A DNA stretch of 46,940 nt from positions 1 through 46,940 of the forward strand of contig SCRA01000011.1 in assembly GCA_004297985.1 (NCBI GenBank), given 5' to 3'. The notes below the pieces were generated by a model that saw only the letters and a list, made by a program, of their open reading frames with translations, was not told where the DNA came from and ran no database searches. Made by a program: the position numbers and the translations under genes. Shown here piece by piece: positions 1 through 46,940 of this stretch. This DNA is from a bacterium. GTDB taxonomy: Bacteria > Vulcanimicrobiota > Vulcanimicrobiia > Vulcanimicrobiales > SCRA01. Every line of letters begins with the position of its first letter. Within the stretch, counting starts at the first letter, position 1.

Positions 1-89
1 CCCGTTCCCATCCCGAACACGGCAGTAAAGACCACCAGCGCCGATGGTACGCGGGCCGCAGGGCCCCCGGAGAGTAGGACAGCGCCAGA
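1..89 (+). rRNA. rrf: 5S ribosomal RNA, 3' part (5' end outside window)
   Basis: The window starts inside a 5S rRNA. The conserved stretch around CCATCCCGAACACGG, the CCGATGGTAC segment and the closing AGAGTAGGACAGCGCCAG match the 3' two thirds of bacterial 5S rRNA. The 5' strand of the terminal stem lies before base 1, so the mature 3' end (about 88-90) is approximate. A strong terminator follows within ten bases, so this is the last gene of its rRNA operon. Confidence 0.93.
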
Positions 90-97
90 ATGATCGG

Positions 98-137
98 AAG
101 AAGCCCGCCGGCCGTGCACCGGCGGGCTTCTTGTTTC
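98..137 (+). terminator. Rho-independent terminator of the rRNA operon
   Basis: A perfect inverted repeat, GAAGCCCGCCGG (100-111) and CCGGCGGGCTTC (119-130), encloses a 7-base loop. Two A-T pairs extend it (98-132), and TTGTTTCCCT follows. It lies directly after the 5S rRNA and is the obvious end of that transcript. Confidence 0.9.
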
Positions 138-224
138 CCTACGCGCCGAGCGGCGTACGGGAACTGCGGAGGCTCTACCGCCGTTCATCGCGTAAGACGC
201 GGCAAGTGAGCGAGGAGGGCGACC

Positions 225-965
225 ATGCTGCGTGACGACGTGGTGATCCTAGCCGGCGGAACCGGCAACGTCGGAGGCGCGACCCTCGCGGTGTTGCTAC
301 GCGAGGGGGCTCGCGTACTCGTGCTGTCGCGGGCGCTCGCTCATGCCGAGGCGGCTATCGAGCGCTATGCGCCGGCAGCGGCGCGCGAGCGCGCCGCAGG
401 CTTCGAGGCGGATCTCGCGGAGCCCGCCGCCGGTGAAGCGGCGGTGGCCGAGGCGGTGCGCCGATTCGGCCGGGTCGACTCCGTCGTGAGCTTGATCGGT
501 GGGCGCATCTTCGTGCCGCTCACGGAGTCGAGGCTCGAGGACCTGCGCGGCAACATGGACGTCAATCTCTATGCCACCTACAATTTGATGCTGCCGGCGC
601 TCCGGGCGATGCTCGGCCAACCGATACGCGAAGGAGCGCGTTCGCGAGGCCGGCTCGTCGCCGTCTCCGCGGGGAGTTCGAAGGACCCCCAGCCGCGTTA
701 CGGGCTGATGGGAGCCTCGAAGGCCGCCGTCAACGTCTTGATGCAGGCGATCGCGCGCGAGCACAAGACCGATGGCATCGTCGCGAACTCGCTCGTGCTG
801 GGTACGGTGGCAACCGATCTCGCTCGCAGCTACCTCTCGCCGGAGGACTTCGCAGCCGCGGCGTCGCCCGAAGAGACGGCCGAGACGCTAGCCTTCCTCG
901 TCTCGGAGCGCGCCAGCGGCATCAATGGGGCGCTGATCGACCTCAACGCGCGCGAAGTCGACTAA
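225..965 (+). CDS. SDR-family protein lacking the catalytic tyrosine
   Basis: A 246-residue Rossmann-fold protein of the short-chain dehydrogenase/reductase family, probably cytoplasmic. The nucleotide-binding motif GGTGNVGG is at residues 11-18, the family Asn in the DVNLYATYN segment is near 114, and the active-site Ser lies in VAVSAGSS (148-151). The Y-x-x-x-K motif reads M162-G-A-S-K166, so Lys is kept but the general-acid Tyr is Met. Tyr159, three residues earlier, might substitute but is out of register. ATG 225 has a good ribosome site, GAGGAGG at 212-218. The gene stands alone between the rRNA terminator and the convergent pyruvate kinase, 6 bp away. The fold is certain. Whether it is an active oxidoreductase is not, and no substrate can be named. 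Confidence 0.87.
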   Translation: MLRDDVVILAGGTGNVGGATLAVLLREGARVLVLSRALAHAEAAIERYAPAAARERAAGFEADLAEPAAGEAAVAEAVRRFGRVDSVVSLIGGRIFVPLTESRLEDLRGNMDVNLYATYNLMLPALRAMLGQPIREGARSRGRLVAVSAGSSKDPQPRYGLMGASKAAVNVLMQAIAREHKTDGIVANSLVLGTVATDLARSYLSPEDFAAAASPEETAETLAFLVSERASGINGALIDLNAREVD

Positions 966-971
966 TCACGC

Positions 972-2411
972 TCAGCCGATCACGTGGAGTTTGAGCACGT
1001 TGGTTCCGCCCTCACCGACCGGCATGCCGCTGGTGATCGCGACGACCTCGCCGCTCCGCACGAGCCCCTCTTGCTTTAGGCGTTCTTCCGCCAGCTCGAT
1101 CAGCGTCTCGAAGTAGCGGTAGCTTTGCACGGGCAGAGGATCGACGCCCCAGAGAAGCGCTAGGCGCCGCGCCACGTGCGGGCGCGGGGTAAGGGCGATG
1201 ATGCGGGCGTGCGGACGGAAGCTTGAAATATGGCGCGCCGTGTTCCCCGTGGTCGTTCCCGTGACGACCAACTTGAGCCCCAGCTCCTCGGTCACGCGCG
1301 CCGCCGACCCGGCGATCGCCGTCTCCACCGTATGCTCCGTACCCTCGAGACGACGCAGCCCGAGCTCCTCGTGCGGGTAGCTGCGCTCGACGGTCCGCGC
1401 AATCTCTGCCATCACGCGCACCGCTTCGACGGGAAAATCGCCGCGTGCCGTCTCTCCTGAGAGCATCACCGCATCGGAGCCGTCGAGAATCGCGTTGGCG
1501 ACGTCGGCTGCCTCGGCGCGCGTGGGGCGCGCGGAGTGCATCATCGACTCCAGCATCTGCGTCGCCGTGATAACCGGCTTGGAGGCGCGGTTGGCACGCA
1601 TGATCAAGTCCTTCTGCACGAGCGGTACCTGTTCCAGGGGAATCTCGATGCCGAGGTCGCCGCGGGCGACCATGATCCCGTCGGCGGCGGCGATGATGTC
1701 GTCGATGTGATCGAGTGCCTCGTGCTTCTCGATCTTTGCCAGCACGGGCGTGTGGAGACGGCGCTCGGCGATGAACTCCTTGACGCGCATCACGTCGCGC
1801 GGTGAGCGCACGAAGGAGAGCGCCACCCAGTCGACCTCGTGGTCGAGCCCGAAGGCCAAGTGCTCGAAGTCGCGCTCGGTCACGCTTTCCAGGCGAAGCG
1901 TCCCCGCCGGATAGTTGATCCCTTGGCGTGGGCGCAGGTCGCCGCCCTGAAGGACCTCGGTACGGACCTCGCTCGCCGTCGTCTCGAGGATACGCAGTTG
2001 GATCGCTCCGTCGGCCAGAAAGATATCCGTCCCGGCCTCCACGTCGTCCGCCAATCGAGGGTAGGAGACGGACACCCGCCCCTGCTCCCCGGGGATCTGC
2101 TCGGTCGTCAGCACGAAACGACCGCCTGTCTCGAGATGGAGAGCCGAGAGGCCCTCGCTCAGGTCGCCGGTGCGGACCTTTGGACCGGGGAGGTCTTGGA
2201 GCACGGCGATGTTGACGCCGAGCTCCGCGGAGAGCGTGCGGATCTCGACGATAGCCGCGGCGTGCTCCTCGTGGGTACCGTGGGAGAAGTTGAGGCGGAA
2301 GACGTTGGCGCCGGCGTGCACCAGGGCGCGGAGCGTCTGCGGGCTCCGGCTGGCTGGCCCGACGGTGGCGACGATCTTCGTGCGCTTGAAGGACGCGGAG
2401 TTGTCGGTCAC
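972..2411 (-). CDS. pyk: Pyruvate kinase
   Basis: Converts phosphoenolpyruvate and ADP to pyruvate and ATP, the last step of glycolysis. At 479 residues it has normal length for the family. The N-terminus has TKIVATVGPAS (11-21) and RLNFSHGTHEEH (39-50). The barrel carries the metal-binding segment around LAKIEKHEA and MVARGDLGIEIP. The strongest signature, ITATQMLESM followed by PTRAEAADVANA and SDAVMLSGETA, ends the catalytic part. A C-terminal allosteric-type domain follows. The chosen start is GTG at 2411, which puts the usual short lead before the first beta strand; its ribosome site is weak. It is transcribed away from rimP, sharing the 260-bp spacer with the rimP promoter. Confidence 0.97.
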   Translation of the reverse strand: MTDNSASFKRTKIVATVGPASRSPQTLRALVHAGANVFRLNFSHGTHEEHAAAIVEIRTLSAELGVNIAVLQDLPGPKVRTGDLSEGLSALHLETGGRFVLTTEQIPGEQGRVSVSYPRLADDVEAGTDIFLADGAIQLRILETTASEVRTEVLQGGDLRPRQGINYPAGTLRLESVTERDFEHLAFGLDHEVDWVALSFVRSPRDVMRVKEFIAERRLHTPVLAKIEKHEALDHIDDIIAAADGIMVARGDLGIEIPLEQVPLVQKDLIMRANRASKPVITATQMLESMMHSARPTRAEAADVANAILDGSDAVMLSGETARGDFPVEAVRVMAEIARTVERSYPHEELGLRRLEGTEHTVETAIAGSAARVTEELGLKLVVTGTTTGNTARHISSFRPHARIIALTPRPHVARRLALLWGVDPLPVQSYRYFETLIELAEERLKQEGLVRSGEVVAITSGMPVGEGGTNVLKLHVIG

Positions 2412-2533
2412 GAGACGGCTTTCGGATGCGCCGCACCGGTCGCCCTCTCACGGCAAGAAAGTACTGTGGGACCTCTTTGGCGGCGGGAAGGGCGTCCACC
2501 GACACGCTCTGGCCACTTTCACCGGAACTCGCC

Positions 2534-2562
2534 TTGCGTGGCTCCGGCACCTGTGCTACCAT
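2534..2562 (+). promoter_or_regulatory. Predicted sigma-70-type promoter of the rimP-nusA-infB operon
   Basis: TTGCGT (2534-2539) and TACCAT (2557-2562) are separated by exactly 17 bp, placing a start near 2569, just before the leader hairpin and about 105 bp before rimP. The match is by eye; the position in the pyk-rimP spacer is right for the operon. Confidence 0.5.
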
Positions 2563-2590
2563 AAAGGGCGGATTACGGTAGTCTATGAGA

Positions 2591-2620
2591 GAGCGTGGGT
2601 CTGCCCACGCTTCTGTGTTG
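2591..2620 (+). promoter_or_regulatory. Terminator-like hairpin in the rimP leader
   Basis: AGCGTGGG (2592-2599) and CCCACGCT (2604-2611) form a perfect 8-bp stem with a TCTG loop, extended by a G-T pair. TTCTGTGTTG follows. It sits between the predicted promoter and rimP. Similar GC-stem, U-rich hairpins are known ahead of rimP in other bacteria (the rimP leader idea), where attenuation of the nusA operon by NusA has been proposed. Its role as an attenuator here is inference. Confidence 0.55.
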
Positions 2621-2674
2621 TCAGCGGGTGCTCGCGTGCTCGAGCGGGGCCGAGGATGGTGAAGGAGACAGGCG

Positions 2675-3175
2675 ATCACATCACAGGAGGCGCTGGCCGT
2701 CGCGTTCGCGCTGGCCGCGGAACACCTCATCGGTGAGGAGGGGCTCAGCGGCCTCGAGATCGTCGACACGCGCGCGCGGCGCAAGGGGCGGCAGGCCGAG
2801 CTCACGCTGATCATCGATCACCCGGACGGCGTGAGCGTCGCACTCTGCGAGCGCGTGAGCGCGCGCGTCAACCACGCGCTGTCGGGCTTCGCGGAGCCCT
2901 ACACGTTGGAAGTCGAGTCGCCGGGGCTCGATCGCCCGTTGGTCAAGCTGGCCGATTTCGCGCGCTTCGCCGGTCAGCGGGTACGAGTCGCGACGGGGGT
3001 TGCCGTCAAGGGAAGCAAGACCCATCGCGGGGTTCTGCTCGGAGTGAGGGAAGAGAACGTGATCGTGGGCATGCGGGACGGCGAGCTGCCGATTCCGCAC
3101 CGTTTGATCGCGTCGGCCAACATCGAGTACGACATCCGCGCCGATCTGAAACGGGCAAAGGAAGTGAAGACGTAA
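2675..3175 (+). CDS. rimP: Ribosome maturation factor RimP, with a non-canonical start codon
   Basis: RimP assists assembly of the 30S subunit. The typical segments are present: an N-terminal domain with GLEIVDTRARRKG and LTLIIDHPDGV, then the signature YTLEVESPGLDRPL and the C-terminal SH3-like domain. The reading frame is open from a TGA at 2660-2662, yet no ATG, GTG or TTG occurs in it until GTG 2831, which would remove the conserved N-terminal third. The best fit is ATC at 2675, with AAGGAG (2662-2667) seven bases upstream, giving 166 residues. CTG 2693 is the alternative, but its AGGAGG lies too close. A single-base sequencing error linking ATG 2656 to this frame is also possible. It ends two bases before nusA. 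Confidence 0.85.
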   Translation: MTSQEALAVAFALAAEHLIGEEGLSGLEIVDTRARRKGRQAELTLIIDHPDGVSVALCERVSARVNHALSGFAEPYTLEVESPGLDRPLVKLADFARFAGQRVRVATGVAVKGSKTHRGVLLGVREENVIVGMRDGELPIPHRLIASANIEYDIRADLKRAKEVKT

Positions 3176-3177
3176 GT

Positions 3178-4521
3178 ATGCCGAGGAAAACTGCGAAGGC
3201 CGCGCAAGCCGAGAGTGCGGGCGAGCGCGATGCGCGCTTGCAAGCGGAGCTCATCGCTGCGCTCAAGGAGATCGAGAAGGAACGCGGGATCTCCTTCGAG
3301 ATGCTGATCGAGGCGCTCGAGGCGGCATTGATGTCGGCGTACAAGCGTAACTTCGGCGCCGAGGGTAATGCCATCGTCACCGTTGACAGAGAGACCGGCA
3401 AGTATCAGGTCTTTCGCCGCCGCACGGTGGTGGAACAGTACTCCGAGGAGCCCGAGGAGCAGCAGAACGAGATCCTCAAGCCGGAGGCGGGCGACCGCTA
3501 TGAGCCCGGCGACTACTTCGACGTCGAGGTCACTCCGAAGGATTTCGGCCGCATCGCCGCTCAGACCGCAAAGCAAGTGATCGTGCAGCGCATCCGTGAG
3601 GCGGAGCGGGACATGGTCTATAACGAGTACGTCACCAAACTCAACGACATCGTCCTGGGAACCGTCCAGCGCTACGAGCAGCGCAACATGTTCGTCGATC
3701 TCGGGAAGGCTGAAGCGCTGTTGCCGATTTCGGAGCAGGTGCCGCGCGAGAACTACCGCATTAACGACCGCATCCGCGCCTACGTGCTGGATGTCCGCAA
3801 GACGAACAAAGGGCCGCAGATCGTCCTCTCGCGTGCCGCCGAAGGCTTGGTCCAGCGTCTCATGGAGTTCGAAGTACCGGAGATCGAGGACGGCATCGTC
3901 GAGATCATGGCGATCTCGCGCGAGGCAGGCAGCCGCACGAAGGTGGCAGTCCACTCCAATCGAGCGGAAGTCGACCCGCTGGGCGCATGCCTTGGGCCGA
4001 AGTCGATCCGCATTGCCAACGTCTCCGACGAGCTGCGCGGCGAAAAGATCGATGTGATTCGCTGGTCGCCCGATCCGGCGACGTTCATTCAAAACGCGCT
4101 CTCGCCGGCCAAGGTGATCAACGTCGAGCTCTACGAGGACGACGGCACGGCGCTGGTGATCGTTCCCGACTATCAGCTCTCGCTGGCGATCGGCCGCGAA
4201 GGGCAGAACGTGCGCTTGGCGGCACGGCTTACGGGGTGGCGCTTGGAGATCGCCGCCGAGGCTGAGGTCGACGAGATGCGCGCCCGCTACTTCCAGGAGC
4301 GCGAGGAACGCCTGGCCGCCGAAGGCTTCGCCTACGGCGAAGGGATCGCGCCGGAGGGCGAGGGCGAGGTCGCGGCGGCCGAAAGCGGCGAAGAGGTCAT
4401 TGCCGCCGAGCCCCAGTCGGAGCTGGACTTGGAGCTGATTCGTAAGCTCCAGGAATTCAAGCGTGAAACGTTTGATCCGCTGCGGAGATCCGAGGAGACT
4501 GAAGAGACTGAGTCGCTCTGA
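3178..4521 (+). CDS. nusA: Transcription termination/antitermination factor NusA
   Basis: Binds RNA polymerase and nascent RNA to control pausing, termination and rRNA antitermination. The domains are in order: the polymerase-binding N-domain (about 20-145, with EMLIEALEAALMSAYKR), an S1 domain (about 155-220, GTVQRYEQRNMFVDLG), KH1 (about 245-305) and KH2 (about 310-365, with LAIGREGQNVRLAARLTGW). An acidic tail follows. No C-terminal acidic repeats of the E. coli type are seen, so 447 residues is a normal short form. In KH1 the GxxG RNA-binding loop reads G273-P-K-S276, losing the second glycine, while KH2 is canonical. ATG 3178 lies two bases after the rimP stop, and the ribosome site is inside rimP. 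Confidence 0.97.
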   Translation: MPRKTAKAAQAESAGERDARLQAELIAALKEIEKERGISFEMLIEALEAALMSAYKRNFGAEGNAIVTVDRETGKYQVFRRRTVVEQYSEEPEEQQNEILKPEAGDRYEPGDYFDVEVTPKDFGRIAAQTAKQVIVQRIREAERDMVYNEYVTKLNDIVLGTVQRYEQRNMFVDLGKAEALLPISEQVPRENYRINDRIRAYVLDVRKTNKGPQIVLSRAAEGLVQRLMEFEVPEIEDGIVEIMAISREAGSRTKVAVHSNRAEVDPLGACLGPKSIRIANVSDELRGEKIDVIRWSPDPATFIQNALSPAKVINVELYEDDGTALVIVPDYQLSLAIGREGQNVRLAARLTGWRLEIAAEAEVDEMRARYFQEREERLAAEGFAYGEGIAPEGEGEVAAAESGEEVIAAEPQSELDLELIRKLQEFKRETFDPLRRSEETEETESL

Positions 4522-4792
4522 CGCTGCTTGCTGGACTCCGGAGCGAACCTGTGTTGGCTGCCGGCACAGGCTCCCCCAAGCGGCGCTCGTACGCTTCGTG
4601 CGTGACGGCGCCGAGTGGGCTATCGATGTGCGCCGCCGCGCGCCTGGGCGTGGCGTCTACCTCTGCTCCGCAGTATGCGGAGTACGGGTGGCGAAGAACA
4701 AGAGGTATCCAGGACTGTCGGCTGCTGCCGAGAGGGAAGCAGATGAACTAAGAGGACGCGACGCGGCCGTGGCCGCGGAGGATGTACGCTAA
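4463..4792 (+). CDS. ylxR: YlxR-family RNA-binding protein
   Basis: A small (109-residue) protein of the YlxR/DUF448 family, almost always found between nusA and infB. The hallmark PERTCVGCRHR is present near residues 26-36, with LVRFVRD, RAPGRGVYLC and a following Cys. The family is thought to bind RNA or to influence transcription; in some bacteria it links to RNase P. The start chosen is GTG 4463, inside the 3' end of nusA, supported by AGGAA at 4451-4455. A CTG at 4508 would give a length closer to the family norm of about 90. The gene overlaps nusA by 59 bases and infB by 11. Confidence 0.9.
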   Translation: MKRLIRCGDPRRLKRLSRSDAACWTPERTCVGCRHRLPQAALVRFVRDGAEWAIDVRRRAPGRGVYLCSAVCGVRVAKNKRYPGLSAAAEREADELRGRDAAVAAEDVR

Positions 4793-7655
4793 AGAGATGG
4801 CGACCGGTAAATTGCGAATTTTCGAGCTGGCCAAAGAGCTGCAGATTTCATCCAAAGACCTGATGGTGCTCTTTGGAAGGCTCGGCGTCGATGTCAAAAA
4901 TCACATGAGCGTGGTTGACGACCATATCGCTGACCTCGTGCGCGGGGTTCTTTTGGGGAAGGTGCGCTCGGCGGCCGCCGCGGCATCGGTTGCCCCGACG
5001 AGACCCGTTGCCCCAGCGCCGGCCCCCGCGGCTCCGGCCGCGCCGCCGCCGGCTGCCAAGAAGCCCTCGCTGCCGCCCAGGCCGCGCCTGGACATGGGCG
5101 GCGCCGGCGTCCCGACGCTGAAGCCGGTGCCCGCAACGCGCCACTCGGCCGCCGAGCCGCAGGTAGCCGAGGCTCCCGTCGCACCGCCTCCGGTCGTCGA
5201 GCCTCCGGCCGCCGAGGCTCCGGTCGCCGAAGCTCCCTCCGCGCCGCCGGTGGCGCCTCCGGCTCCCGCAGCGCTCGCTGCCCCGCTCGTGCCGGCTGCC
5301 GAGTCTATCGCCGAGCCGCCGCCGGTCCTCGAAACGCCTGCGGCTGAAGCCGGCGCCGCCCCGCCGGCTGCCGTCGCGCCGGAGAAGCCCGCTGCACCTC
5401 CCAAGCCTGCTGGCGCCGCGGCGCGCCCGGCCGTGCCGCGAACTGGTATCCCCAGGCGTCCCGGTATGGTTCCACGCCCCGGCGTGGCCCCGCGCCCCGG
5501 CGTCGCTCCGCGCCCCGGCCTGCCTCCTAAGCCCTCGCTCTATGTCGGCGATTCGATACCCCGCCTGCGCCCCGTCCCGCAGGGACAAAGCTCGATCCTA
5601 CCGCCCAAGCCTAAACCGCAGCATCCGGTTGCCGGCGCCGCACCGGCACGCCCCGGCCAGCCCGGCGCCCCGGTCCGTCCGCACCGCGGCAATGGCCCGT
5701 TCATCGCCAAGCCCCCGACACCGCCCTCGACGACGGCGGCGCAGGCCTCCGGCCCCGCGCCAACAAGCGCTGGCGCCCCGGCCAGGGGACGCGGGCGCGA
5801 TCGTGACGAGGCCATCTCCAAGCGCGATCGCGAAAAGGAGGCGCTACTCGACAAGAACCGCCGCCCGCGTCCGCAGCGCGATGCCGCCCCGCAGATTCCC
5901 GTGCAGCTCCGCGAGATCGAGATTCCTGATCTCCTTTCCGTGCAGGAGCTTGCGGCCGCGATGAGCATCGCCGCCAAAGACGTCATCAAAGAGCTCATGA
6001 AGATGGGCACCATGGCGACGATAAATCAGAACATCGGCAGCGACGTCGCCCAGCAGGTGGCCCGGAAGTTCGGCTTCGAGGCCACCGTCAAAGAAGCCGA
6101 CGAAGAAGTGGCCCTCTATCAAGAGGAAGACCCGCCGGGGGCGCTCGCGCCGCGTCCGCCCGTGGTCACCGTGCTAGGCCACGTCGACCACGGCAAGACC
6201 TCACTGCTCGACAAGGTCCGTCAATCGAACGTCGCCGCCGGTGAGGCTGGCGGCATCACGCAGCGCATCGGTGCCTACACGGTCGAGAAGGATCATCGGA
6301 CGATCACCTTCATCGATACGCCTGGCCACGAGGCGTTCACCGCGATGCGCGCACGCGGCGCCAAAGGGGCCGACGTGGCGATTCTCGTGGTTGCGGCGGA
6401 CGACGGTGTCATGCCGCAGACGATCGAGGCGATCTCGCACGCTAAGGCGGCGAACGTTCCGATCGTGGTGGCGATCAACAAGATCGACAAGCCCGACGCG
6501 CAGCCCGAGCGCGTCATGCAGCAGCTCACGGAGTTCGAGCTTCAGTCCGTGGAGTGGGGCGGGAAGACCGAGATGAAGCGCGTCTCGGCCAAGAGCGGTG
6601 AGGGCATCGACGAGCTGCTCGAGACGGTGCTGCTGGAGGCCGATCTCCTCGAGCTCAAGGCAAACAAGAACCGCCGCGCCACGGGCGTGGTGCTCGAGTC
6701 TGCCCTCGATCGTGGCCGCGGCGCCGTGGCCACCGTCTTGGTGCAGAATGGTACCCTGCGTATCGGCGACGTAGTCGTCGTCGGCTCCGCATGGGGCAAG
6801 GTACGCGCGCTGATCGATGACAAGGGTCACAACGTCAAGAAGGCGGGCCCCTCGATCCCCGTGCAGGTGATGGGGCTCTCCAGCGTTCCCGCCGCCAGCG
6901 ACACGCTCACGGTGGTGACCGACGAGCGCGTCGCGCGCGAGATCGCCTCCAAGCGCGGCCAGCGCCGCCGTGACACGCGCATCGCCGCCACGGGCTCGGC
7001 GCGTGTCTCGCTGGAGACGTTCATGCAGCAGGAGGGGGAGAAGATCCTCAACCTGGTCGTGAAGGCAGACGGGCAAGGCTCCGTGGAGGCGCTGCGCGCC
7101 CGCTTGGAGCAGCTCTCCACGGAAGATGTGAAGATTCGCGTGATCTATGGCGGCGTCGGCGGCATCACGCCCAACGACGTCAACCTCGCCAGCGCATCGA
7201 ATGCGGTGGTCATCGGCTTCAACGTGCGCCCAGACGAGACCGTCAAGCGCTTGGCCGAGAGCGAGGCAGTGGATCTGCGCTTCTATCAGGTTATCTACGA
7301 TGTGGAAGACGACCTCAAGAAGGCGATGGCCGGCATGCTCGAACCGATCGTCCGCGAGGTGACGCTGGGCCGCGCCGAAGTGCGCGAGGTCTTCAAGGTA
7401 TCCAAGGTAGGCACGATCGTCGGCTGCTACGTACAGAGCGGCAAGATCACGCGCAACGCCAAGGTGCGCGTGCTGCGCGACAGCGTGGTCATCTTCGATG
7501 GCGCGCTCGAATCGCTCCGGCGCTTCAAGGACGACGTCAAGGAAGTCGCCGAGGGTTACGAGTGCGGCCTCCAAGTGGCGAAGTTCCAGGATCTCAAGCA
7601 GGGTGACGTCATCGAGGCCTTCACCACGGAAACGGTGGCCGCGACTCTGGCATGA
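4782..7655 (+). CDS. infB: Translation initiation factor IF-2
   Basis: The GTPase that brings fMet-tRNA to the 30S subunit and joins the subunits. At 957 residues it is in the long range. The first IF2_N helix bundle is at about 6-55. A proline/alanine-rich linker of some 300 residues follows (60-365), then the second IF2_N (385-440). The G domain has GHVDHGKT (466-473), DTPGHEAF (from 512), NKID (566-569) and SAKSGEG. The beta-barrel domains II and IV and domain III complete it. ATG 4782 overlaps ylxR by 11 bases, but its GGAGG abuts the start. ATG 4797 gives the more familiar [15 protein letters not shown] start and is a serious alternative. Confidence 0.97.
5457..5528 (+). repeat. Four 18-bp tandem repeats within infB
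   Basis: Four consecutive 18-bp units of the type CGCCCCGGCGTGGCCCCG encode [18 protein letters not shown] and RPGLPP (IF-2 residues about 226-249). The third-position differences between units show they are not recent identical copies. The repeat lies in the low-complexity linker, and such stretches can vary in length between strains. Confidence 0.75.
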
Positions 7656-8077
7656 AGCGTCAACGCCTCGAGAAGATCGATCATCTGATCCAACGCGAGC
7701 TTGCGCGGATCGTCGGCGAAGTTCTCAAAGATCCGCGCTTGGGCTTCGTCACTATTACGCGTGTCGATACCACGGCGGACCTCAACTACGCGAAGGTATA
7801 CGTCGGCTGCATCGGTGATCGTCACCAGGTCAAGCAGAGCCTGCTGGCGCTCGAGTCGGCCAAGCGCTTCCTGCGCGGTGAACTGGGTGAGGCCGTGGAT
7901 CTCCGCCACACTCCCGAGCTGCTATTCGTCGAGGATCGATCCGCGGAGAAGGCGATTGCCCTCACGCACTTGATCGACGAGGTCGTCAACGAGGAGCGCG
8001 CGCAGTCCGGGCCGAGTGGCCCGGAAGCTTTCAAGGGATCGGGGTCCCCATCGAGTGGAGCGGCCCGAGATGAGTGA
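7652..8077 (+). CDS. rbfA: 30S ribosome-binding factor RbfA
   Basis: Cold-shock-type factor that binds the 30S subunit and helps process the 16S rRNA 5' end. The single KH-like domain is recognisable from RLEKIDHLIQRELARIV, then LGFVTITRVDTTADLNYAKVYV and LRHTPELLFVEDRS. ATG 7652 overlaps the infB stop as ATGA. At 141 residues it carries a 22-residue tail (GPSGPEAF onward) beyond the usual domain. That tail is encoded entirely by the first copy of a tandem repeat, so it is probably not functionally constrained. Confidence 0.94.
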   Translation: MKRQRLEKIDHLIQRELARIVGEVLKDPRLGFVTITRVDTTADLNYAKVYVGCIGDRHQVKQSLLALESAKRFLRGELGEAVDLRHTPELLFVEDRSAEKAIALTHLIDEVVNEERAQSGPSGPEAFKGSGSPSSGAARDE

Positions 8078-8196
8078 CGCGCGTGAGGGGCAGGCGACTT
8101 CAAACCGGGCCGAGTGGCCCGGAAGCTTTCAAGGGATCGGGGTCCTCATCGAGTGGAGCGGCCCGAGATGAGTGACGCGCGTGAGGGGCAGGCGAC
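8007..8196 (+). repeat. 92-bp direct tandem duplication across the rbfA/nrnA junction
   Basis: Copy 1 (8007-8098) and copy 2 (8105-8196) are 92 bp each, with a period of 98 bp and the six bases TTCAAA between them. I see one mismatch: GTCCCC in copy 1, GTCCTC in copy 2. Each copy starts with a perfect 7-bp hairpin, CCGGGCC-GAGT-GGCCCGG (8007-8024 and 8105-8122). Each ends with the nrnA translation start, ATGAGTGACGCGCG. The near identity implies a recent duplication or selection for the copies. Confidence 0.92.
8070..8171 (+). other. Small upstream reading frame created by the duplicated nrnA start
   Basis: The nrnA start in repeat copy 1 opens a 33-codon frame. It begins with the nrnA N-terminus (MSDAREGQAT), diverges at the TTCAAA junction and ends at TGA 8169-8171. 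That stop overlaps the true nrnA ATG (8168) as ATGA. The frame could couple nrnA translation to ribosomes finishing rbfA, or it may be a passive by-product of the duplication. A function for the peptide itself is unlikely. Confidence 0.45.
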
Positions 8197-9172
8197 ACTC
8201 GATGGGGTAGTGAGCGCTCTACGCGCGCACGAGAGCTTCGTGATGGTCAGCCACGTCAAGCCGGACGGCGACACGTTGGGGGCGGGGCTGGCCCTGGGCT
8301 TGGGCTTGCAGCAGCTCGGCAAGCGCGTGGCATACTTCAATGAAAATGCCGTGCCCCGCAATCTGAGGTTCCTTCCCGGCGCCGACCGTGTGCGGCGTGA
8401 TCTCGGCACGCTCCCCGATGGCACGATGTTCTGCTTCTTCGACATGAGCGACGTGGCGCGTGCGGGGCCATACCTTCCGCCTTTCGACGCCGCCCATACG
8501 CTCAACGTGGACCATCATCTCGGTAATACGCGCTTCGCCGCGCTCAACTACATTCTTGAAGCGGAGGCCTCGGCGGGTGCGGTTGTGCTGAAGATTCTCG
8601 AGGCGCTGAAGACGGAACTGACGCCGCAGATCGCCGAGTGCATCCTCACGACGCTGATGACGGATACGGGTGCCTTCGCGCACTCCAACACGACGCCCGC
8701 AGTCTTGCGCGAGGCGGCGCGAATGATGGAGGCAGGCGCGAACAAGGAGCGGATCACGCAGGAGATCTTCGCCAACAAGCGTTTCGCTGCGCAGCATTTG
8801 ATGGGCACGGCGCTGGCACGCATGCGCTTCGATGCCGAGGCCGGCGTGGTCTGGACGGTGGTCGATGCCGAGATGCTGGCGTCTTGTGGCGCTGACAGCG
8901 AGGACACCGAGGACATCGTTCAGCAGCTGCGTATCGTCGACGGCTGTAAAGTGGCCGTGCTCTTCAAGGCGCTCGAGCCCGGTGAGGTGCGCATCAGCCT
9001 GCGCTCCAACGGTGAAGTCAACGTGCAGAGCGTGGCCGCCCGGCTGGGCGGCGGCGGACACTTCCGCGCCGCGGGATGTACGGTTCCCGGCTCGCTCGGC
9101 GAGGGCGTCACGGCGATAGCGGAGGCGTTGCGCGCGGAGGGTGTCGCCAGCGCGATGGTCGTCCCCGCATAG
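8168..9172 (+). CDS. nrnA: DHH-family oligoribonuclease / pAp phosphatase (NrnA type)
   Basis: Phosphoesterase of the DHH/DHHA1 family; NrnA degrades very short RNAs and removes the 3' phosphate from pAp. At 334 residues it has the family's usual length. The metal-binding motif HVKPDGD is at 29-35 and the signature NVDHHLGN, with DHH at 115-117, follows. TLMTDTGAF is in the middle, and GGGGHFRAAG closes the DHHA1 domain. The start is the ATG in repeat copy 2; an upstream GTG (8114) in the same frame adds only repeat-derived residues. Its place between rbfA and truB is typical of Gram-positive-like genomes. Confidence 0.92.
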   Translation: MSDAREGQATLDGVVSALRAHESFVMVSHVKPDGDTLGAGLALGLGLQQLGKRVAYFNENAVPRNLRFLPGADRVRRDLGTLPDGTMFCFFDMSDVARAGPYLPPFDAAHTLNVDHHLGNTRFAALNYILEAEASAGAVVLKILEALKTELTPQIAECILTTLMTDTGAFAHSNTTPAVLREAARMMEAGANKERITQEIFANKRFAAQHLMGTALARMRFDAEAGVVWTVVDAEMLASCGADSEDTEDIVQQLRIVDGCKVAVLFKALEPGEVRISLRSNGEVNVQSVAARLGGGGHFRAAGCTVPGSLGEGVTAIAEALRAEGVASAMVVPA

Positions 9173-9177
9173 CGGTG

Positions 9178-10053
9178 ATGTCGAGCCCGGCATCGGGGAT
9201 CATCGCCTTCGTCAATGCTTTCAAGCCCGCCGGGATGAGCTCGGCGCACCTCGTCGCGCGCGTCCGCCGGCTCTTCGATCGCGCTCCCACCGGCCACTTC
9301 GGAACGCTCGACCCCAATGCTGCCGGCGTGCTGCCGCTTGCCATAGGAGGGGCCACCAGGCTCTTGCCCTATATCGACTCGCGCGGGAAGTCGTATGTCT
9401 TCGTGTTGCGTTTGGGCGCAGCGACGACAACTGCCGACCAGTGGGGCGACGTGCGCGCCACGGCCGCCGTGCCGAACGACTGGTGCCGGCGTCTAGAGAG
9501 CGTCCGAGGCCGCTTCCTCGGCGATATCTCGCAAATTCCACCGATGGTCAGTGCGCTGAAGCACGAAGGACGCCGCCTCTACGAGTTGGCCCGCAATGGT
9601 GAGGAGGTCGTCCGCAGGGCACGCACGGTGCGCATCGATCGTCTAGAGATATTGGGATATGAAGAGAACGCGGTGCGTATGGCCGTCGACTGCTCGGAAG
9701 GCACCTACGTCCGTACGCTTTGCGAGGATCTTGCGCACGCGATCGGTACGGAGGGCTGTCTCGCCGCGCTGCTTCGCACGCGCGCGGGGCCCTTCACATT
9801 GTCCGCGGCGCGCATGCTGGCGGAGATAGAGAGCGATCCCTCCGTTTGCATCACCTCTCCGCTGGACGTGCTCTCCCTGCCGAGCGTGGTGCTCGAGGAG
9901 TCTTCGGTGCGTGACTTTCGTGCGGGGCGCGTGGTGCCGCTTCCCGTACGCCTGGAGGCACGCCACGCATTTGTGCTCGATGCCGGACGCTCGCCTGTGG
10001 GGGTGGGGGAGAACTTGGGGGCCTTGCTGCAGCCACGGAAGGTATTCACGTGA
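9178..10053 (+). CDS. truB: tRNA pseudouridine(55) synthase TruB
   Basis: Makes pseudouridine 55 in the T loop of tRNAs. The opening INAFKPAGM-like segment (FVNAFKPAGMSS, 11-22) and GHFGTLDPNAAGVLPLAIG are diagnostic; Asp45 in that motif is the expected catalytic residue. The conserved IPPMVSALKHEGRRLYELAR and CSEGTYVRTLCEDL follow. At 291 residues it is full length. ATG 9178 lies five bases after the nrnA stop. The gene overlaps ribF by four bases (GTGA). Confidence 0.96.
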   Translation: MSSPASGIIAFVNAFKPAGMSSAHLVARVRRLFDRAPTGHFGTLDPNAAGVLPLAIGGATRLLPYIDSRGKSYVFVLRLGAATTTADQWGDVRATAAVPNDWCRRLESVRGRFLGDISQIPPMVSALKHEGRRLYELARNGEEVVRRARTVRIDRLEILGYEENAVRMAVDCSEGTYVRTLCEDLAHAIGTEGCLAALLRTRAGPFTLSAARMLAEIESDPSVCITSPLDVLSLPSVVLEESSVRDFRAGRVVPLPVRLEARHAFVLDAGRSPVGVGENLGALLQPRKVFT

Positions 10054-10976
10054 AGATCCATCACGAGCTTGCGCGAAACGGACACGGCGCGGCGCTGTCT
10101 TTGGCGATCGGCTTCTTCGACGGTTTCCATCTCGGCCATCGCGAGATCATACGGCGATGTCGTACGATCGCGCGGCTAGGCTGGTCGGTCGGCGTCCTCA
10201 CCTTCAGCAATCATCCCGCTACCTTCTTGCGCCCCGGAAGCGAACCGCCGCTGATCGTGCCGCTAGAGGAACGCGTCAACCGCTTGGCGGAGGCCGGCGT
10301 CGACGAGCTCTTTCTCGTTCCGTTCGACGGCTCGATCGCACCGTTGACGCCGGACGAATTCGTGAATGGCGTTCTCGTGCGCCGTCTGGGCGTGGGCGCC
10401 GTCGTCGTCGGCGAGAACTTTCGTTTCGGAGCGCAGCGTGCCGGAGAGCTCGCCTTCTTGCGCACTTCACTCGCGCCGTGCGGCGTTCCCGTGGAAGGCG
10501 TGACCACCGTAACCGTCGAGGGCGAGCGCGTGTCCAGCACGCGTATCCGGCGCGAGATCGCCAAGGGTCACTTGGCGCCTGTCGATGCGATGCTGGGGCG
10601 CCCGTATGCGTTGCGCGGACGCATCTGCCTGGGCGAGGGGCGCGGCCACGCGTTGGGGTGGCCCACTGCGAATGTTGAGGTCGCTGAGCGGATCGTCATC
10701 CCGAAGGATGGCGTCTACGAGGGGTATGCGCGCGTGGATGGGCGCGATTACCGCTGCCTGCTCTCTATCGGCACGAAGCCGACCTTCGCGCCTCAGGCGC
10801 GTAAGGCGACGCTGGAGGCCTGGCTCGTCGATTTCCAGGGGAGCATCTACGGCCGCGAGATCGAGCTTTCGCGGCTGCGTTTCCTGCGCGACCAAGTGCG
10901 TTTCGAGAGTGTCGAGGCGCTCTTGAGGCAGATGGAGGAAGATGCCAAGGCGGTACGCTTCCCCACGGCTTTCTAG
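10050..10976 (+). CDS. ribF: Bifunctional riboflavin kinase / FAD synthetase
   Basis: Phosphorylates riboflavin to FMN and adenylates FMN to FAD. The N-terminal nucleotidyltransferase domain shows GFFDGFHLGHREII (21-34), VVVGENFRFGAQRAGE and SSTRIRREI. The C-terminal kinase has GRGHALGWPTANVE, DGVYEGYARV and SIGTKPTF. The length, 308 residues, is normal. GTG 10050 overlaps the truB stop. In many genomes rpsO and pnp come next, but neither is here, and the following gene overlaps the end of ribF by 35 bases. Confidence 0.95.
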   Translation: MKIHHELARNGHGAALSLAIGFFDGFHLGHREIIRRCRTIARLGWSVGVLTFSNHPATFLRPGSEPPLIVPLEERVNRLAEAGVDELFLVPFDGSIAPLTPDEFVNGVLVRRLGVGAVVVGENFRFGAQRAGELAFLRTSLAPCGVPVEGVTTVTVEGERVSSTRIRREIAKGHLAPVDAMLGRPYALRGRICLGEGRGHALGWPTANVEVAERIVIPKDGVYEGYARVDGRDYRCLLSIGTKPTFAPQARKATLEAWLVDFQGSIYGREIELSRLRFLRDQVRFESVEALLRQMEEDAKAVRFPTAF

Positions 10977-12417
10977 TGTACTTCGCGCTGGCCTGATTGC
11001 CGGTGCGCTCTGCGCGCTGTTTTTTGCTGTCCTCGCACGAAGCGTGGTTGCGGCTCCTGCGCCGAGCCCCGGTCTCGACCCCGCGATGTCTGCCGAGATC
11101 GACGCGCTGGCGCAGAGGGAGATCGACGAAGGGCACGCCCCCGGGATCTCGCTGGGCGTGGGTCGCGGCGACGTGCTGCTCTACGCTCGCGGCTACGGAG
11201 AGGCCGACGTGGCCGGTCATGTGCGCGCCCGCCCCGAGACGGCGTATGCCGTCGGCTCGCTGACCAAGCAGTTCACCGCGGCGGCGATCCTGCTGCTGGC
11301 GCAAGACGGCGCGCTCTCGATCGACGACGCGCTCTCGCAATACGTTCCGGAGTTCAACGGCTCGGCGGAGATCACGCTGCGGGAGCTCCTCCAGCAACGT
11401 TCCGGAGTCCCGGACTATACGCGCGTGCCGGGGCTCGATCCAACGCAGACCATCGACTGGCGCGCCTTCATCGGTGAGGTGAATCGTCTGCCCGCCGAGT
11501 TCGCGCCGGGCAGCGCGTACCGCTACAACAACCTCAACTACCTGCTGTTGGGGAAGGTTGTCGAGCGCGTGAGCGGTGGGCCGTTGGAAGCCTTCGTCGC
11601 GCGGCGCATCGCGCGCCCCCTCCATCTCACTTCCACGGGCATGCTCCCCGAGCGCCAACCGCAGGCGGTGGGCTACACACGCCTGGGCGGTGCCGCCGTT
11701 CCGGCGCGCCGCTGGGATCCAAGCCTGCTCGGCGGCGCGGGCGGCTTAGTCTCCAGCGCCGTGGACCTGGTGCGTTGGGACGCCGCGCTCTTCGGCGGTC
11801 GAGTCCTCTCGCCGTCGTCGTTGGCGATCCTGACGACGCCCGGCGGTGAGGAGGACTACGCGATGGGATGGGTCTCCGAACTGCGCGGGCGGGAGCATCT
11901 CTTGTGGCACAACGGAGAGCTGGGCGGTTTCCAGGCGATGAACGCGGTACTTCCGAAGCGCGGTCTCTTCGTGGTGGTGCTGGAGAACACCGACGGTCTG
12001 AACGCTCCCGCCCTTCAGCCCGACGTGTTGGCGCGCCGGATTATTGCCGTCCTGGAACCGGGGAGCGCTTTCGGCGAGGGGGCTGCGGTGCAGGAGCGCG
12101 CGCTGCCCGCTGATCCCGCCCTCGCTGCACGCGTGGCGATGTGGGTCAGGCAGTTCGAGACGGCGCGGATCGACCGCTCTGGAGTAACGCCCGGGATGGA
12201 TGCGGCTCTGACGCCCGCTGTCGAACGCGAAACGGCCGCCGCTTGGGCTCCTTTGGGAACGCTCTCCAAGATCGAGATACTGGGTCACGAGCAACGCGAC
12301 GCCCTCGACGTCTACGTACTGCGCCTGGAGTTCGCGCGCGGTCCCTTCGTCTGGAAGATCGCCGTCACGCGCGACGGGAAGCTGGCCGGCGCAGGGAGTC
12401 TCGAGCCGGCGCGCTAG
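10942..12417 (+). CDS. Exported serine hydrolase of the beta-lactamase (class C/PBP-like) family
   Basis: A 491-residue protein with a likely N-terminal signal or anchor segment (about 12-38), so it should act outside the cytoplasm. The three catalytic boxes of PF00144 serine hydrolases are visible: S106-L-T-K109, Y195-N-N197 and H323-N-G325. A further domain of about 150 residues follows the catalytic part. Members include DD-peptidases, esterases and beta-lactamases, and the motifs alone do not separate these. The start is ATG 10942 inside ribF, with GGAGG at 10934-10938, rather close. It may be co-transcribed with the operon upstream. Confidence 0.88.
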   Translation: MPRRYASPRLSSVLRAGLIAGALCALFFAVLARSVVAAPAPSPGLDPAMSAEIDALAQREIDEGHAPGISLGVGRGDVLLYARGYGEADVAGHVRARPETAYAVGSLTKQFTAAAILLLAQDGALSIDDALSQYVPEFNGSAEITLRELLQQRSGVPDYTRVPGLDPTQTIDWRAFIGEVNRLPAEFAPGSAYRYNNLNYLLLGKVVERVSGGPLEAFVARRIARPLHLTSTGMLPERQPQAVGYTRLGGAAVPARRWDPSLLGGAGGLVSSAVDLVRWDAALFGGRVLSPSSLAILTTPGGEEDYAMGWVSELRGREHLLWHNGELGGFQAMNAVLPKRGLFVVVLENTDGLNAPALQPDVLARRIIAVLEPGSAFGEGAAVQERALPADPALAARVAMWVRQFETARIDRSGVTPGMDAALTPAVERETAAAWAPLGTLSKIEILGHEQRDALDVYVLRLEFARGPFVWKIAVTRDGKLAGAGSLEPAR

Positions 12418-12434
12418 CGATGCCGCGCGCAATA

Positions 12435-12466
12435 CCCCCCTTGGGGGAAGGAGGCTCCCCCTCCCT
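12435..12466 (+). promoter_or_regulatory. Overlapping hairpins around a Shine-Dalgarno sequence before pntAA
   Basis: The run CCCCC (12435-12439) can pair with GGGGG (12443-12447). The same G run can instead pair with CCCCC at 12457-12461. The ribosome-binding sequence AAGGAGG (12448-12454) can itself pair through GGAGG/CCTCC (12450-12454 with 12460-12464). The region could act as a translational control element or simply be a weak terminator after the serine hydrolase; there is no U run. Confidence 0.35.
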
Positions 12467-12483
12467 TGGTCCAACCCGCATGC

Positions 12484-13638
12484 ATGGATGCGTTGCTGAT
12501 TGCCGTCCCGCGTGAGACTCTGGAGGGCGAGCGCCGCGTCGCCGCCGTTCCCGGTACGATATCACGGCTGGTCGCGCTCGGTGCGCGTGTCTCCGTCGAG
12601 TCTTCCGCCGGCACGTCTGCCGGCTTCACCGACGAGGCTTTCCGCGAAGCGGGCGCGGAGATCGCCGTCGACGGCGCGGCCCTATGGGCGAGCGCCGACA
12701 TCGTCACCAAGGTGGCGCGCCCGAGCGATGGCGAGATTGCGCGCCTGCGCCCGGGGAGTGTGCTGGTCTCCTTTGTCAATCCGTTTGGCGATCCGCAACG
12801 GGCGCTCGCGCTCGCCGAGCACGGCGTGACGACGCTGGCGATGGAGCTGATTCCCCGCATCTCGCGCGCGCAGAGCATGGATGCGCTCTCGTCGATGAGC
12901 ACGGTGACAGGTTACAAGGCCGTCATCTTCGCCGCGGCACAACTGCCCAAGCTCTTTCCACTGCTGATGACGGCGGCGGGAACGATTGCCCCCGCGCGCG
13001 TCCTGGTGCTCGGCGCCGGCGTTGCAGGATTACAGGCGATCGCCACGGCGCGACGCCTCGGTGCGGTGGTCACCGCCTTCGACACACGCGCGGTGGTGAA
13101 GGAGCAAGTAGAGAGCCTCGGTGCGACGTTCCTCGCGCTGGAGTTGCCGACACGCGACGCTGAGGCGGCGGGCGGCTACGCACGTGCGCTGACGCACGAG
13201 GAAGAGGAGCAGGAACGTGCGCTGGTCGCCAAGGCCGTCGCCGAGAGCGACGTCGTCGTGACCACCGCACTGGTCCCTGGAAAACGTGCCCCCATCCTCG
13301 TCACCGACCAGACGTTGGGCGCGATGCGCCCCGGATCAGTGGTGGTCGATCTCGCTGCGGAGGCCGGCGGTAACTGCGAAGGCGCCCTCCCGGGGCAGAG
13401 CGTGACGCTCCACGGCGTGACCGTGATCGCGCCGCTCAACGTGCCCAGCAGCGTGCCGACGCACGCCAGCCAGCTCTATGCGCGCAACATCGCCAACCTG
13501 CTGGCCTTGATCGTAAAGGATGGCGCGCTGCACATCGACCTCGAGGACGAAGTCGTGCGCGGGACGTGCCTCACCCACGACGGAAGAGTCCTCCATGCCG
13601 CGACGGCGGCACTGCTTCAGACGACGGAAAGGAAGTGA
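12484..13638 (+). CDS. pntAA: NAD(P) transhydrogenase subunit alpha part 1
   Basis: The soluble NAD(H)-binding domain (dI) of the proton-pumping transhydrogenase. It resembles alanine dehydrogenase: IAVPRETLEGERRVA at the start, MDALSSMSTVTGYKAV in the middle and the Rossmann motif VLVLGAGVAGLQAI. It is called as transhydrogenase because pntAB and pntB follow directly, overlapping, and because the RALTHEEEEQE insert is typical of dI. ATG 12484 gives 384 residues. TTG 12466 in the same frame is better spaced from AAGGAGG (12448-12454) and cannot be excluded. The stop overlaps the next ATG by one base. Confidence 0.95.
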   Translation: MDALLIAVPRETLEGERRVAAVPGTISRLVALGARVSVESSAGTSAGFTDEAFREAGAEIAVDGAALWASADIVTKVARPSDGEIARLRPGSVLVSFVNPFGDPQRALALAEHGVTTLAMELIPRISRAQSMDALSSMSTVTGYKAVIFAAAQLPKLFPLLMTAAGTIAPARVLVLGAGVAGLQAIATARRLGAVVTAFDTRAVVKEQVESLGATFLALELPTRDAEAAGGYARALTHEEEEQERALVAKAVAESDVVVTTALVPGKRAPILVTDQTLGAMRPGSVVVDLAAEAGGNCEGALPGQSVTLHGVTVIAPLNVPSSVPTHASQLYARNIANLLALIVKDGALHIDLEDEVVRGTCLTHDGRVLHAATAALLQTTERK

Positions 13639-13928
13639 TGGCTACTCATCTGCTTTCGGAGCTGACGGTCTTCGTCTTGGCGGTCTTCGTGGGCTTCGAG
13701 GTGATCTCGAAGGTACCGACGCTGCTGCACACGCCGTTGATGTCGGGCACCAACGCAATTCACGGAATCGTCTTGGTAGGTGCGCTCTTGGTGGCTGGGG
13801 TCGCCCACGGCCCGCTGGAGCATGTGTTGGCGATCGGGGCGGTGACGCTGGCTACCGTGAACGTGGTCGGCGGCTTCCTGGTTACCGATCGCATGCTCGA
13901 GATGTTCAAAAAGAAGCCCCAAGCATGA
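13638..13928 (+). CDS. pntAB: NAD(P) transhydrogenase subunit alpha part 2
   Basis: A 96-residue membrane protein that forms part of the proton channel (dII) of the transhydrogenase. It has three hydrophobic segments (about 4-22, 38-58 and 63-83). The family segment around FEVISKVPTLLHTPLMSGTNAIHG is present, and the basic tail ends in KKKPQA. The start ATG 13638 shares its last base pair with the pntAA stop and has GGAAG just upstream. Having alpha split into two genes is the usual arrangement outside enterobacteria. Confidence 0.96.
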   Translation: MATHLLSELTVFVLAVFVGFEVISKVPTLLHTPLMSGTNAIHGIVLVGALLVAGVAHGPLEHVLAIGAVTLATVNVVGGFLVTDRMLEMFKKKPQA

Positions 13929-15325
13929 GCGAGACGATTGCAGCGGCTCCCTGGATCACGCTGACCTATCTCGTCACGGGGATCTGCTTCATCCTCGGGC
14001 TGAAGTGGCTGAGCTCTCCGAGCCGCGCGCGCCAAGGCAATCAGATCGCGGCCGTCGGCATGGTGCTGGCCTTGGCCGCGACCGTGCTCTCGGGGGCGAT
14101 TCACTCCATCGGCGACATCGTCATCGGCGTGGTCATCGGCGCAGTTTTGGGCGCTGTGGGCGCGCGCCGAGTCAAGATGACGGCGATACCGCAGATGGTC
14201 GCTATCTTCAACGGCGCCGGCGGCGGAGCCGCGGCGCTGATCTCGATGATGGACTTCCTCCAGACGGAGCGTAACGGCAACGTGCTCACGCCCGACGTGT
14301 CGGTGGCGGTCGCACTCAGCGCAGTCATCGGCTCGGTGAGCTTCGCCGGTTCGATCATTGCCTTCGCGAAGCTGCAGGAGATCCTATCGGGGCGACCCGT
14401 GGCCTTCCCGGGCATGCGCATCGTCTCGGCGCTGGTGTTGCTCTTCATCGTCGTCATGGCGGTGGCGATCATCGCCTTCGGAGGCGGGGAGGGCGCGCTC
14501 TATGCACTCGTAGCGGCGGCGCTGGCGCTCGGCCTGTTGATCGTGCTGCCGATCGGCGGCGCCGACATGCCGGTCGTTATCTCGCTGTTGAACTCGTTCA
14601 CCGGTCTTGCCGCGGCCTTTACCGGCTTCGTGCTCGGCAACGACGTGCTCATCATCAGCGGCGCGCTCGTCGGCGCGTCGGGCGCGCTGCTCACTCATTT
14701 GATGAGCAAGGCGATGAACCGCTCTCTTCTCAACGTGCTCTTCGCCGGGGTCGGTGCGGGCGGCGGTGAGGCGTCGGCGAGTTCGCCAGGGGGCACGGCG
14801 CGCTCTACCACGGTCGACGACGTGGCGACGATGCTGGCTTACGCCGGCCAGGTCGTCGTCGTTCCCGGTTACGGCCTGGCGGTGGCGCAGGCACAGCATA
14901 ACGTGCGTGAGCTCGCCGACGCGCTGGAGAAGCGCGGCGTCACCGTCAAGTATGCCATCCATCCCGTGGCCGGACGTATGCCAGGCCACATGAACGTGCT
15001 GCTGGCCGAGGCCAACGTGCCCTACACGCAGCTCTTTGAGATGGAGCAGATCAACCCCGAGTTTCCGCGCACGGACGTCGTACTGGTGATCGGCGCCAAC
15101 GACGTGGTCAATCCCGCTGCGCGAACGGTGCGCGACAGCCCGATCTACGGCATGCCGATCCTCGACGTCGATAAGGCGAAGTCGATCGTCGTACTCAAGC
15201 GCAGCATGCGATCCGGTTTCGCAGGGGTCGACAACCCGATCTTCTACGATTCGAAGTGCTCGATGCTCTTCGGCGACGCCAAGGACTCCGTGGTCAAGCT
15301 GATAGGCGCCGTCTCCAAGGTTTGA
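13925..15325 (+). CDS. pntB: NAD(P) transhydrogenase subunit beta
   Basis: A 466-residue subunit with the remaining membrane helices of dII in the first 270 residues and the NADP(H)-binding dIII domain at the end. The dIII domain shows VVVVPGYGLAVAQAQH and the YAIHPVAGRMPGHMNVLLAEA segment, followed by VLVIGANDVVNPAA and SMRSGFAGVDNPIFY. With pntAA and pntAB it couples hydride transfer from NADH to NADP+ to proton entry, supplying NADPH. ATG 13925 overlaps the pntAB stop (ATGA). Confidence 0.97.
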   Translation: MSETIAAAPWITLTYLVTGICFILGLKWLSSPSRARQGNQIAAVGMVLALAATVLSGAIHSIGDIVIGVVIGAVLGAVGARRVKMTAIPQMVAIFNGAGGGAAALISMMDFLQTERNGNVLTPDVSVAVALSAVIGSVSFAGSIIAFAKLQEILSGRPVAFPGMRIVSALVLLFIVVMAVAIIAFGGGEGALYALVAAALALGLLIVLPIGGADMPVVISLLNSFTGLAAAFTGFVLGNDVLIISGALVGASGALLTHLMSKAMNRSLLNVLFAGVGAGGGEASASSPGGTARSTTVDDVATMLAYAGQVVVVPGYGLAVAQAQHNVRELADALEKRGVTVKYAIHPVAGRMPGHMNVLLAEANVPYTQLFEMEQINPEFPRTDVVLVIGANDVVNPAARTVRDSPIYGMPILDVDKAKSIVVLKRSMRSGFAGVDNPIFYDSKCSMLFGDAKDSVVKLIGAVSKV

Positions 15326-15353
15326 GGCGTCGCGAACGGCGAAGTGGGGGCGC

Positions 15354-15858
15354 ATGATCCAGGTGCGCCCTCTGCTCTTCTCCGTTGCGCTCGCCGCCTC
15401 GACCCTGCTGACCGGCCGATCGCCCGGCATCGCCGCGGCGCCGCCGCATCGCGATGCTCCGGCGCCGGCGTTCACGCTCCCGCTGGCCGACGGCCATGGA
15501 ACCATCAGCCTCGCGGCGCTCAAGGGTCATCCCGTCTATCTCAACTACTTCGCCTCGTGGTGCCCGCCGTGCAACGCGGAGGCGCCGAGCCTGGCCAAAC
15601 TCGCGGCCACGTTCAAGTCCAAGGGGCTGGTGGTGATCGGCATCGACGAGCTCGAGGGGGCGAAGCAAGCGCTCGGCTTCTCGCGCAAATACCGTTTGCC
15701 ATACGAAGTTGCGCTCGATGGTGACGGCACGATCGGCGCAGCGTACGGCGTCGCCGCGCTCCCCGTGCACGTCTTCATCGATCGCGACGGGAAGGTCGCG
15801 TACTACCAGCCAGGTGAGATGGACGCCGCCCAGATCGAGCGCCACATCGAGGCGATCG

Positions 15859-15869
<11 letters not shown>
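15354..15869 (+). CDS. TlpA/ResA-type thioredoxin, exported
   Basis: A 171-residue thioredoxin-fold protein with a signal peptide or anchor (about 6-29). The redox motif is W69-C-P-P-C73 within NYFASWCPPCNAEAPSL, and the cis-Pro loop is ALPVHVF. Such extracytoplasmic thioredoxins reduce cytochrome c apoproteins or other secreted thiol proteins. It stands 28 bp after pntB and may be in the same transcript. Its 3' end overlaps the convergent Clp-like gene by 11 bases, so no terminator fits between them. Confidence 0.9.
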
Positions 15870-17804
<1,935 letters not shown>

Positions 17805-17808
<4 letters not shown>

Positions 17809-18560
17809 CGCACGAGCTCGTATGTGATGGAGACGTTGGCGAAGATGCGCACCGCGCCCGGCGTCACCTCGGTTGGGACCTGCGCGGCCATCGCTCTCAT
17901 CACGGGAGGTTGCATGGGAGCGATGGTCCGCTCGCCGCCCACGAAGATACGGTGGATCGCACCGAGCCGTGCCCCGGAGGCGGTCGCGGCGGCGAGGGCC
18001 TGCGACTTGGCGTCGGCCACCGCCTGACGCACCGCCTCGAGATAGGCGCCGTGACGATCCGAAACGTCGTAGACGACGCCGCCGACGCTCGTGGCCCCCG
18101 CGGCGATCGCTGTGTCGATCACGGCGCCGACCTTGGCCGCTGCGGAGCTGATCTCCAGCGTGTGGTTTACCACGTAGCCGTAGCGTTCGCCGTTCACGAC
18201 GGCCGTGCCCGCCGGGCGGCGCACGGGAACCGTTGGCGGCGTGGGCTCGGGACGCGGGTTGTAGCGCAGGTTGTAGTACTGGGTGACGATCGCGCTCGAG
18301 GGGATGCCGCGGCTTTCGAGGGCAGAGCGCACGCGGGCCGCGATGGCCGCGTTTTGCTGGGTGGCCGCCGATGCCGTCTCGCCGTTGGTTTCAACGGAGA
18401 GGCTCGTGCGCGCGATATCGGGCTCACGGGCGATCGAGGCCGTCCCGTTGACGGAGATGATCGGTGTCTGCTTCTCGGTCGGCACGGCTGAGGCCGGGGC
18501 AGCCACGGGGAGGGTGGCCATGAGCATGAGGCAGAGGCTCCCCATCAAACGAACGTTCAT
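17805..18560 (-). CDS. SIMPL-domain (YggE-like) exported protein
   Basis: A 251-residue protein of the SIMPL/DUF541 family with a clear signal peptide (about 1-25). It continues as ISVNGTASIAREPDIARTSL, the family's opening strand. The domain runs through QYYNLRYNP and SVGGVVYDVSDR to an AKSQALAAATASGARLG helix and a C-terminal strand. Family members form oligomeric periplasmic assemblies; their role, often tied to stress or signalling, is poorly defined. The ribosome site GGAGGTGT lies just before ATG 18560. It is translationally coupled to the Clp-like ATPase, suggesting a joint envelope-quality role. Confidence 0.9.
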
Positions 18561-18617
18561 ACACCTCCAAACGCAGCGGTACGCGGCGACGTCGCATGTC
18601 CCCCCGTCCTGCGGGCC

Positions 18618-19280
18618 CTAGGGCGTCAACAAGACTTCCGGATGGAGATAGCCGGTGATGCCGTTCAAGACGAACTGAACGGCCAGCGCCGCCAGCACGA
18701 CCCCCGAGAGGCGCGTGAGCACGTGCATCCCCGTCTGTCCCGCCAAGCGCATCAGCCGTTCGGCGAAGAGCATCGTCAGATAGCAGGTGGCGATGGCGAG
18801 CACGAGCGCCCCGATTACCACGCCCAGCTTGAGAGGATCGCCTTTGGCCAGCTCGACCAACAGGATGACGGTCAAGATGCTCCCCGGACCGGCGATCATC
18901 GGAAAGGCGATCGGGAAGACGCTGGGATCGGTTCTGGTAGCCGCCTCGCTGCGCTCCAGCTCGGTCTCGCGCGCTCCGGTGGGGCGTCCGAAGATCATGT
19001 CCAGTGCCACGAGGAAGAGCAGTGCTCCGCCCGAGATCGAGAACGCGGGGAGCGTGATGCCCAGCAGATGGAGAACTTCGCGCCCGGCGACCCCTGACAA
19101 GAGGACGACGATTCCGGCGATGATCGATGCTTTGAGAGGCACGCGCCGGCGCATGGACGGGGGCATACCCGCGATGGCAGCTAGATACATGGGTACGAGG
19201 CCGAATGGATCGACCATCGTGAAGATCGTCGCCACGGCGGCAGCCGTAAAATGGAGAAGGCTTGCCATCGCTCGTCCCAT
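18618..19280 (-). CDS. MarC-family integral membrane protein
   Basis: A membrane protein of about 220 residues with six hydrophobic segments, of the MarC/YchE family. FTMVDPFGLVPMYLA near the N-terminus and FPIAFPMIAGPGSI in the middle are the two inverted-repeat family signatures. The function of the family is not settled; it was once linked to multiple antibiotic resistance, which was later disputed. The start ATG 19280 gives MGRAMASLL; ATG 19268 and an upstream TTG 19301 are alternatives. It lies 57 bp upstream of the SIMPL gene on the same strand. Confidence 0.88.
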   Translation of the reverse strand: MGRAMASLLHFTAAAVATIFTMVDPFGLVPMYLAAIAGMPPSMRRRVPLKASIIAGIVVLLSGVAGREVLHLLGITLPAFSISGGALLFLVALDMIFGRPTGARETELERSEAATRTDPSVFPIAFPMIAGPGSILTVILLVELAKGDPLKLGVVIGALVLAIATCYLTMLFAERLMRLAGQTGMHVLTRLSGVVLAALAVQFVLNGITGYLHPEVLLTP

Positions 19281-19425
19281 TATCTGCGACGATGCAGGCA
19301 ACCTCCAGCGCTCCCTCCGTGCCCGTGAGGCAAGGACACCACCGCCGGCCGCGAGAATGCGGGCCCCGAGAGAGATTGCTTCGACTGGATCGCTGGGGAG
19401 AGTCTAGAAAGGTTACCGCCTCATC

Positions 19426-19668
19426 ATGGCCTATGTGATTTGCGAGCCGTGCATCGGTGTGAAGGATAAGTCGTGCGTCGACGTCTGTCCGGTCGACTGC
19501 ATCCACGGCACGGACTCCGACGAACAACTCTACATCGATCCCGAGGTCTGCATCGACTGTGGGGCGTGCGTCTCCGCGTGTCCCGTCGAAGCGATCTATG
19601 CGGACACGGATGTCCCTGACAAGTGGCAATCATACATCCAGAAAAACGCCGACTACTACAAGAAGTAG
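19426..19668 (+). CDS. fdxA: Seven-iron ferredoxin ([3Fe-4S]/[4Fe-4S])
   Basis: An 80-residue ferredoxin with nine cysteines (6, 9, 17, 21, 25, 42, 45, 48, 52). The pattern CEPCIGVKDKSC, then CPVDCIHG and CIDCGACVSACPVEAI, closely follows the Thermus/Mycobacterium seven-iron type. The C-terminal segment VPDKWQSYIQKNADYY is also typical. It should be a cytoplasmic one-electron carrier. ATG 19426 is preceded by AAAGG at a slightly long distance. Its redox partner is not identified here. It is followed by 76 bp before the ABC cluster. Confidence 0.95.
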   Translation: MAYVICEPCIGVKDKSCVDVCPVDCIHGTDSDEQLYIDPEVCIDCGACVSACPVEAIYADTDVPDKWQSYIQKNADYYKK

Positions 19669-19744
19669 CGCGGCCCGCCCGGCATCTCCAGCGAGGCGGC
19701 TCCGCGAGGAGTCGCTTCGCTTGTTAGTCGCTCTACATGGGGGT

Positions 19745-20434
19745 GTGCCGCGTTTGGAGCCGTTCACCGAGCCTATCGTCTGCGAAGGTGTCTGGAAGGT
19801 CTACGGCAGCGGTGAGGAGCGCGTCGAGGCCTTGCGCGGCGTCGATCTGCGCGTGGCGCGCGGCGAGATGGTTGCGCTGGTAGGTGCGAGCGGCTCGGGC
19901 AAGTCGACGCTGCTCAACGTGATCGGATGCGTCGACGTTCCCACGCGCGGCGAGGTGACCGTCGCCGGCGAGCGCACCTCGCAACTCGACGACGAACGCC
20001 TTACCGCGCTCCGTCGCGTGCACGTGGGCACCGTCTTCCAGTTCTTCAATTTTCTCCCCACCATGACGCTGGAGGAGAACGTCGAGCTGCCGCTGGTGCT
20101 GGCCGGAGAGCCCGGCCATCGGCGGATGCGCCGCGTGGGCGAGCTGTTGGAGCGCGTGGGCGTTGCGGCGCAGGGGCGTAAATATCCTTCGCAGGTCTCC
20201 GGGGGCCAACTGCAGCGCGCTGCCGTGGCGCGCGCCGTCGCCCACCGCCCGGCGGTCGTTCTGGCCGATGAGCCGACCGGCAATCTCGACTCCGTCTCCG
20301 GCGCGGCAGTGCTCGCTCTGCTGCGCGAGATCGCCGATGAAGGGCAGACGATCCTCATGGTCACGCACAGCCAGGAGGCGGCGCGTGTCGCCGATCGTGT
20401 CGTGCAGATGCGCGATGGACGGATCGTGGCATGA
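19745..20434 (+). CDS. ABC transporter ATP-binding protein (LolD/MacB type)
   Basis: ATPase of about 229 residues of the class that serves FtsX-type permeases. It carries Walker A GASGSGKST (47-55), the Q-loop VFQFFNFLPTMT, the signature SGGQLQR (152-158) and Walker B VVLADEPTGNLD. The FFNFLPTMT Q-loop and GNLD are characteristic of the LolD/MacB/FtsE subfamily, which performs mechanical extrusion rather than substrate passage through the permease. The start is uncertain: GTG 19745 is chosen, with TTG 19754 possible; the frame stays open further upstream. It overlaps the permease as ATGA. Confidence 0.93.
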   Translation: MPRLEPFTEPIVCEGVWKVYGSGEERVEALRGVDLRVARGEMVALVGASGSGKSTLLNVIGCVDVPTRGEVTVAGERTSQLDDERLTALRRVHVGTVFQFFNFLPTMTLEENVELPLVLAGEPGHRRMRRVGELLERVGVAAQGRKYPSQVSGGQLQRAAVARAVAHRPAVVLADEPTGNLDSVSGAAVLALLREIADEGQTILMVTHSQEAARVADRVVQMRDGRIVA

Positions 20435-23010
20435 TCGCCGCCTGGCTGCTGCGCGCGCTGGTCATCGGCTACGTGCGCGAGCATCCGTGGCGCACGCTGA
20501 TGACGGTCGTGGCGGTGGCGCTCGGAGTGGCCGTCGCGGTAGCCGTTCAGCTCGCCAATGCCACGGCCGTGCGCTCGTTTCAGAGCAGCGTCAACGTGGT
20601 GAGCAACCGCGTGAACCTCCAGATCGTCGGGGACGGCGCACCCCTCGACGAGCACGCATTGGTGGCTGTCGAGCGGATACCCTCGATTACCTATGCGCAG
20701 CCGACGGTGACGGGAACGATCCTGGTTGGTTCGCACCCCGCCGATCCGCGCTCCGGCGAGATGCTCCCAGTCATCGGCGTGGATGTCCTGCGCCCCTATC
20801 CCGGTGCACAGGCGCAGGAGGCAGCCTCAGGGGAGAATGCGCCGGGCCAGCACCAGCCCAGCTTGAGCAGTTTGGTCGAACAGAACGGCGTCTTGGTCTC
20901 GCAGCGCGTTGCGGCGCGCTACCGCCTGCGCCAAGGATCGCGCTGGGGGGTGATCGTCGGTGTCCGCCGCTACGACCTGCGTGTCGCCGCCGTCCTTCCG
21001 CCGATCGTGGGCGTCGATTCAAGCGTCGTCTTCGCCGATATCGCGACTGCGCAGGAGCTTTTCGGCGAGGTGGGGCGACTCGACCGCATCGACTGCGTGG
21101 TGGAGCCGGCCTCCGACGTGCCCGGCGTCACCACCGCACTGCGCCGCGTCTTGCCGCCCAATGCGCGGGTGACGACGCCGCAGCGCCGAACCGGCGAGAT
21201 TGCTTCGCTGCTGCGCTCGTTCCAATTGAATCTCGCCGCGCTGGCATACGTGGCATTGCTGGTTGGAACCTACCTCATCTACAATGCAGTGGCCATCGCT
21301 GTCGTCCAGCGTCGAGGTGAGATCGGCGTTCTGCGCGCGCTGGGGGTCTCGCGCCGCGCGATCTTCGCCGTCTTCGTCTGTGAAGGGATGTTCGTGGGAG
21401 CCCTTGGATCGGCGCTCGGCGTCGTGCTGGGGGCGCTGTTGGCGCGTAGCGCCGTCGCCGCGGTGACGCAGACGGTGAGCTCGCTCTACGTCTTCGAGCA
21501 CGCAGACGGCGTCATCTACGACTGGCGGGTGTTCGCGTTCGTCTTCGCCGTCGGCGTCGTTGCCTCCACGCTCTCGACGCTTCCGCCGGCGCTCGAGGCC
21601 GCGGGGACGGAGCCGGCCACCACGATGCGCGCCGGTGCCTTCGAGCGGCGATCGCCGCGCCGGCTGCGCCTCTATGCCGGCATAGGTTTCGCCGTGCTGG
21701 TACTTGGTTGGCTTCTCACGCTGTTGCCCGCGGTGAACGGCGTCCCAATCGCCGGGTTCGCCGCCGGCCTGGCTTTCGTCTTCGGCATCTCGTTAGCCGC
21801 GCCGCTCGGGCTGGGGATATTGGCTCGCTTCGCGACACCGGCGCTCGTACGCTTTCCAAGCGCGGCGCTAGGGGCGCGCAACCTTGGCGCCTCGCTGCGC
21901 CGCAACGGTGTCGCGCTCGCCGCTCTCGCCGTTGCGGTGGGTATGAGCGTGGCTATCGGCACGTTGGTCTCCTCGTTCCGAAGCACGGTCGCGGCGTGGA
22001 CCGGTCAGACCCTCAAGGCGGACCTGTTCATCACGCCGCCGGGACCTCAGAATACCGGCTTCGACGAGGCGACGGGGATGATGCTTCCCGTGCGCATCGC
22101 GCGACTCCCCGGCGTGGCGGCGATCGACATCTTTCGCGGCACCGAGATTCACGTTCGCGGACGGCTCACCAACCTTGGTGCGACGAATTTCTCTAGTTTG
22201 GAGCGGCGCGCGAAGATGGAGTTCATCGGGCGTGTCGATCACGCGCGCCTTCAGCGCGAGCTCGTGGACCGCGACGCGGTCGTGGTGAGCCGCCCCTTCA
22301 CCGTGCGCTTCGGCGTACGCCCTGGAGAGACGATCACGCTCACCACGCCTTCCGGGCCCCGTGTGTTCTCGATCGAAGCGGTCTACAACGATTACTCGAG
22401 CGATGCGGGATTCGTGGTGATGGACATCGCGACGTATCGCCGCTGGTGGCACGATCGGACGATCAACTCGATCGCCGTCTACGCACGTCCGGGCGTGGAG
22501 CTGAGCGCGTTGCGGACCAGCGTCGCGCGTGTGGCCGCCCCAGCCCGCCTAACCGTGCAGACGACGCGCGAGCTGCGCGCTCAAGTGTTGCGGATCTTCG
22601 ATCGCACGTTCGCCATCACGTCCGCACTCTACGCGATCTCGATTGCTATCGCCATGCTCGGCGTGACCACGGCGCTGGCCGCGCTCGTGCTCGAGCGCAG
22701 GCGCGAGATCGGTCTGCTGCGCTACCTAGGGCTGAGGCGTTCCGAGGTACGTGTGATGGTGCTCGTCGAGGCGGGTCTGCTCGGTGTGGGGGCCGCTGTC
22801 GCCGGCATCGTGCTGGGCATGGCGCTCGGCCTGCTGCTCATCTATGTTATCAACGCGCAGACGTTCGGCTGGCTCATCGAGCTGCGCGTCCCTTGGCGCT
22901 CGTTCCTTGAGCTCTCGGCGGCCGTGATCGTGGCGGCCCTCGCGGCGGCCGCGATGCCGGCCAACGTGGCGGCGCGCATGGCGACGGCTGCGGCGGTGCG
23001 GGAAGAGTGA
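20431..23010 (+). CDS. FtsX-domain ABC transporter permease (double-domain)
   Basis: An 859-residue permease with two FtsX units. A first transmembrane helix (about 25-45) precedes a long extracytoplasmic domain. Helices follow near 265-285, 315-345 and 365-385. A central block of helices lies around 415-470, a second periplasmic domain spans about 520-720, and the last helices are near 730-850. The RRGEIGVLRALGVSRR and RRREIGLLRYLGLRRSE coupling segments occur once in each half. It belongs with the preceding ATPase. Such permeases export or extract lipids, lipoproteins or peptides from the membrane. The neighbouring AttH-like gene matches the known att-type ABC plus lipocalin arrangement. 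Confidence 0.92.
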   Translation: MIAAWLLRALVIGYVREHPWRTLMTVVAVALGVAVAVAVQLANATAVRSFQSSVNVVSNRVNLQIVGDGAPLDEHALVAVERIPSITYAQPTVTGTILVGSHPADPRSGEMLPVIGVDVLRPYPGAQAQEAASGENAPGQHQPSLSSLVEQNGVLVSQRVAARYRLRQGSRWGVIVGVRRYDLRVAAVLPPIVGVDSSVVFADIATAQELFGEVGRLDRIDCVVEPASDVPGVTTALRRVLPPNARVTTPQRRTGEIASLLRSFQLNLAALAYVALLVGTYLIYNAVAIAVVQRRGEIGVLRALGVSRRAIFAVFVCEGMFVGALGSALGVVLGALLARSAVAAVTQTVSSLYVFEHADGVIYDWRVFAFVFAVGVVASTLSTLPPALEAAGTEPATTMRAGAFERRSPRRLRLYAGIGFAVLVLGWLLTLLPAVNGVPIAGFAAGLAFVFGISLAAPLGLGILARFATPALVRFPSAALGARNLGASLRRNGVALAALAVAVGMSVAIGTLVSSFRSTVAAWTGQTLKADLFITPPGPQNTGFDEATGMMLPVRIARLPGVAAIDIFRGTEIHVRGRLTNLGATNFSSLERRAKMEFIGRVDHARLQRELVDRDAVVVSRPFTVRFGVRPGETITLTTPSGPRVFSIEAVYNDYSSDAGFVVMDIATYRRWWHDRTINSIAVYARPGVELSALRTSVARVAAPARLTVQTTRELRAQVLRIFDRTFAITSALYAISIAIAMLGVTTALAALVLERRREIGLLRYLGLRRSEVRVMVLVEAGLLGVGAAVAGIVLGMALGLLLIYVINAQTFGWLIELRVPWRSFLELSAAVIVAALAAAAMPANVAARMATAAAVREE

Positions 23011-24101
23011 GACGGCTGCTGGCGCTCGCCCTGATCGTAACCTGCTGCGCGGCGGGCTGGCGCAGCGCTGGGACTCCATACGTGTTTTCCTTCCCGCGCG
23101 ACCACGGCAGCCACCCGAACTACCGGCTCGAATGGTGGTACTTCACCGGCCACCTGCTGGCGGACGACGGCCACCGCTACGGCTTCGAGCTGACCATCTT
23201 TCGCATTGGAATCACACCGGGTGCGCCTACGCCGCGCCCCGGCCAGTCGCGGTGGCGCAGCGGCGAGATCTTTCCCGCGCACTTCGCGCTCAGCGACGAT
23301 ACAGGTGGGCGCTTCAGCTACGCCGAGCGTCTGGTGCGCCCTGCCCTCGGTGAGGCTGGTGCTGCGCGCGAAGCCCTCGACGTTCATGCCGGCGACTGGT
23401 CGGTCCGCGGCATCGAACCCATCCGCCTCCACGCGCAGACGCGCGCCGAGGGCGTTACGCTACGCCTGCGCAGCCTCAAGCCGCCGGCCGTCCAAGGCCA
23501 CGACGGCATCTCGCGCAAAGGATCCTGCGCCAGTTGCGCCTCGCACTACTACTCGATGACCCGGCTGGTGGGCGAGGGGAGTGTGCGCGTGGGCGCGCGG
23601 CGCCAATCCGTGCGGGCGCTGGTCTGGATGGACCACGAGTTCGGCAGCGACGAGCTGGAGTCCAATGTCGTGGGCTGGGATTGGTTCGCGCTGCAGCTCT
23701 CCGACGGGCGGGAAGTGATGCTCTACCACCTGCGGCGGCGCAACGGGACCTTCATCCCGGCCTCCAGCGGGAGCGTGGTCGCGCGCGACGGGGGCGTGCG
23801 TCATCTGCGCGCCGCCGACTTCTCGATCGTGCCGGTGGGCGCGTGGCGCAGCCCTCACAGCCATGCGCTCTATCCCAGCGGCTGGATCGTGCACGTCCCC
23901 CTCGCCGCTCTGAGCGTGCGTATCGTGCCGCGGCTGCGCGACCAGGAGCTGGTCAGCCGCGGCGTCAGCTACTGGGAGGGCGACGTCTGTCTCGAGCCCC
24001 TTTCGACGGCGGCGAGCAATCGCGCAGCAGTGGAGGGCGCCTGCACGATGGGGCAGGGGTATGTCGAGCTCACGGGGTATGCGGGCGAGGTGCCTCGATG
24101 A
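23007..24101 (+). CDS. AttH/CrtC-family lipocalin-like protein
   Basis: A 364-residue protein with an N-terminal hydrophobic segment (about 3-17). Family motifs are EWWYFTGHL (42-50), SHYYSMTRL, VWMDHEFGS and GWDWFALQLSDG. This superfamily contains carotenoid 1,2-hydratases (CrtC) and AttH proteins, which have two lipocalin-like barrels. No carotenoid genes are nearby, and the overlap with an FtsX-type ABC transporter favours the AttH group, whose function is unknown. It probably binds a hydrophobic ligand handled by the transporter. GTG 23007 overlaps the permease stop, and the 3' end overlaps the next gene (ATGA). Confidence 0.88.
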   Translation: MRRLLALALIVTCCAAGWRSAGTPYVFSFPRDHGSHPNYRLEWWYFTGHLLADDGHRYGFELTIFRIGITPGAPTPRPGQSRWRSGEIFPAHFALSDDTGGRFSYAERLVRPALGEAGAAREALDVHAGDWSVRGIEPIRLHAQTRAEGVTLRLRSLKPPAVQGHDGISRKGSCASCASHYYSMTRLVGEGSVRVGARRQSVRALVWMDHEFGSDELESNVVGWDWFALQLSDGREVMLYHLRRRNGTFIPASSGSVVARDGGVRHLRAADFSIVPVGAWRSPHSHALYPSGWIVHVPLAALSVRIVPRLRDQELVSRGVSYWEGDVCLEPLSTAASNRAAVEGACTMGQGYVELTGYAGEVPR

Positions 24102-25138
24102 TTCAAGCAGCCTTCCTCGTCGCCCCTAGGCGCGTCGAGTTCCGAACCGTTCCGTCCCCTATTCCCGGACCCGGCGAGGTCGCGGTGCGCGTGCGTGCCG
24201 CGCTGACCGACGGCACCGATCTCAAAGCCTTTCGTCGCGGTCATCCCAAGATGCCGATGCCCACGCGCTTCGGGCACGAATTCTCCGGCGATGTCGCAGC
24301 CGTCGGCCCCGGCGTGGCAAACTTCGTGGTCGGCGATGCGATCATGGCCGTCCACTCGGCGCCGTGCGGCCGGTGTCACTGGTGTCGCGCAGAGCAAGAG
24401 AACCTCTGCGCCACGATCATGGAGACGAAGATACTGGGGGCCTATGCCGAGCAGATTCTGCTGTCGCGGCCCATCGTTGAACGCAACACGTTCTCCAAGC
24501 CGGCCTCGCTCTCGTACGAGGCGGCAGCCTTTCTCGAACCTTTGGCCTGCGTGGTTCACGGCGTTTCGCTGCTGGCGCCGCGCGAAGGCGACCTCGCCGT
24601 AGTGATCGGAGCCGGTGGCTTCGGCCTTCTTCACGTCATTCTGCTGCGCGCCTTGGGCGTGCGCGTGGCGGTCATCGGCCGAGGGGCAGCACGCTTGGAG
24701 ATGGCACGGGCCCTGGGTGCAGAGTGGGGCCGAGAGGTCACGCTCGACCGGCGCACGTTGAGCGAGGCGCGCGCGCTGGTCGAGGAGATCACCGACGGAC
24801 GCGGCGCCGACCGCGTCATCGAGTGCACGGGGCAGGTGGATGGATGGCTCGCCGGCCTCGCCCTCGTGCGGCGCGGCGGCACCGTCTCGCTCTTCGGCGG
24901 GCCTCCGCCGCGGAGCACGGTTCCCATCGATACATCGCGCCTGCACTACGATCAGATCTCCGTCGTCTCGCCGTTCCACTTCCGCCCGCGAGATGTCCGG
25001 CGCGCCTATGAGCTGCTCGCGGGTGGCGGCGTCGATGTGACGCCGCTGATCTCCGGCCGCAGCGAGCTGCACGAGCTCGCACGCGTCTTCGAGCGCCTGG
25101 AGCATGGCGAAGGCGTGAAGTTCGCGGTGCTCCCGTGA
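24098..25138 (+). CDS. Zinc-dependent medium-chain dehydrogenase, Asp in place of catalytic Cys
   Basis: A 346-residue MDR-superfamily oxidoreductase. The catalytic zinc site would be D38 (where alcohol dehydrogenases have Cys), H60-E61 in GHE, and E147 in LEPLACVVHG. An Asp/His/Glu/Glu site of this kind is known in archaeal glucose dehydrogenase. The structural zinc cysteines are C90, C93, C96 and C104. The NAD(P)-binding motif reads VVIGAGGFGLLHVILLRALG. The substrate is probably a polyol, sugar or amino-alcohol, but cannot be named. ATG 24098 overlaps the AttH-like gene, and its stop overlaps the next dehydrogenase. Confidence 0.9.
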   Translation: MIQAAFLVAPRRVEFRTVPSPIPGPGEVAVRVRAALTDGTDLKAFRRGHPKMPMPTRFGHEFSGDVAAVGPGVANFVVGDAIMAVHSAPCGRCHWCRAEQENLCATIMETKILGAYAEQILLSRPIVERNTFSKPASLSYEAAAFLEPLACVVHGVSLLAPREGDLAVVIGAGGFGLLHVILLRALGVRVAVIGRGAARLEMARALGAEWGREVTLDRRTLSEARALVEEITDGRGADRVIECTGQVDGWLAGLALVRRGGTVSLFGGPPPRSTVPIDTSRLHYDQISVVSPFHFRPRDVRRAYELLAGGGVDVTPLISGRSELHELARVFERLEHGEGVKFAVLP

Positions 25139-26160
25139 GAGTCACCATACCGGTGCGCATGCGTGCGCTGCGCCTCTACGACGTCGATCGACTGGTGGTC
25201 GAGGAGGTGGAGGTGCCGCGACCCTCCGCCGGTGAGCTGCTGGTGCGAACGCGGGCAAGCGGCATCTGCTCCGGCGACCTCATGGACTGGTACATCAAGC
25301 GTAAGGCACCGCTGGTGCTCGGTCATGAGCCGGCGGGAGAGATCGTCGCCGCGGGCGAGGGGGTCGAGGGCTTCCAGGTCGGCGACCGCGTGGCGCTCCA
25401 CCACCATGCGCCTTGCTTCGCCTGTGAGCAGTGCCGGCGCGGCGCCTACGTGCATTGCAGCACCTGGCGAGCGAGCCGGCTTATCCCGGGCGGCATCGCC
25501 GAGTACATTCTGGTACCGCGAGAGAACCTCGGCGACACCTTGCGCGTTCCAGCGTCGCTCCCGTTCGATGCGGCCAGCATGACGGAGCCCCTGGCCTGCG
25601 TAGTGAAGAGCCTGCGCCGCGGCGGCGTGAGCGAGGCTAGCCGAGTCCTCGTGATCGGGCTCGGCGCGATGGGCTTGCTGCACGTGGTGGCGGCCAAGGC
25701 GCGCGGTGCCGACGTCTTCGGCGTCGATTTCGATGCCTGGCGGCGCGAGCGCGCGGTGTCGCTCTGCGCAGATGCGGTGTGGCCGCCGGGTGATGTCGCC
25801 GCGGCGCACGCGCATGCCCCGTTCGACGTCGTCATCGTGGGACCGGGCTCACCGCAAGCGTGGAGTGAAGGCATCGAGGCCTGTGCCCCAGGAGGTATCG
25901 TGGTACTCTTCACGCCGACGCCCGAGGGCGTCGAAGTGGCAGTCGACGGCTGCTCGCTGTACCTGCGTGAGATCTCGCTCGTACCGTCGTACTCCGCGGG
26001 ACCGAACGACATGCGCGAGGCTTTGAACTTGTTGAGCGAGGGCGTGGTAACCCCCGAGCAGATCGTCACCGACCGTGTGGCGATCGACGGCGCCGCGCAG
26101 GCGTACGCGCGCATGCGCGAAGGCGGCAGCACGCTCAAGACGATCGTGGAGTTTCCGTGA
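25135..26160 (+). CDS. Zinc-dependent medium-chain dehydrogenase, canonical zinc site
   Basis: A 341-residue MDR enzyme, a paralogue of its neighbour. The catalytic zinc ligands are C45 (GICSGD) and H64-E65 (GHE), with a Glu in MTEPLACVVK. The structural zinc has C94, C97, C100 and C108. The Rossmann motif is VLVIGLGAMGLLHVVAA. GTG 25135 overlaps the preceding stop (GTGA); translation could also begin at ATG 25159. The pair may oxidise two linked alcohols or act as alternative forms on one substrate. Family resemblance is to sorbitol/threonine-type dehydrogenases; the true substrate is unknown. Confidence 0.9.
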   Translation: MRVTIPVRMRALRLYDVDRLVVEEVEVPRPSAGELLVRTRASGICSGDLMDWYIKRKAPLVLGHEPAGEIVAAGEGVEGFQVGDRVALHHHAPCFACEQCRRGAYVHCSTWRASRLIPGGIAEYILVPRENLGDTLRVPASLPFDAASMTEPLACVVKSLRRGGVSEASRVLVIGLGAMGLLHVVAAKARGADVFGVDFDAWRRERAVSLCADAVWPPGDVAAAHAHAPFDVVIVGPGSPQAWSEGIEACAPGGIVVLFTPTPEGVEVAVDGCSLYLREISLVPSYSAGPNDMREALNLLSEGVVTPEQIVTDRVAIDGAAQAYARMREGGSTLKTIVEFP

Positions 26161-27341
26161 CGGCTCGCGCCGCGCGCATGGCGCTCACCTGCGCCGTGTT
26201 GGCGGTAGGCTTGGGCGCCACCGCGGCGCATGCCAACCCGTACGTCGCTGCCGAAGGGGTCTATGCTAAAGCGCCGGCGCTGGGCATCACCGTCGGTACG
26301 CTCCCCTCTGGCGCCAACGATGCGATCACAGACGTGACCGGGGTGCGCGTCGGACAGGTGACGCACATCGAAGGTGAAGGGCGGCTGCGCCCCGGGGTGG
26401 GCCCGGTGCGCACGGGCGTCACTGCGATCATTCCGCGCGAGGATCTCTGGCATCGCAAGGTGCCGGCTGCCGTCTGGGCGCTCAACGGAAACGGCGAGAT
26501 GACCGGGGCCCATTGGGTAAACGAAGCGGGCGCGCTCGAGGTGCCGATCCTGCTGACGGACACGCTCTCCGTGGGGCGGGTGGACGACGGCGTCGTGACT
26601 TGGATGATCCGCCACTATCCTGAGATCGGCGTCGAGGACGACGTTCCGCTGCCCGTGGTGGCCGAGTGCGACGACCAGTTCCTCGACGACATCCAAGGCC
26701 GCCACGCGGTCGCCGCCGATGCCGTCGCGGCGCTCGATGCCGCCGCGGCCATGCCGCCGGAGCAGGGGGGCGTCGGTGCCGGTACCGGCATGGCGGCGTT
26801 TCAGTTCAAGGCGGGCATCGGCACGGCATCGCGCGTAATCTCCGTCGCAGACGGCGGATATACCGTGGGCGTGCTGGTCAACGCGAACATGGGACGGCGC
26901 CGGCAGTTGCTTGTCGACGGTGTTCCCGTAGGCCGCGCGATCAGCGACGTCATGCCGAAACGGCCGACGCCCGACGGTTCCATCATCATCGTCATTGCCA
27001 CCGATGCCCCGCTCGATCACCCGGAGCTGCTGGCTCTGGCGCGGCGAGCGGCGCTCGGTCTGGCGCGCACGGGCGCCACGTCGATGCCGGGCAGCGGCGA
27101 TCTCGTCATCGCCTTCTCCACCGCCAACGTCGTCCCGCACTATCCGCAGGCGGCGACCTATCCGATGACGGTGCTCTCGCGCTATCATATCGATCCGGTC
27201 TTCACTGCCGCCGAGGATGCCACCGAAGAGGCCATACTCAACGCCCTGCTGGCGGCGCGGACGATGACGGGGCGCGATGGCAACACGGTCTACGCACTGC
27301 CGCACGAGCGTCTGCGCACGCTGCTCGCAGAACACCGGTAG
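26157..27341 (+). CDS. Exported P1-family self-processing hydrolase (DmpA-like)
   Basis: A 394-residue protein of peptidase family S58/P1 (L-aminopeptidase/D-Ala-esterase/amidase DmpA and beta-peptidyl aminopeptidases). Family motifs are ANDAITDVTGVRVGQVTH, VGAGTGMAAFQFKAGIGTASR and GVLVNANMGRRRQLL. The precursor is expected to cut itself before S275 in PDG-S275-IIIVIATDAP, leaving Ser as the N-terminal nucleophile. A signal peptide (about 8-26) predicts export. GTG 26157 overlaps the preceding stop. The context with two dehydrogenases and an amino-acid-type binding protein suggests release of an unusual amino acid or beta-peptide unit outside the membrane. Confidence 0.9.
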   Translation: MTARAARMALTCAVLAVGLGATAAHANPYVAAEGVYAKAPALGITVGTLPSGANDAITDVTGVRVGQVTHIEGEGRLRPGVGPVRTGVTAIIPREDLWHRKVPAAVWALNGNGEMTGAHWVNEAGALEVPILLTDTLSVGRVDDGVVTWMIRHYPEIGVEDDVPLPVVAECDDQFLDDIQGRHAVAADAVAALDAAAAMPPEQGGVGAGTGMAAFQFKAGIGTASRVISVADGGYTVGVLVNANMGRRRQLLVDGVPVGRAISDVMPKRPTPDGSIIIVIATDAPLDHPELLALARRAALGLARTGATSMPGSGDLVIAFSTANVVPHYPQAATYPMTVLSRYHIDPVFTAAEDATEEAILNALLAARTMTGRDGNTVYALPHERLRTLLAEHR

Positions 27342-27365
27342 ACGCAGAAAGGAACGGAGTCAACG

Positions 27366-28238
27366 ATGTATCGATCATTGGTAGCGCTGGCCGGGGTGCT
27401 CGCCCTGACGGCGACGCTCGGGGCCTCGAACCCGGGCGCCTCCGGCGATGGGAACCTCAAGCACCTCTTGCCCCCAAACGTTGCCCAGGCCGGCGTGCTC
27501 CACGTGGCCTCGGACATCTCCTATGCCCCGGTGGAGTTCTATGCCCCGGGAACCCACGACGTAAAGGGGATCGACTACGACATCGGCATGGCGATGGGGA
27601 AGAAGCTCGGCATCAGGCTCGACTTCATCAACACGACCTTCGACGGCATCATTCCTGCGCTCTTGTCGCACCGCTTCGACATCGTCTTCTCGGCGATGAA
27701 CGACACGCCGGAGCGTGAGAAGCGCATCGATTTCATCGACTACTTCCTAGCCGGCAGCGGCGTCTTGGTGCGCAAGGGGAATCCGGAACACATCGCCTCG
27801 CTGGCGGATCTCTGCGGGAAGACCGCTGATGCCGAACAGGGCACGGCACAGGTCACTTTTCTCCAAGAGCAATCCAAGCGTTGCCTGGCCGAGCACAAGA
27901 AGGCCATCAATGTGCTGGCCTTCGCCACCGATACGGACGCCCTAGAGCAGTTGAAGTTGGGACGCTCCTCGGCGCACGTCGCCGACTATCCGGTGGCCGC
28001 TTATGATGCCCGTACGGAGGGGGGCGGGGGACTCTTCGACGTGACGGGCAAGCAGTTCGCCGTGGCCGCCTACGGCATCGGCGTGCGCAAGGAGGATCGC
28101 CAACTGCGCGACGCATTGCAGGCGGCGCTCAAGGCGGTCATCGCGGACGGCGAGTACGACCGCATCCTCACCAAATGGGGGCTAGAGGAAGGGGCGCTGC
28201 GGACGGCGCCGATCTCCGCCGGCGCCCGCTTCCACTAG
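27366..28238 (+). CDS. Solute-binding protein of a polar amino-acid ABC transporter type
   Basis: A 290-residue protein of the SBP_bac_3 family with a signal peptide (about 1-20). The segments KGIDYDIGMAMGKKLG, FDGIIPALLSHRFDIVFSAMNDTPEREKRIDFIDYF and AQVTFLQEQSKRC are typical. A conserved ligand-binding Asp/Arg pair is suggested by MNDTPERE. ATG 27366 has GGAG about seven bases upstream. It starts 24 bp after the P1 hydrolase, so it probably belongs to the same transcript. No matching permease or ATPase of the HisQM type is in the window, so it is an orphan component or a periplasmic sensor. Confidence 0.92.
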   Translation: MYRSLVALAGVLALTATLGASNPGASGDGNLKHLLPPNVAQAGVLHVASDISYAPVEFYAPGTHDVKGIDYDIGMAMGKKLGIRLDFINTTFDGIIPALLSHRFDIVFSAMNDTPEREKRIDFIDYFLAGSGVLVRKGNPEHIASLADLCGKTADAEQGTAQVTFLQEQSKRCLAEHKKAINVLAFATDTDALEQLKLGRSSAHVADYPVAAYDARTEGGGGLFDVTGKQFAVAAYGIGVRKEDRQLRDALQAALKAVIADGEYDRILTKWGLEEGALRTAPISAGARFH

Positions 28239-28272
28239 CCTGGCGTCCCTCTCATCGCGCTGGGTATGGCGG

Positions 28273-29181
28273 TTACTGCCCGTACTGCTGCATGAGCGAG
28301 CGCATGCGGGAGGACATCGCCAGCGCGCTCTCCCACGTGCGCTGCCACATGTTGCGGCCGAAGATCAAGCCGACACATCCGGCCTCCATGGCTACTTGAG
28401 CCTTGTGATAGGTGTCCACGTCGGAGATCTTCGACCCGCCGGAGACCAGCACGAGCGTGCGCCCTGCGCTCTTGACGATCTTGCGCAACGCCTCGGTCTC
28501 ATCGAGGTTCAGGGTGTTGTAGGGCTTGGGCATCGAAGCCGCCTTCTCTTCCTCCCACTTGGGGACGTTGAGCTTGACGATGTCGGCGCCTACTTCGCAC
28601 GCGACGCGCGCCGCGTAGTCGACGGCGTAGAGGGAGTCCTGACCGCCCTTCGCCTTCACGGCGCTGCCGCGCGGGTACGACCAGATGATCAGCGGCATGC
28701 CGTACTTCTCGCAACCCTTGCGGATCTCATCGCACTGTGCGATGTCGCGATCCTGCGCGGGTGAGCCTACGTAGAGCGTGTAGCCCACGGCGTCGGCCCC
28801 TAAGCGCACCGCATCCTCGACGCTCGAGGTAAGCGGCGAAAAGGAGGCGTCGTCCGGCGGGACGTTGGTCTTGCCGTTCACTTTGAGCACGAGCGGGACG
28901 CGGCCGGCGTAGGCCTTCATGTATTTCTCGGCTAGACCCACGTGACAGGCAAAGCCGGAGAACTGCCCTTCGACGGCCAGCCGCAGCACCCAATCGGTGT
29001 CGACCGAGTCGGGGTTTTCGAAGAAGTCAACCGGCCCGTGTTCCAGGCCCTGATCGAGGGGAAGGAGGAGTAGGGTACCGTTGGCGGTGCCGTGCTCGTA
29101 CATCAACCGGTGCAGACGCGCGCGCTTGCCCAACGAGAGGTTCATCTCGTCGAAAGTGGGACGCCGAAGGCTCGTCAACAT
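28273..29181 (-). CDS. fbaB: Class I fructose-bisphosphate aldolase, archaeal/DhnA (FbaB) type
   Basis: Cleaves fructose 1,6-bisphosphate to triose phosphates via a Schiff base. The 302-residue barrel has LPLDQGLEHGPVDFF near the N-terminus, LKVNGKTNV, AVGYTLYVGSP and IIWSYPRG. The Schiff-base Lys is K203 in ADIVKLNVPKW. The phosphate loop is VSGGSKIS with GLIFGRNMWQR. The start ATG 29181 is chosen because residues upstream of it have no family match and run into the neighbouring divergent gene's promoter region. A ribosome site AAAGGA lies somewhat far upstream. It converges on the binding-protein gene with 34 bp between. Confidence 0.93.
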   Translation of the reverse strand: MLTSLRRPTFDEMNLSLGKRARLHRLMYEHGTANGTLLLLPLDQGLEHGPVDFFENPDSVDTDWVLRLAVEGQFSGFACHVGLAEKYMKAYAGRVPLVLKVNGKTNVPPDDASFSPLTSSVEDAVRLGADAVGYTLYVGSPAQDRDIAQCDEIRKGCEKYGMPLIIWSYPRGSAVKAKGGQDSLYAVDYAARVACEVGADIVKLNVPKWEEEKAASMPKPYNTLNLDETEALRKIVKSAGRTLVLVSGGSKISDVDTYHKAQVAMEAGCVGLIFGRNMWQRTWESALAMSSRMRSLMQQYGQ

Positions 29182-29305
29182 GGCTCGATCGTATCCTTTG
29201 CTGATGTCGTATGGGACGAAACCCAAGGCACTTCCAGCCGCGAGCATCTCCATCCTTGCGCGCGCGGCAGAGGAGATGCGAGCGTGTGCGCAGGAGCCGA
29301 CCCCT

Positions 29306-29497
29306 ATGGCGGAAGCATTCGACATTGGGCAGCGCGTGCGGCTCAAGCGAGACCTCGATCTCGGCAGCTACGGTATGGTGCCCGCGGGTACCGTCGGGAT
29401 CCTCAAGAGCGCGGAGAACTCACCCTACCTCCCCTACCTCGTCGAGGTCGATGGACAGCTCTACGCCTTCGAAGACACCGAGCTCGAGCCCGCGTAA
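29306..29497 (+). CDS. Small SH3/KOW-like protein, function unknown
   Basis: A 63-residue protein with the pattern GQRVRLKRDLDL, GMVPAGTVGILK, LPYLVEVDGQLYAFEDTEL, which reads as a five-stranded SH3-like or KOW-like barrel. Similar small barrels occur as stand-alone proteins of unknown function. ATG 29306 has AGGAG (29292-29296) nine bases upstream and is preferred over longer starts, which would run through the promoter region shared with the divergent aldolase. It sits 13 bp before the hydrolase and is probably co-transcribed with it. Confidence 0.7.
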   Translation: MAEAFDIGQRVRLKRDLDLGSYGMVPAGTVGILKSAENSPYLPYLVEVDGQLYAFEDTELEPA

Positions 29498-29510
29498 GGT
29501 GTCCCGGAGT

Positions 29511-30503
29511 ATGCTTCACGGCGCTCGCTCGCTTGCGGCACTGCTGGCCCTCGCCGCGCTGCTTCCGGCGGCTGCATGGGCACGGCGTACCGCGCCATCG
29601 CCTACCCCGCCTCCGCCCACGCCGACGCCTGTGCCGGCCGCGACTCCGTTGTTGCGCCCCAGTACGGTTCGAGACACCCACGTCGCATCCGGAGAGCTCT
29701 GGCTGCGACTCCGCGAACGCTTGGACCCAGCGGCCACGCCGCCGCCTGCGGCCGTACTCTTCGTTCACGGCTCCGTCTTTCCAGGGGTGCCGACCTTCGA
29801 CCGAGACAACGCAGATTCGTGGCTCGGCGCGGCGCTCGCGAAGGGGCTCGACCCCTTCGCGCTCGATCTCGACGGCTACGGCGAATCGATGCCGCCGCTG
29901 GCGCGCGACGTCGCGAGCCTGCCGCGTGCGGTTGGGGACGTGGCGGCCGCCGTGGCGGCGATCGCCGCCAGCCATCCTCGTGGGGTGGCGCTCGTCGGTT
30001 ATGACTACGGGGCCGACATCGCCGCGCTCTATGCCGCCACGCATCCCGTGACGGCGTTGGTGCTCGTCGCCCCGCTCCTCCAGCCTGACCCGATCGAGTC
30101 CGAGACGGTGCTGACGGCACCGATGCTGCGCTCTTGGCTCGGCGAGGAGGTAAGCGAAGCCGTCGCCCAGCGTGCGATTGCGATGGCCCTCTTGGGGACG
30201 CGCGACGCGGGGCGGCGCGAGCCGGCGGCATTGGTGGTTCCGGCCGGCGTGTTCGCGAGCACGGCGCAACCGCCGTTGACCCCGAATCTCGTAGCCTCGC
30301 TCAGCATGCCGACGCTCCTGGTGCGAGGACGCCTCGACGCGATCTTCGACGGCGATGCGGCGCACGCGCTTGCGAACGGCGGGGCGCATGTCACGGTCAT
30401 CGAAGTCCCCGGGGATCACCGCCTCCCCTGGGAGCCCGGCGGAGCGGAGGCCGCTCGTAGGATCGCAGACTTTCTTTCGGCGACAGGAACGAAAGTCCAC
30501 TAA
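29511..30503 (+). CDS. Exported alpha/beta hydrolase with Asp nucleophile
   Basis: A 330-residue alpha/beta-hydrolase with a signal peptide (1-24) and a proline-rich linker (28-46). The oxyanion HG is at 86-87. The nucleophile elbow reads G163-Y-D165-Y-G167, so the nucleophile is Asp instead of Ser, as in epoxide hydrolases and haloalkane dehalogenases. The acid D276 (RLDAIFDGD) and the base H303 (GDHRLPWE) complete the triad. An extracytoplasmic enzyme of this kind is uncommon. The substrate is unknown. ATG 29511 follows the small SH3-like gene, and AAGGTG is nine bases upstream. Confidence 0.86.
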   Translation: MLHGARSLAALLALAALLPAAAWARRTAPSPTPPPPTPTPVPAATPLLRPSTVRDTHVASGELWLRLRERLDPAATPPPAAVLFVHGSVFPGVPTFDRDNADSWLGAALAKGLDPFALDLDGYGESMPPLARDVASLPRAVGDVAAAVAAIAASHPRGVALVGYDYGADIAALYAATHPVTALVLVAPLLQPDPIESETVLTAPMLRSWLGEEVSEAVAQRAIAMALLGTRDAGRREPAALVVPAGVFASTAQPPLTPNLVASLSMPTLLVRGRLDAIFDGDAAHALANGGAHVTVIEVPGDHRLPWEPGGAEAARRIADFLSATGTKVH

Positions 30504-30550
30504 GCAAAAAGACTCGACTCTCTCGTCCAAGGCATAGGAGCGTAGGCCGG

Positions 30551-31396
30551 ATGCCGAAAGAACGTCGAAAGACCGCTCTGGGTCGCCCCACGGTACAGTC
30601 CGTCGATCGGACCCTCGATGTGTTGGAGGCCCTCGCGACGCGGCGCACCGCTACAGGGATCAGCGAACTCTCTCATATCGTGGGACTCCACGTATCGACC
30701 GTTCATCGCCTCTTGGCGACGTTGGTCGATCGCGGCTATGTGCGGCAGGACCCGGAGACGGCGCGCTACCATCTCGGTGCGCGCATCTTCTCGCTCTCGA
30801 GCGCCGCTGAGGTCCATCTCGATCTTCGGCTGCTGGGGCGCCCATATCTCGAACGCCTCATGCGCGTCACCGGAGAGACTTCGAACCTCGTGACGCTGGC
30901 TGAGGAGGAGATCGTCTACCTCGACCAAGTCGAGTCGAACCACCTCGTCAAGATGTTCACGCAGCCGGGGACGCGTGCTCCGCTCTATTGCACGGGCAGC
31001 GGGAAGGTTTGCCTAGCCTACCTCCCGGACGAGCGCCGCTTTGCGCTGCTCTCGCAGCGCATGCGTCCGCGTACGTCGCACACGTTGATCGAGCACGATC
31101 AGCTCGAGCGCGAGATGGCGGAGATCCGGCGCATGGGGTACGGTTTCGACAACGAGGAGATGGAGGAGGGCGTACGCTGCGTGGCGGCACCGCTCTTCGA
31201 TCGCCGCGGCAATGTCGTAGGGGCGCTCTCCGTCTCCGGGCCCACGACGCGCGTGACGCCCGACAAAGCGCAGGCGTGTGTAACGCCTTTGCTCACTGTG
31301 GCCCACGAGCTCTCCGCGCAGTTGGGCTACGGACAGCAGTTGGTGCCGGAGGCGTCCCCTTCACCGCGTGCGCGGGTCGGGGCGGCGGCGCGCTGA
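30551..31396 (+). CDS. IclR-family transcriptional regulator
   Basis: A 281-residue regulator. The N-terminal winged helix-turn-helix spans about 14-75, with VQSVDRTLDVLEAL, GISELSHIVGLHVSTVHRLLATLVDRGYV. The C-terminal ligand-binding IclR domain follows, with LLSQRMRPRTSHT, GYGFDNEEMEEGVRCVAAPLFD and VVGALSVSGPT. Such regulators usually respond to a small carbon-metabolite effector. AGGAG (30537-30541) precedes ATG 30551. Its target is unknown; the upstream hydrolase on the same strand, or the dehydrogenase cluster, are plausible. Confidence 0.94.
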   Translation: MPKERRKTALGRPTVQSVDRTLDVLEALATRRTATGISELSHIVGLHVSTVHRLLATLVDRGYVRQDPETARYHLGARIFSLSSAAEVHLDLRLLGRPYLERLMRVTGETSNLVTLAEEEIVYLDQVESNHLVKMFTQPGTRAPLYCTGSGKVCLAYLPDERRFALLSQRMRPRTSHTLIEHDQLEREMAEIRRMGYGFDNEEMEEGVRCVAAPLFDRRGNVVGALSVSGPTTRVTPDKAQACVTPLLTVAHELSAQLGYGQQLVPEASPSPRARVGAAAR

Positions 31397-31427
31397 TCGA
31401 TCCTGACGGCGGGGGATCGAGCGAGCT

Positions 31428-33011
31428 ATGGCCGTCTTGGCCGCCATCGACATCGGTACCAACTCGATCCACCTGATCCTCGTCGAAGTCGACGAGTCCA
31501 CCGGCGCGACGCGCCAGTTGCGCAAAGAGCGCGAGATGGTCCGTCTGGGGGCGGGCGAGGCGTTGAAAAAGCGGCGCATCGGCCGCAAGAGCTTTGCGCG
31601 CGGCGTTGAGGCTATTGCGCGCTTCGCCGGCGTTGCGCGCGAGGCGCATGCCGACGGGATTCGCGCCGTAGCCACTTCGGCCGTGCGAGAAGCCCTCAAT
31701 GGCCGTGAGTTCGTCGAGGCAGTGCGGGTGGCTAGCGGCGTCGACGTGCGGGTCATCAGCGGTGCCGACGAGGCGCGTCTGATCCAACTCGGCGTCTCCC
31801 GCGGCTATCCGCTGCACGGACGGGTGGCCTGCATCGTCGACGTGGGCGGCGGCTCGACGGAGATCATCGTTGCCGACGCGGAGCGCCCGCGCTTTCTGCG
31901 CTCCGTGCGCTTGGGAAGCCTGCGACTCTACGAGGAGTTCCTCGCGGGCCACGACCCTGTCGATCCCAATGACTACCGGCGCCTTCAGCGTCACGTCGAG
32001 CGCGCGTTGCGTCCGCTGGGCAGAAACCTCCGCGAATACGGCTACGACGTGGTCATCGCCACGTCGGGTACCGCGCTGGGCTTGGCCGGCGCCGATGCGG
32101 CGTCGCGTGGACTCCCCGCCGGGCGCGTTCACGGATACGAGTTGACTGCGGCACGCCTGCGCGCGCTGCAGCGTTCGCTGCTGCGCATGACGGTCGGGCA
32201 GCGCAGGCGTCTGCCGGGAATGAACCCGCGGCGTGCCGATATCATCGTGGCGGGTGCCGCCGTGTTGATCGGCGTGCTCGAGCTGCTTGGGCGAACGGCG
32301 CTGGTGGTCTGCGATCGCGCGTTGCGCGAAGGGCTGGTGGCCGAGTTCCTCGACGAACGCTTGGAGCGGGCCTCGCAGTCCGGCGACCCGCACGCGGTAC
32401 GCACGGAGGCTGTTCAAGAGTATGCTGTGCGCTTCGGCGCGGGGGGCGAGCACGAGCGCACCGTGCTCTCGCTGTCGCTCTCGTTATTCGATCAGACGCG
32501 TGCGCTCCATGGCCTCGGCGCAGCGGACCGCGAGATCCTCTATGCCGCTGCGATGCTCCACGACATCGGGTACTACGTGGCGGCTTCCTCGCACCACAAG
32601 CATTCCTCATACCTCATCCGAAACGCCGATCTGCGGGGCTGGACGCCCGGAGAGCTGATGATCGTCTCGGCGGTGGCGCGCTACCACCGCCGCTCGATGC
32701 CCAAGGAGCGGCATCCGGAGTTCGCCTTACTCTCCCCCGAAGCGCGCGATCGGGTGGCGAAGCTAGCCGGGATCCTGCGCGTGGCCGATGCCCTGGACGC
32801 ACGCGAGTTGGGCGTCGTCGACGCCGTGCGGGCGACGGCTCGCGGCGGTGCCCTCGAGCTCGAGGCGGAGACCGCCCAGGAGATCGATGCCGAGCTTGCG
32901 GCCGTGGGCGGGAAGTCGGATCTGCTGGCAGCCGCTCTGGGTATGCGGGTCACCATACGCGCCCTCCAGGTGGAGCGCGACGTTGATCAGCGTGCCGTTG
33001 CGGGATATTGA
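31428..33011 (+). CDS. ppx: Exopolyphosphatase / pppGpp phosphatase with HD domain
   Basis: A 527-residue Ppx/GppA protein. The ASKHA-fold phosphatase part has AAIDIGTNSIHLIL at the start, VATSAVREALNG, and CIVDVGGGSTEII as the phosphate-binding loop. An HD-like domain follows from about 320, with MLHDIGYYV and HHKHSSYLI near 378-400. These enzymes remove phosphate from polyphosphate, from pppGpp, or both, and sequence alone does not decide. The long form with the C-terminal HD part is usual. It is 27 bp before a PhoB/PhoR-type pair, a common association for phosphate stress. Confidence 0.94.
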   Translation: MAVLAAIDIGTNSIHLILVEVDESTGATRQLRKEREMVRLGAGEALKKRRIGRKSFARGVEAIARFAGVAREAHADGIRAVATSAVREALNGREFVEAVRVASGVDVRVISGADEARLIQLGVSRGYPLHGRVACIVDVGGGSTEIIVADAERPRFLRSVRLGSLRLYEEFLAGHDPVDPNDYRRLQRHVERALRPLGRNLREYGYDVVIATSGTALGLAGADAASRGLPAGRVHGYELTAARLRALQRSLLRMTVGQRRRLPGMNPRRADIIVAGAAVLIGVLELLGRTALVVCDRALREGLVAEFLDERLERASQSGDPHAVRTEAVQEYAVRFGAGGEHERTVLSLSLSLFDQTRALHGLGAADREILYAAAMLHDIGYYVAASSHHKHSSYLIRNADLRGWTPGELMIVSAVARYHRRSMPKERHPEFALLSPEARDRVAKLAGILRVADALDARELGVVDAVRATARGGALELEAETAQEIDAELAAVGGKSDLLAAALGMRVTIRALQVERDVDQRAVAGY

Positions 33012-33038
33012 CCTCCCCGTGGCGGAACCAGGCGCGGG

Positions 33039-33731
33039 ATGACGGAGACGAAGCGCAAGATCCTCGTGGTCGACGACGAGGTATCGATCGTTCGGACGCT
33101 GCGGTTCAACTTAGAGCGCAACGGCTACAGCGTCTGCGTTGCAGGCGATGGGCGCAGCGCCGTTTCGATGATTGCATCCGAGCGCCCCGACCTGGTGGTG
33201 CTCGACATCATGCTCCCGCTCATGGATGGTGTCGAGGCCTGCAAGCAGATCCGGCGCAATTCCGACGTGCCGATCATCATGCTCACCGCGAAAGACCAGG
33301 AGATCGACAAGGTTCTCGCCCTCGAGCTCGGTGCCGACGACTACGTCACCAAGCCGTTCTCGCTCCACGAATTCCTGGCCCGCGTCAAGGCGCGGCTGCG
33401 GCGCAACGATACCAACGGCCAACCGCGCGAGCGCGCGCTGGAGTTCGGTGACGTGCGTCTGGACCCCGAGCGCGGCCAGCTCATGGTGCGCGGCGAGGAC
33501 GTGGCCCTCGCTCCCAAGGAGTTCAAGCTCCTGCAGCTTCTGATGGAGAACGAGGGGCGCGTCGTGACGCGCCAGACGCTGCTCGACAAAGTCTGGGGGT
33601 ACGATTTCGAAGGGGAGCAGCAGACCATCAACGTCCACGTGCGCTGGCTGCGTGAGAAGATCGAGCGGGATCCCTACCACCCCGAACGGATCATCACCGT
33701 GCGTGGGCGCGGATACGTGTTCAAGGCGTGA
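33039..33731 (+). CDS. phoB: PhoB/OmpR-family response regulator
   Basis: A 230-residue two-component regulator. The receiver domain (8-120) has acidic residues D12/D13, the phosphoacceptor D56 (VVLDIMLP), T83 and K105 (VTKPFS). The C-terminal winged helix (about 135-230) has the family's VALAPKEFKLLQLLMEN, RQTLLDKVWGYD and INVHVRWLREKIE, ending with IITVRGRGYVFKA. It resembles the PhoP/PhoB branch that binds 11-bp direct repeats. The following kinase overlaps it by four bases, so they form a matched pair. The phosphate role is inferred from the subfamily and the ppx neighbour. Confidence 0.93.
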   Translation: MTETKRKILVVDDEVSIVRTLRFNLERNGYSVCVAGDGRSAVSMIASERPDLVVLDIMLPLMDGVEACKQIRRNSDVPIIMLTAKDQEIDKVLALELGADDYVTKPFSLHEFLARVKARLRRNDTNGQPRERALEFGDVRLDPERGQLMVRGEDVALAPKEFKLLQLLMENEGRVVTRQTLLDKVWGYDFEGEQQTINVHVRWLREKIERDPYHPERIITVRGRGYVFKA

Positions 33732-34894
33732 TCGCCATCGAGCTGGGCACCGTGGTGGCAGTAGCAGCCGCGTGTGCGCTGGCCGGCGTCGCCGCCGGCT
33801 GGGGCGTCGGGCACCGCTCGCTCATGGAGAGCTCCTCCACCGATGCCGAGGGAGCCGCGGGATCGTTCGCGGCGGAGGCTGAAGCGGCGGACGCGCGTCT
33901 CGAGGAGCTGCTGGCGCGTCTCCCCGCTGCGGCATTGCTCATCGATCGCGCCGGGCGCGTCGTACGCGCCAATGCCGCCGCTACGGAGATACTGGGCGTT
34001 CCGGCGCAGTTGGCGCCCGGACGTGCGCTGATCGAGCTCGTGCATTCCTATGAGTTCGATCGCATCGTGCACCGCGCGTTGGACGGTGAGGTGGTGGAGA
34101 CGGAAGTCGTCTTTCGTGAGCTGCCGCTCGAGCGCACGTTGGCCACGCTCGCCTTCCCCGTCGCCGGCGGCGGAGCCATCGTCCTGGTGCGCGACGAGAC
34201 GCGTCTGGTACGCCTGGAGCGCGTCCGCCGCGAGTTCGTCGCCAACGTCTCGCACGAGCTGCGTACGCCGCTGGCTTCGCTCAAGCTGGCCGTCGAGACG
34301 CTCTTGGAGAGCGACGACGAGGAGGCGCGCGCGATTTTTCTGCCTCAAATGGCGCACGAAGTGGAGCGCATGGTCGCCCTCACGGAGGATCTGCTGGAGC
34401 TGGCACGTGCGGAGTCCGGCCGCATGGTCCTGCGGATGGACGATGTCGACCTGGCGCTCCTCGCTCGGGAAGTGGTCAAGCGTTTCGAGCGGCGTGCGCA
34501 GGAACAGAACGTCACGGTGCGCGTGGAGTCCGCTCCGCACGTTCCCGCGCGCGGCGATCGCGATCGCCTGGCGCAGGTGCTGGTGAATCTGATCGACAAC
34601 GCATTGCGCTACACGCCGGGAGGCGGGCACGTAGAAGTCGGTGCCGAGTGCCGCCAGGGCGACGCGCGGCTCACCGTGCGTGACACCGGTGCCGGCATCC
34701 CTTACGGTGATCTCCCGCATGTCTTCGAGCGTTTCTACGTGGTCGACCGCTCGCGGCGGCGCGGCGTGAGCGGGACGGGTTTGGGACTGGCGATCGTCAA
34801 GCATCTGATCGAGGCGCACCATGGCAGCGTGGAGGCCGAGTCCGAGCTCGGCAACGGCTCGACCTTCACCTGTCGCTGGCCGGTTGTCGAGTGA
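33728..34894 (+). CDS. phoR: PhoR-type sensor histidine kinase
   Basis: A 388-residue kinase. A single N-terminal hydrophobic segment (about 4-28) anchors it. A PAS-like domain (about 60-155) precedes the dimerisation domain with H176 in FVANVSHELRTPL. The catalytic domain has the N-box NLIDNALRYTP, the G1 box RDTGAGIP, FERFY and GTGLGLAIV. With only one short helix and no periplasmic sensor it fits PhoR kinases, which sense through the Pst transporter and PhoU; neither is in this window. GTG 33728 overlaps the regulator's stop. Confidence 0.93.
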   Translation: MIAIELGTVVAVAAACALAGVAAGWGVGHRSLMESSSTDAEGAAGSFAAEAEAADARLEELLARLPAAALLIDRAGRVVRANAAATEILGVPAQLAPGRALIELVHSYEFDRIVHRALDGEVVETEVVFRELPLERTLATLAFPVAGGGAIVLVRDETRLVRLERVRREFVANVSHELRTPLASLKLAVETLLESDDEEARAIFLPQMAHEVERMVALTEDLLELARAESGRMVLRMDDVDLALLAREVVKRFERRAQEQNVTVRVESAPHVPARGDRDRLAQVLVNLIDNALRYTPGGGHVEVGAECRQGDARLTVRDTGAGIPYGDLPHVFERFYVVDRSRRRGVSGTGLGLAIVKHLIEAHHGSVEAESELGNGSTFTCRWPVVE

Positions 34895-35706
34895 TCTATG
34901 CCGTGGCCGTGCTCGTCGGCCTCTTCGTCGGGGTCTTGGGGACGCTGGTGGGAGCGGGCGGTGGCTTTCTTCTCGTGCCGATCCTCGCACTGGCGGAGCC
35001 CAGTTGGGCGACGCGTACCGTGACCGCATTCTCACTGGCCGTGGTAGCGGCCAACGCGAGTGCCGGCGGACTCAGCTATGCTCGTCAACGGCGCGTGGAT
35101 CTACGCAGCTTCCCGATCTTCGCCGCCGCGGCGATCCCAGGAGCGATCGTGGGCGCTTGGCTCTCAGCCTTCATCCCGCGCGCCGCATTCGACCTCGCGT
35201 TCGGCGTGGTGCTGCTCGGCGTGGCAGCGGTACTCTTCGTACGCCCCGCGCGCCGCGCGGGAAGCGGCCAGGGCGCCGCCCGGCGCGTGCTGGTCGATCG
35301 CCTTGGCAACCGCTACGAATGGTCGTTCGATCTCAAGCTGGGCATCGCGGGGAGTGCCGGCGTGGGAGCGCTCTCCAGCGTGCTCGGCATCGGCGGCGGC
35401 ATCGTCCACGTTCCCTTCATGGTCACGGTGCTTGACTTTCCCGAGCATGTCGCTACCGCTACGTCGCATGCGGTGCTCGCCGTCACCGCGCTCGTCGCGA
35501 CGATCGTGCACCTCGCCCATGGCGACTTCGCGGGTGAAGGGTGGCTCACGATCCTCGTCGCGGCGGGGGCCATCATCGGTGCCCCGCTCGGTGCGCGCCT
35601 CTCGACACATCTCCCCGGCAAGGTGATCACACGTATCCTCGCGCTCGCGCTGGCCTCGGTGGCGGTGCGCCTGCTGATCCTGGGATGGTCGAATCTCTAT
35701 GCATGA
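34891..35706 (+). CDS. TSUP-family permease (TauE/SafE, DUF81)
   Basis: A 271-residue inner-membrane protein with seven to eight hydrophobic segments. The two-fold repeat is visible: LGTLVGAGGGFLLVPIL near the N-terminus and LSSVLGIGGGIVHVPFM in the second half, with ATATSHAV downstream. TSUP proteins carry sulfite, sulfoacetate, taurine-related anions or other small organic anions, and the sequence does not say which. GTG 34891 overlaps the kinase stop. Its fusion into the two-component operon suggests co-regulation. Confidence 0.91.
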   Translation: MIYAVAVLVGLFVGVLGTLVGAGGGFLLVPILALAEPSWATRTVTAFSLAVVAANASAGGLSYARQRRVDLRSFPIFAAAAIPGAIVGAWLSAFIPRAAFDLAFGVVLLGVAAVLFVRPARRAGSGQGAARRVLVDRLGNRYEWSFDLKLGIAGSAGVGALSSVLGIGGGIVHVPFMVTVLDFPEHVATATSHAVLAVTALVATIVHLAHGDFAGEGWLTILVAAGAIIGAPLGARLSTHLPGKVITRILALALASVAVRLLILGWSNLYA

Positions 35707-35920
35707 ACACGAGTTGGACGAGTACCTTGCCCGAGTTGCCCACGACATCCGCAGTCCGATCACTTCGATCGGCGGCTTCGCGGAGCTCTTAGAGCAGTCG
35801 CTCGCGGACGGCGACGAGCGATTGACTTACGTACGCGCCATCCAGCGAGCCGCACAGCGCCTGCGCTCCCTGGCCGATCGCATCTCCGGCGACGTCGAGC
35901 GTTCCGAGGGTCAATCGTAG
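35699..35920 (+). CDS. Stand-alone histidine-kinase dimerisation/phosphoacceptor domain
   Basis: A 73-residue protein that looks like only the DHp (HisKA) domain of a histidine kinase. The H-box is AHDIRSPITSIGGFAEL with the phosphoacceptor H15, followed by a second helix (YVRAIQRAAQRLRSLADRI). No ATPase domain follows within the frame, and the next gene starts 24 bp later. It could accept or pass phosphate like an HPt protein, form mixed dimers with the upstream PhoR-type kinase, or be a relic of a kinase. ATG 35699 overlaps the TSUP gene by eight bases. The uninterrupted frame and clean H-box argue against simple decay. Confidence 0.72.
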   Translation: MHEHELDEYLARVAHDIRSPITSIGGFAELLEQSLADGDERLTYVRAIQRAAQRLRSLADRISGDVERSEGQS

Positions 35921-35943
35921 CGGATCGCGAAAAGCGGCCGGCG

Positions 35944-37038
35944 ATGAGCACATCTCCTACGCTTTTGCCGCGCATGCCCTCTGCGGGCGCGGCCATGCGC
36001 GCCCTCGTCAAGAGCACGGCTGCCCCCGGAATGGCCCTCAGCGAGGTCCCCGTCCCGCGGATCGGTCCAACCGATGTCTTGATCGCCGTTCGTAAAGCGG
36101 GCGTCTGCGGTACCGATCAGCACATCTACCGCTGGGATGCATGGGCACAGCGCCGCGTCGTGCCGCCACTCGTGGTGGGGCATGAGTTCATGGGCGTGGT
36201 GGCAGCCGTCGGCGAAGGCGTGCGCTCCGTGCAGCCGGGCGACCGCGTCTCGGCCGAGGGGCACATCTCGTGCAACTACTGCTTCCAGTGCCGCACCGGG
36301 CAAGCGCACATCTGCGAGCATGTGCAGATCATCGGCGTCGATCGTGACGGCGCCTTCGCCGAGTATCTTGCAATGCCGGAGTTCAACGTTTGGAAGCTCG
36401 ACCCGGCGATCCCCGACGAGTTCGCCGCCGTCTTCGATCCCCTCGGCAACGCCGTGCATACCGTGATGGAGGCCGGAGTCAGCGGGAAGACGGTCGTCAT
36501 CACCGGCGTGGGATCGATCGGGCTGATGGCCATCCCCGTGGCGCGCGCCGCCGGTGCCGCCGCCGTGATCGCCATCGACGTCAACGCCGAAAAGCTAGCG
36601 CTCGCCGAGCGCCTGGGGGCCGACGCCGTCTTCGATGCGCGCGACGCGCAGGTCGTGGAGCGCGTCTTCGCGCTTACCAGCGGCGACGGAGCCGACGTGC
36701 TGCTGGAGATGAGCGGCAGCGGACAGGCGATCAACCTCGGCCTGGCCGCCGTCCGCAATGGCGGGCGCGCAGCGCTGTTGGGCATCCCCTCCGATGACGT
36801 ACAGCTCAACCTCGCCGAGCGCATCATCTTCAAAGGCTTGACGGTGCTCGGCATCAACGGCCGTAAGATGTTCGAAACCTGGTATCAGACGCAGGCGCTG
36901 GTCAAGAGCGGGCGCATCGACTTGCGGCCCATCATCACGCACGTGTTGCCGTTTACGCAGTTCGAAGAGGCCTTCGCGCTGATGCAGCAAGGGAAGGCGG
37001 CGAAGATCGTACTGGATTTACAGGGAGAAGGGCGATGA
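35944..37038 (+). CDS. tdh: L-threonine 3-dehydrogenase
   Basis: Oxidises L-threonine to 2-amino-3-ketobutyrate with NAD+. The 364-residue MDR enzyme has catalytic zinc ligands C55 (GVCGTD) and H80-E81 (GHEFMG), and structural zinc cysteines C110, C113, C116 and C124. It also has the Tdh-typical DQHIYRWDAWA, FDPLGNAVHTV and GINGRKMFETWYQ. The assignment is fixed by the next gene, kbl, which overlaps it (ATGA). The start ATG 35944 gives a 17-residue lead; ATG 35995 (MRALVKS) matches the family start better but lacks a ribosome site. Confidence 0.96.
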   Translation: MSTSPTLLPRMPSAGAAMRALVKSTAAPGMALSEVPVPRIGPTDVLIAVRKAGVCGTDQHIYRWDAWAQRRVVPPLVVGHEFMGVVAAVGEGVRSVQPGDRVSAEGHISCNYCFQCRTGQAHICEHVQIIGVDRDGAFAEYLAMPEFNVWKLDPAIPDEFAAVFDPLGNAVHTVMEAGVSGKTVVITGVGSIGLMAIPVARAAGAAAVIAIDVNAEKLALAERLGADAVFDARDAQVVERVFALTSGDGADVLLEMSGSGQAINLGLAAVRNGGRAALLGIPSDDVQLNLAERIIFKGLTVLGINGRKMFETWYQTQALVKSGRIDLRPIITHVLPFTQFEEAFALMQQGKAAKIVLDLQGEGR

Positions 37039-38234
37039 ACGCAAGGTTCGAACGCGCACTGGCCGACGAGTTGGAGACCCTGAAAGCGGCCGGAACCTAC
37101 AAGCGGCTCCGCCACTTGACCACGCCGATGGCACCGCAGGTACACATGGAGGAGGCCGGTGAGGTGCTGGTCCTCTCCAGCAACAACTACCTGGGCCTGG
37201 CCGACGATCCGAAGGTCATCGAAGCAGGTGTAGCCGCACTGCGTACGTACGGCGCGGGTACGGCCAGCGTGCGCTTCATCTGTGGCACGTTCAACATCCA
37301 TCGCGAGCTCGAGGAAGAGTTGGCGCGTGCCTTCGGCTTTGGCGCTGCACTCACGTACGTCTCGTGCTGGAGCGCCAACACTGGGCTCATCCCGACGATC
37401 GCCGTCGAGGGAACGGCGATCCTCTCCGACGAGCTGAACCACGCCTCGATCATCGACGGTTGCCGTTTAGCGACCCAGGCCAAGCGTTTGCGCTACAAGC
37501 ACAGCGACATGATGGATCTCGAGGCGCGCCTTGCCGCGCTGCCGCGTGAGATGACGAAGTTCATCATCTCCGACGGCGTCTTCTCGATGGAGGGCGATCT
37601 GGCGAGACTTCCCGAGATCGTGGAGCTCGCGGAGCGCTACAATGCCGTCACGATCATCGATGATAGTCACGGCACCGGCGTGACTGGCAAGACGGGGCGC
37701 GGCACGATAGAACACTATGGTCTGGAGGGGCGCGTCGATATCCTCTCCGGGACGCTCGGCAAGGCGCTGGGCGGTGCGGCAGGCGGTTTCGTCTGCGGCT
37801 CGGCGAGCCTGATCGACATGCTGATCCAGCGCTCCCGCCCGCAGCTCTTCTCGAATGCCTTGCCCTGCACGGTTGCCGGCAGCGCCCTGGAGGCGCTCCG
37901 CACGCTAGAGAGCCACCCCGAGCTGGTCGACACGTTGCGCGAGAATACGCGCTGGTTCCGGGAGCGCCTGCGCGCCATCGGCTACCGCCCGCTCGACGGC
38001 GAAGCGGCGATCATCCCCATCATCGTGGGGGAGACTGCCTTCGCCATCGCGATGAGCGAGCGGCTGCTGCAGCGGGGGCTCTTCGTTACCGGCTTCGGGT
38101 ACCCCGTGGTGCCGGAGGGAACGGCGCGCATCCGCGTGCAGATGTCGGCGGCGCTTCAACGCTCGCAGCTCGAGCGGGCCTTGGATATCTTCGGGCACGT
38201 GGGGCGGGATCTCGGCCTCCTCGCTACTGCCTAA
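37035..38234 (+). CDS. kbl: Glycine C-acetyltransferase (2-amino-3-ketobutyrate CoA ligase)
   Basis: Splits 2-amino-3-ketobutyrate with CoA into glycine and acetyl-CoA, completing threonine breakdown begun by Tdh. A PLP fold-type I enzyme of 399 residues in the alpha-oxoamine synthase family. It has SSNNYLGLADDP, GAGTASVRFICGT, DELNHASIIDGCR and DDSHGTGVTGKTGRG. The PLP lysine is K243 in ILSGTLGKALGG. ATG 37035 overlaps tdh. Overlapping tdh-kbl pairs are a standard operon, which raises confidence in both. Confidence 0.97.
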   Translation: MNARFERALADELETLKAAGTYKRLRHLTTPMAPQVHMEEAGEVLVLSSNNYLGLADDPKVIEAGVAALRTYGAGTASVRFICGTFNIHRELEEELARAFGFGAALTYVSCWSANTGLIPTIAVEGTAILSDELNHASIIDGCRLATQAKRLRYKHSDMMDLEARLAALPREMTKFIISDGVFSMEGDLARLPEIVELAERYNAVTIIDDSHGTGVTGKTGRGTIEHYGLEGRVDILSGTLGKALGGAAGGFVCGSASLIDMLIQRSRPQLFSNALPCTVAGSALEALRTLESHPELVDTLRENTRWFRERLRAIGYRPLDGEAAIIPIIVGETAFAIAMSERLLQRGLFVTGFGYPVVPEGTARIRVQMSAALQRSQLERALDIFGHVGRDLGLLATA

Positions 38235-38311
38235 CGCCGTTCGGCCATCCGGGACGGCTGGTTGCTCGTATGAAGGGGGGTAGGAGAGCCCATCCGAATG
38301 GCGAGAGTACG

Positions 38312-38854
38312 ATGTCACGGAGCGTTGACGAAGGCCTCTTGGAACGCATCGCATCCGGTGACGCGACTGCGTTTTCCGCGCTCTACGATCGTTACGCCGA
38401 TCTGGTCTACGGCGTGGCGCGACGCATTCTGCGCAGTCCCGAGCAGGCACAGGACGTGACCCAGAGCGTCTTCCTCAAGGTCTGGAGCAGGCCGCAACTT
38501 TTCACGGGCGGGAGTTTCGGCGCGTGGGCAGCGCGCGTTGCGCGCAACGCCTCGCTGGACGTCGTACGATCGAGTGCCGTGCGGCTACGTGAGCCCGAAA
38601 TTCCCGCGACGCTTGCCGCCGCGGGAGAGCTGGAGGAGACGGTCTTCGCCGACGTGGATCGCGAGATCATCGTGCGTGCGGTCGCAGGTTTGCCGGAGGC
38701 GGAGCGCGTGGTGATCGAGCAGGCCTATTTCGGAGGCCTCACCTATCGACAGGTGGCGGAGCGTCTCGATACGCCGCTCGGCACGGTGAAAACGCGCATT
38801 CGCGCAGGGCTGCAACGCCTGCGCGGTGCCCTGCAGGAGGCGGTGACGCGATGA
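38312..38854 (+). CDS. ECF-type RNA polymerase sigma factor
   Basis: A 180-residue sigma factor with region 2 (about 10-80: AFSALYDRYADLVYGVARRIL, then AQDVTQSVFLKVWSRP) and region 4 (about 115-175: LPEAERVVIEQAYFGGLTYRQVAERL, GTVKTRIRAGLQRLR). ATG 38312 is preferred; upstream in-frame starts add residues without family similarity. The next gene, an anti-sigma factor, overlaps it by four bases, so the pair controls its own regulon. The SigK/RskA-like partner suggests an envelope or redox signal. Its target promoters cannot be read from one locus. Confidence 0.94.
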   Translation: MSRSVDEGLLERIASGDATAFSALYDRYADLVYGVARRILRSPEQAQDVTQSVFLKVWSRPQLFTGGSFGAWAARVARNASLDVVRSSAVRLREPEIPATLAAAGELEETVFADVDREIIVRAVAGLPEAERVVIEQAYFGGLTYRQVAERLDTPLGTVKTRIRAGLQRLRGALQEAVTR

Positions 38855-39525
38855 GCGGGATCGCCAGCCACGACGAGCTGCGCGACCTCGCGATGCTCTA
38901 TACCTTAGGGGCGTTGGAGACGAACCTCGCGGACTGCGCGGAGGCGCGAGCGATCGAAGCGCATCTGCACGAGTGCGACGCGTGCCGCGACGAGGTGGCG
39001 CTGGCCCAGGTCGGCACGGCGATGATCGCGCGGAGCGCTGCCGAAGCGCCGCCGCAGGAGTTGAAGCAGCGCCTGCTGGCGGCTGTCGCGGAGACTCCGC
39101 GACGCCATGGCAGCGGATCGAACATCGCGCGTTGGACCGCGGTTGCGGCGGCAATCACCGTACTTATCGCCTTCGCAATGCTGCTGCGCCCGCATCAGCC
39201 CTCCGAGGGACCGGTGGCGATCTATCTGCAGAGCGCCACCACGCAGGCTTCCGGGGTCGTGCGTGCCCCCGGCGGTGATGCGATGACCGTCGAGGTAGAG
39301 CACCTCGCGGCGCTCCCAGCGGGCGAGGTCTACCAGCTGTGGTCGATCGCTCCGGGGGCCAAGCCAGCGCCCGGGCCGACGTTTACGGCGGGGAGCCAAG
39401 GCACGGCGCACGTGACGATGCACGCGTCGCCCGAGAAAGGTCTGGTGATCGCGGTGACGATCGAGCCGGCGGGTGGTTCGCAGGCACCGACGACGCGACC
39501 ATTTCTCACCGGCGCTCTCCAGTGA
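38851..39525 (+). CDS. Membrane anti-sigma factor, RskA-like
   Basis: A 224-residue anti-sigma factor. The cytoplasmic zinc-binding anti-sigma domain has H38-x3-C42-x2-C45 (HLHECDAC). One transmembrane helix is at about 94-112. The extracytoplasmic RskA domain has LPAGEVYQLWSIAPGAKP and a final beta-rich part. It should hold the preceding sigma factor inactive until a signal triggers its release or cleavage. ATG 38851 overlaps the sigma stop. A hairpin likely to end transcription lies about 100 bp downstream. Confidence 0.93.
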   Translation: MSGIASHDELRDLAMLYTLGALETNLADCAEARAIEAHLHECDACRDEVALAQVGTAMIARSAAEAPPQELKQRLLAAVAETPRRHGSGSNIARWTAVAAAITVLIAFAMLLRPHQPSEGPVAIYLQSATTQASGVVRAPGGDAMTVEVEHLAALPAGEVYQLWSIAPGAKPAPGPTFTAGSQGTAHVTMHASPEKGLVIAVTIEPAGGSQAPTTRPFLTGALQ

Positions 39526-39623
39526 CGCGTCTAGCGCGCGGGCTCCTGCGGTACTTCCTCGGCGTACGGGCGGCGCCGCCTGTACCGGGTAACCGCGCGG
39601 CGTTCGCAATCGTACACAGCGAG

Positions 39624-39651
39624 TGGGGCCTCCGCGAACGCGGGGGCCCCA
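39624..39651. terminator. Hairpin between convergent genes, probable two-way terminator
   Basis: TGGGGCCTCCGCG (39624-39636) pairs with CGCGGGGGCCCCA (39639-39651), 13 positions with one G-T pair and a very tight loop. It lies between the anti-sigma gene and the convergent cupredoxin gene. There is no proper U run on either side, so termination strength is uncertain. The rest of the 147-bp gap shows nothing else. Confidence 0.5.
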
Positions 39652-39672
39652 TCTCATCGCGCGCGGCGATCG

Positions 39673-40299
39673 CTAGCAGTAGCCGCCGGGGCATGGATTT
39701 CCACCGCCGGAGGGCGGAGGCGTCGCTTGCGGACCCGGCGCGGCGCCGGCCTGGACGATCAGCACATCACGCATCGCGTTGCTGAGGTAGTGGTAGGCGC
39801 AGCCGATGAAGTACGTCCCTTGCGCGAGCGTGAAGGGGCCGGCGAGCTGCCCGCCGTTCAGCGAGCCGCTGGCGAAGCCCGCCCCGATGGTCGATCCGCC
39901 TGCCGCGCTTAGCGAGGGCGAAAGGCTGGGGAAGGGCGCTCCCGGCGTGACGCCGCTGGCGATTACGTCCAACGTGTGCGGTATGCTCGTCGCGAGGTTC
40001 TTCAGCATGACCTGCGCCCCAGGGGCGAAGGCGAGTACCTGCGAGCCGGTGCTCTGCGTGAAGCCGCCGACGAGGCCCCACGTCGGATCGGTAACTTGTC
40101 CGATGGTGCTCTGCGGCAGAGCCATCGAGATGACTTGTTGCGTCGACGTTGGAGGGCTGGTCGGCGACGGGTTACTCGAAGGAGGCGTGTAGGCGGTTCC
40201 GCCGCCTCCGCTGCCCCCGCCGCCGCAGGCGGCAAGCGCCGCAACGGCGGCGAACGCGGTGACGAGGATGCCCCTTCTGGCGAGTGCGGATGCAGACAT
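39673..40299 (-). CDS. Cupredoxin-like lipoprotein
   Basis: A 208-residue exported lipoprotein. The signal ends in ALAAC with lipid-anchor C25, then a Gly/Pro/Ser-rich linker (26-52). The C-terminal beta domain has type-1-copper ligands in the right order: H108 (SIPHTLD), C167 and H170 (FIGCAYH) and M176 (AMRDVLIV). The spacing C-x2-H-x5-M differs by one from plastocyanin. The last residues, NPC203PGGYC208, add a Cys pair. ATG 40299 has a perfect AAGGAG site. It should be an electron carrier outside the cell membrane, or a copper holder. The adjacent divergent Sco1 gene supports a copper role. Confidence 0.82.
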   Translation of the reverse strand: MSASALARRGILVTAFAAVAALAACGGGGSGGGGTAYTPPSSNPSPTSPPTSTQQVISMALPQSTIGQVTDPTWGLVGGFTQSTGSQVLAFAPGAQVMLKNLATSIPHTLDVIASGVTPGAPFPSLSPSLSAAGGSTIGAGFASGSLNGGQLAGPFTLAQGTYFIGCAYHYLSNAMRDVLIVQAGAAPGPQATPPPSGGGNPCPGGYC

Positions 40300-40350
40300 G
40301 GCTACTCCTTTGGGCGTGGTTCGGATCGTTGTCACGACGGTATGGCGCTC

Positions 40351-40418
40351 CACTGAAGAATGGCTGAAGCGAACTCGGGGGGGCGTGCACCGGCGCTGGT
40401 TTCAGTGTTTCTTCAACT
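40351..40418. promoter_or_regulatory. Two opposed operator-like boxes between cupredoxin and Sco1 genes
   Basis: On the plus strand TTCAGTGTTTCTTCAACT (40401-40418) and on the minus strand TTCAGCCATTCTTCAGTG (the complement of 40351-40368) share TTCAG-N3-TTC-TTCA. In each, TTCA recurs with an 11-bp period. They face opposite directions with centres 50 bp apart, within the 140-bp divergent promoter region. Direct repeats of 11 bp are the usual layout for OmpR/PhoB-family regulators. Which regulator binds is unknown. Confidence 0.5.
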
Positions 40419-40439
40419 CCATGCCGTACGTGAGAGGCG

Positions 40440-40979
40440 ATGAAACGACTCATCGCGCTCGCCATCCTCCTCGGCGTTGCGGCGCTCGGTGTCCCCGCGG
40501 CGGCCGCATCCCCCTTCGCCGCAAGCACCCTCCCGCTGATCGACCAGCGCGGCCAGCACTTCACGCTGACATCGCTCCATGGAAGGCCGGTCGTCATGAC
40601 GTTCGTGGCGACGCGTTGCAGCGACGCCTGTCCGCTGGCAGATGCCGCCTTCGCGCAACTGCAGCGGCGCCTGCCTGCGGCACATCGCGACGCGTTGCTG
40701 CTGACCGTGACGCTGGATCCGCGCTACGACACGCCGTTCGTGATGGCGCGCCAGGCTCAGGCGATGGGAGCGGATGTCCGGCGTTGGCGGTTGGCCAGCG
40801 GAACCATCGCTGACGTAACACGCCTCATGCGCGCCTTCGGCGTCGTTACGCAGACGGATGAGAAGGGCATTCCAGACGTGCATAGCACGGTGATCTTCCT
40901 GCTCGACCGCAAAGGGCGCTTGGCCAAGCAGTTGCTGCTCTCGACGAATACCGTTGATGCCGTACTCGCTGCGCTATGA
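40440..40979 (+). CDS. sco1: Sco1/SenC-family copper chaperone
   Basis: A 179-residue thioredoxin-fold protein with a signal peptide or anchor (1-23). The copper-binding motif is C60-S-D-A-C64-P in FVATRCSDACPLAD, and the third ligand H148 lies in IPDVHSTVIFLLDRKG. Sco1 proteins deliver copper to the CuA site of cytochrome c oxidase or keep its cysteines reduced; some supply copper to other extracytoplasmic proteins. It is divergent from the cupredoxin lipoprotein across shared operator-like boxes. ATG 40440 has GAGAGG close upstream. The 3' end meets a convergent small gene three bases on. Confidence 0.9.
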   Translation: MKRLIALAILLGVAALGVPAAAASPFAASTLPLIDQRGQHFTLTSLHGRPVVMTFVATRCSDACPLADAAFAQLQRRLPAAHRDALLLTVTLDPRYDTPFVMARQAQAMGADVRRWRLASGTIADVTRLMRAFGVVTQTDEKGIPDVHSTVIFLLDRKGRLAKQLLLSTNTVDAVLAAL

Positions 40980-40982
40980 GCG

Positions 40983-41192
40983 CTAATCGCGCGCCGCTTG
41001 GATCTCCGAGACGGCAGCGGCCAACGTTTCGTACAACGTTTTCCCTTCGGAGCTCCGATAGCACCCGTAGACGTTACCGTAGTCATACCACTCCGCGGTA
41101 ACGTTGCCGTTGTCCGGACGGACGTTGAGCGTGATCGGCCCGATCTTAGCCGCGAGCGTGCGCAGCATCTGGTCGGCGCGGTTGTCGCCCAT
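40983..41192 (-). CDS. Small conserved-looking protein, function unknown
   Basis: A 69-residue protein not recognised. It has TLNVRPDNGNVTAEWYDYGNVYGCY, then a helix ending EIQAARD, so it is a small alpha+beta protein without signal or membrane segment. The excellent AAGGAGG site six bases before ATG 41192 supports expression. It lies 11 bp downstream of a membrane protein gene on the same strand and is probably co-transcribed with it. Confidence 0.65.
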   Translation of the reverse strand: MGDNRADQMLRTLAAKIGPITLNVRPDNGNVTAEWYDYGNVYGCYRSSEGKTLYETLAAAVSEIQAARD

Positions 41193-41203
41193 CTCGCCCT
41201 CCT

Positions 41204-41698
41204 TCACGCGCTTGGAAGCGCCGCCGTACTGTACTGGCGCTGCAGGTGGATACGTAGACCGATCACCATCCCAACGGCTAGCCCAAGCGCCAGGGTACTC
41301 GCCAGCGCCGCGGAGGCCGTCAAGGGATGCGGCGAGGCCAGCGAGCCGGTGGCCATCTTGACGCCGAAGCGAAAGCCTAGCGCCGCGAGAAGGATCGCGA
41401 TGGCGATGGGATTGGCTTTGTAGGTGATGCGGCGAGCGCTTCGATCGACTTCGACGGTGCAGTGCGAGCCCTGTGCGATGCCGACGGGAATGCCCAGAGC
41501 AACGGCAAGTACTACCGCGGCTACCGCAAGCGGCGAGGAGAGATGGTCGACGGCGAGGATGGCCGCCGTGAGAATCAGGAAGATGGCCGGCGTAATCCAC
41601 ATGCCTACCGGCGAGACGCGCCGCTCGCGTGACTGGCGATAGGCCGCCACGACAAGAAAGGCGGCAACGACGAGTCCCGCGATGATGCCTTGGGCCAC
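41204..41698 (-). CDS. Membrane protein resembling CcdC/DUF1453
   Basis: A membrane protein of about 164 residues with four to five hydrophobic segments. The stretch from SRERRVSPVGMWITPAIFLIL through GIPVGIAQGSHCTVEVDRSARRITYKAN, followed by GFRFGVK, resembles the CcdC/DUF1453 family. The function of that family is unknown; it is linked by name to cytochrome c biogenesis in Bacillus. The start is taken as GTG 41698 (VAQGIIAGL). An open frame upstream runs into the tRNA promoter region and is proline-rich noise. This call rests on pattern memory, not a search. Confidence 0.62.
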   Translation of the reverse strand: MAQGIIAGLVVAAFLVVAAYRQSRERRVSPVGMWITPAIFLILTAAILAVDHLSSPLAVAAVVLAVALGIPVGIAQGSHCTVEVDRSARRITYKANPIAIAILLAALGFRFGVKMATGSLASPHPLTASAALASTLALGLAVGMVIGLRIHLQRQYSTAALPSA

Positions 41699-41825
41699 AG
41701 ATCCGCTCCCTCGAGTCCGTGTAGGGGTAGTGCGAACCCTTCTCGGACGCGCGAATCGCGCCCTCCCGCGCAGCAGTGACGTGGGCAGGAGGGGGGGCGG
41801 GGGTGGCGAACCCACGAGCCTCGAT

Positions 41826-41901
41826 GCGGGAGTAGCTCAGTTGGTAGAGCATCAGCTTCCCAAGCTGAGGGTCGCGAGTTCGAGCCTCGTCTCCCGCTCC
41901 A
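41826..41901 (+). tRNA. tRNA-Gly, anticodon CCC
   Basis: A complete 76-base cloverleaf. The acceptor GCGGGAG (41826-41832) pairs with CTCCCGC (41891-41897), and a discriminator T and encoded CCA follow (41899-41901). The D arm is AGCTC...GAGC with GTTGGT in the loop. The anticodon stem TCAGC/GCTGA encloses TTCCCAA, giving anticodon CCC for GGG codons. The T arm is GCGAG-TTCGAGC-CTCGT. It stands alone, followed by a terminator. Confidence 0.96.
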
Positions 41902-41905
41902 ATAC

Positions 41906-41940
41906 AAAGCCCCGCCCCGCAAGGGAGCGGGGCTTCTTGT
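41906..41940 (+). terminator. Rho-independent terminator of tRNA-Gly
   Basis: AAGCCCCGC (41907-41915) pairs perfectly with GCGGGGCTT (41927-41935), followed by CTTGT. It begins five bases after the CCA end of the tRNA. The stem could also serve the minus-strand gene that ends at 41956 only if read in reverse, where AAGCCCCGC is followed by TTTGTATT; it may therefore work in both directions. Confidence 0.85.
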
Positions 41941-41955
41941 AAAACGAGCGACGAC

Positions 41956-42270
41956 TTATGCGTGCACGGTGGCCGAACCCGCGTAACGCTCCAAACCGGC
42001 CATCACATCCTGCACGTTCATCGCGGGCGTGACTTCCACGCTGGCGTTGAGGCCGTTGAAGAACGGTTCGGCCACGACTGGAATATCGGATGGGCTGGCG
42101 AGATCGAAGAAGAACAATGCCGCTCGTTTGCCGCCCTCCGGCAGGAAGTAAGCGGCCTCTGGTTTCAGCGTCTCGTGAGCCGTCCGCATGATCTTCGCCA
42201 GGTCGCCGTTCTTGATCGCCTTGTTGCCGGCCTCGACGTCGATGGTGACTTTGAGGAGCATGCGCATCAT
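41956..42270 (-). CDS. Conserved-type small protein, function unknown
   Basis: A 104-residue protein with an MLLKVTIDVEAGNKAIKNGDLAKIM opening, a TLKPEAAYFLPEGGKRAALFFFDL core, then PVVAEPFFNGLNASVEVTPAMNVQDV. The beta-alpha-beta pattern suggests a ferredoxin-like or dimeric alpha/beta-barrel fold. I recall similar sequences in soil actinobacteria and acidobacteria but cannot name a function. ATG 42270 has GGGAGG five bases upstream and is preferred over the longer frame. It converges on the tRNA terminator. Confidence 0.78.
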   Translation of the reverse strand: MMRMLLKVTIDVEAGNKAIKNGDLAKIMRTAHETLKPEAAYFLPEGGKRAALFFFDLASPSDIPVVAEPFFNGLNASVEVTPAMNVQDVMAGLERYAGSATVHA

Positions 42271-42360
42271 CGTATCCTCCCGCGGCTGCTGCCGCGTGGC
42301 GTGCCTCATCCCATCACACTAGCATATGGCGGCGTGTGCGCAATGGTCTATTTGGGCTAA

Positions 42361-43278
42361 CTAAACGGCGCGCCGCTCTCGTGACTCGCGCAGCCTCCCT
42401 AGCAGCGCGAGGGCGCGGCCGTCGATCGCCGCAAGCCCCGCGAAGATGAGCAGCATGCCTGCGATGTCGCTCGCGGTCAGCCGCTCGCCTAGAAAGTTGA
42501 TGCCCAGCAGCAGCGCGCCGATGGGTACCAAGAACGTCACCAGCGAGACATTGGTGGCGCCCGCGGCGGCGAGGATGCGGAAGTACATCACATACGCGAT
42601 GGCGGTGCAGAGCAACGCTAGCGCGAGCATGGCGCTCCACGTCTCCCAGCTCGGCGCGGCCAGCCTCCATGGGCGGTCGGCCGCCAATGCCAGCGGGATC
42701 GTCAGCAGCGCCGATGCACTGAACTGGCCGGCAGCGGTCACCAGCGGCGATGTGTCCTTGAAACGGCGGCCGTAGATGCCGGCGAATCCATAGGAGGCAG
42801 CCGCTCCCAGAACGGCGAGCTGGGCGATGCTGCCGAGGCTCAGCCGATGTACGGCCGACGGCCCGATGAGCACGATGACGCCGAGAAGGCAGAAGAGGGC
42901 ACCCACGATCTTCTTTGCCGTCAGGCGCTCCTCGCGCGTCAGCACATGTGCGAGGAGGATGGTGAACAGCGGCGTCGTGGCATTAAGAATCGCTGCCAAA
43001 CCGCTGGCGATGCGCGTCTCACCCCAGGCGATCAGCGTGAACGGGATCACGTTGTTCAGCGCGCCCATGACGAAGAACGCTCCCCACGCACGAGGCGAGG
43101 TAGGCATGCGCAGACCGCTGAGGTAGACGATAGCCAGCAGGGCGATGGCGGCGAAACTCACGCGCCCCAGCACGACGGTCAGCGGCGGAAGGTGCTCGAC
43201 CAGCACTTTGTAGAGGAAGAACGACCCTCCCCAGATCGCGGCGAGGGCGAAGAGCAGGATCCACTCGACCCTGCCCAT
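42361..43278 (-). CDS. EamA-family (DMT) transporter
   Basis: A 305-residue drug/metabolite transporter with ten predicted helices in two EamA repeats: IWGGSFFLYKVLVEHLPP near the start, LNNVIPFTLIAWGETRIASGLAAILNATTPLFT, and in the second half CTAIAYVMYFRILAAAGATNVSLVTFLVPIGALLLGINFLGERL. These carriers export or import amino acids, purines and other metabolites; the substrate is not predictable. ATG 43278 has AAAGAG about nine bases before it; ATG 43305 is an alternative that adds nine residues. Confidence 0.92.
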   Translation of the reverse strand: MGRVEWILLFALAAIWGGSFFLYKVLVEHLPPLTVVLGRVSFAAIALLAIVYLSGLRMPTSPRAWGAFFVMGALNNVIPFTLIAWGETRIASGLAAILNATTPLFTILLAHVLTREERLTAKKIVGALFCLLGVIVLIGPSAVHRLSLGSIAQLAVLGAAASYGFAGIYGRRFKDTSPLVTAAGQFSASALLTIPLALAADRPWRLAAPSWETWSAMLALALLCTAIAYVMYFRILAAAGATNVSLVTFLVPIGALLLGINFLGERLTASDIAGMLLIFAGLAAIDGRALALLGRLRESRERRAV

Positions 43279-43414
43279 CGTCTGCGGCTCTTTCAAGACG
43301 AACATCCTTCCCGCGAATGCGTTCCGGAGAGAGAGAACACGCACTAGCAGCGATCGGTTACAATGAAGACGGTGCGTGTTGCGCTTACTCGGGTGCCCAG
43401 AAGAGAGGGACGCG

Positions 43415-44212
43415 ATGACGGAGAACGTTCTCGACCGGTTTCGTTTGAACGGGCGCGTGGCGTTGGTGGTGGGTGCGGGATCCGGAATCGGCCAGGCCAG
43501 TGCGCACGCGCTTGCCGACTGCGGAGCGAGCGTTGTCTGTGCCGATGCCCAGCGCGATGCCGCCGCGTCGACGGCAAGAGCAATCGTTGCCGCCGGCGGG
43601 CACGCAGAGGACGCGACGGTCGACATCGTCGACGGATCGGCGGTGCGAGCGCTGGTCGATGGCATCGTTGCGCGCCATGGCCGCCTCGACGCCGCCGTGA
43701 CGACACCGAGCATCAACGTCCGAAAGCGTCTTCTCGACTACACGTCGGCGGAGATCGATCGCGTGCTCTCCGTGAACCTCAAGGGGACGATCCATGTGAT
43801 GCAGAGCGCGGGGCGGGTGATGGCCGCGCAGGGCAGGGGGAGCATCGTCGCCTTCTCTTCGATTCGCTCGGTCACCACGGAGCCCGGTCAAGCGGTCTAC
43901 GCGGCTACGAAGGCGGGTACGGTGCAGCTCGTGCGTACCCTGGCGGCCGAACTCGGTACCAAAGGCGTGCGGGTCAATGCCGTGGCACCCGGTGCGATCG
44001 AGACGCCGCTCACCGCGCAGATCAAGAACGCTCCCGACTGGTACGTTGCTTACGCCGAGAAGAGCGTCTTCAAGCGTTGGGGAAAGCCCGACGAGATGGC
44101 TGCTGTCGTCGCGTTCCTCGTCTCCGACGCCGCTAGTTTCATTACCGGGTCCGTCATCTTCGCCGATGGCGGCTGGACGGCAGCCGACGGGCGTTTCGAC
44201 CCTACCGTCTGA
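43415..44212 (+). CDS. SDR-family oxidoreductase, classical active site
   Basis: A 265-residue short-chain dehydrogenase with all catalytic features: G20-A-G-S-G-I-G26, the NLKG Asn near 121, S148, Y162 and K166 (YAATK), then VNAVAPGAIETPL and a terminal SVIFADGGW. It contrasts with the SDR at the start of the window, whose Tyr is lost. The substrate is unknown. ATG 43415 has an AGAGAGGGA ribosome site. A TACAAT hexamer at 43359-43364 in the divergent spacer could be the -10 box, but no clear -35 box is seen. It ends eight bases before the convergent thioredoxin gene. Confidence 0.93.
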   Translation: MTENVLDRFRLNGRVALVVGAGSGIGQASAHALADCGASVVCADAQRDAAASTARAIVAAGGHAEDATVDIVDGSAVRALVDGIVARHGRLDAAVTTPSINVRKRLLDYTSAEIDRVLSVNLKGTIHVMQSAGRVMAAQGRGSIVAFSSIRSVTTEPGQAVYAATKAGTVQLVRTLAAELGTKGVRVNAVAPGAIETPLTAQIKNAPDWYVAYAEKSVFKRWGKPDEMAAVVAFLVSDAASFITGSVIFADGGWTAADGRFDPTV

Positions 44213-44220
44213 ACGCGACG

Positions 44221-44778
44221 CTACCCGTGTTTGGTGCCTTCGAGCACGACGGCGATCGCTCGCCCGGCGCCCTCGGCGTCGAGCTCGCCGAGGTGAACCT
44301 GGCGAACGACCCCGTTTGCGTCGAGAAAGATGGAGGTTGGGATGTCGGTGATGCCCCAGACTTTCGTCGCCTGTTCGTGGTCGAGCACGACGGGGAACGG
44401 GATGGCGTACCGTTTGATGAATGCTGGGAGCACCGAGGCGCTCTCGCTCATCGAGATGCCGAGCACCCGCAGGCCGCGCCCCGCGTAGCGCCGCGCGATT
44501 GAGACGATTGTCGGCATCTCCTCGTTGCACGGCTCGCACCACGTCGCAAAGCAGTTGATCCATGAAGGGTGGCCGCGCAGCGCGGCGAGCGTGAATTCAC
44601 GGCCGTCGGCCATCGGAGCGGTCATTGCGGGCATCGCGTGCCCCGGGGCGATCGTGCCGCGCGAGAACGAGGCCCGGGCGCGATCGCCGGCGGACTCTGC
44701 GGCCACGGCTGCGGCCAACAGGCCGGGGGCGAGCGCCGCGCCGGCGGCGAGACCAGAGAGAAATCGACCACGAATCAT
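44221..44778 (-). CDS. TlpA-type thioredoxin, exported
   Basis: A 185-residue thioredoxin-fold protein with a signal segment (about 1-28, with an RGRFLSGLAAGAALA start that is faintly Tat-like but has only one Arg pair broken by Gly). The redox motif is W80-C-E-P-C84 in CFATWCEPCNEEMPT. The cis-Pro loop is GITDIPTSIFLD. It belongs to the group that reduces or oxidises thiols outside the cytoplasm, like the other TlpA protein at 15.4 kb, from which it differs in sequence and motif. ATG 44778 is chosen because the residues before it have no family match; the ribosome site is weak. Confidence 0.87.
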   Translation of the reverse strand: MIRGRFLSGLAAGAALAPGLLAAAVAAESAGDRARASFSRGTIAPGHAMPAMTAPMADGREFTLAALRGHPSWINCFATWCEPCNEEMPTIVSIARRYAGRGLRVLGISMSESASVLPAFIKRYAIPFPVVLDHEQATKVWGITDIPTSIFLDANGVVRQVHLGELDAEGAGRAIAVVLEGTKHG

Positions 44779-44834
44779 CCCGTGGTCGGAGTACGCGGTG
44801 CCGAGGCGCCTTCCTTTGGGAGCGGACGAGCTGT

Positions 44835-45062
44835 CTACTCGTCGCCAGGGGTCGAGCGTCGGGCCCGTGCGGCGGAGACGATCTCGCGGCGGCACGGCGC
44901 GAGGGCTCGGGCAATCCGCGGGCGGATCTCGTCGCGGTAGACGTGCTCCGCCCGGTCCGGGGAGGCGCTGCCGTAGCTCAGCAAAGCATCGAGGACGGAT
45001 TCGTCCCGATAAGCGATCTCGTAGTAGGCGATATCGAGCGCTCGCTCGGCAGTTTCGTGCAT
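44835..45062 (-). CDS. Small hypothetical protein
   Basis: A 75-residue soluble protein rich in charged residues (METAERALDIAYYEIAYRDES-like helical start, then YRDEIRPRIARAL and a basic tail). I do not recognise it. ATG 45062 has a GGGGGA purine run about eight bases upstream; GTG 45110 in the same frame has no ribosome site. It could be co-transcribed with the thioredoxin gene 56 bp downstream. Codon use looks like that of its neighbours, but the call remains tentative. Confidence 0.45.
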   Translation of the reverse strand: MHETAERALDIAYYEIAYRDESVLDALLSYGSASPDRAEHVYRDEIRPRIARALAPCRREIVSAARARRSTPGDE

Positions 45063-45185
45063 CTCCAAAGTCCCCCGGTGACCTTTCGTATCGTCTGTGA
45101 TGACGGTCACATAGAAGGTGGTTCACTACCCCCGGAGCACCGGCCCTGCCCGAGTTCATGCTTTGCATCTTGCCTCGCACCAGCT

Positions 45186-46136
45186 TTACGGACTCTTGAC
45201 GGAATCGGCGCCTCGATCGTCGGCGCAGGGGCGTCCGGAGAACTGAAGCAGGATCAATGCCGCTACGATCAGGGCTCCGCCGGCCAGCTCGGCTCGCCCA
45301 AGCCGCTCGCCGAGGACCGCCGCCCCTAGCGCGACGGTCACGACCGGCTCGAGGGTAGAGAGCAGTGCCGCGCGAGGGGTGCCAAGGCGCCGCATCCCCG
45401 CGAAGAGCGCGACAATCGGAATCACGGTTGCCACGACCACGATGCCGAGGATGAGCGCTCCTTGCGCGGTCGACCGCGGTAGGTCGAGGCCCCTGCCGGA
45501 CAGCGCGACGATCAGGAACGAGGTTGCCGCGCCTAGACAGACGTATCCGCTGGCGGCCAGTGAGTCCACGGCGCGTACCAAGCGCGTTCCCACCGTGAGA
45601 TAGACGGCGTACCATGCCCCGGTACACAGGCCGACTGCCAGTCCCACGAGATCAGGGTGCGGGCCGCGCGGATCGGCGGCCAGCGACGTACCGGCGAAGA
45701 TCGCCACGAGCGCCGCCACACGCGCACGCGTTGGACGCTCGCGATCTACGAGCCACGCCAGCAGCGCGACGAACGCCGGATACGTATAGAGAAGAAGCGA
45801 GGTGAGGCCGACGCCGATATGGTCCATCGTCACGAAGTAGAGCGTCGCTTGGAGCGCGTAGCCGATGGCTCCCATCACGAAGGCGATGGCCGCCTGCGCG
45901 GCTGCGATGTGCCAGCGCGCGCGCGCGAGCATCCATATCCACAGGAGGAGCGCCGCGCCGCTAAAGCGCCACGCCAGCGTGCTCTGCAGATCGAAGTCCT
46001 GTGCCATGAGCAGTTTTCCGAAGATGCCTAGCGTGGCGAAGCCGCAGGCGGAGACGGCGACCAATGCAGCGCCCGCGAGCGCCGCCCCTCGTTCATGCGT
46101 CGTCACGGTAGTGATACGTCGCGCCTGCGCAGTCAT
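45186..46136 (-). CDS. EamA-family (DMT) transporter
   Basis: A 316-residue transporter with ten hydrophobic helices in two EamA repeats. The first half has ATLGIFGKLLMAQDFDLQSTLAWRFSGAALLL and GYALQATLYFVTMDHIGVGLTSLLLYTYPAFVALLA. The second ends VALFAGMRRLGTPRAALLSTLEPVVTVALGAAVLGERL. This differs from the other EamA carrier in the window and resembles the RhaT/RarD-like side of the family. The substrate is not predictable. The start is ATG 46136. Confidence 0.92.
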   Translation of the reverse strand: MTAQARRITTVTTHERGAALAGAALVAVSACGFATLGIFGKLLMAQDFDLQSTLAWRFSGAALLLWIWMLARARWHIAAAQAAIAFVMGAIGYALQATLYFVTMDHIGVGLTSLLLYTYPAFVALLAWLVDRERPTRARVAALVAIFAGTSLAADPRGPHPDLVGLAVGLCTGAWYAVYLTVGTRLVRAVDSLAASGYVCLGAATSFLIVALSGRGLDLPRSTAQGALILGIVVVATVIPIVALFAGMRRLGTPRAALLSTLEPVVTVALGAAVLGERLGRAELAGGALIVAALILLQFSGRPCADDRGADSVKSP

Positions 46137-46241
46137 TCCACGACTCTACCGCATGAACGATGGGAATTGCCAGAACCGCTTAGGCAGCAAGCAGGAGCCC
46201 GTTCTCGTGGAACGTATTCTCCTCTCCCGGAGGGCACCTGA

Positions 46242-46892
46242 ATGGCTGAGCATGCCACCGCCTACGATGACCCGGGAACACCAGATGAAATTTCGCGCCG
46301 GACCTTTCTGGCGCGGGCCACTGTAACGTTGGGGGGCTTGGTTGGCGTCACGCTGGCTGTTTCTCTCATCGGCTCGCTCGTCCCCACCGAAGAGGTGCTC
46401 TCGGGCACCAAGCGTTGGGCGGCGCTTGAACCAAAGGAGTTCACGGCGCTTCAGGCGGGTGGCAGTTCGGCGCCGATGAAACTGTACTTTACGCACAAAG
46501 CTCAGGACGGCTATCTGGAGACGGAGAGCCGCGAGTACGTCTGGGGCTTGCGCCTCACTCCGGCCGAGCAGCAGCAACTCAACGCCGACCGCCCCGATCT
46601 TTTCGCCGCGAAAGGCGGTGACGTTCACTACCCGGTCGTCTCGATGGGCTTCGTGATCTTCAGCCCGATCTGTCCGCACCTCGGTTGCCGCTACAATTGG
46701 GACGACGGCGCAGGAAAGTTCATCTGTCCGTGTCACGGCTCCGTCTACGATAAGCTCGGGAAGCACGTGTCCGGCCCCGCTCCGCGCGGCTTGGATCCGC
46801 TGCCGTTGCGCGAGCAGAGTGGTACGGCGGAGATTACCTGGATTCAGTACGAGACGGCGGTATCCGACCGCATCGTCATCGCCTACAGCTAG
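46242..46892 (+). CDS. qcrA: Rieske [2Fe-2S] protein of a cytochrome bc-type complex
   Basis: A 216-residue Rieske subunit that passes electrons from quinol to cytochrome c or another carrier. The N-terminus has a Tat-like SRRTFLARATV (18-28) and one transmembrane helix (about 30-48). The cluster motifs are C144-P-H146-L-G-C149 and C162-P-C164-H165-G, with the disulfide cysteines C149 and C164 in place. An insert of about 60 residues lies between the helix and the cluster fold. ATG 46242 has CGGAGGG upstream. The start of a cytochrome b gene follows 22 bp later, so this is a qcrAB/petCB-type operon. Confidence 0.95.
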   Translation: MAEHATAYDDPGTPDEISRRTFLARATVTLGGLVGVTLAVSLIGSLVPTEEVLSGTKRWAALEPKEFTALQAGGSSAPMKLYFTHKAQDGYLETESREYVWGLRLTPAEQQQLNADRPDLFAAKGGDVHYPVVSMGFVIFSPICPHLGCRYNWDDGAGKFICPCHGSVYDKLGKHVSGPAPRGLDPLPLREQSGTAEITWIQYETAVSDRIVIAYS

Positions 46893-46914
46893 CCCCGTCT
46901 CGCAAGGAGGTCCC

Positions 46915-46940
46915 ATGTTACAGTGGCTCGAGGAACGTAC
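46915..46940 (+). CDS. qcrB: Start of a cytochrome b subunit gene (cut by window end)
   Basis: Only eight codons are present (MLQWLEER). ATG 46915 is preceded by a strong AAGGAGG at 46903-46909. The short WLEER lead resembles the opening of bacterial cytochrome b/b6 subunits, and the position right after the Rieske gene makes that the likely product. The evidence is mostly context. Confidence 0.55.

Follow-up and report, generated by a model that had tools for sequence, protein, structure and literature searches.

The rimP locus and its reading frame

The stretch of DNA analysed here (hereafter the window, 46,940 nucleotides from a bacterium of the order Vulcanimicrobiales) carries on its forward strand a rimP gene that heads an operon continuing with nusA, ylxR (PF04296), infB and rbfA, the last two being named from their translations. 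The product belongs to the RimP family on the basis of a RimP_N (PF02576) match with an E-value of 1.3e-11, above the cut-off. Read from the candidate start codon considered below, an ATC (AUC in the messenger) at positions 2675..2677, the coding sequence extends over 2675..3175 and specifies 166 amino acids. The ATG of nusA (3178..4521, forward strand) is found 2 nt after the rimP stop codon, an arrangement (TAAGT/TAAGC-ATG) shared by all three species in which the locus was compared, and the Shine–Dalgarno (SD) sequence of nusA itself is badly spaced, with an aligned spacing of 11–12. This geometry makes it likely that the translation of nusA is coupled to that of rimP.

The peculiarity of the gene resides in its 5′ end. 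A first-pass annotation of this DNA had described the rimP frame as open from a TGA at 2660..2662 and devoid of ATG, GTG or TTG near the conserved N-terminus, and this was borne out: the codons following the TGA are AGG AGA CAG GCG ATC ACA TCA CAG GAG GCG CTG, and the first standard start codon is a GTG at 2831. This GTG is not preceded by an SD sequence, and initiation there would indeed delete conserved sequence, since 52 of the 166 residues and about half of RimP_N, whose match begins at position 2747, would be lost. Gene finders miss starts of this kind, and would in the present case cut these 52 residues off RimP. An upstream in-frame start is, in turn, excluded by the TGA itself, which lies directly 5′ of the gene on the forward strand. 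The coordinates previously given for an SD sequence AAGGAG (2662..2667, forward strand) and for the ATC proved correct, with the motif ending 7 nt before the codon and an aligned spacing of 5. Among all the ATC triplets of the window, counting both strands, 11 of 1703 (0.65%) are accompanied by an SD sequence of at least this strength at an aligned spacing of 4–7.

Conservation of the start region within the genus

The genus to which the window belongs is represented by four genomes in our collection, and the rimP locus is present in three of them, namely the window, G001 and G002; it is missing from G003, whose assembly is 82% complete. All the genomes with an ATC at the rimP start are apparently metagenome assemblies. 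The RimP proteins of G001 and G002 are 86% and 80–81% identical to that of the window, respectively, and their upstream regions align with it without gaps from about −100 nt through the whole N-terminal region. The start region reads TGA AGG AGG CAG GCG ATC ACG TCG in G001 and TGA GGG AGG CGG ACG ATC GCG TTG in G002. Thus, the in-frame TGA (expanded to TAG TGA in G001), the SD sequence, its aligned spacing of 5 and the ATC codon are common to the three species. The energy of pairing with the anti-SD, estimated by a simple stacking sum, amounts to −10.7 kcal/mol in the window, −13.96 in G001 and −12.55 in G002.

The recurrence of the same ATC at the same SD spacing in both sister species indicates that their association goes beyond chance. 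The first-pass annotation had also asked for the rimP starts of relatives to be aligned, and within the genus no ordinary start codon occupies the position of the ATC. No standard start precedes the conserved N-terminus in the window or in G001, and G002 contains only a TTG, two codons 3′ of the ATC, at a poor SD spacing (11); the same position is TCA in the window and TCG in G001. Considering that TGA, SD, spacing and ATC are conserved in the three species, and that each competing start is lost in at least one of them, the rimP gene of this genus very probably starts at the AUC at 2675.

Start codons of rimP across the order

The class holds two orders, that of the window, with two families (one of them comprising 38 genera), and a sister order with a single family. 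Such a structure fits Eremiobacterota/Vulcanimicrobiota, with Baltobacterales as the probable order (PMC9758169), of which Vulcanimicrobium alpinum is a cultured member. When a start codon was assigned by rule to the 89 rimP loci of the order, ATG was selected in 32, GTG in 33 and TTG in 16, and 8 had no standard codon; as the rule is a heuristic, only the assignments for the window, G001 and G002 are firm. L014 and L015, which belong to the 8, reflect failures of the rule caused by long N-terminal extensions and were left uncounted. The remaining six correspond to the window, G001, G102, G067, G078 and G081. In G102 the region reads AAGGGGTCGAGA ATC ACG, and the congeneric G101 displays the same ATC ACG GGT, followed by a distant TTG, so that rimP may start at ATC or at ACG in these two genomes. 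G067 and G078 present a CTG at the homologous place, and in G081 the start is possibly an ATT. Within the subclade that includes G101 and G102, the homologous start position is occupied by GTG (G030 and G061), CTG (G032, G067 and G078) or ACG (G101 and G102). The CTG is thus found in three genera, at loci L045 (G067), L089 (G078) and L060 (G032); the first two are without a standard codon, and in L060 a TTG follows two codons downstream.

Taken together, these assignments suggest that weak rimP starts are often used in the order, usually GTG or TTG and rarely CTG or ATC. They also indicate that an AUC is dispensable for the control of rimP in general, since ATG, GTG or TTG serves as the start of most rimP genes in the rest of the order. 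Outside the order, a rimP without a standard start (GGAGGATCGACG ATC GCG, after a hairpin and a run of T) was noticed at L122:2893, in the alphaproteobacterial metagenome-assembled genome JAEUKZ010000123.1. It was not retained as an independent AUC-started rimP, being a single case whose 22 family relatives, none of them close (at most 63% identity), have ATG, GTG or TTG.

Start codons of infC and of the neighbors of rimP

The analogy with infC drawn in the first-pass annotation gained strength when the infC genes of the same organisms were read. In the three genomes of the genus (G000, G001 and G002) the gene presents the sequence TTCAAAGGAGTATCGCTC ATC GCT AGA CCC, and no standard start was found in them between the SD sequence and the conserved N-terminus of IF3. 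In the window's genus, rimP and infC would therefore appear to use one and the same non-canonical codon, ATC. None of the 42 infC genes read across the class begins with a standard codon: ATA is used by 32, ATC by 3 and ATT by 7 (loci L093–L095, L194–L225 and L234–L240). At the homologous codon, every one of the 32 genomes read from the second family of the order has ATA, and every one of the 7 read from the sister order has ATT. It is noteworthy in itself that a whole family should start infC invariably at ATA.

The genes in the vicinity of rimP, with the exception of ylxR, begin in the ordinary way. For the SDR gene, pyk, nusA, infB, rbfA and ribF, an ATG or GTG start is kept in G001 and/or G002, wherever the contigs reach, and 29 of 30 loci have an ATG at the start of nusA; the organism is, thus, not starting its genes at random codons.

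As a separate observation, ylxR lacks an ATG, GTG or TTG close to its conserved start in a genus belonging to the sister family; there, an ATA overlaps the nusA stop codon (as ATAG or ATAA) in eight loci (L250, L253, L256, L258, L260, L261, L262 and L268, at about position 1480 on the match strand). In the window, ylxR occupies 4508–4792, and the candidate start conserved in the genus is a CTG at 4508, inside the end of nusA. The cases of ylxR and infC, seen together, suggest that non-canonical starts are a recurrent feature of the translation genes in this order.

Alternative explanations for the absence of a standard start

Several other readings of the 5′ end of rimP have to be weighed against initiation at the AUC. 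The most trivial would be an error of sequencing or assembly, in which a missing or extra base joins the ATG at 2656 (or the GTG at 2659) to the rimP frame. The window is a single assembled contig and this ATG lies at a plausible distance, and the first-pass annotation had accordingly proposed looking for a corrected base. Nevertheless, two separately assembled species share the frame with no indel among the three sequences, and ATG 2656 is replaced by ATA in G001 and by ACG in G002. This gapless conservation rules out an indel, the lack of conservation discards ATG 2656 as the start, and an error is left as an extremely improbable explanation. A programmed frameshift from GTG 2659 into the rimP frame could invoke the conservation of this GTG in all three species, where it overlaps the conserved TGA (GTGA). 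However, the GTGA is accounted for by the in-frame TGA, no conserved SD sequence precedes the GTG, and neither a slippery sequence nor a nearby zero-frame stop exists at the site of the shift, which makes the event very improbable. Readthrough of the stop codon from an upstream in-frame reading frame was equally rejected, on account of the in-frame TAG TGA of G001 and of the upstream 45 nt, which do not display a protein-like pattern of substitution. It is also unlikely that the start is another non-standard codon nearby (CTG 2693, or an ACG on either side of the ATC) or the internal GTG 2831. Such codons find a precedent in the related subclade described above, where three genera have CTG at the homologous start and one possibly has ACG, but in the genus under study CTG 2693 lies 1 nt (aligned) from its SD sequence and becomes CTA in G001, no ACG is common to the three species, and GTG 2831, with no SD, cuts into the conserved domain.

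A different kind of objection accepts the AUC and questions its purpose. According to this proposal, the codon is simply a weak start that fixes a low and constant level of RimP, as cellular IF3 would vary too little to exert control. The abundance of weak rimP starts speaks in its favor, given the 33 GTG and 16 TTG among the 89 loci of the order and the TTG of Escherichia coli, as does the fact that weak starts of the GTG or TTG type need no feedback from IF3. Against it, an AUC start should be weaker than GTG or TTG and falls within the class rejected by IF3, and its use for infC as well in these genomes points to an input shared by the two genes. We consider this constant-level proposal possible, although doubtful.

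Comparison with known systems and a proposed mechanism

The textbook example of a gene autoregulated by IF3 is infC. To our knowledge, conserved starts beyond ATG, GTG and TTG have rarely been documented for any other gene. The gene starts at ATT in E. coli, at ATC in Streptomyces, and is autoregulated (PMC5472188). The rimP gene of the window resembles it in having a probable start codon of the AUU/AUC/AUA class, a strong SD sequence and a function in the translation machinery. In contrast with infC, rimP does not encode IF3, so that any control would be cross-regulation and not autoregulation. Beyond infC, a conserved non-canonical start is also known from sigR of Streptomyces, which begins with GTC and is repressed by IF3, its output being altered by IF3 dosage and by fidelity mutants (PMC5472188); gene, codon and clade are different, and for sigR the effect of IF3 has been measured. 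The rimP gene of E. coli also heads nusA-infB and has a weak start, TTG (NC_000913), yet this is a standard weak codon, less rejected by IF3 than AUC. In that bacterium, two transcription terminators are located before rimP (PMC6511841). As for the basis of the discrimination, IF3 prefers the stronger pairs at the third codon base, tolerates G/U wobble and excludes weaker pairs (PMC10158994).

These precedents can be integrated into a model in which AUC 2675, placed at an optimal distance from a strong SD sequence, would initiate rimP. The initiator fMet-tRNA would read the AUC with a mismatch at the third position, and RimP would consequently begin with Met. IF3 would disfavor the complex between initiator tRNA and AUC, and the strong SD would compensate for this in part, so that the output of RimP would be low and would drop as IF3 rises, in parallel with that of the AUC-started infC. 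Translational coupling would then carry the effect on to NusA, as can be expected from a nusA gene that begins 2 nt past the rimP stop and has no well-placed SD of its own. Initiation at the AUC in the cell, its discrimination by IF3 and the coupling of nusA are the parts of this model that we infer. The explanation as a whole, that is, an AUC start at optimal SD distance, sensitive to IF3 and with a probable coupling to nusA, appears probable to us; as regards the IF3-responsive control of rimP taken separately, our analysis tips the balance slightly in its favor. If IF3 does restrain rimP as it restrains infC, the supply of an initiation factor would feed into the assembly of the small subunit and, via coupling, into NusA.

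A broader and more speculative notion is that a small IF3 regulon is written in the start codons of the order, comprising infC (AUA or AUC), rimP (AUC in the genus, with AUC, CUG or AUU elsewhere in a few cases) and ylxR (AUA over the nusA stop, in one genus), through which the level of IF3 might adjust ribosome assembly jointly with the rimP-nusA-ylxR-infB operon. We regard it as no better than tentative.

Within this framework, the putative AUC start of rimP would be the new element, non-canonical and IF3-sensitive starts being already known for infC and sigR. A limited literature search, which left out most subscription papers and arXiv, yielded no report of a rimP started at AUC or at another non-AUG codon; genes preferring non-AUG starts have been surveyed by Gvozdjak and Samanta (arXiv 2020, cited in PMC9845219), and that survey may list rimP.

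The leader of the rimP operon

Upstream of the gene, a promoter-like sequence TTGCGT-N17-TACCAT is found at 2534..2562 (forward strand); it is a consensus match only, and its elements are kept in both sister species as TTGCGY and TACCAT. Between this promoter and the SD sequence lies a hairpin, AGCGTGGG-TCTG-CCCACGCT (2592..2611, forward strand), followed by a U-rich stretch (2611–2621). No credible match to an Rfam leader family emerged, either in the window or in eight related loci, and the hairpin itself matches no family. The hairpin does not appear in the minimum free energy structure computed for the 160-nt leader, and this leader is not more stable than its shuffled versions (z = −0.07). 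The hairpin motif (AGCGTGGG...CCCRCGCT plus the U-rich tail) is present, with a nearly invariant sequence, upstream of rimP in 81 of the 89 loci of the order, and may represent a second layer of control, acting earlier.
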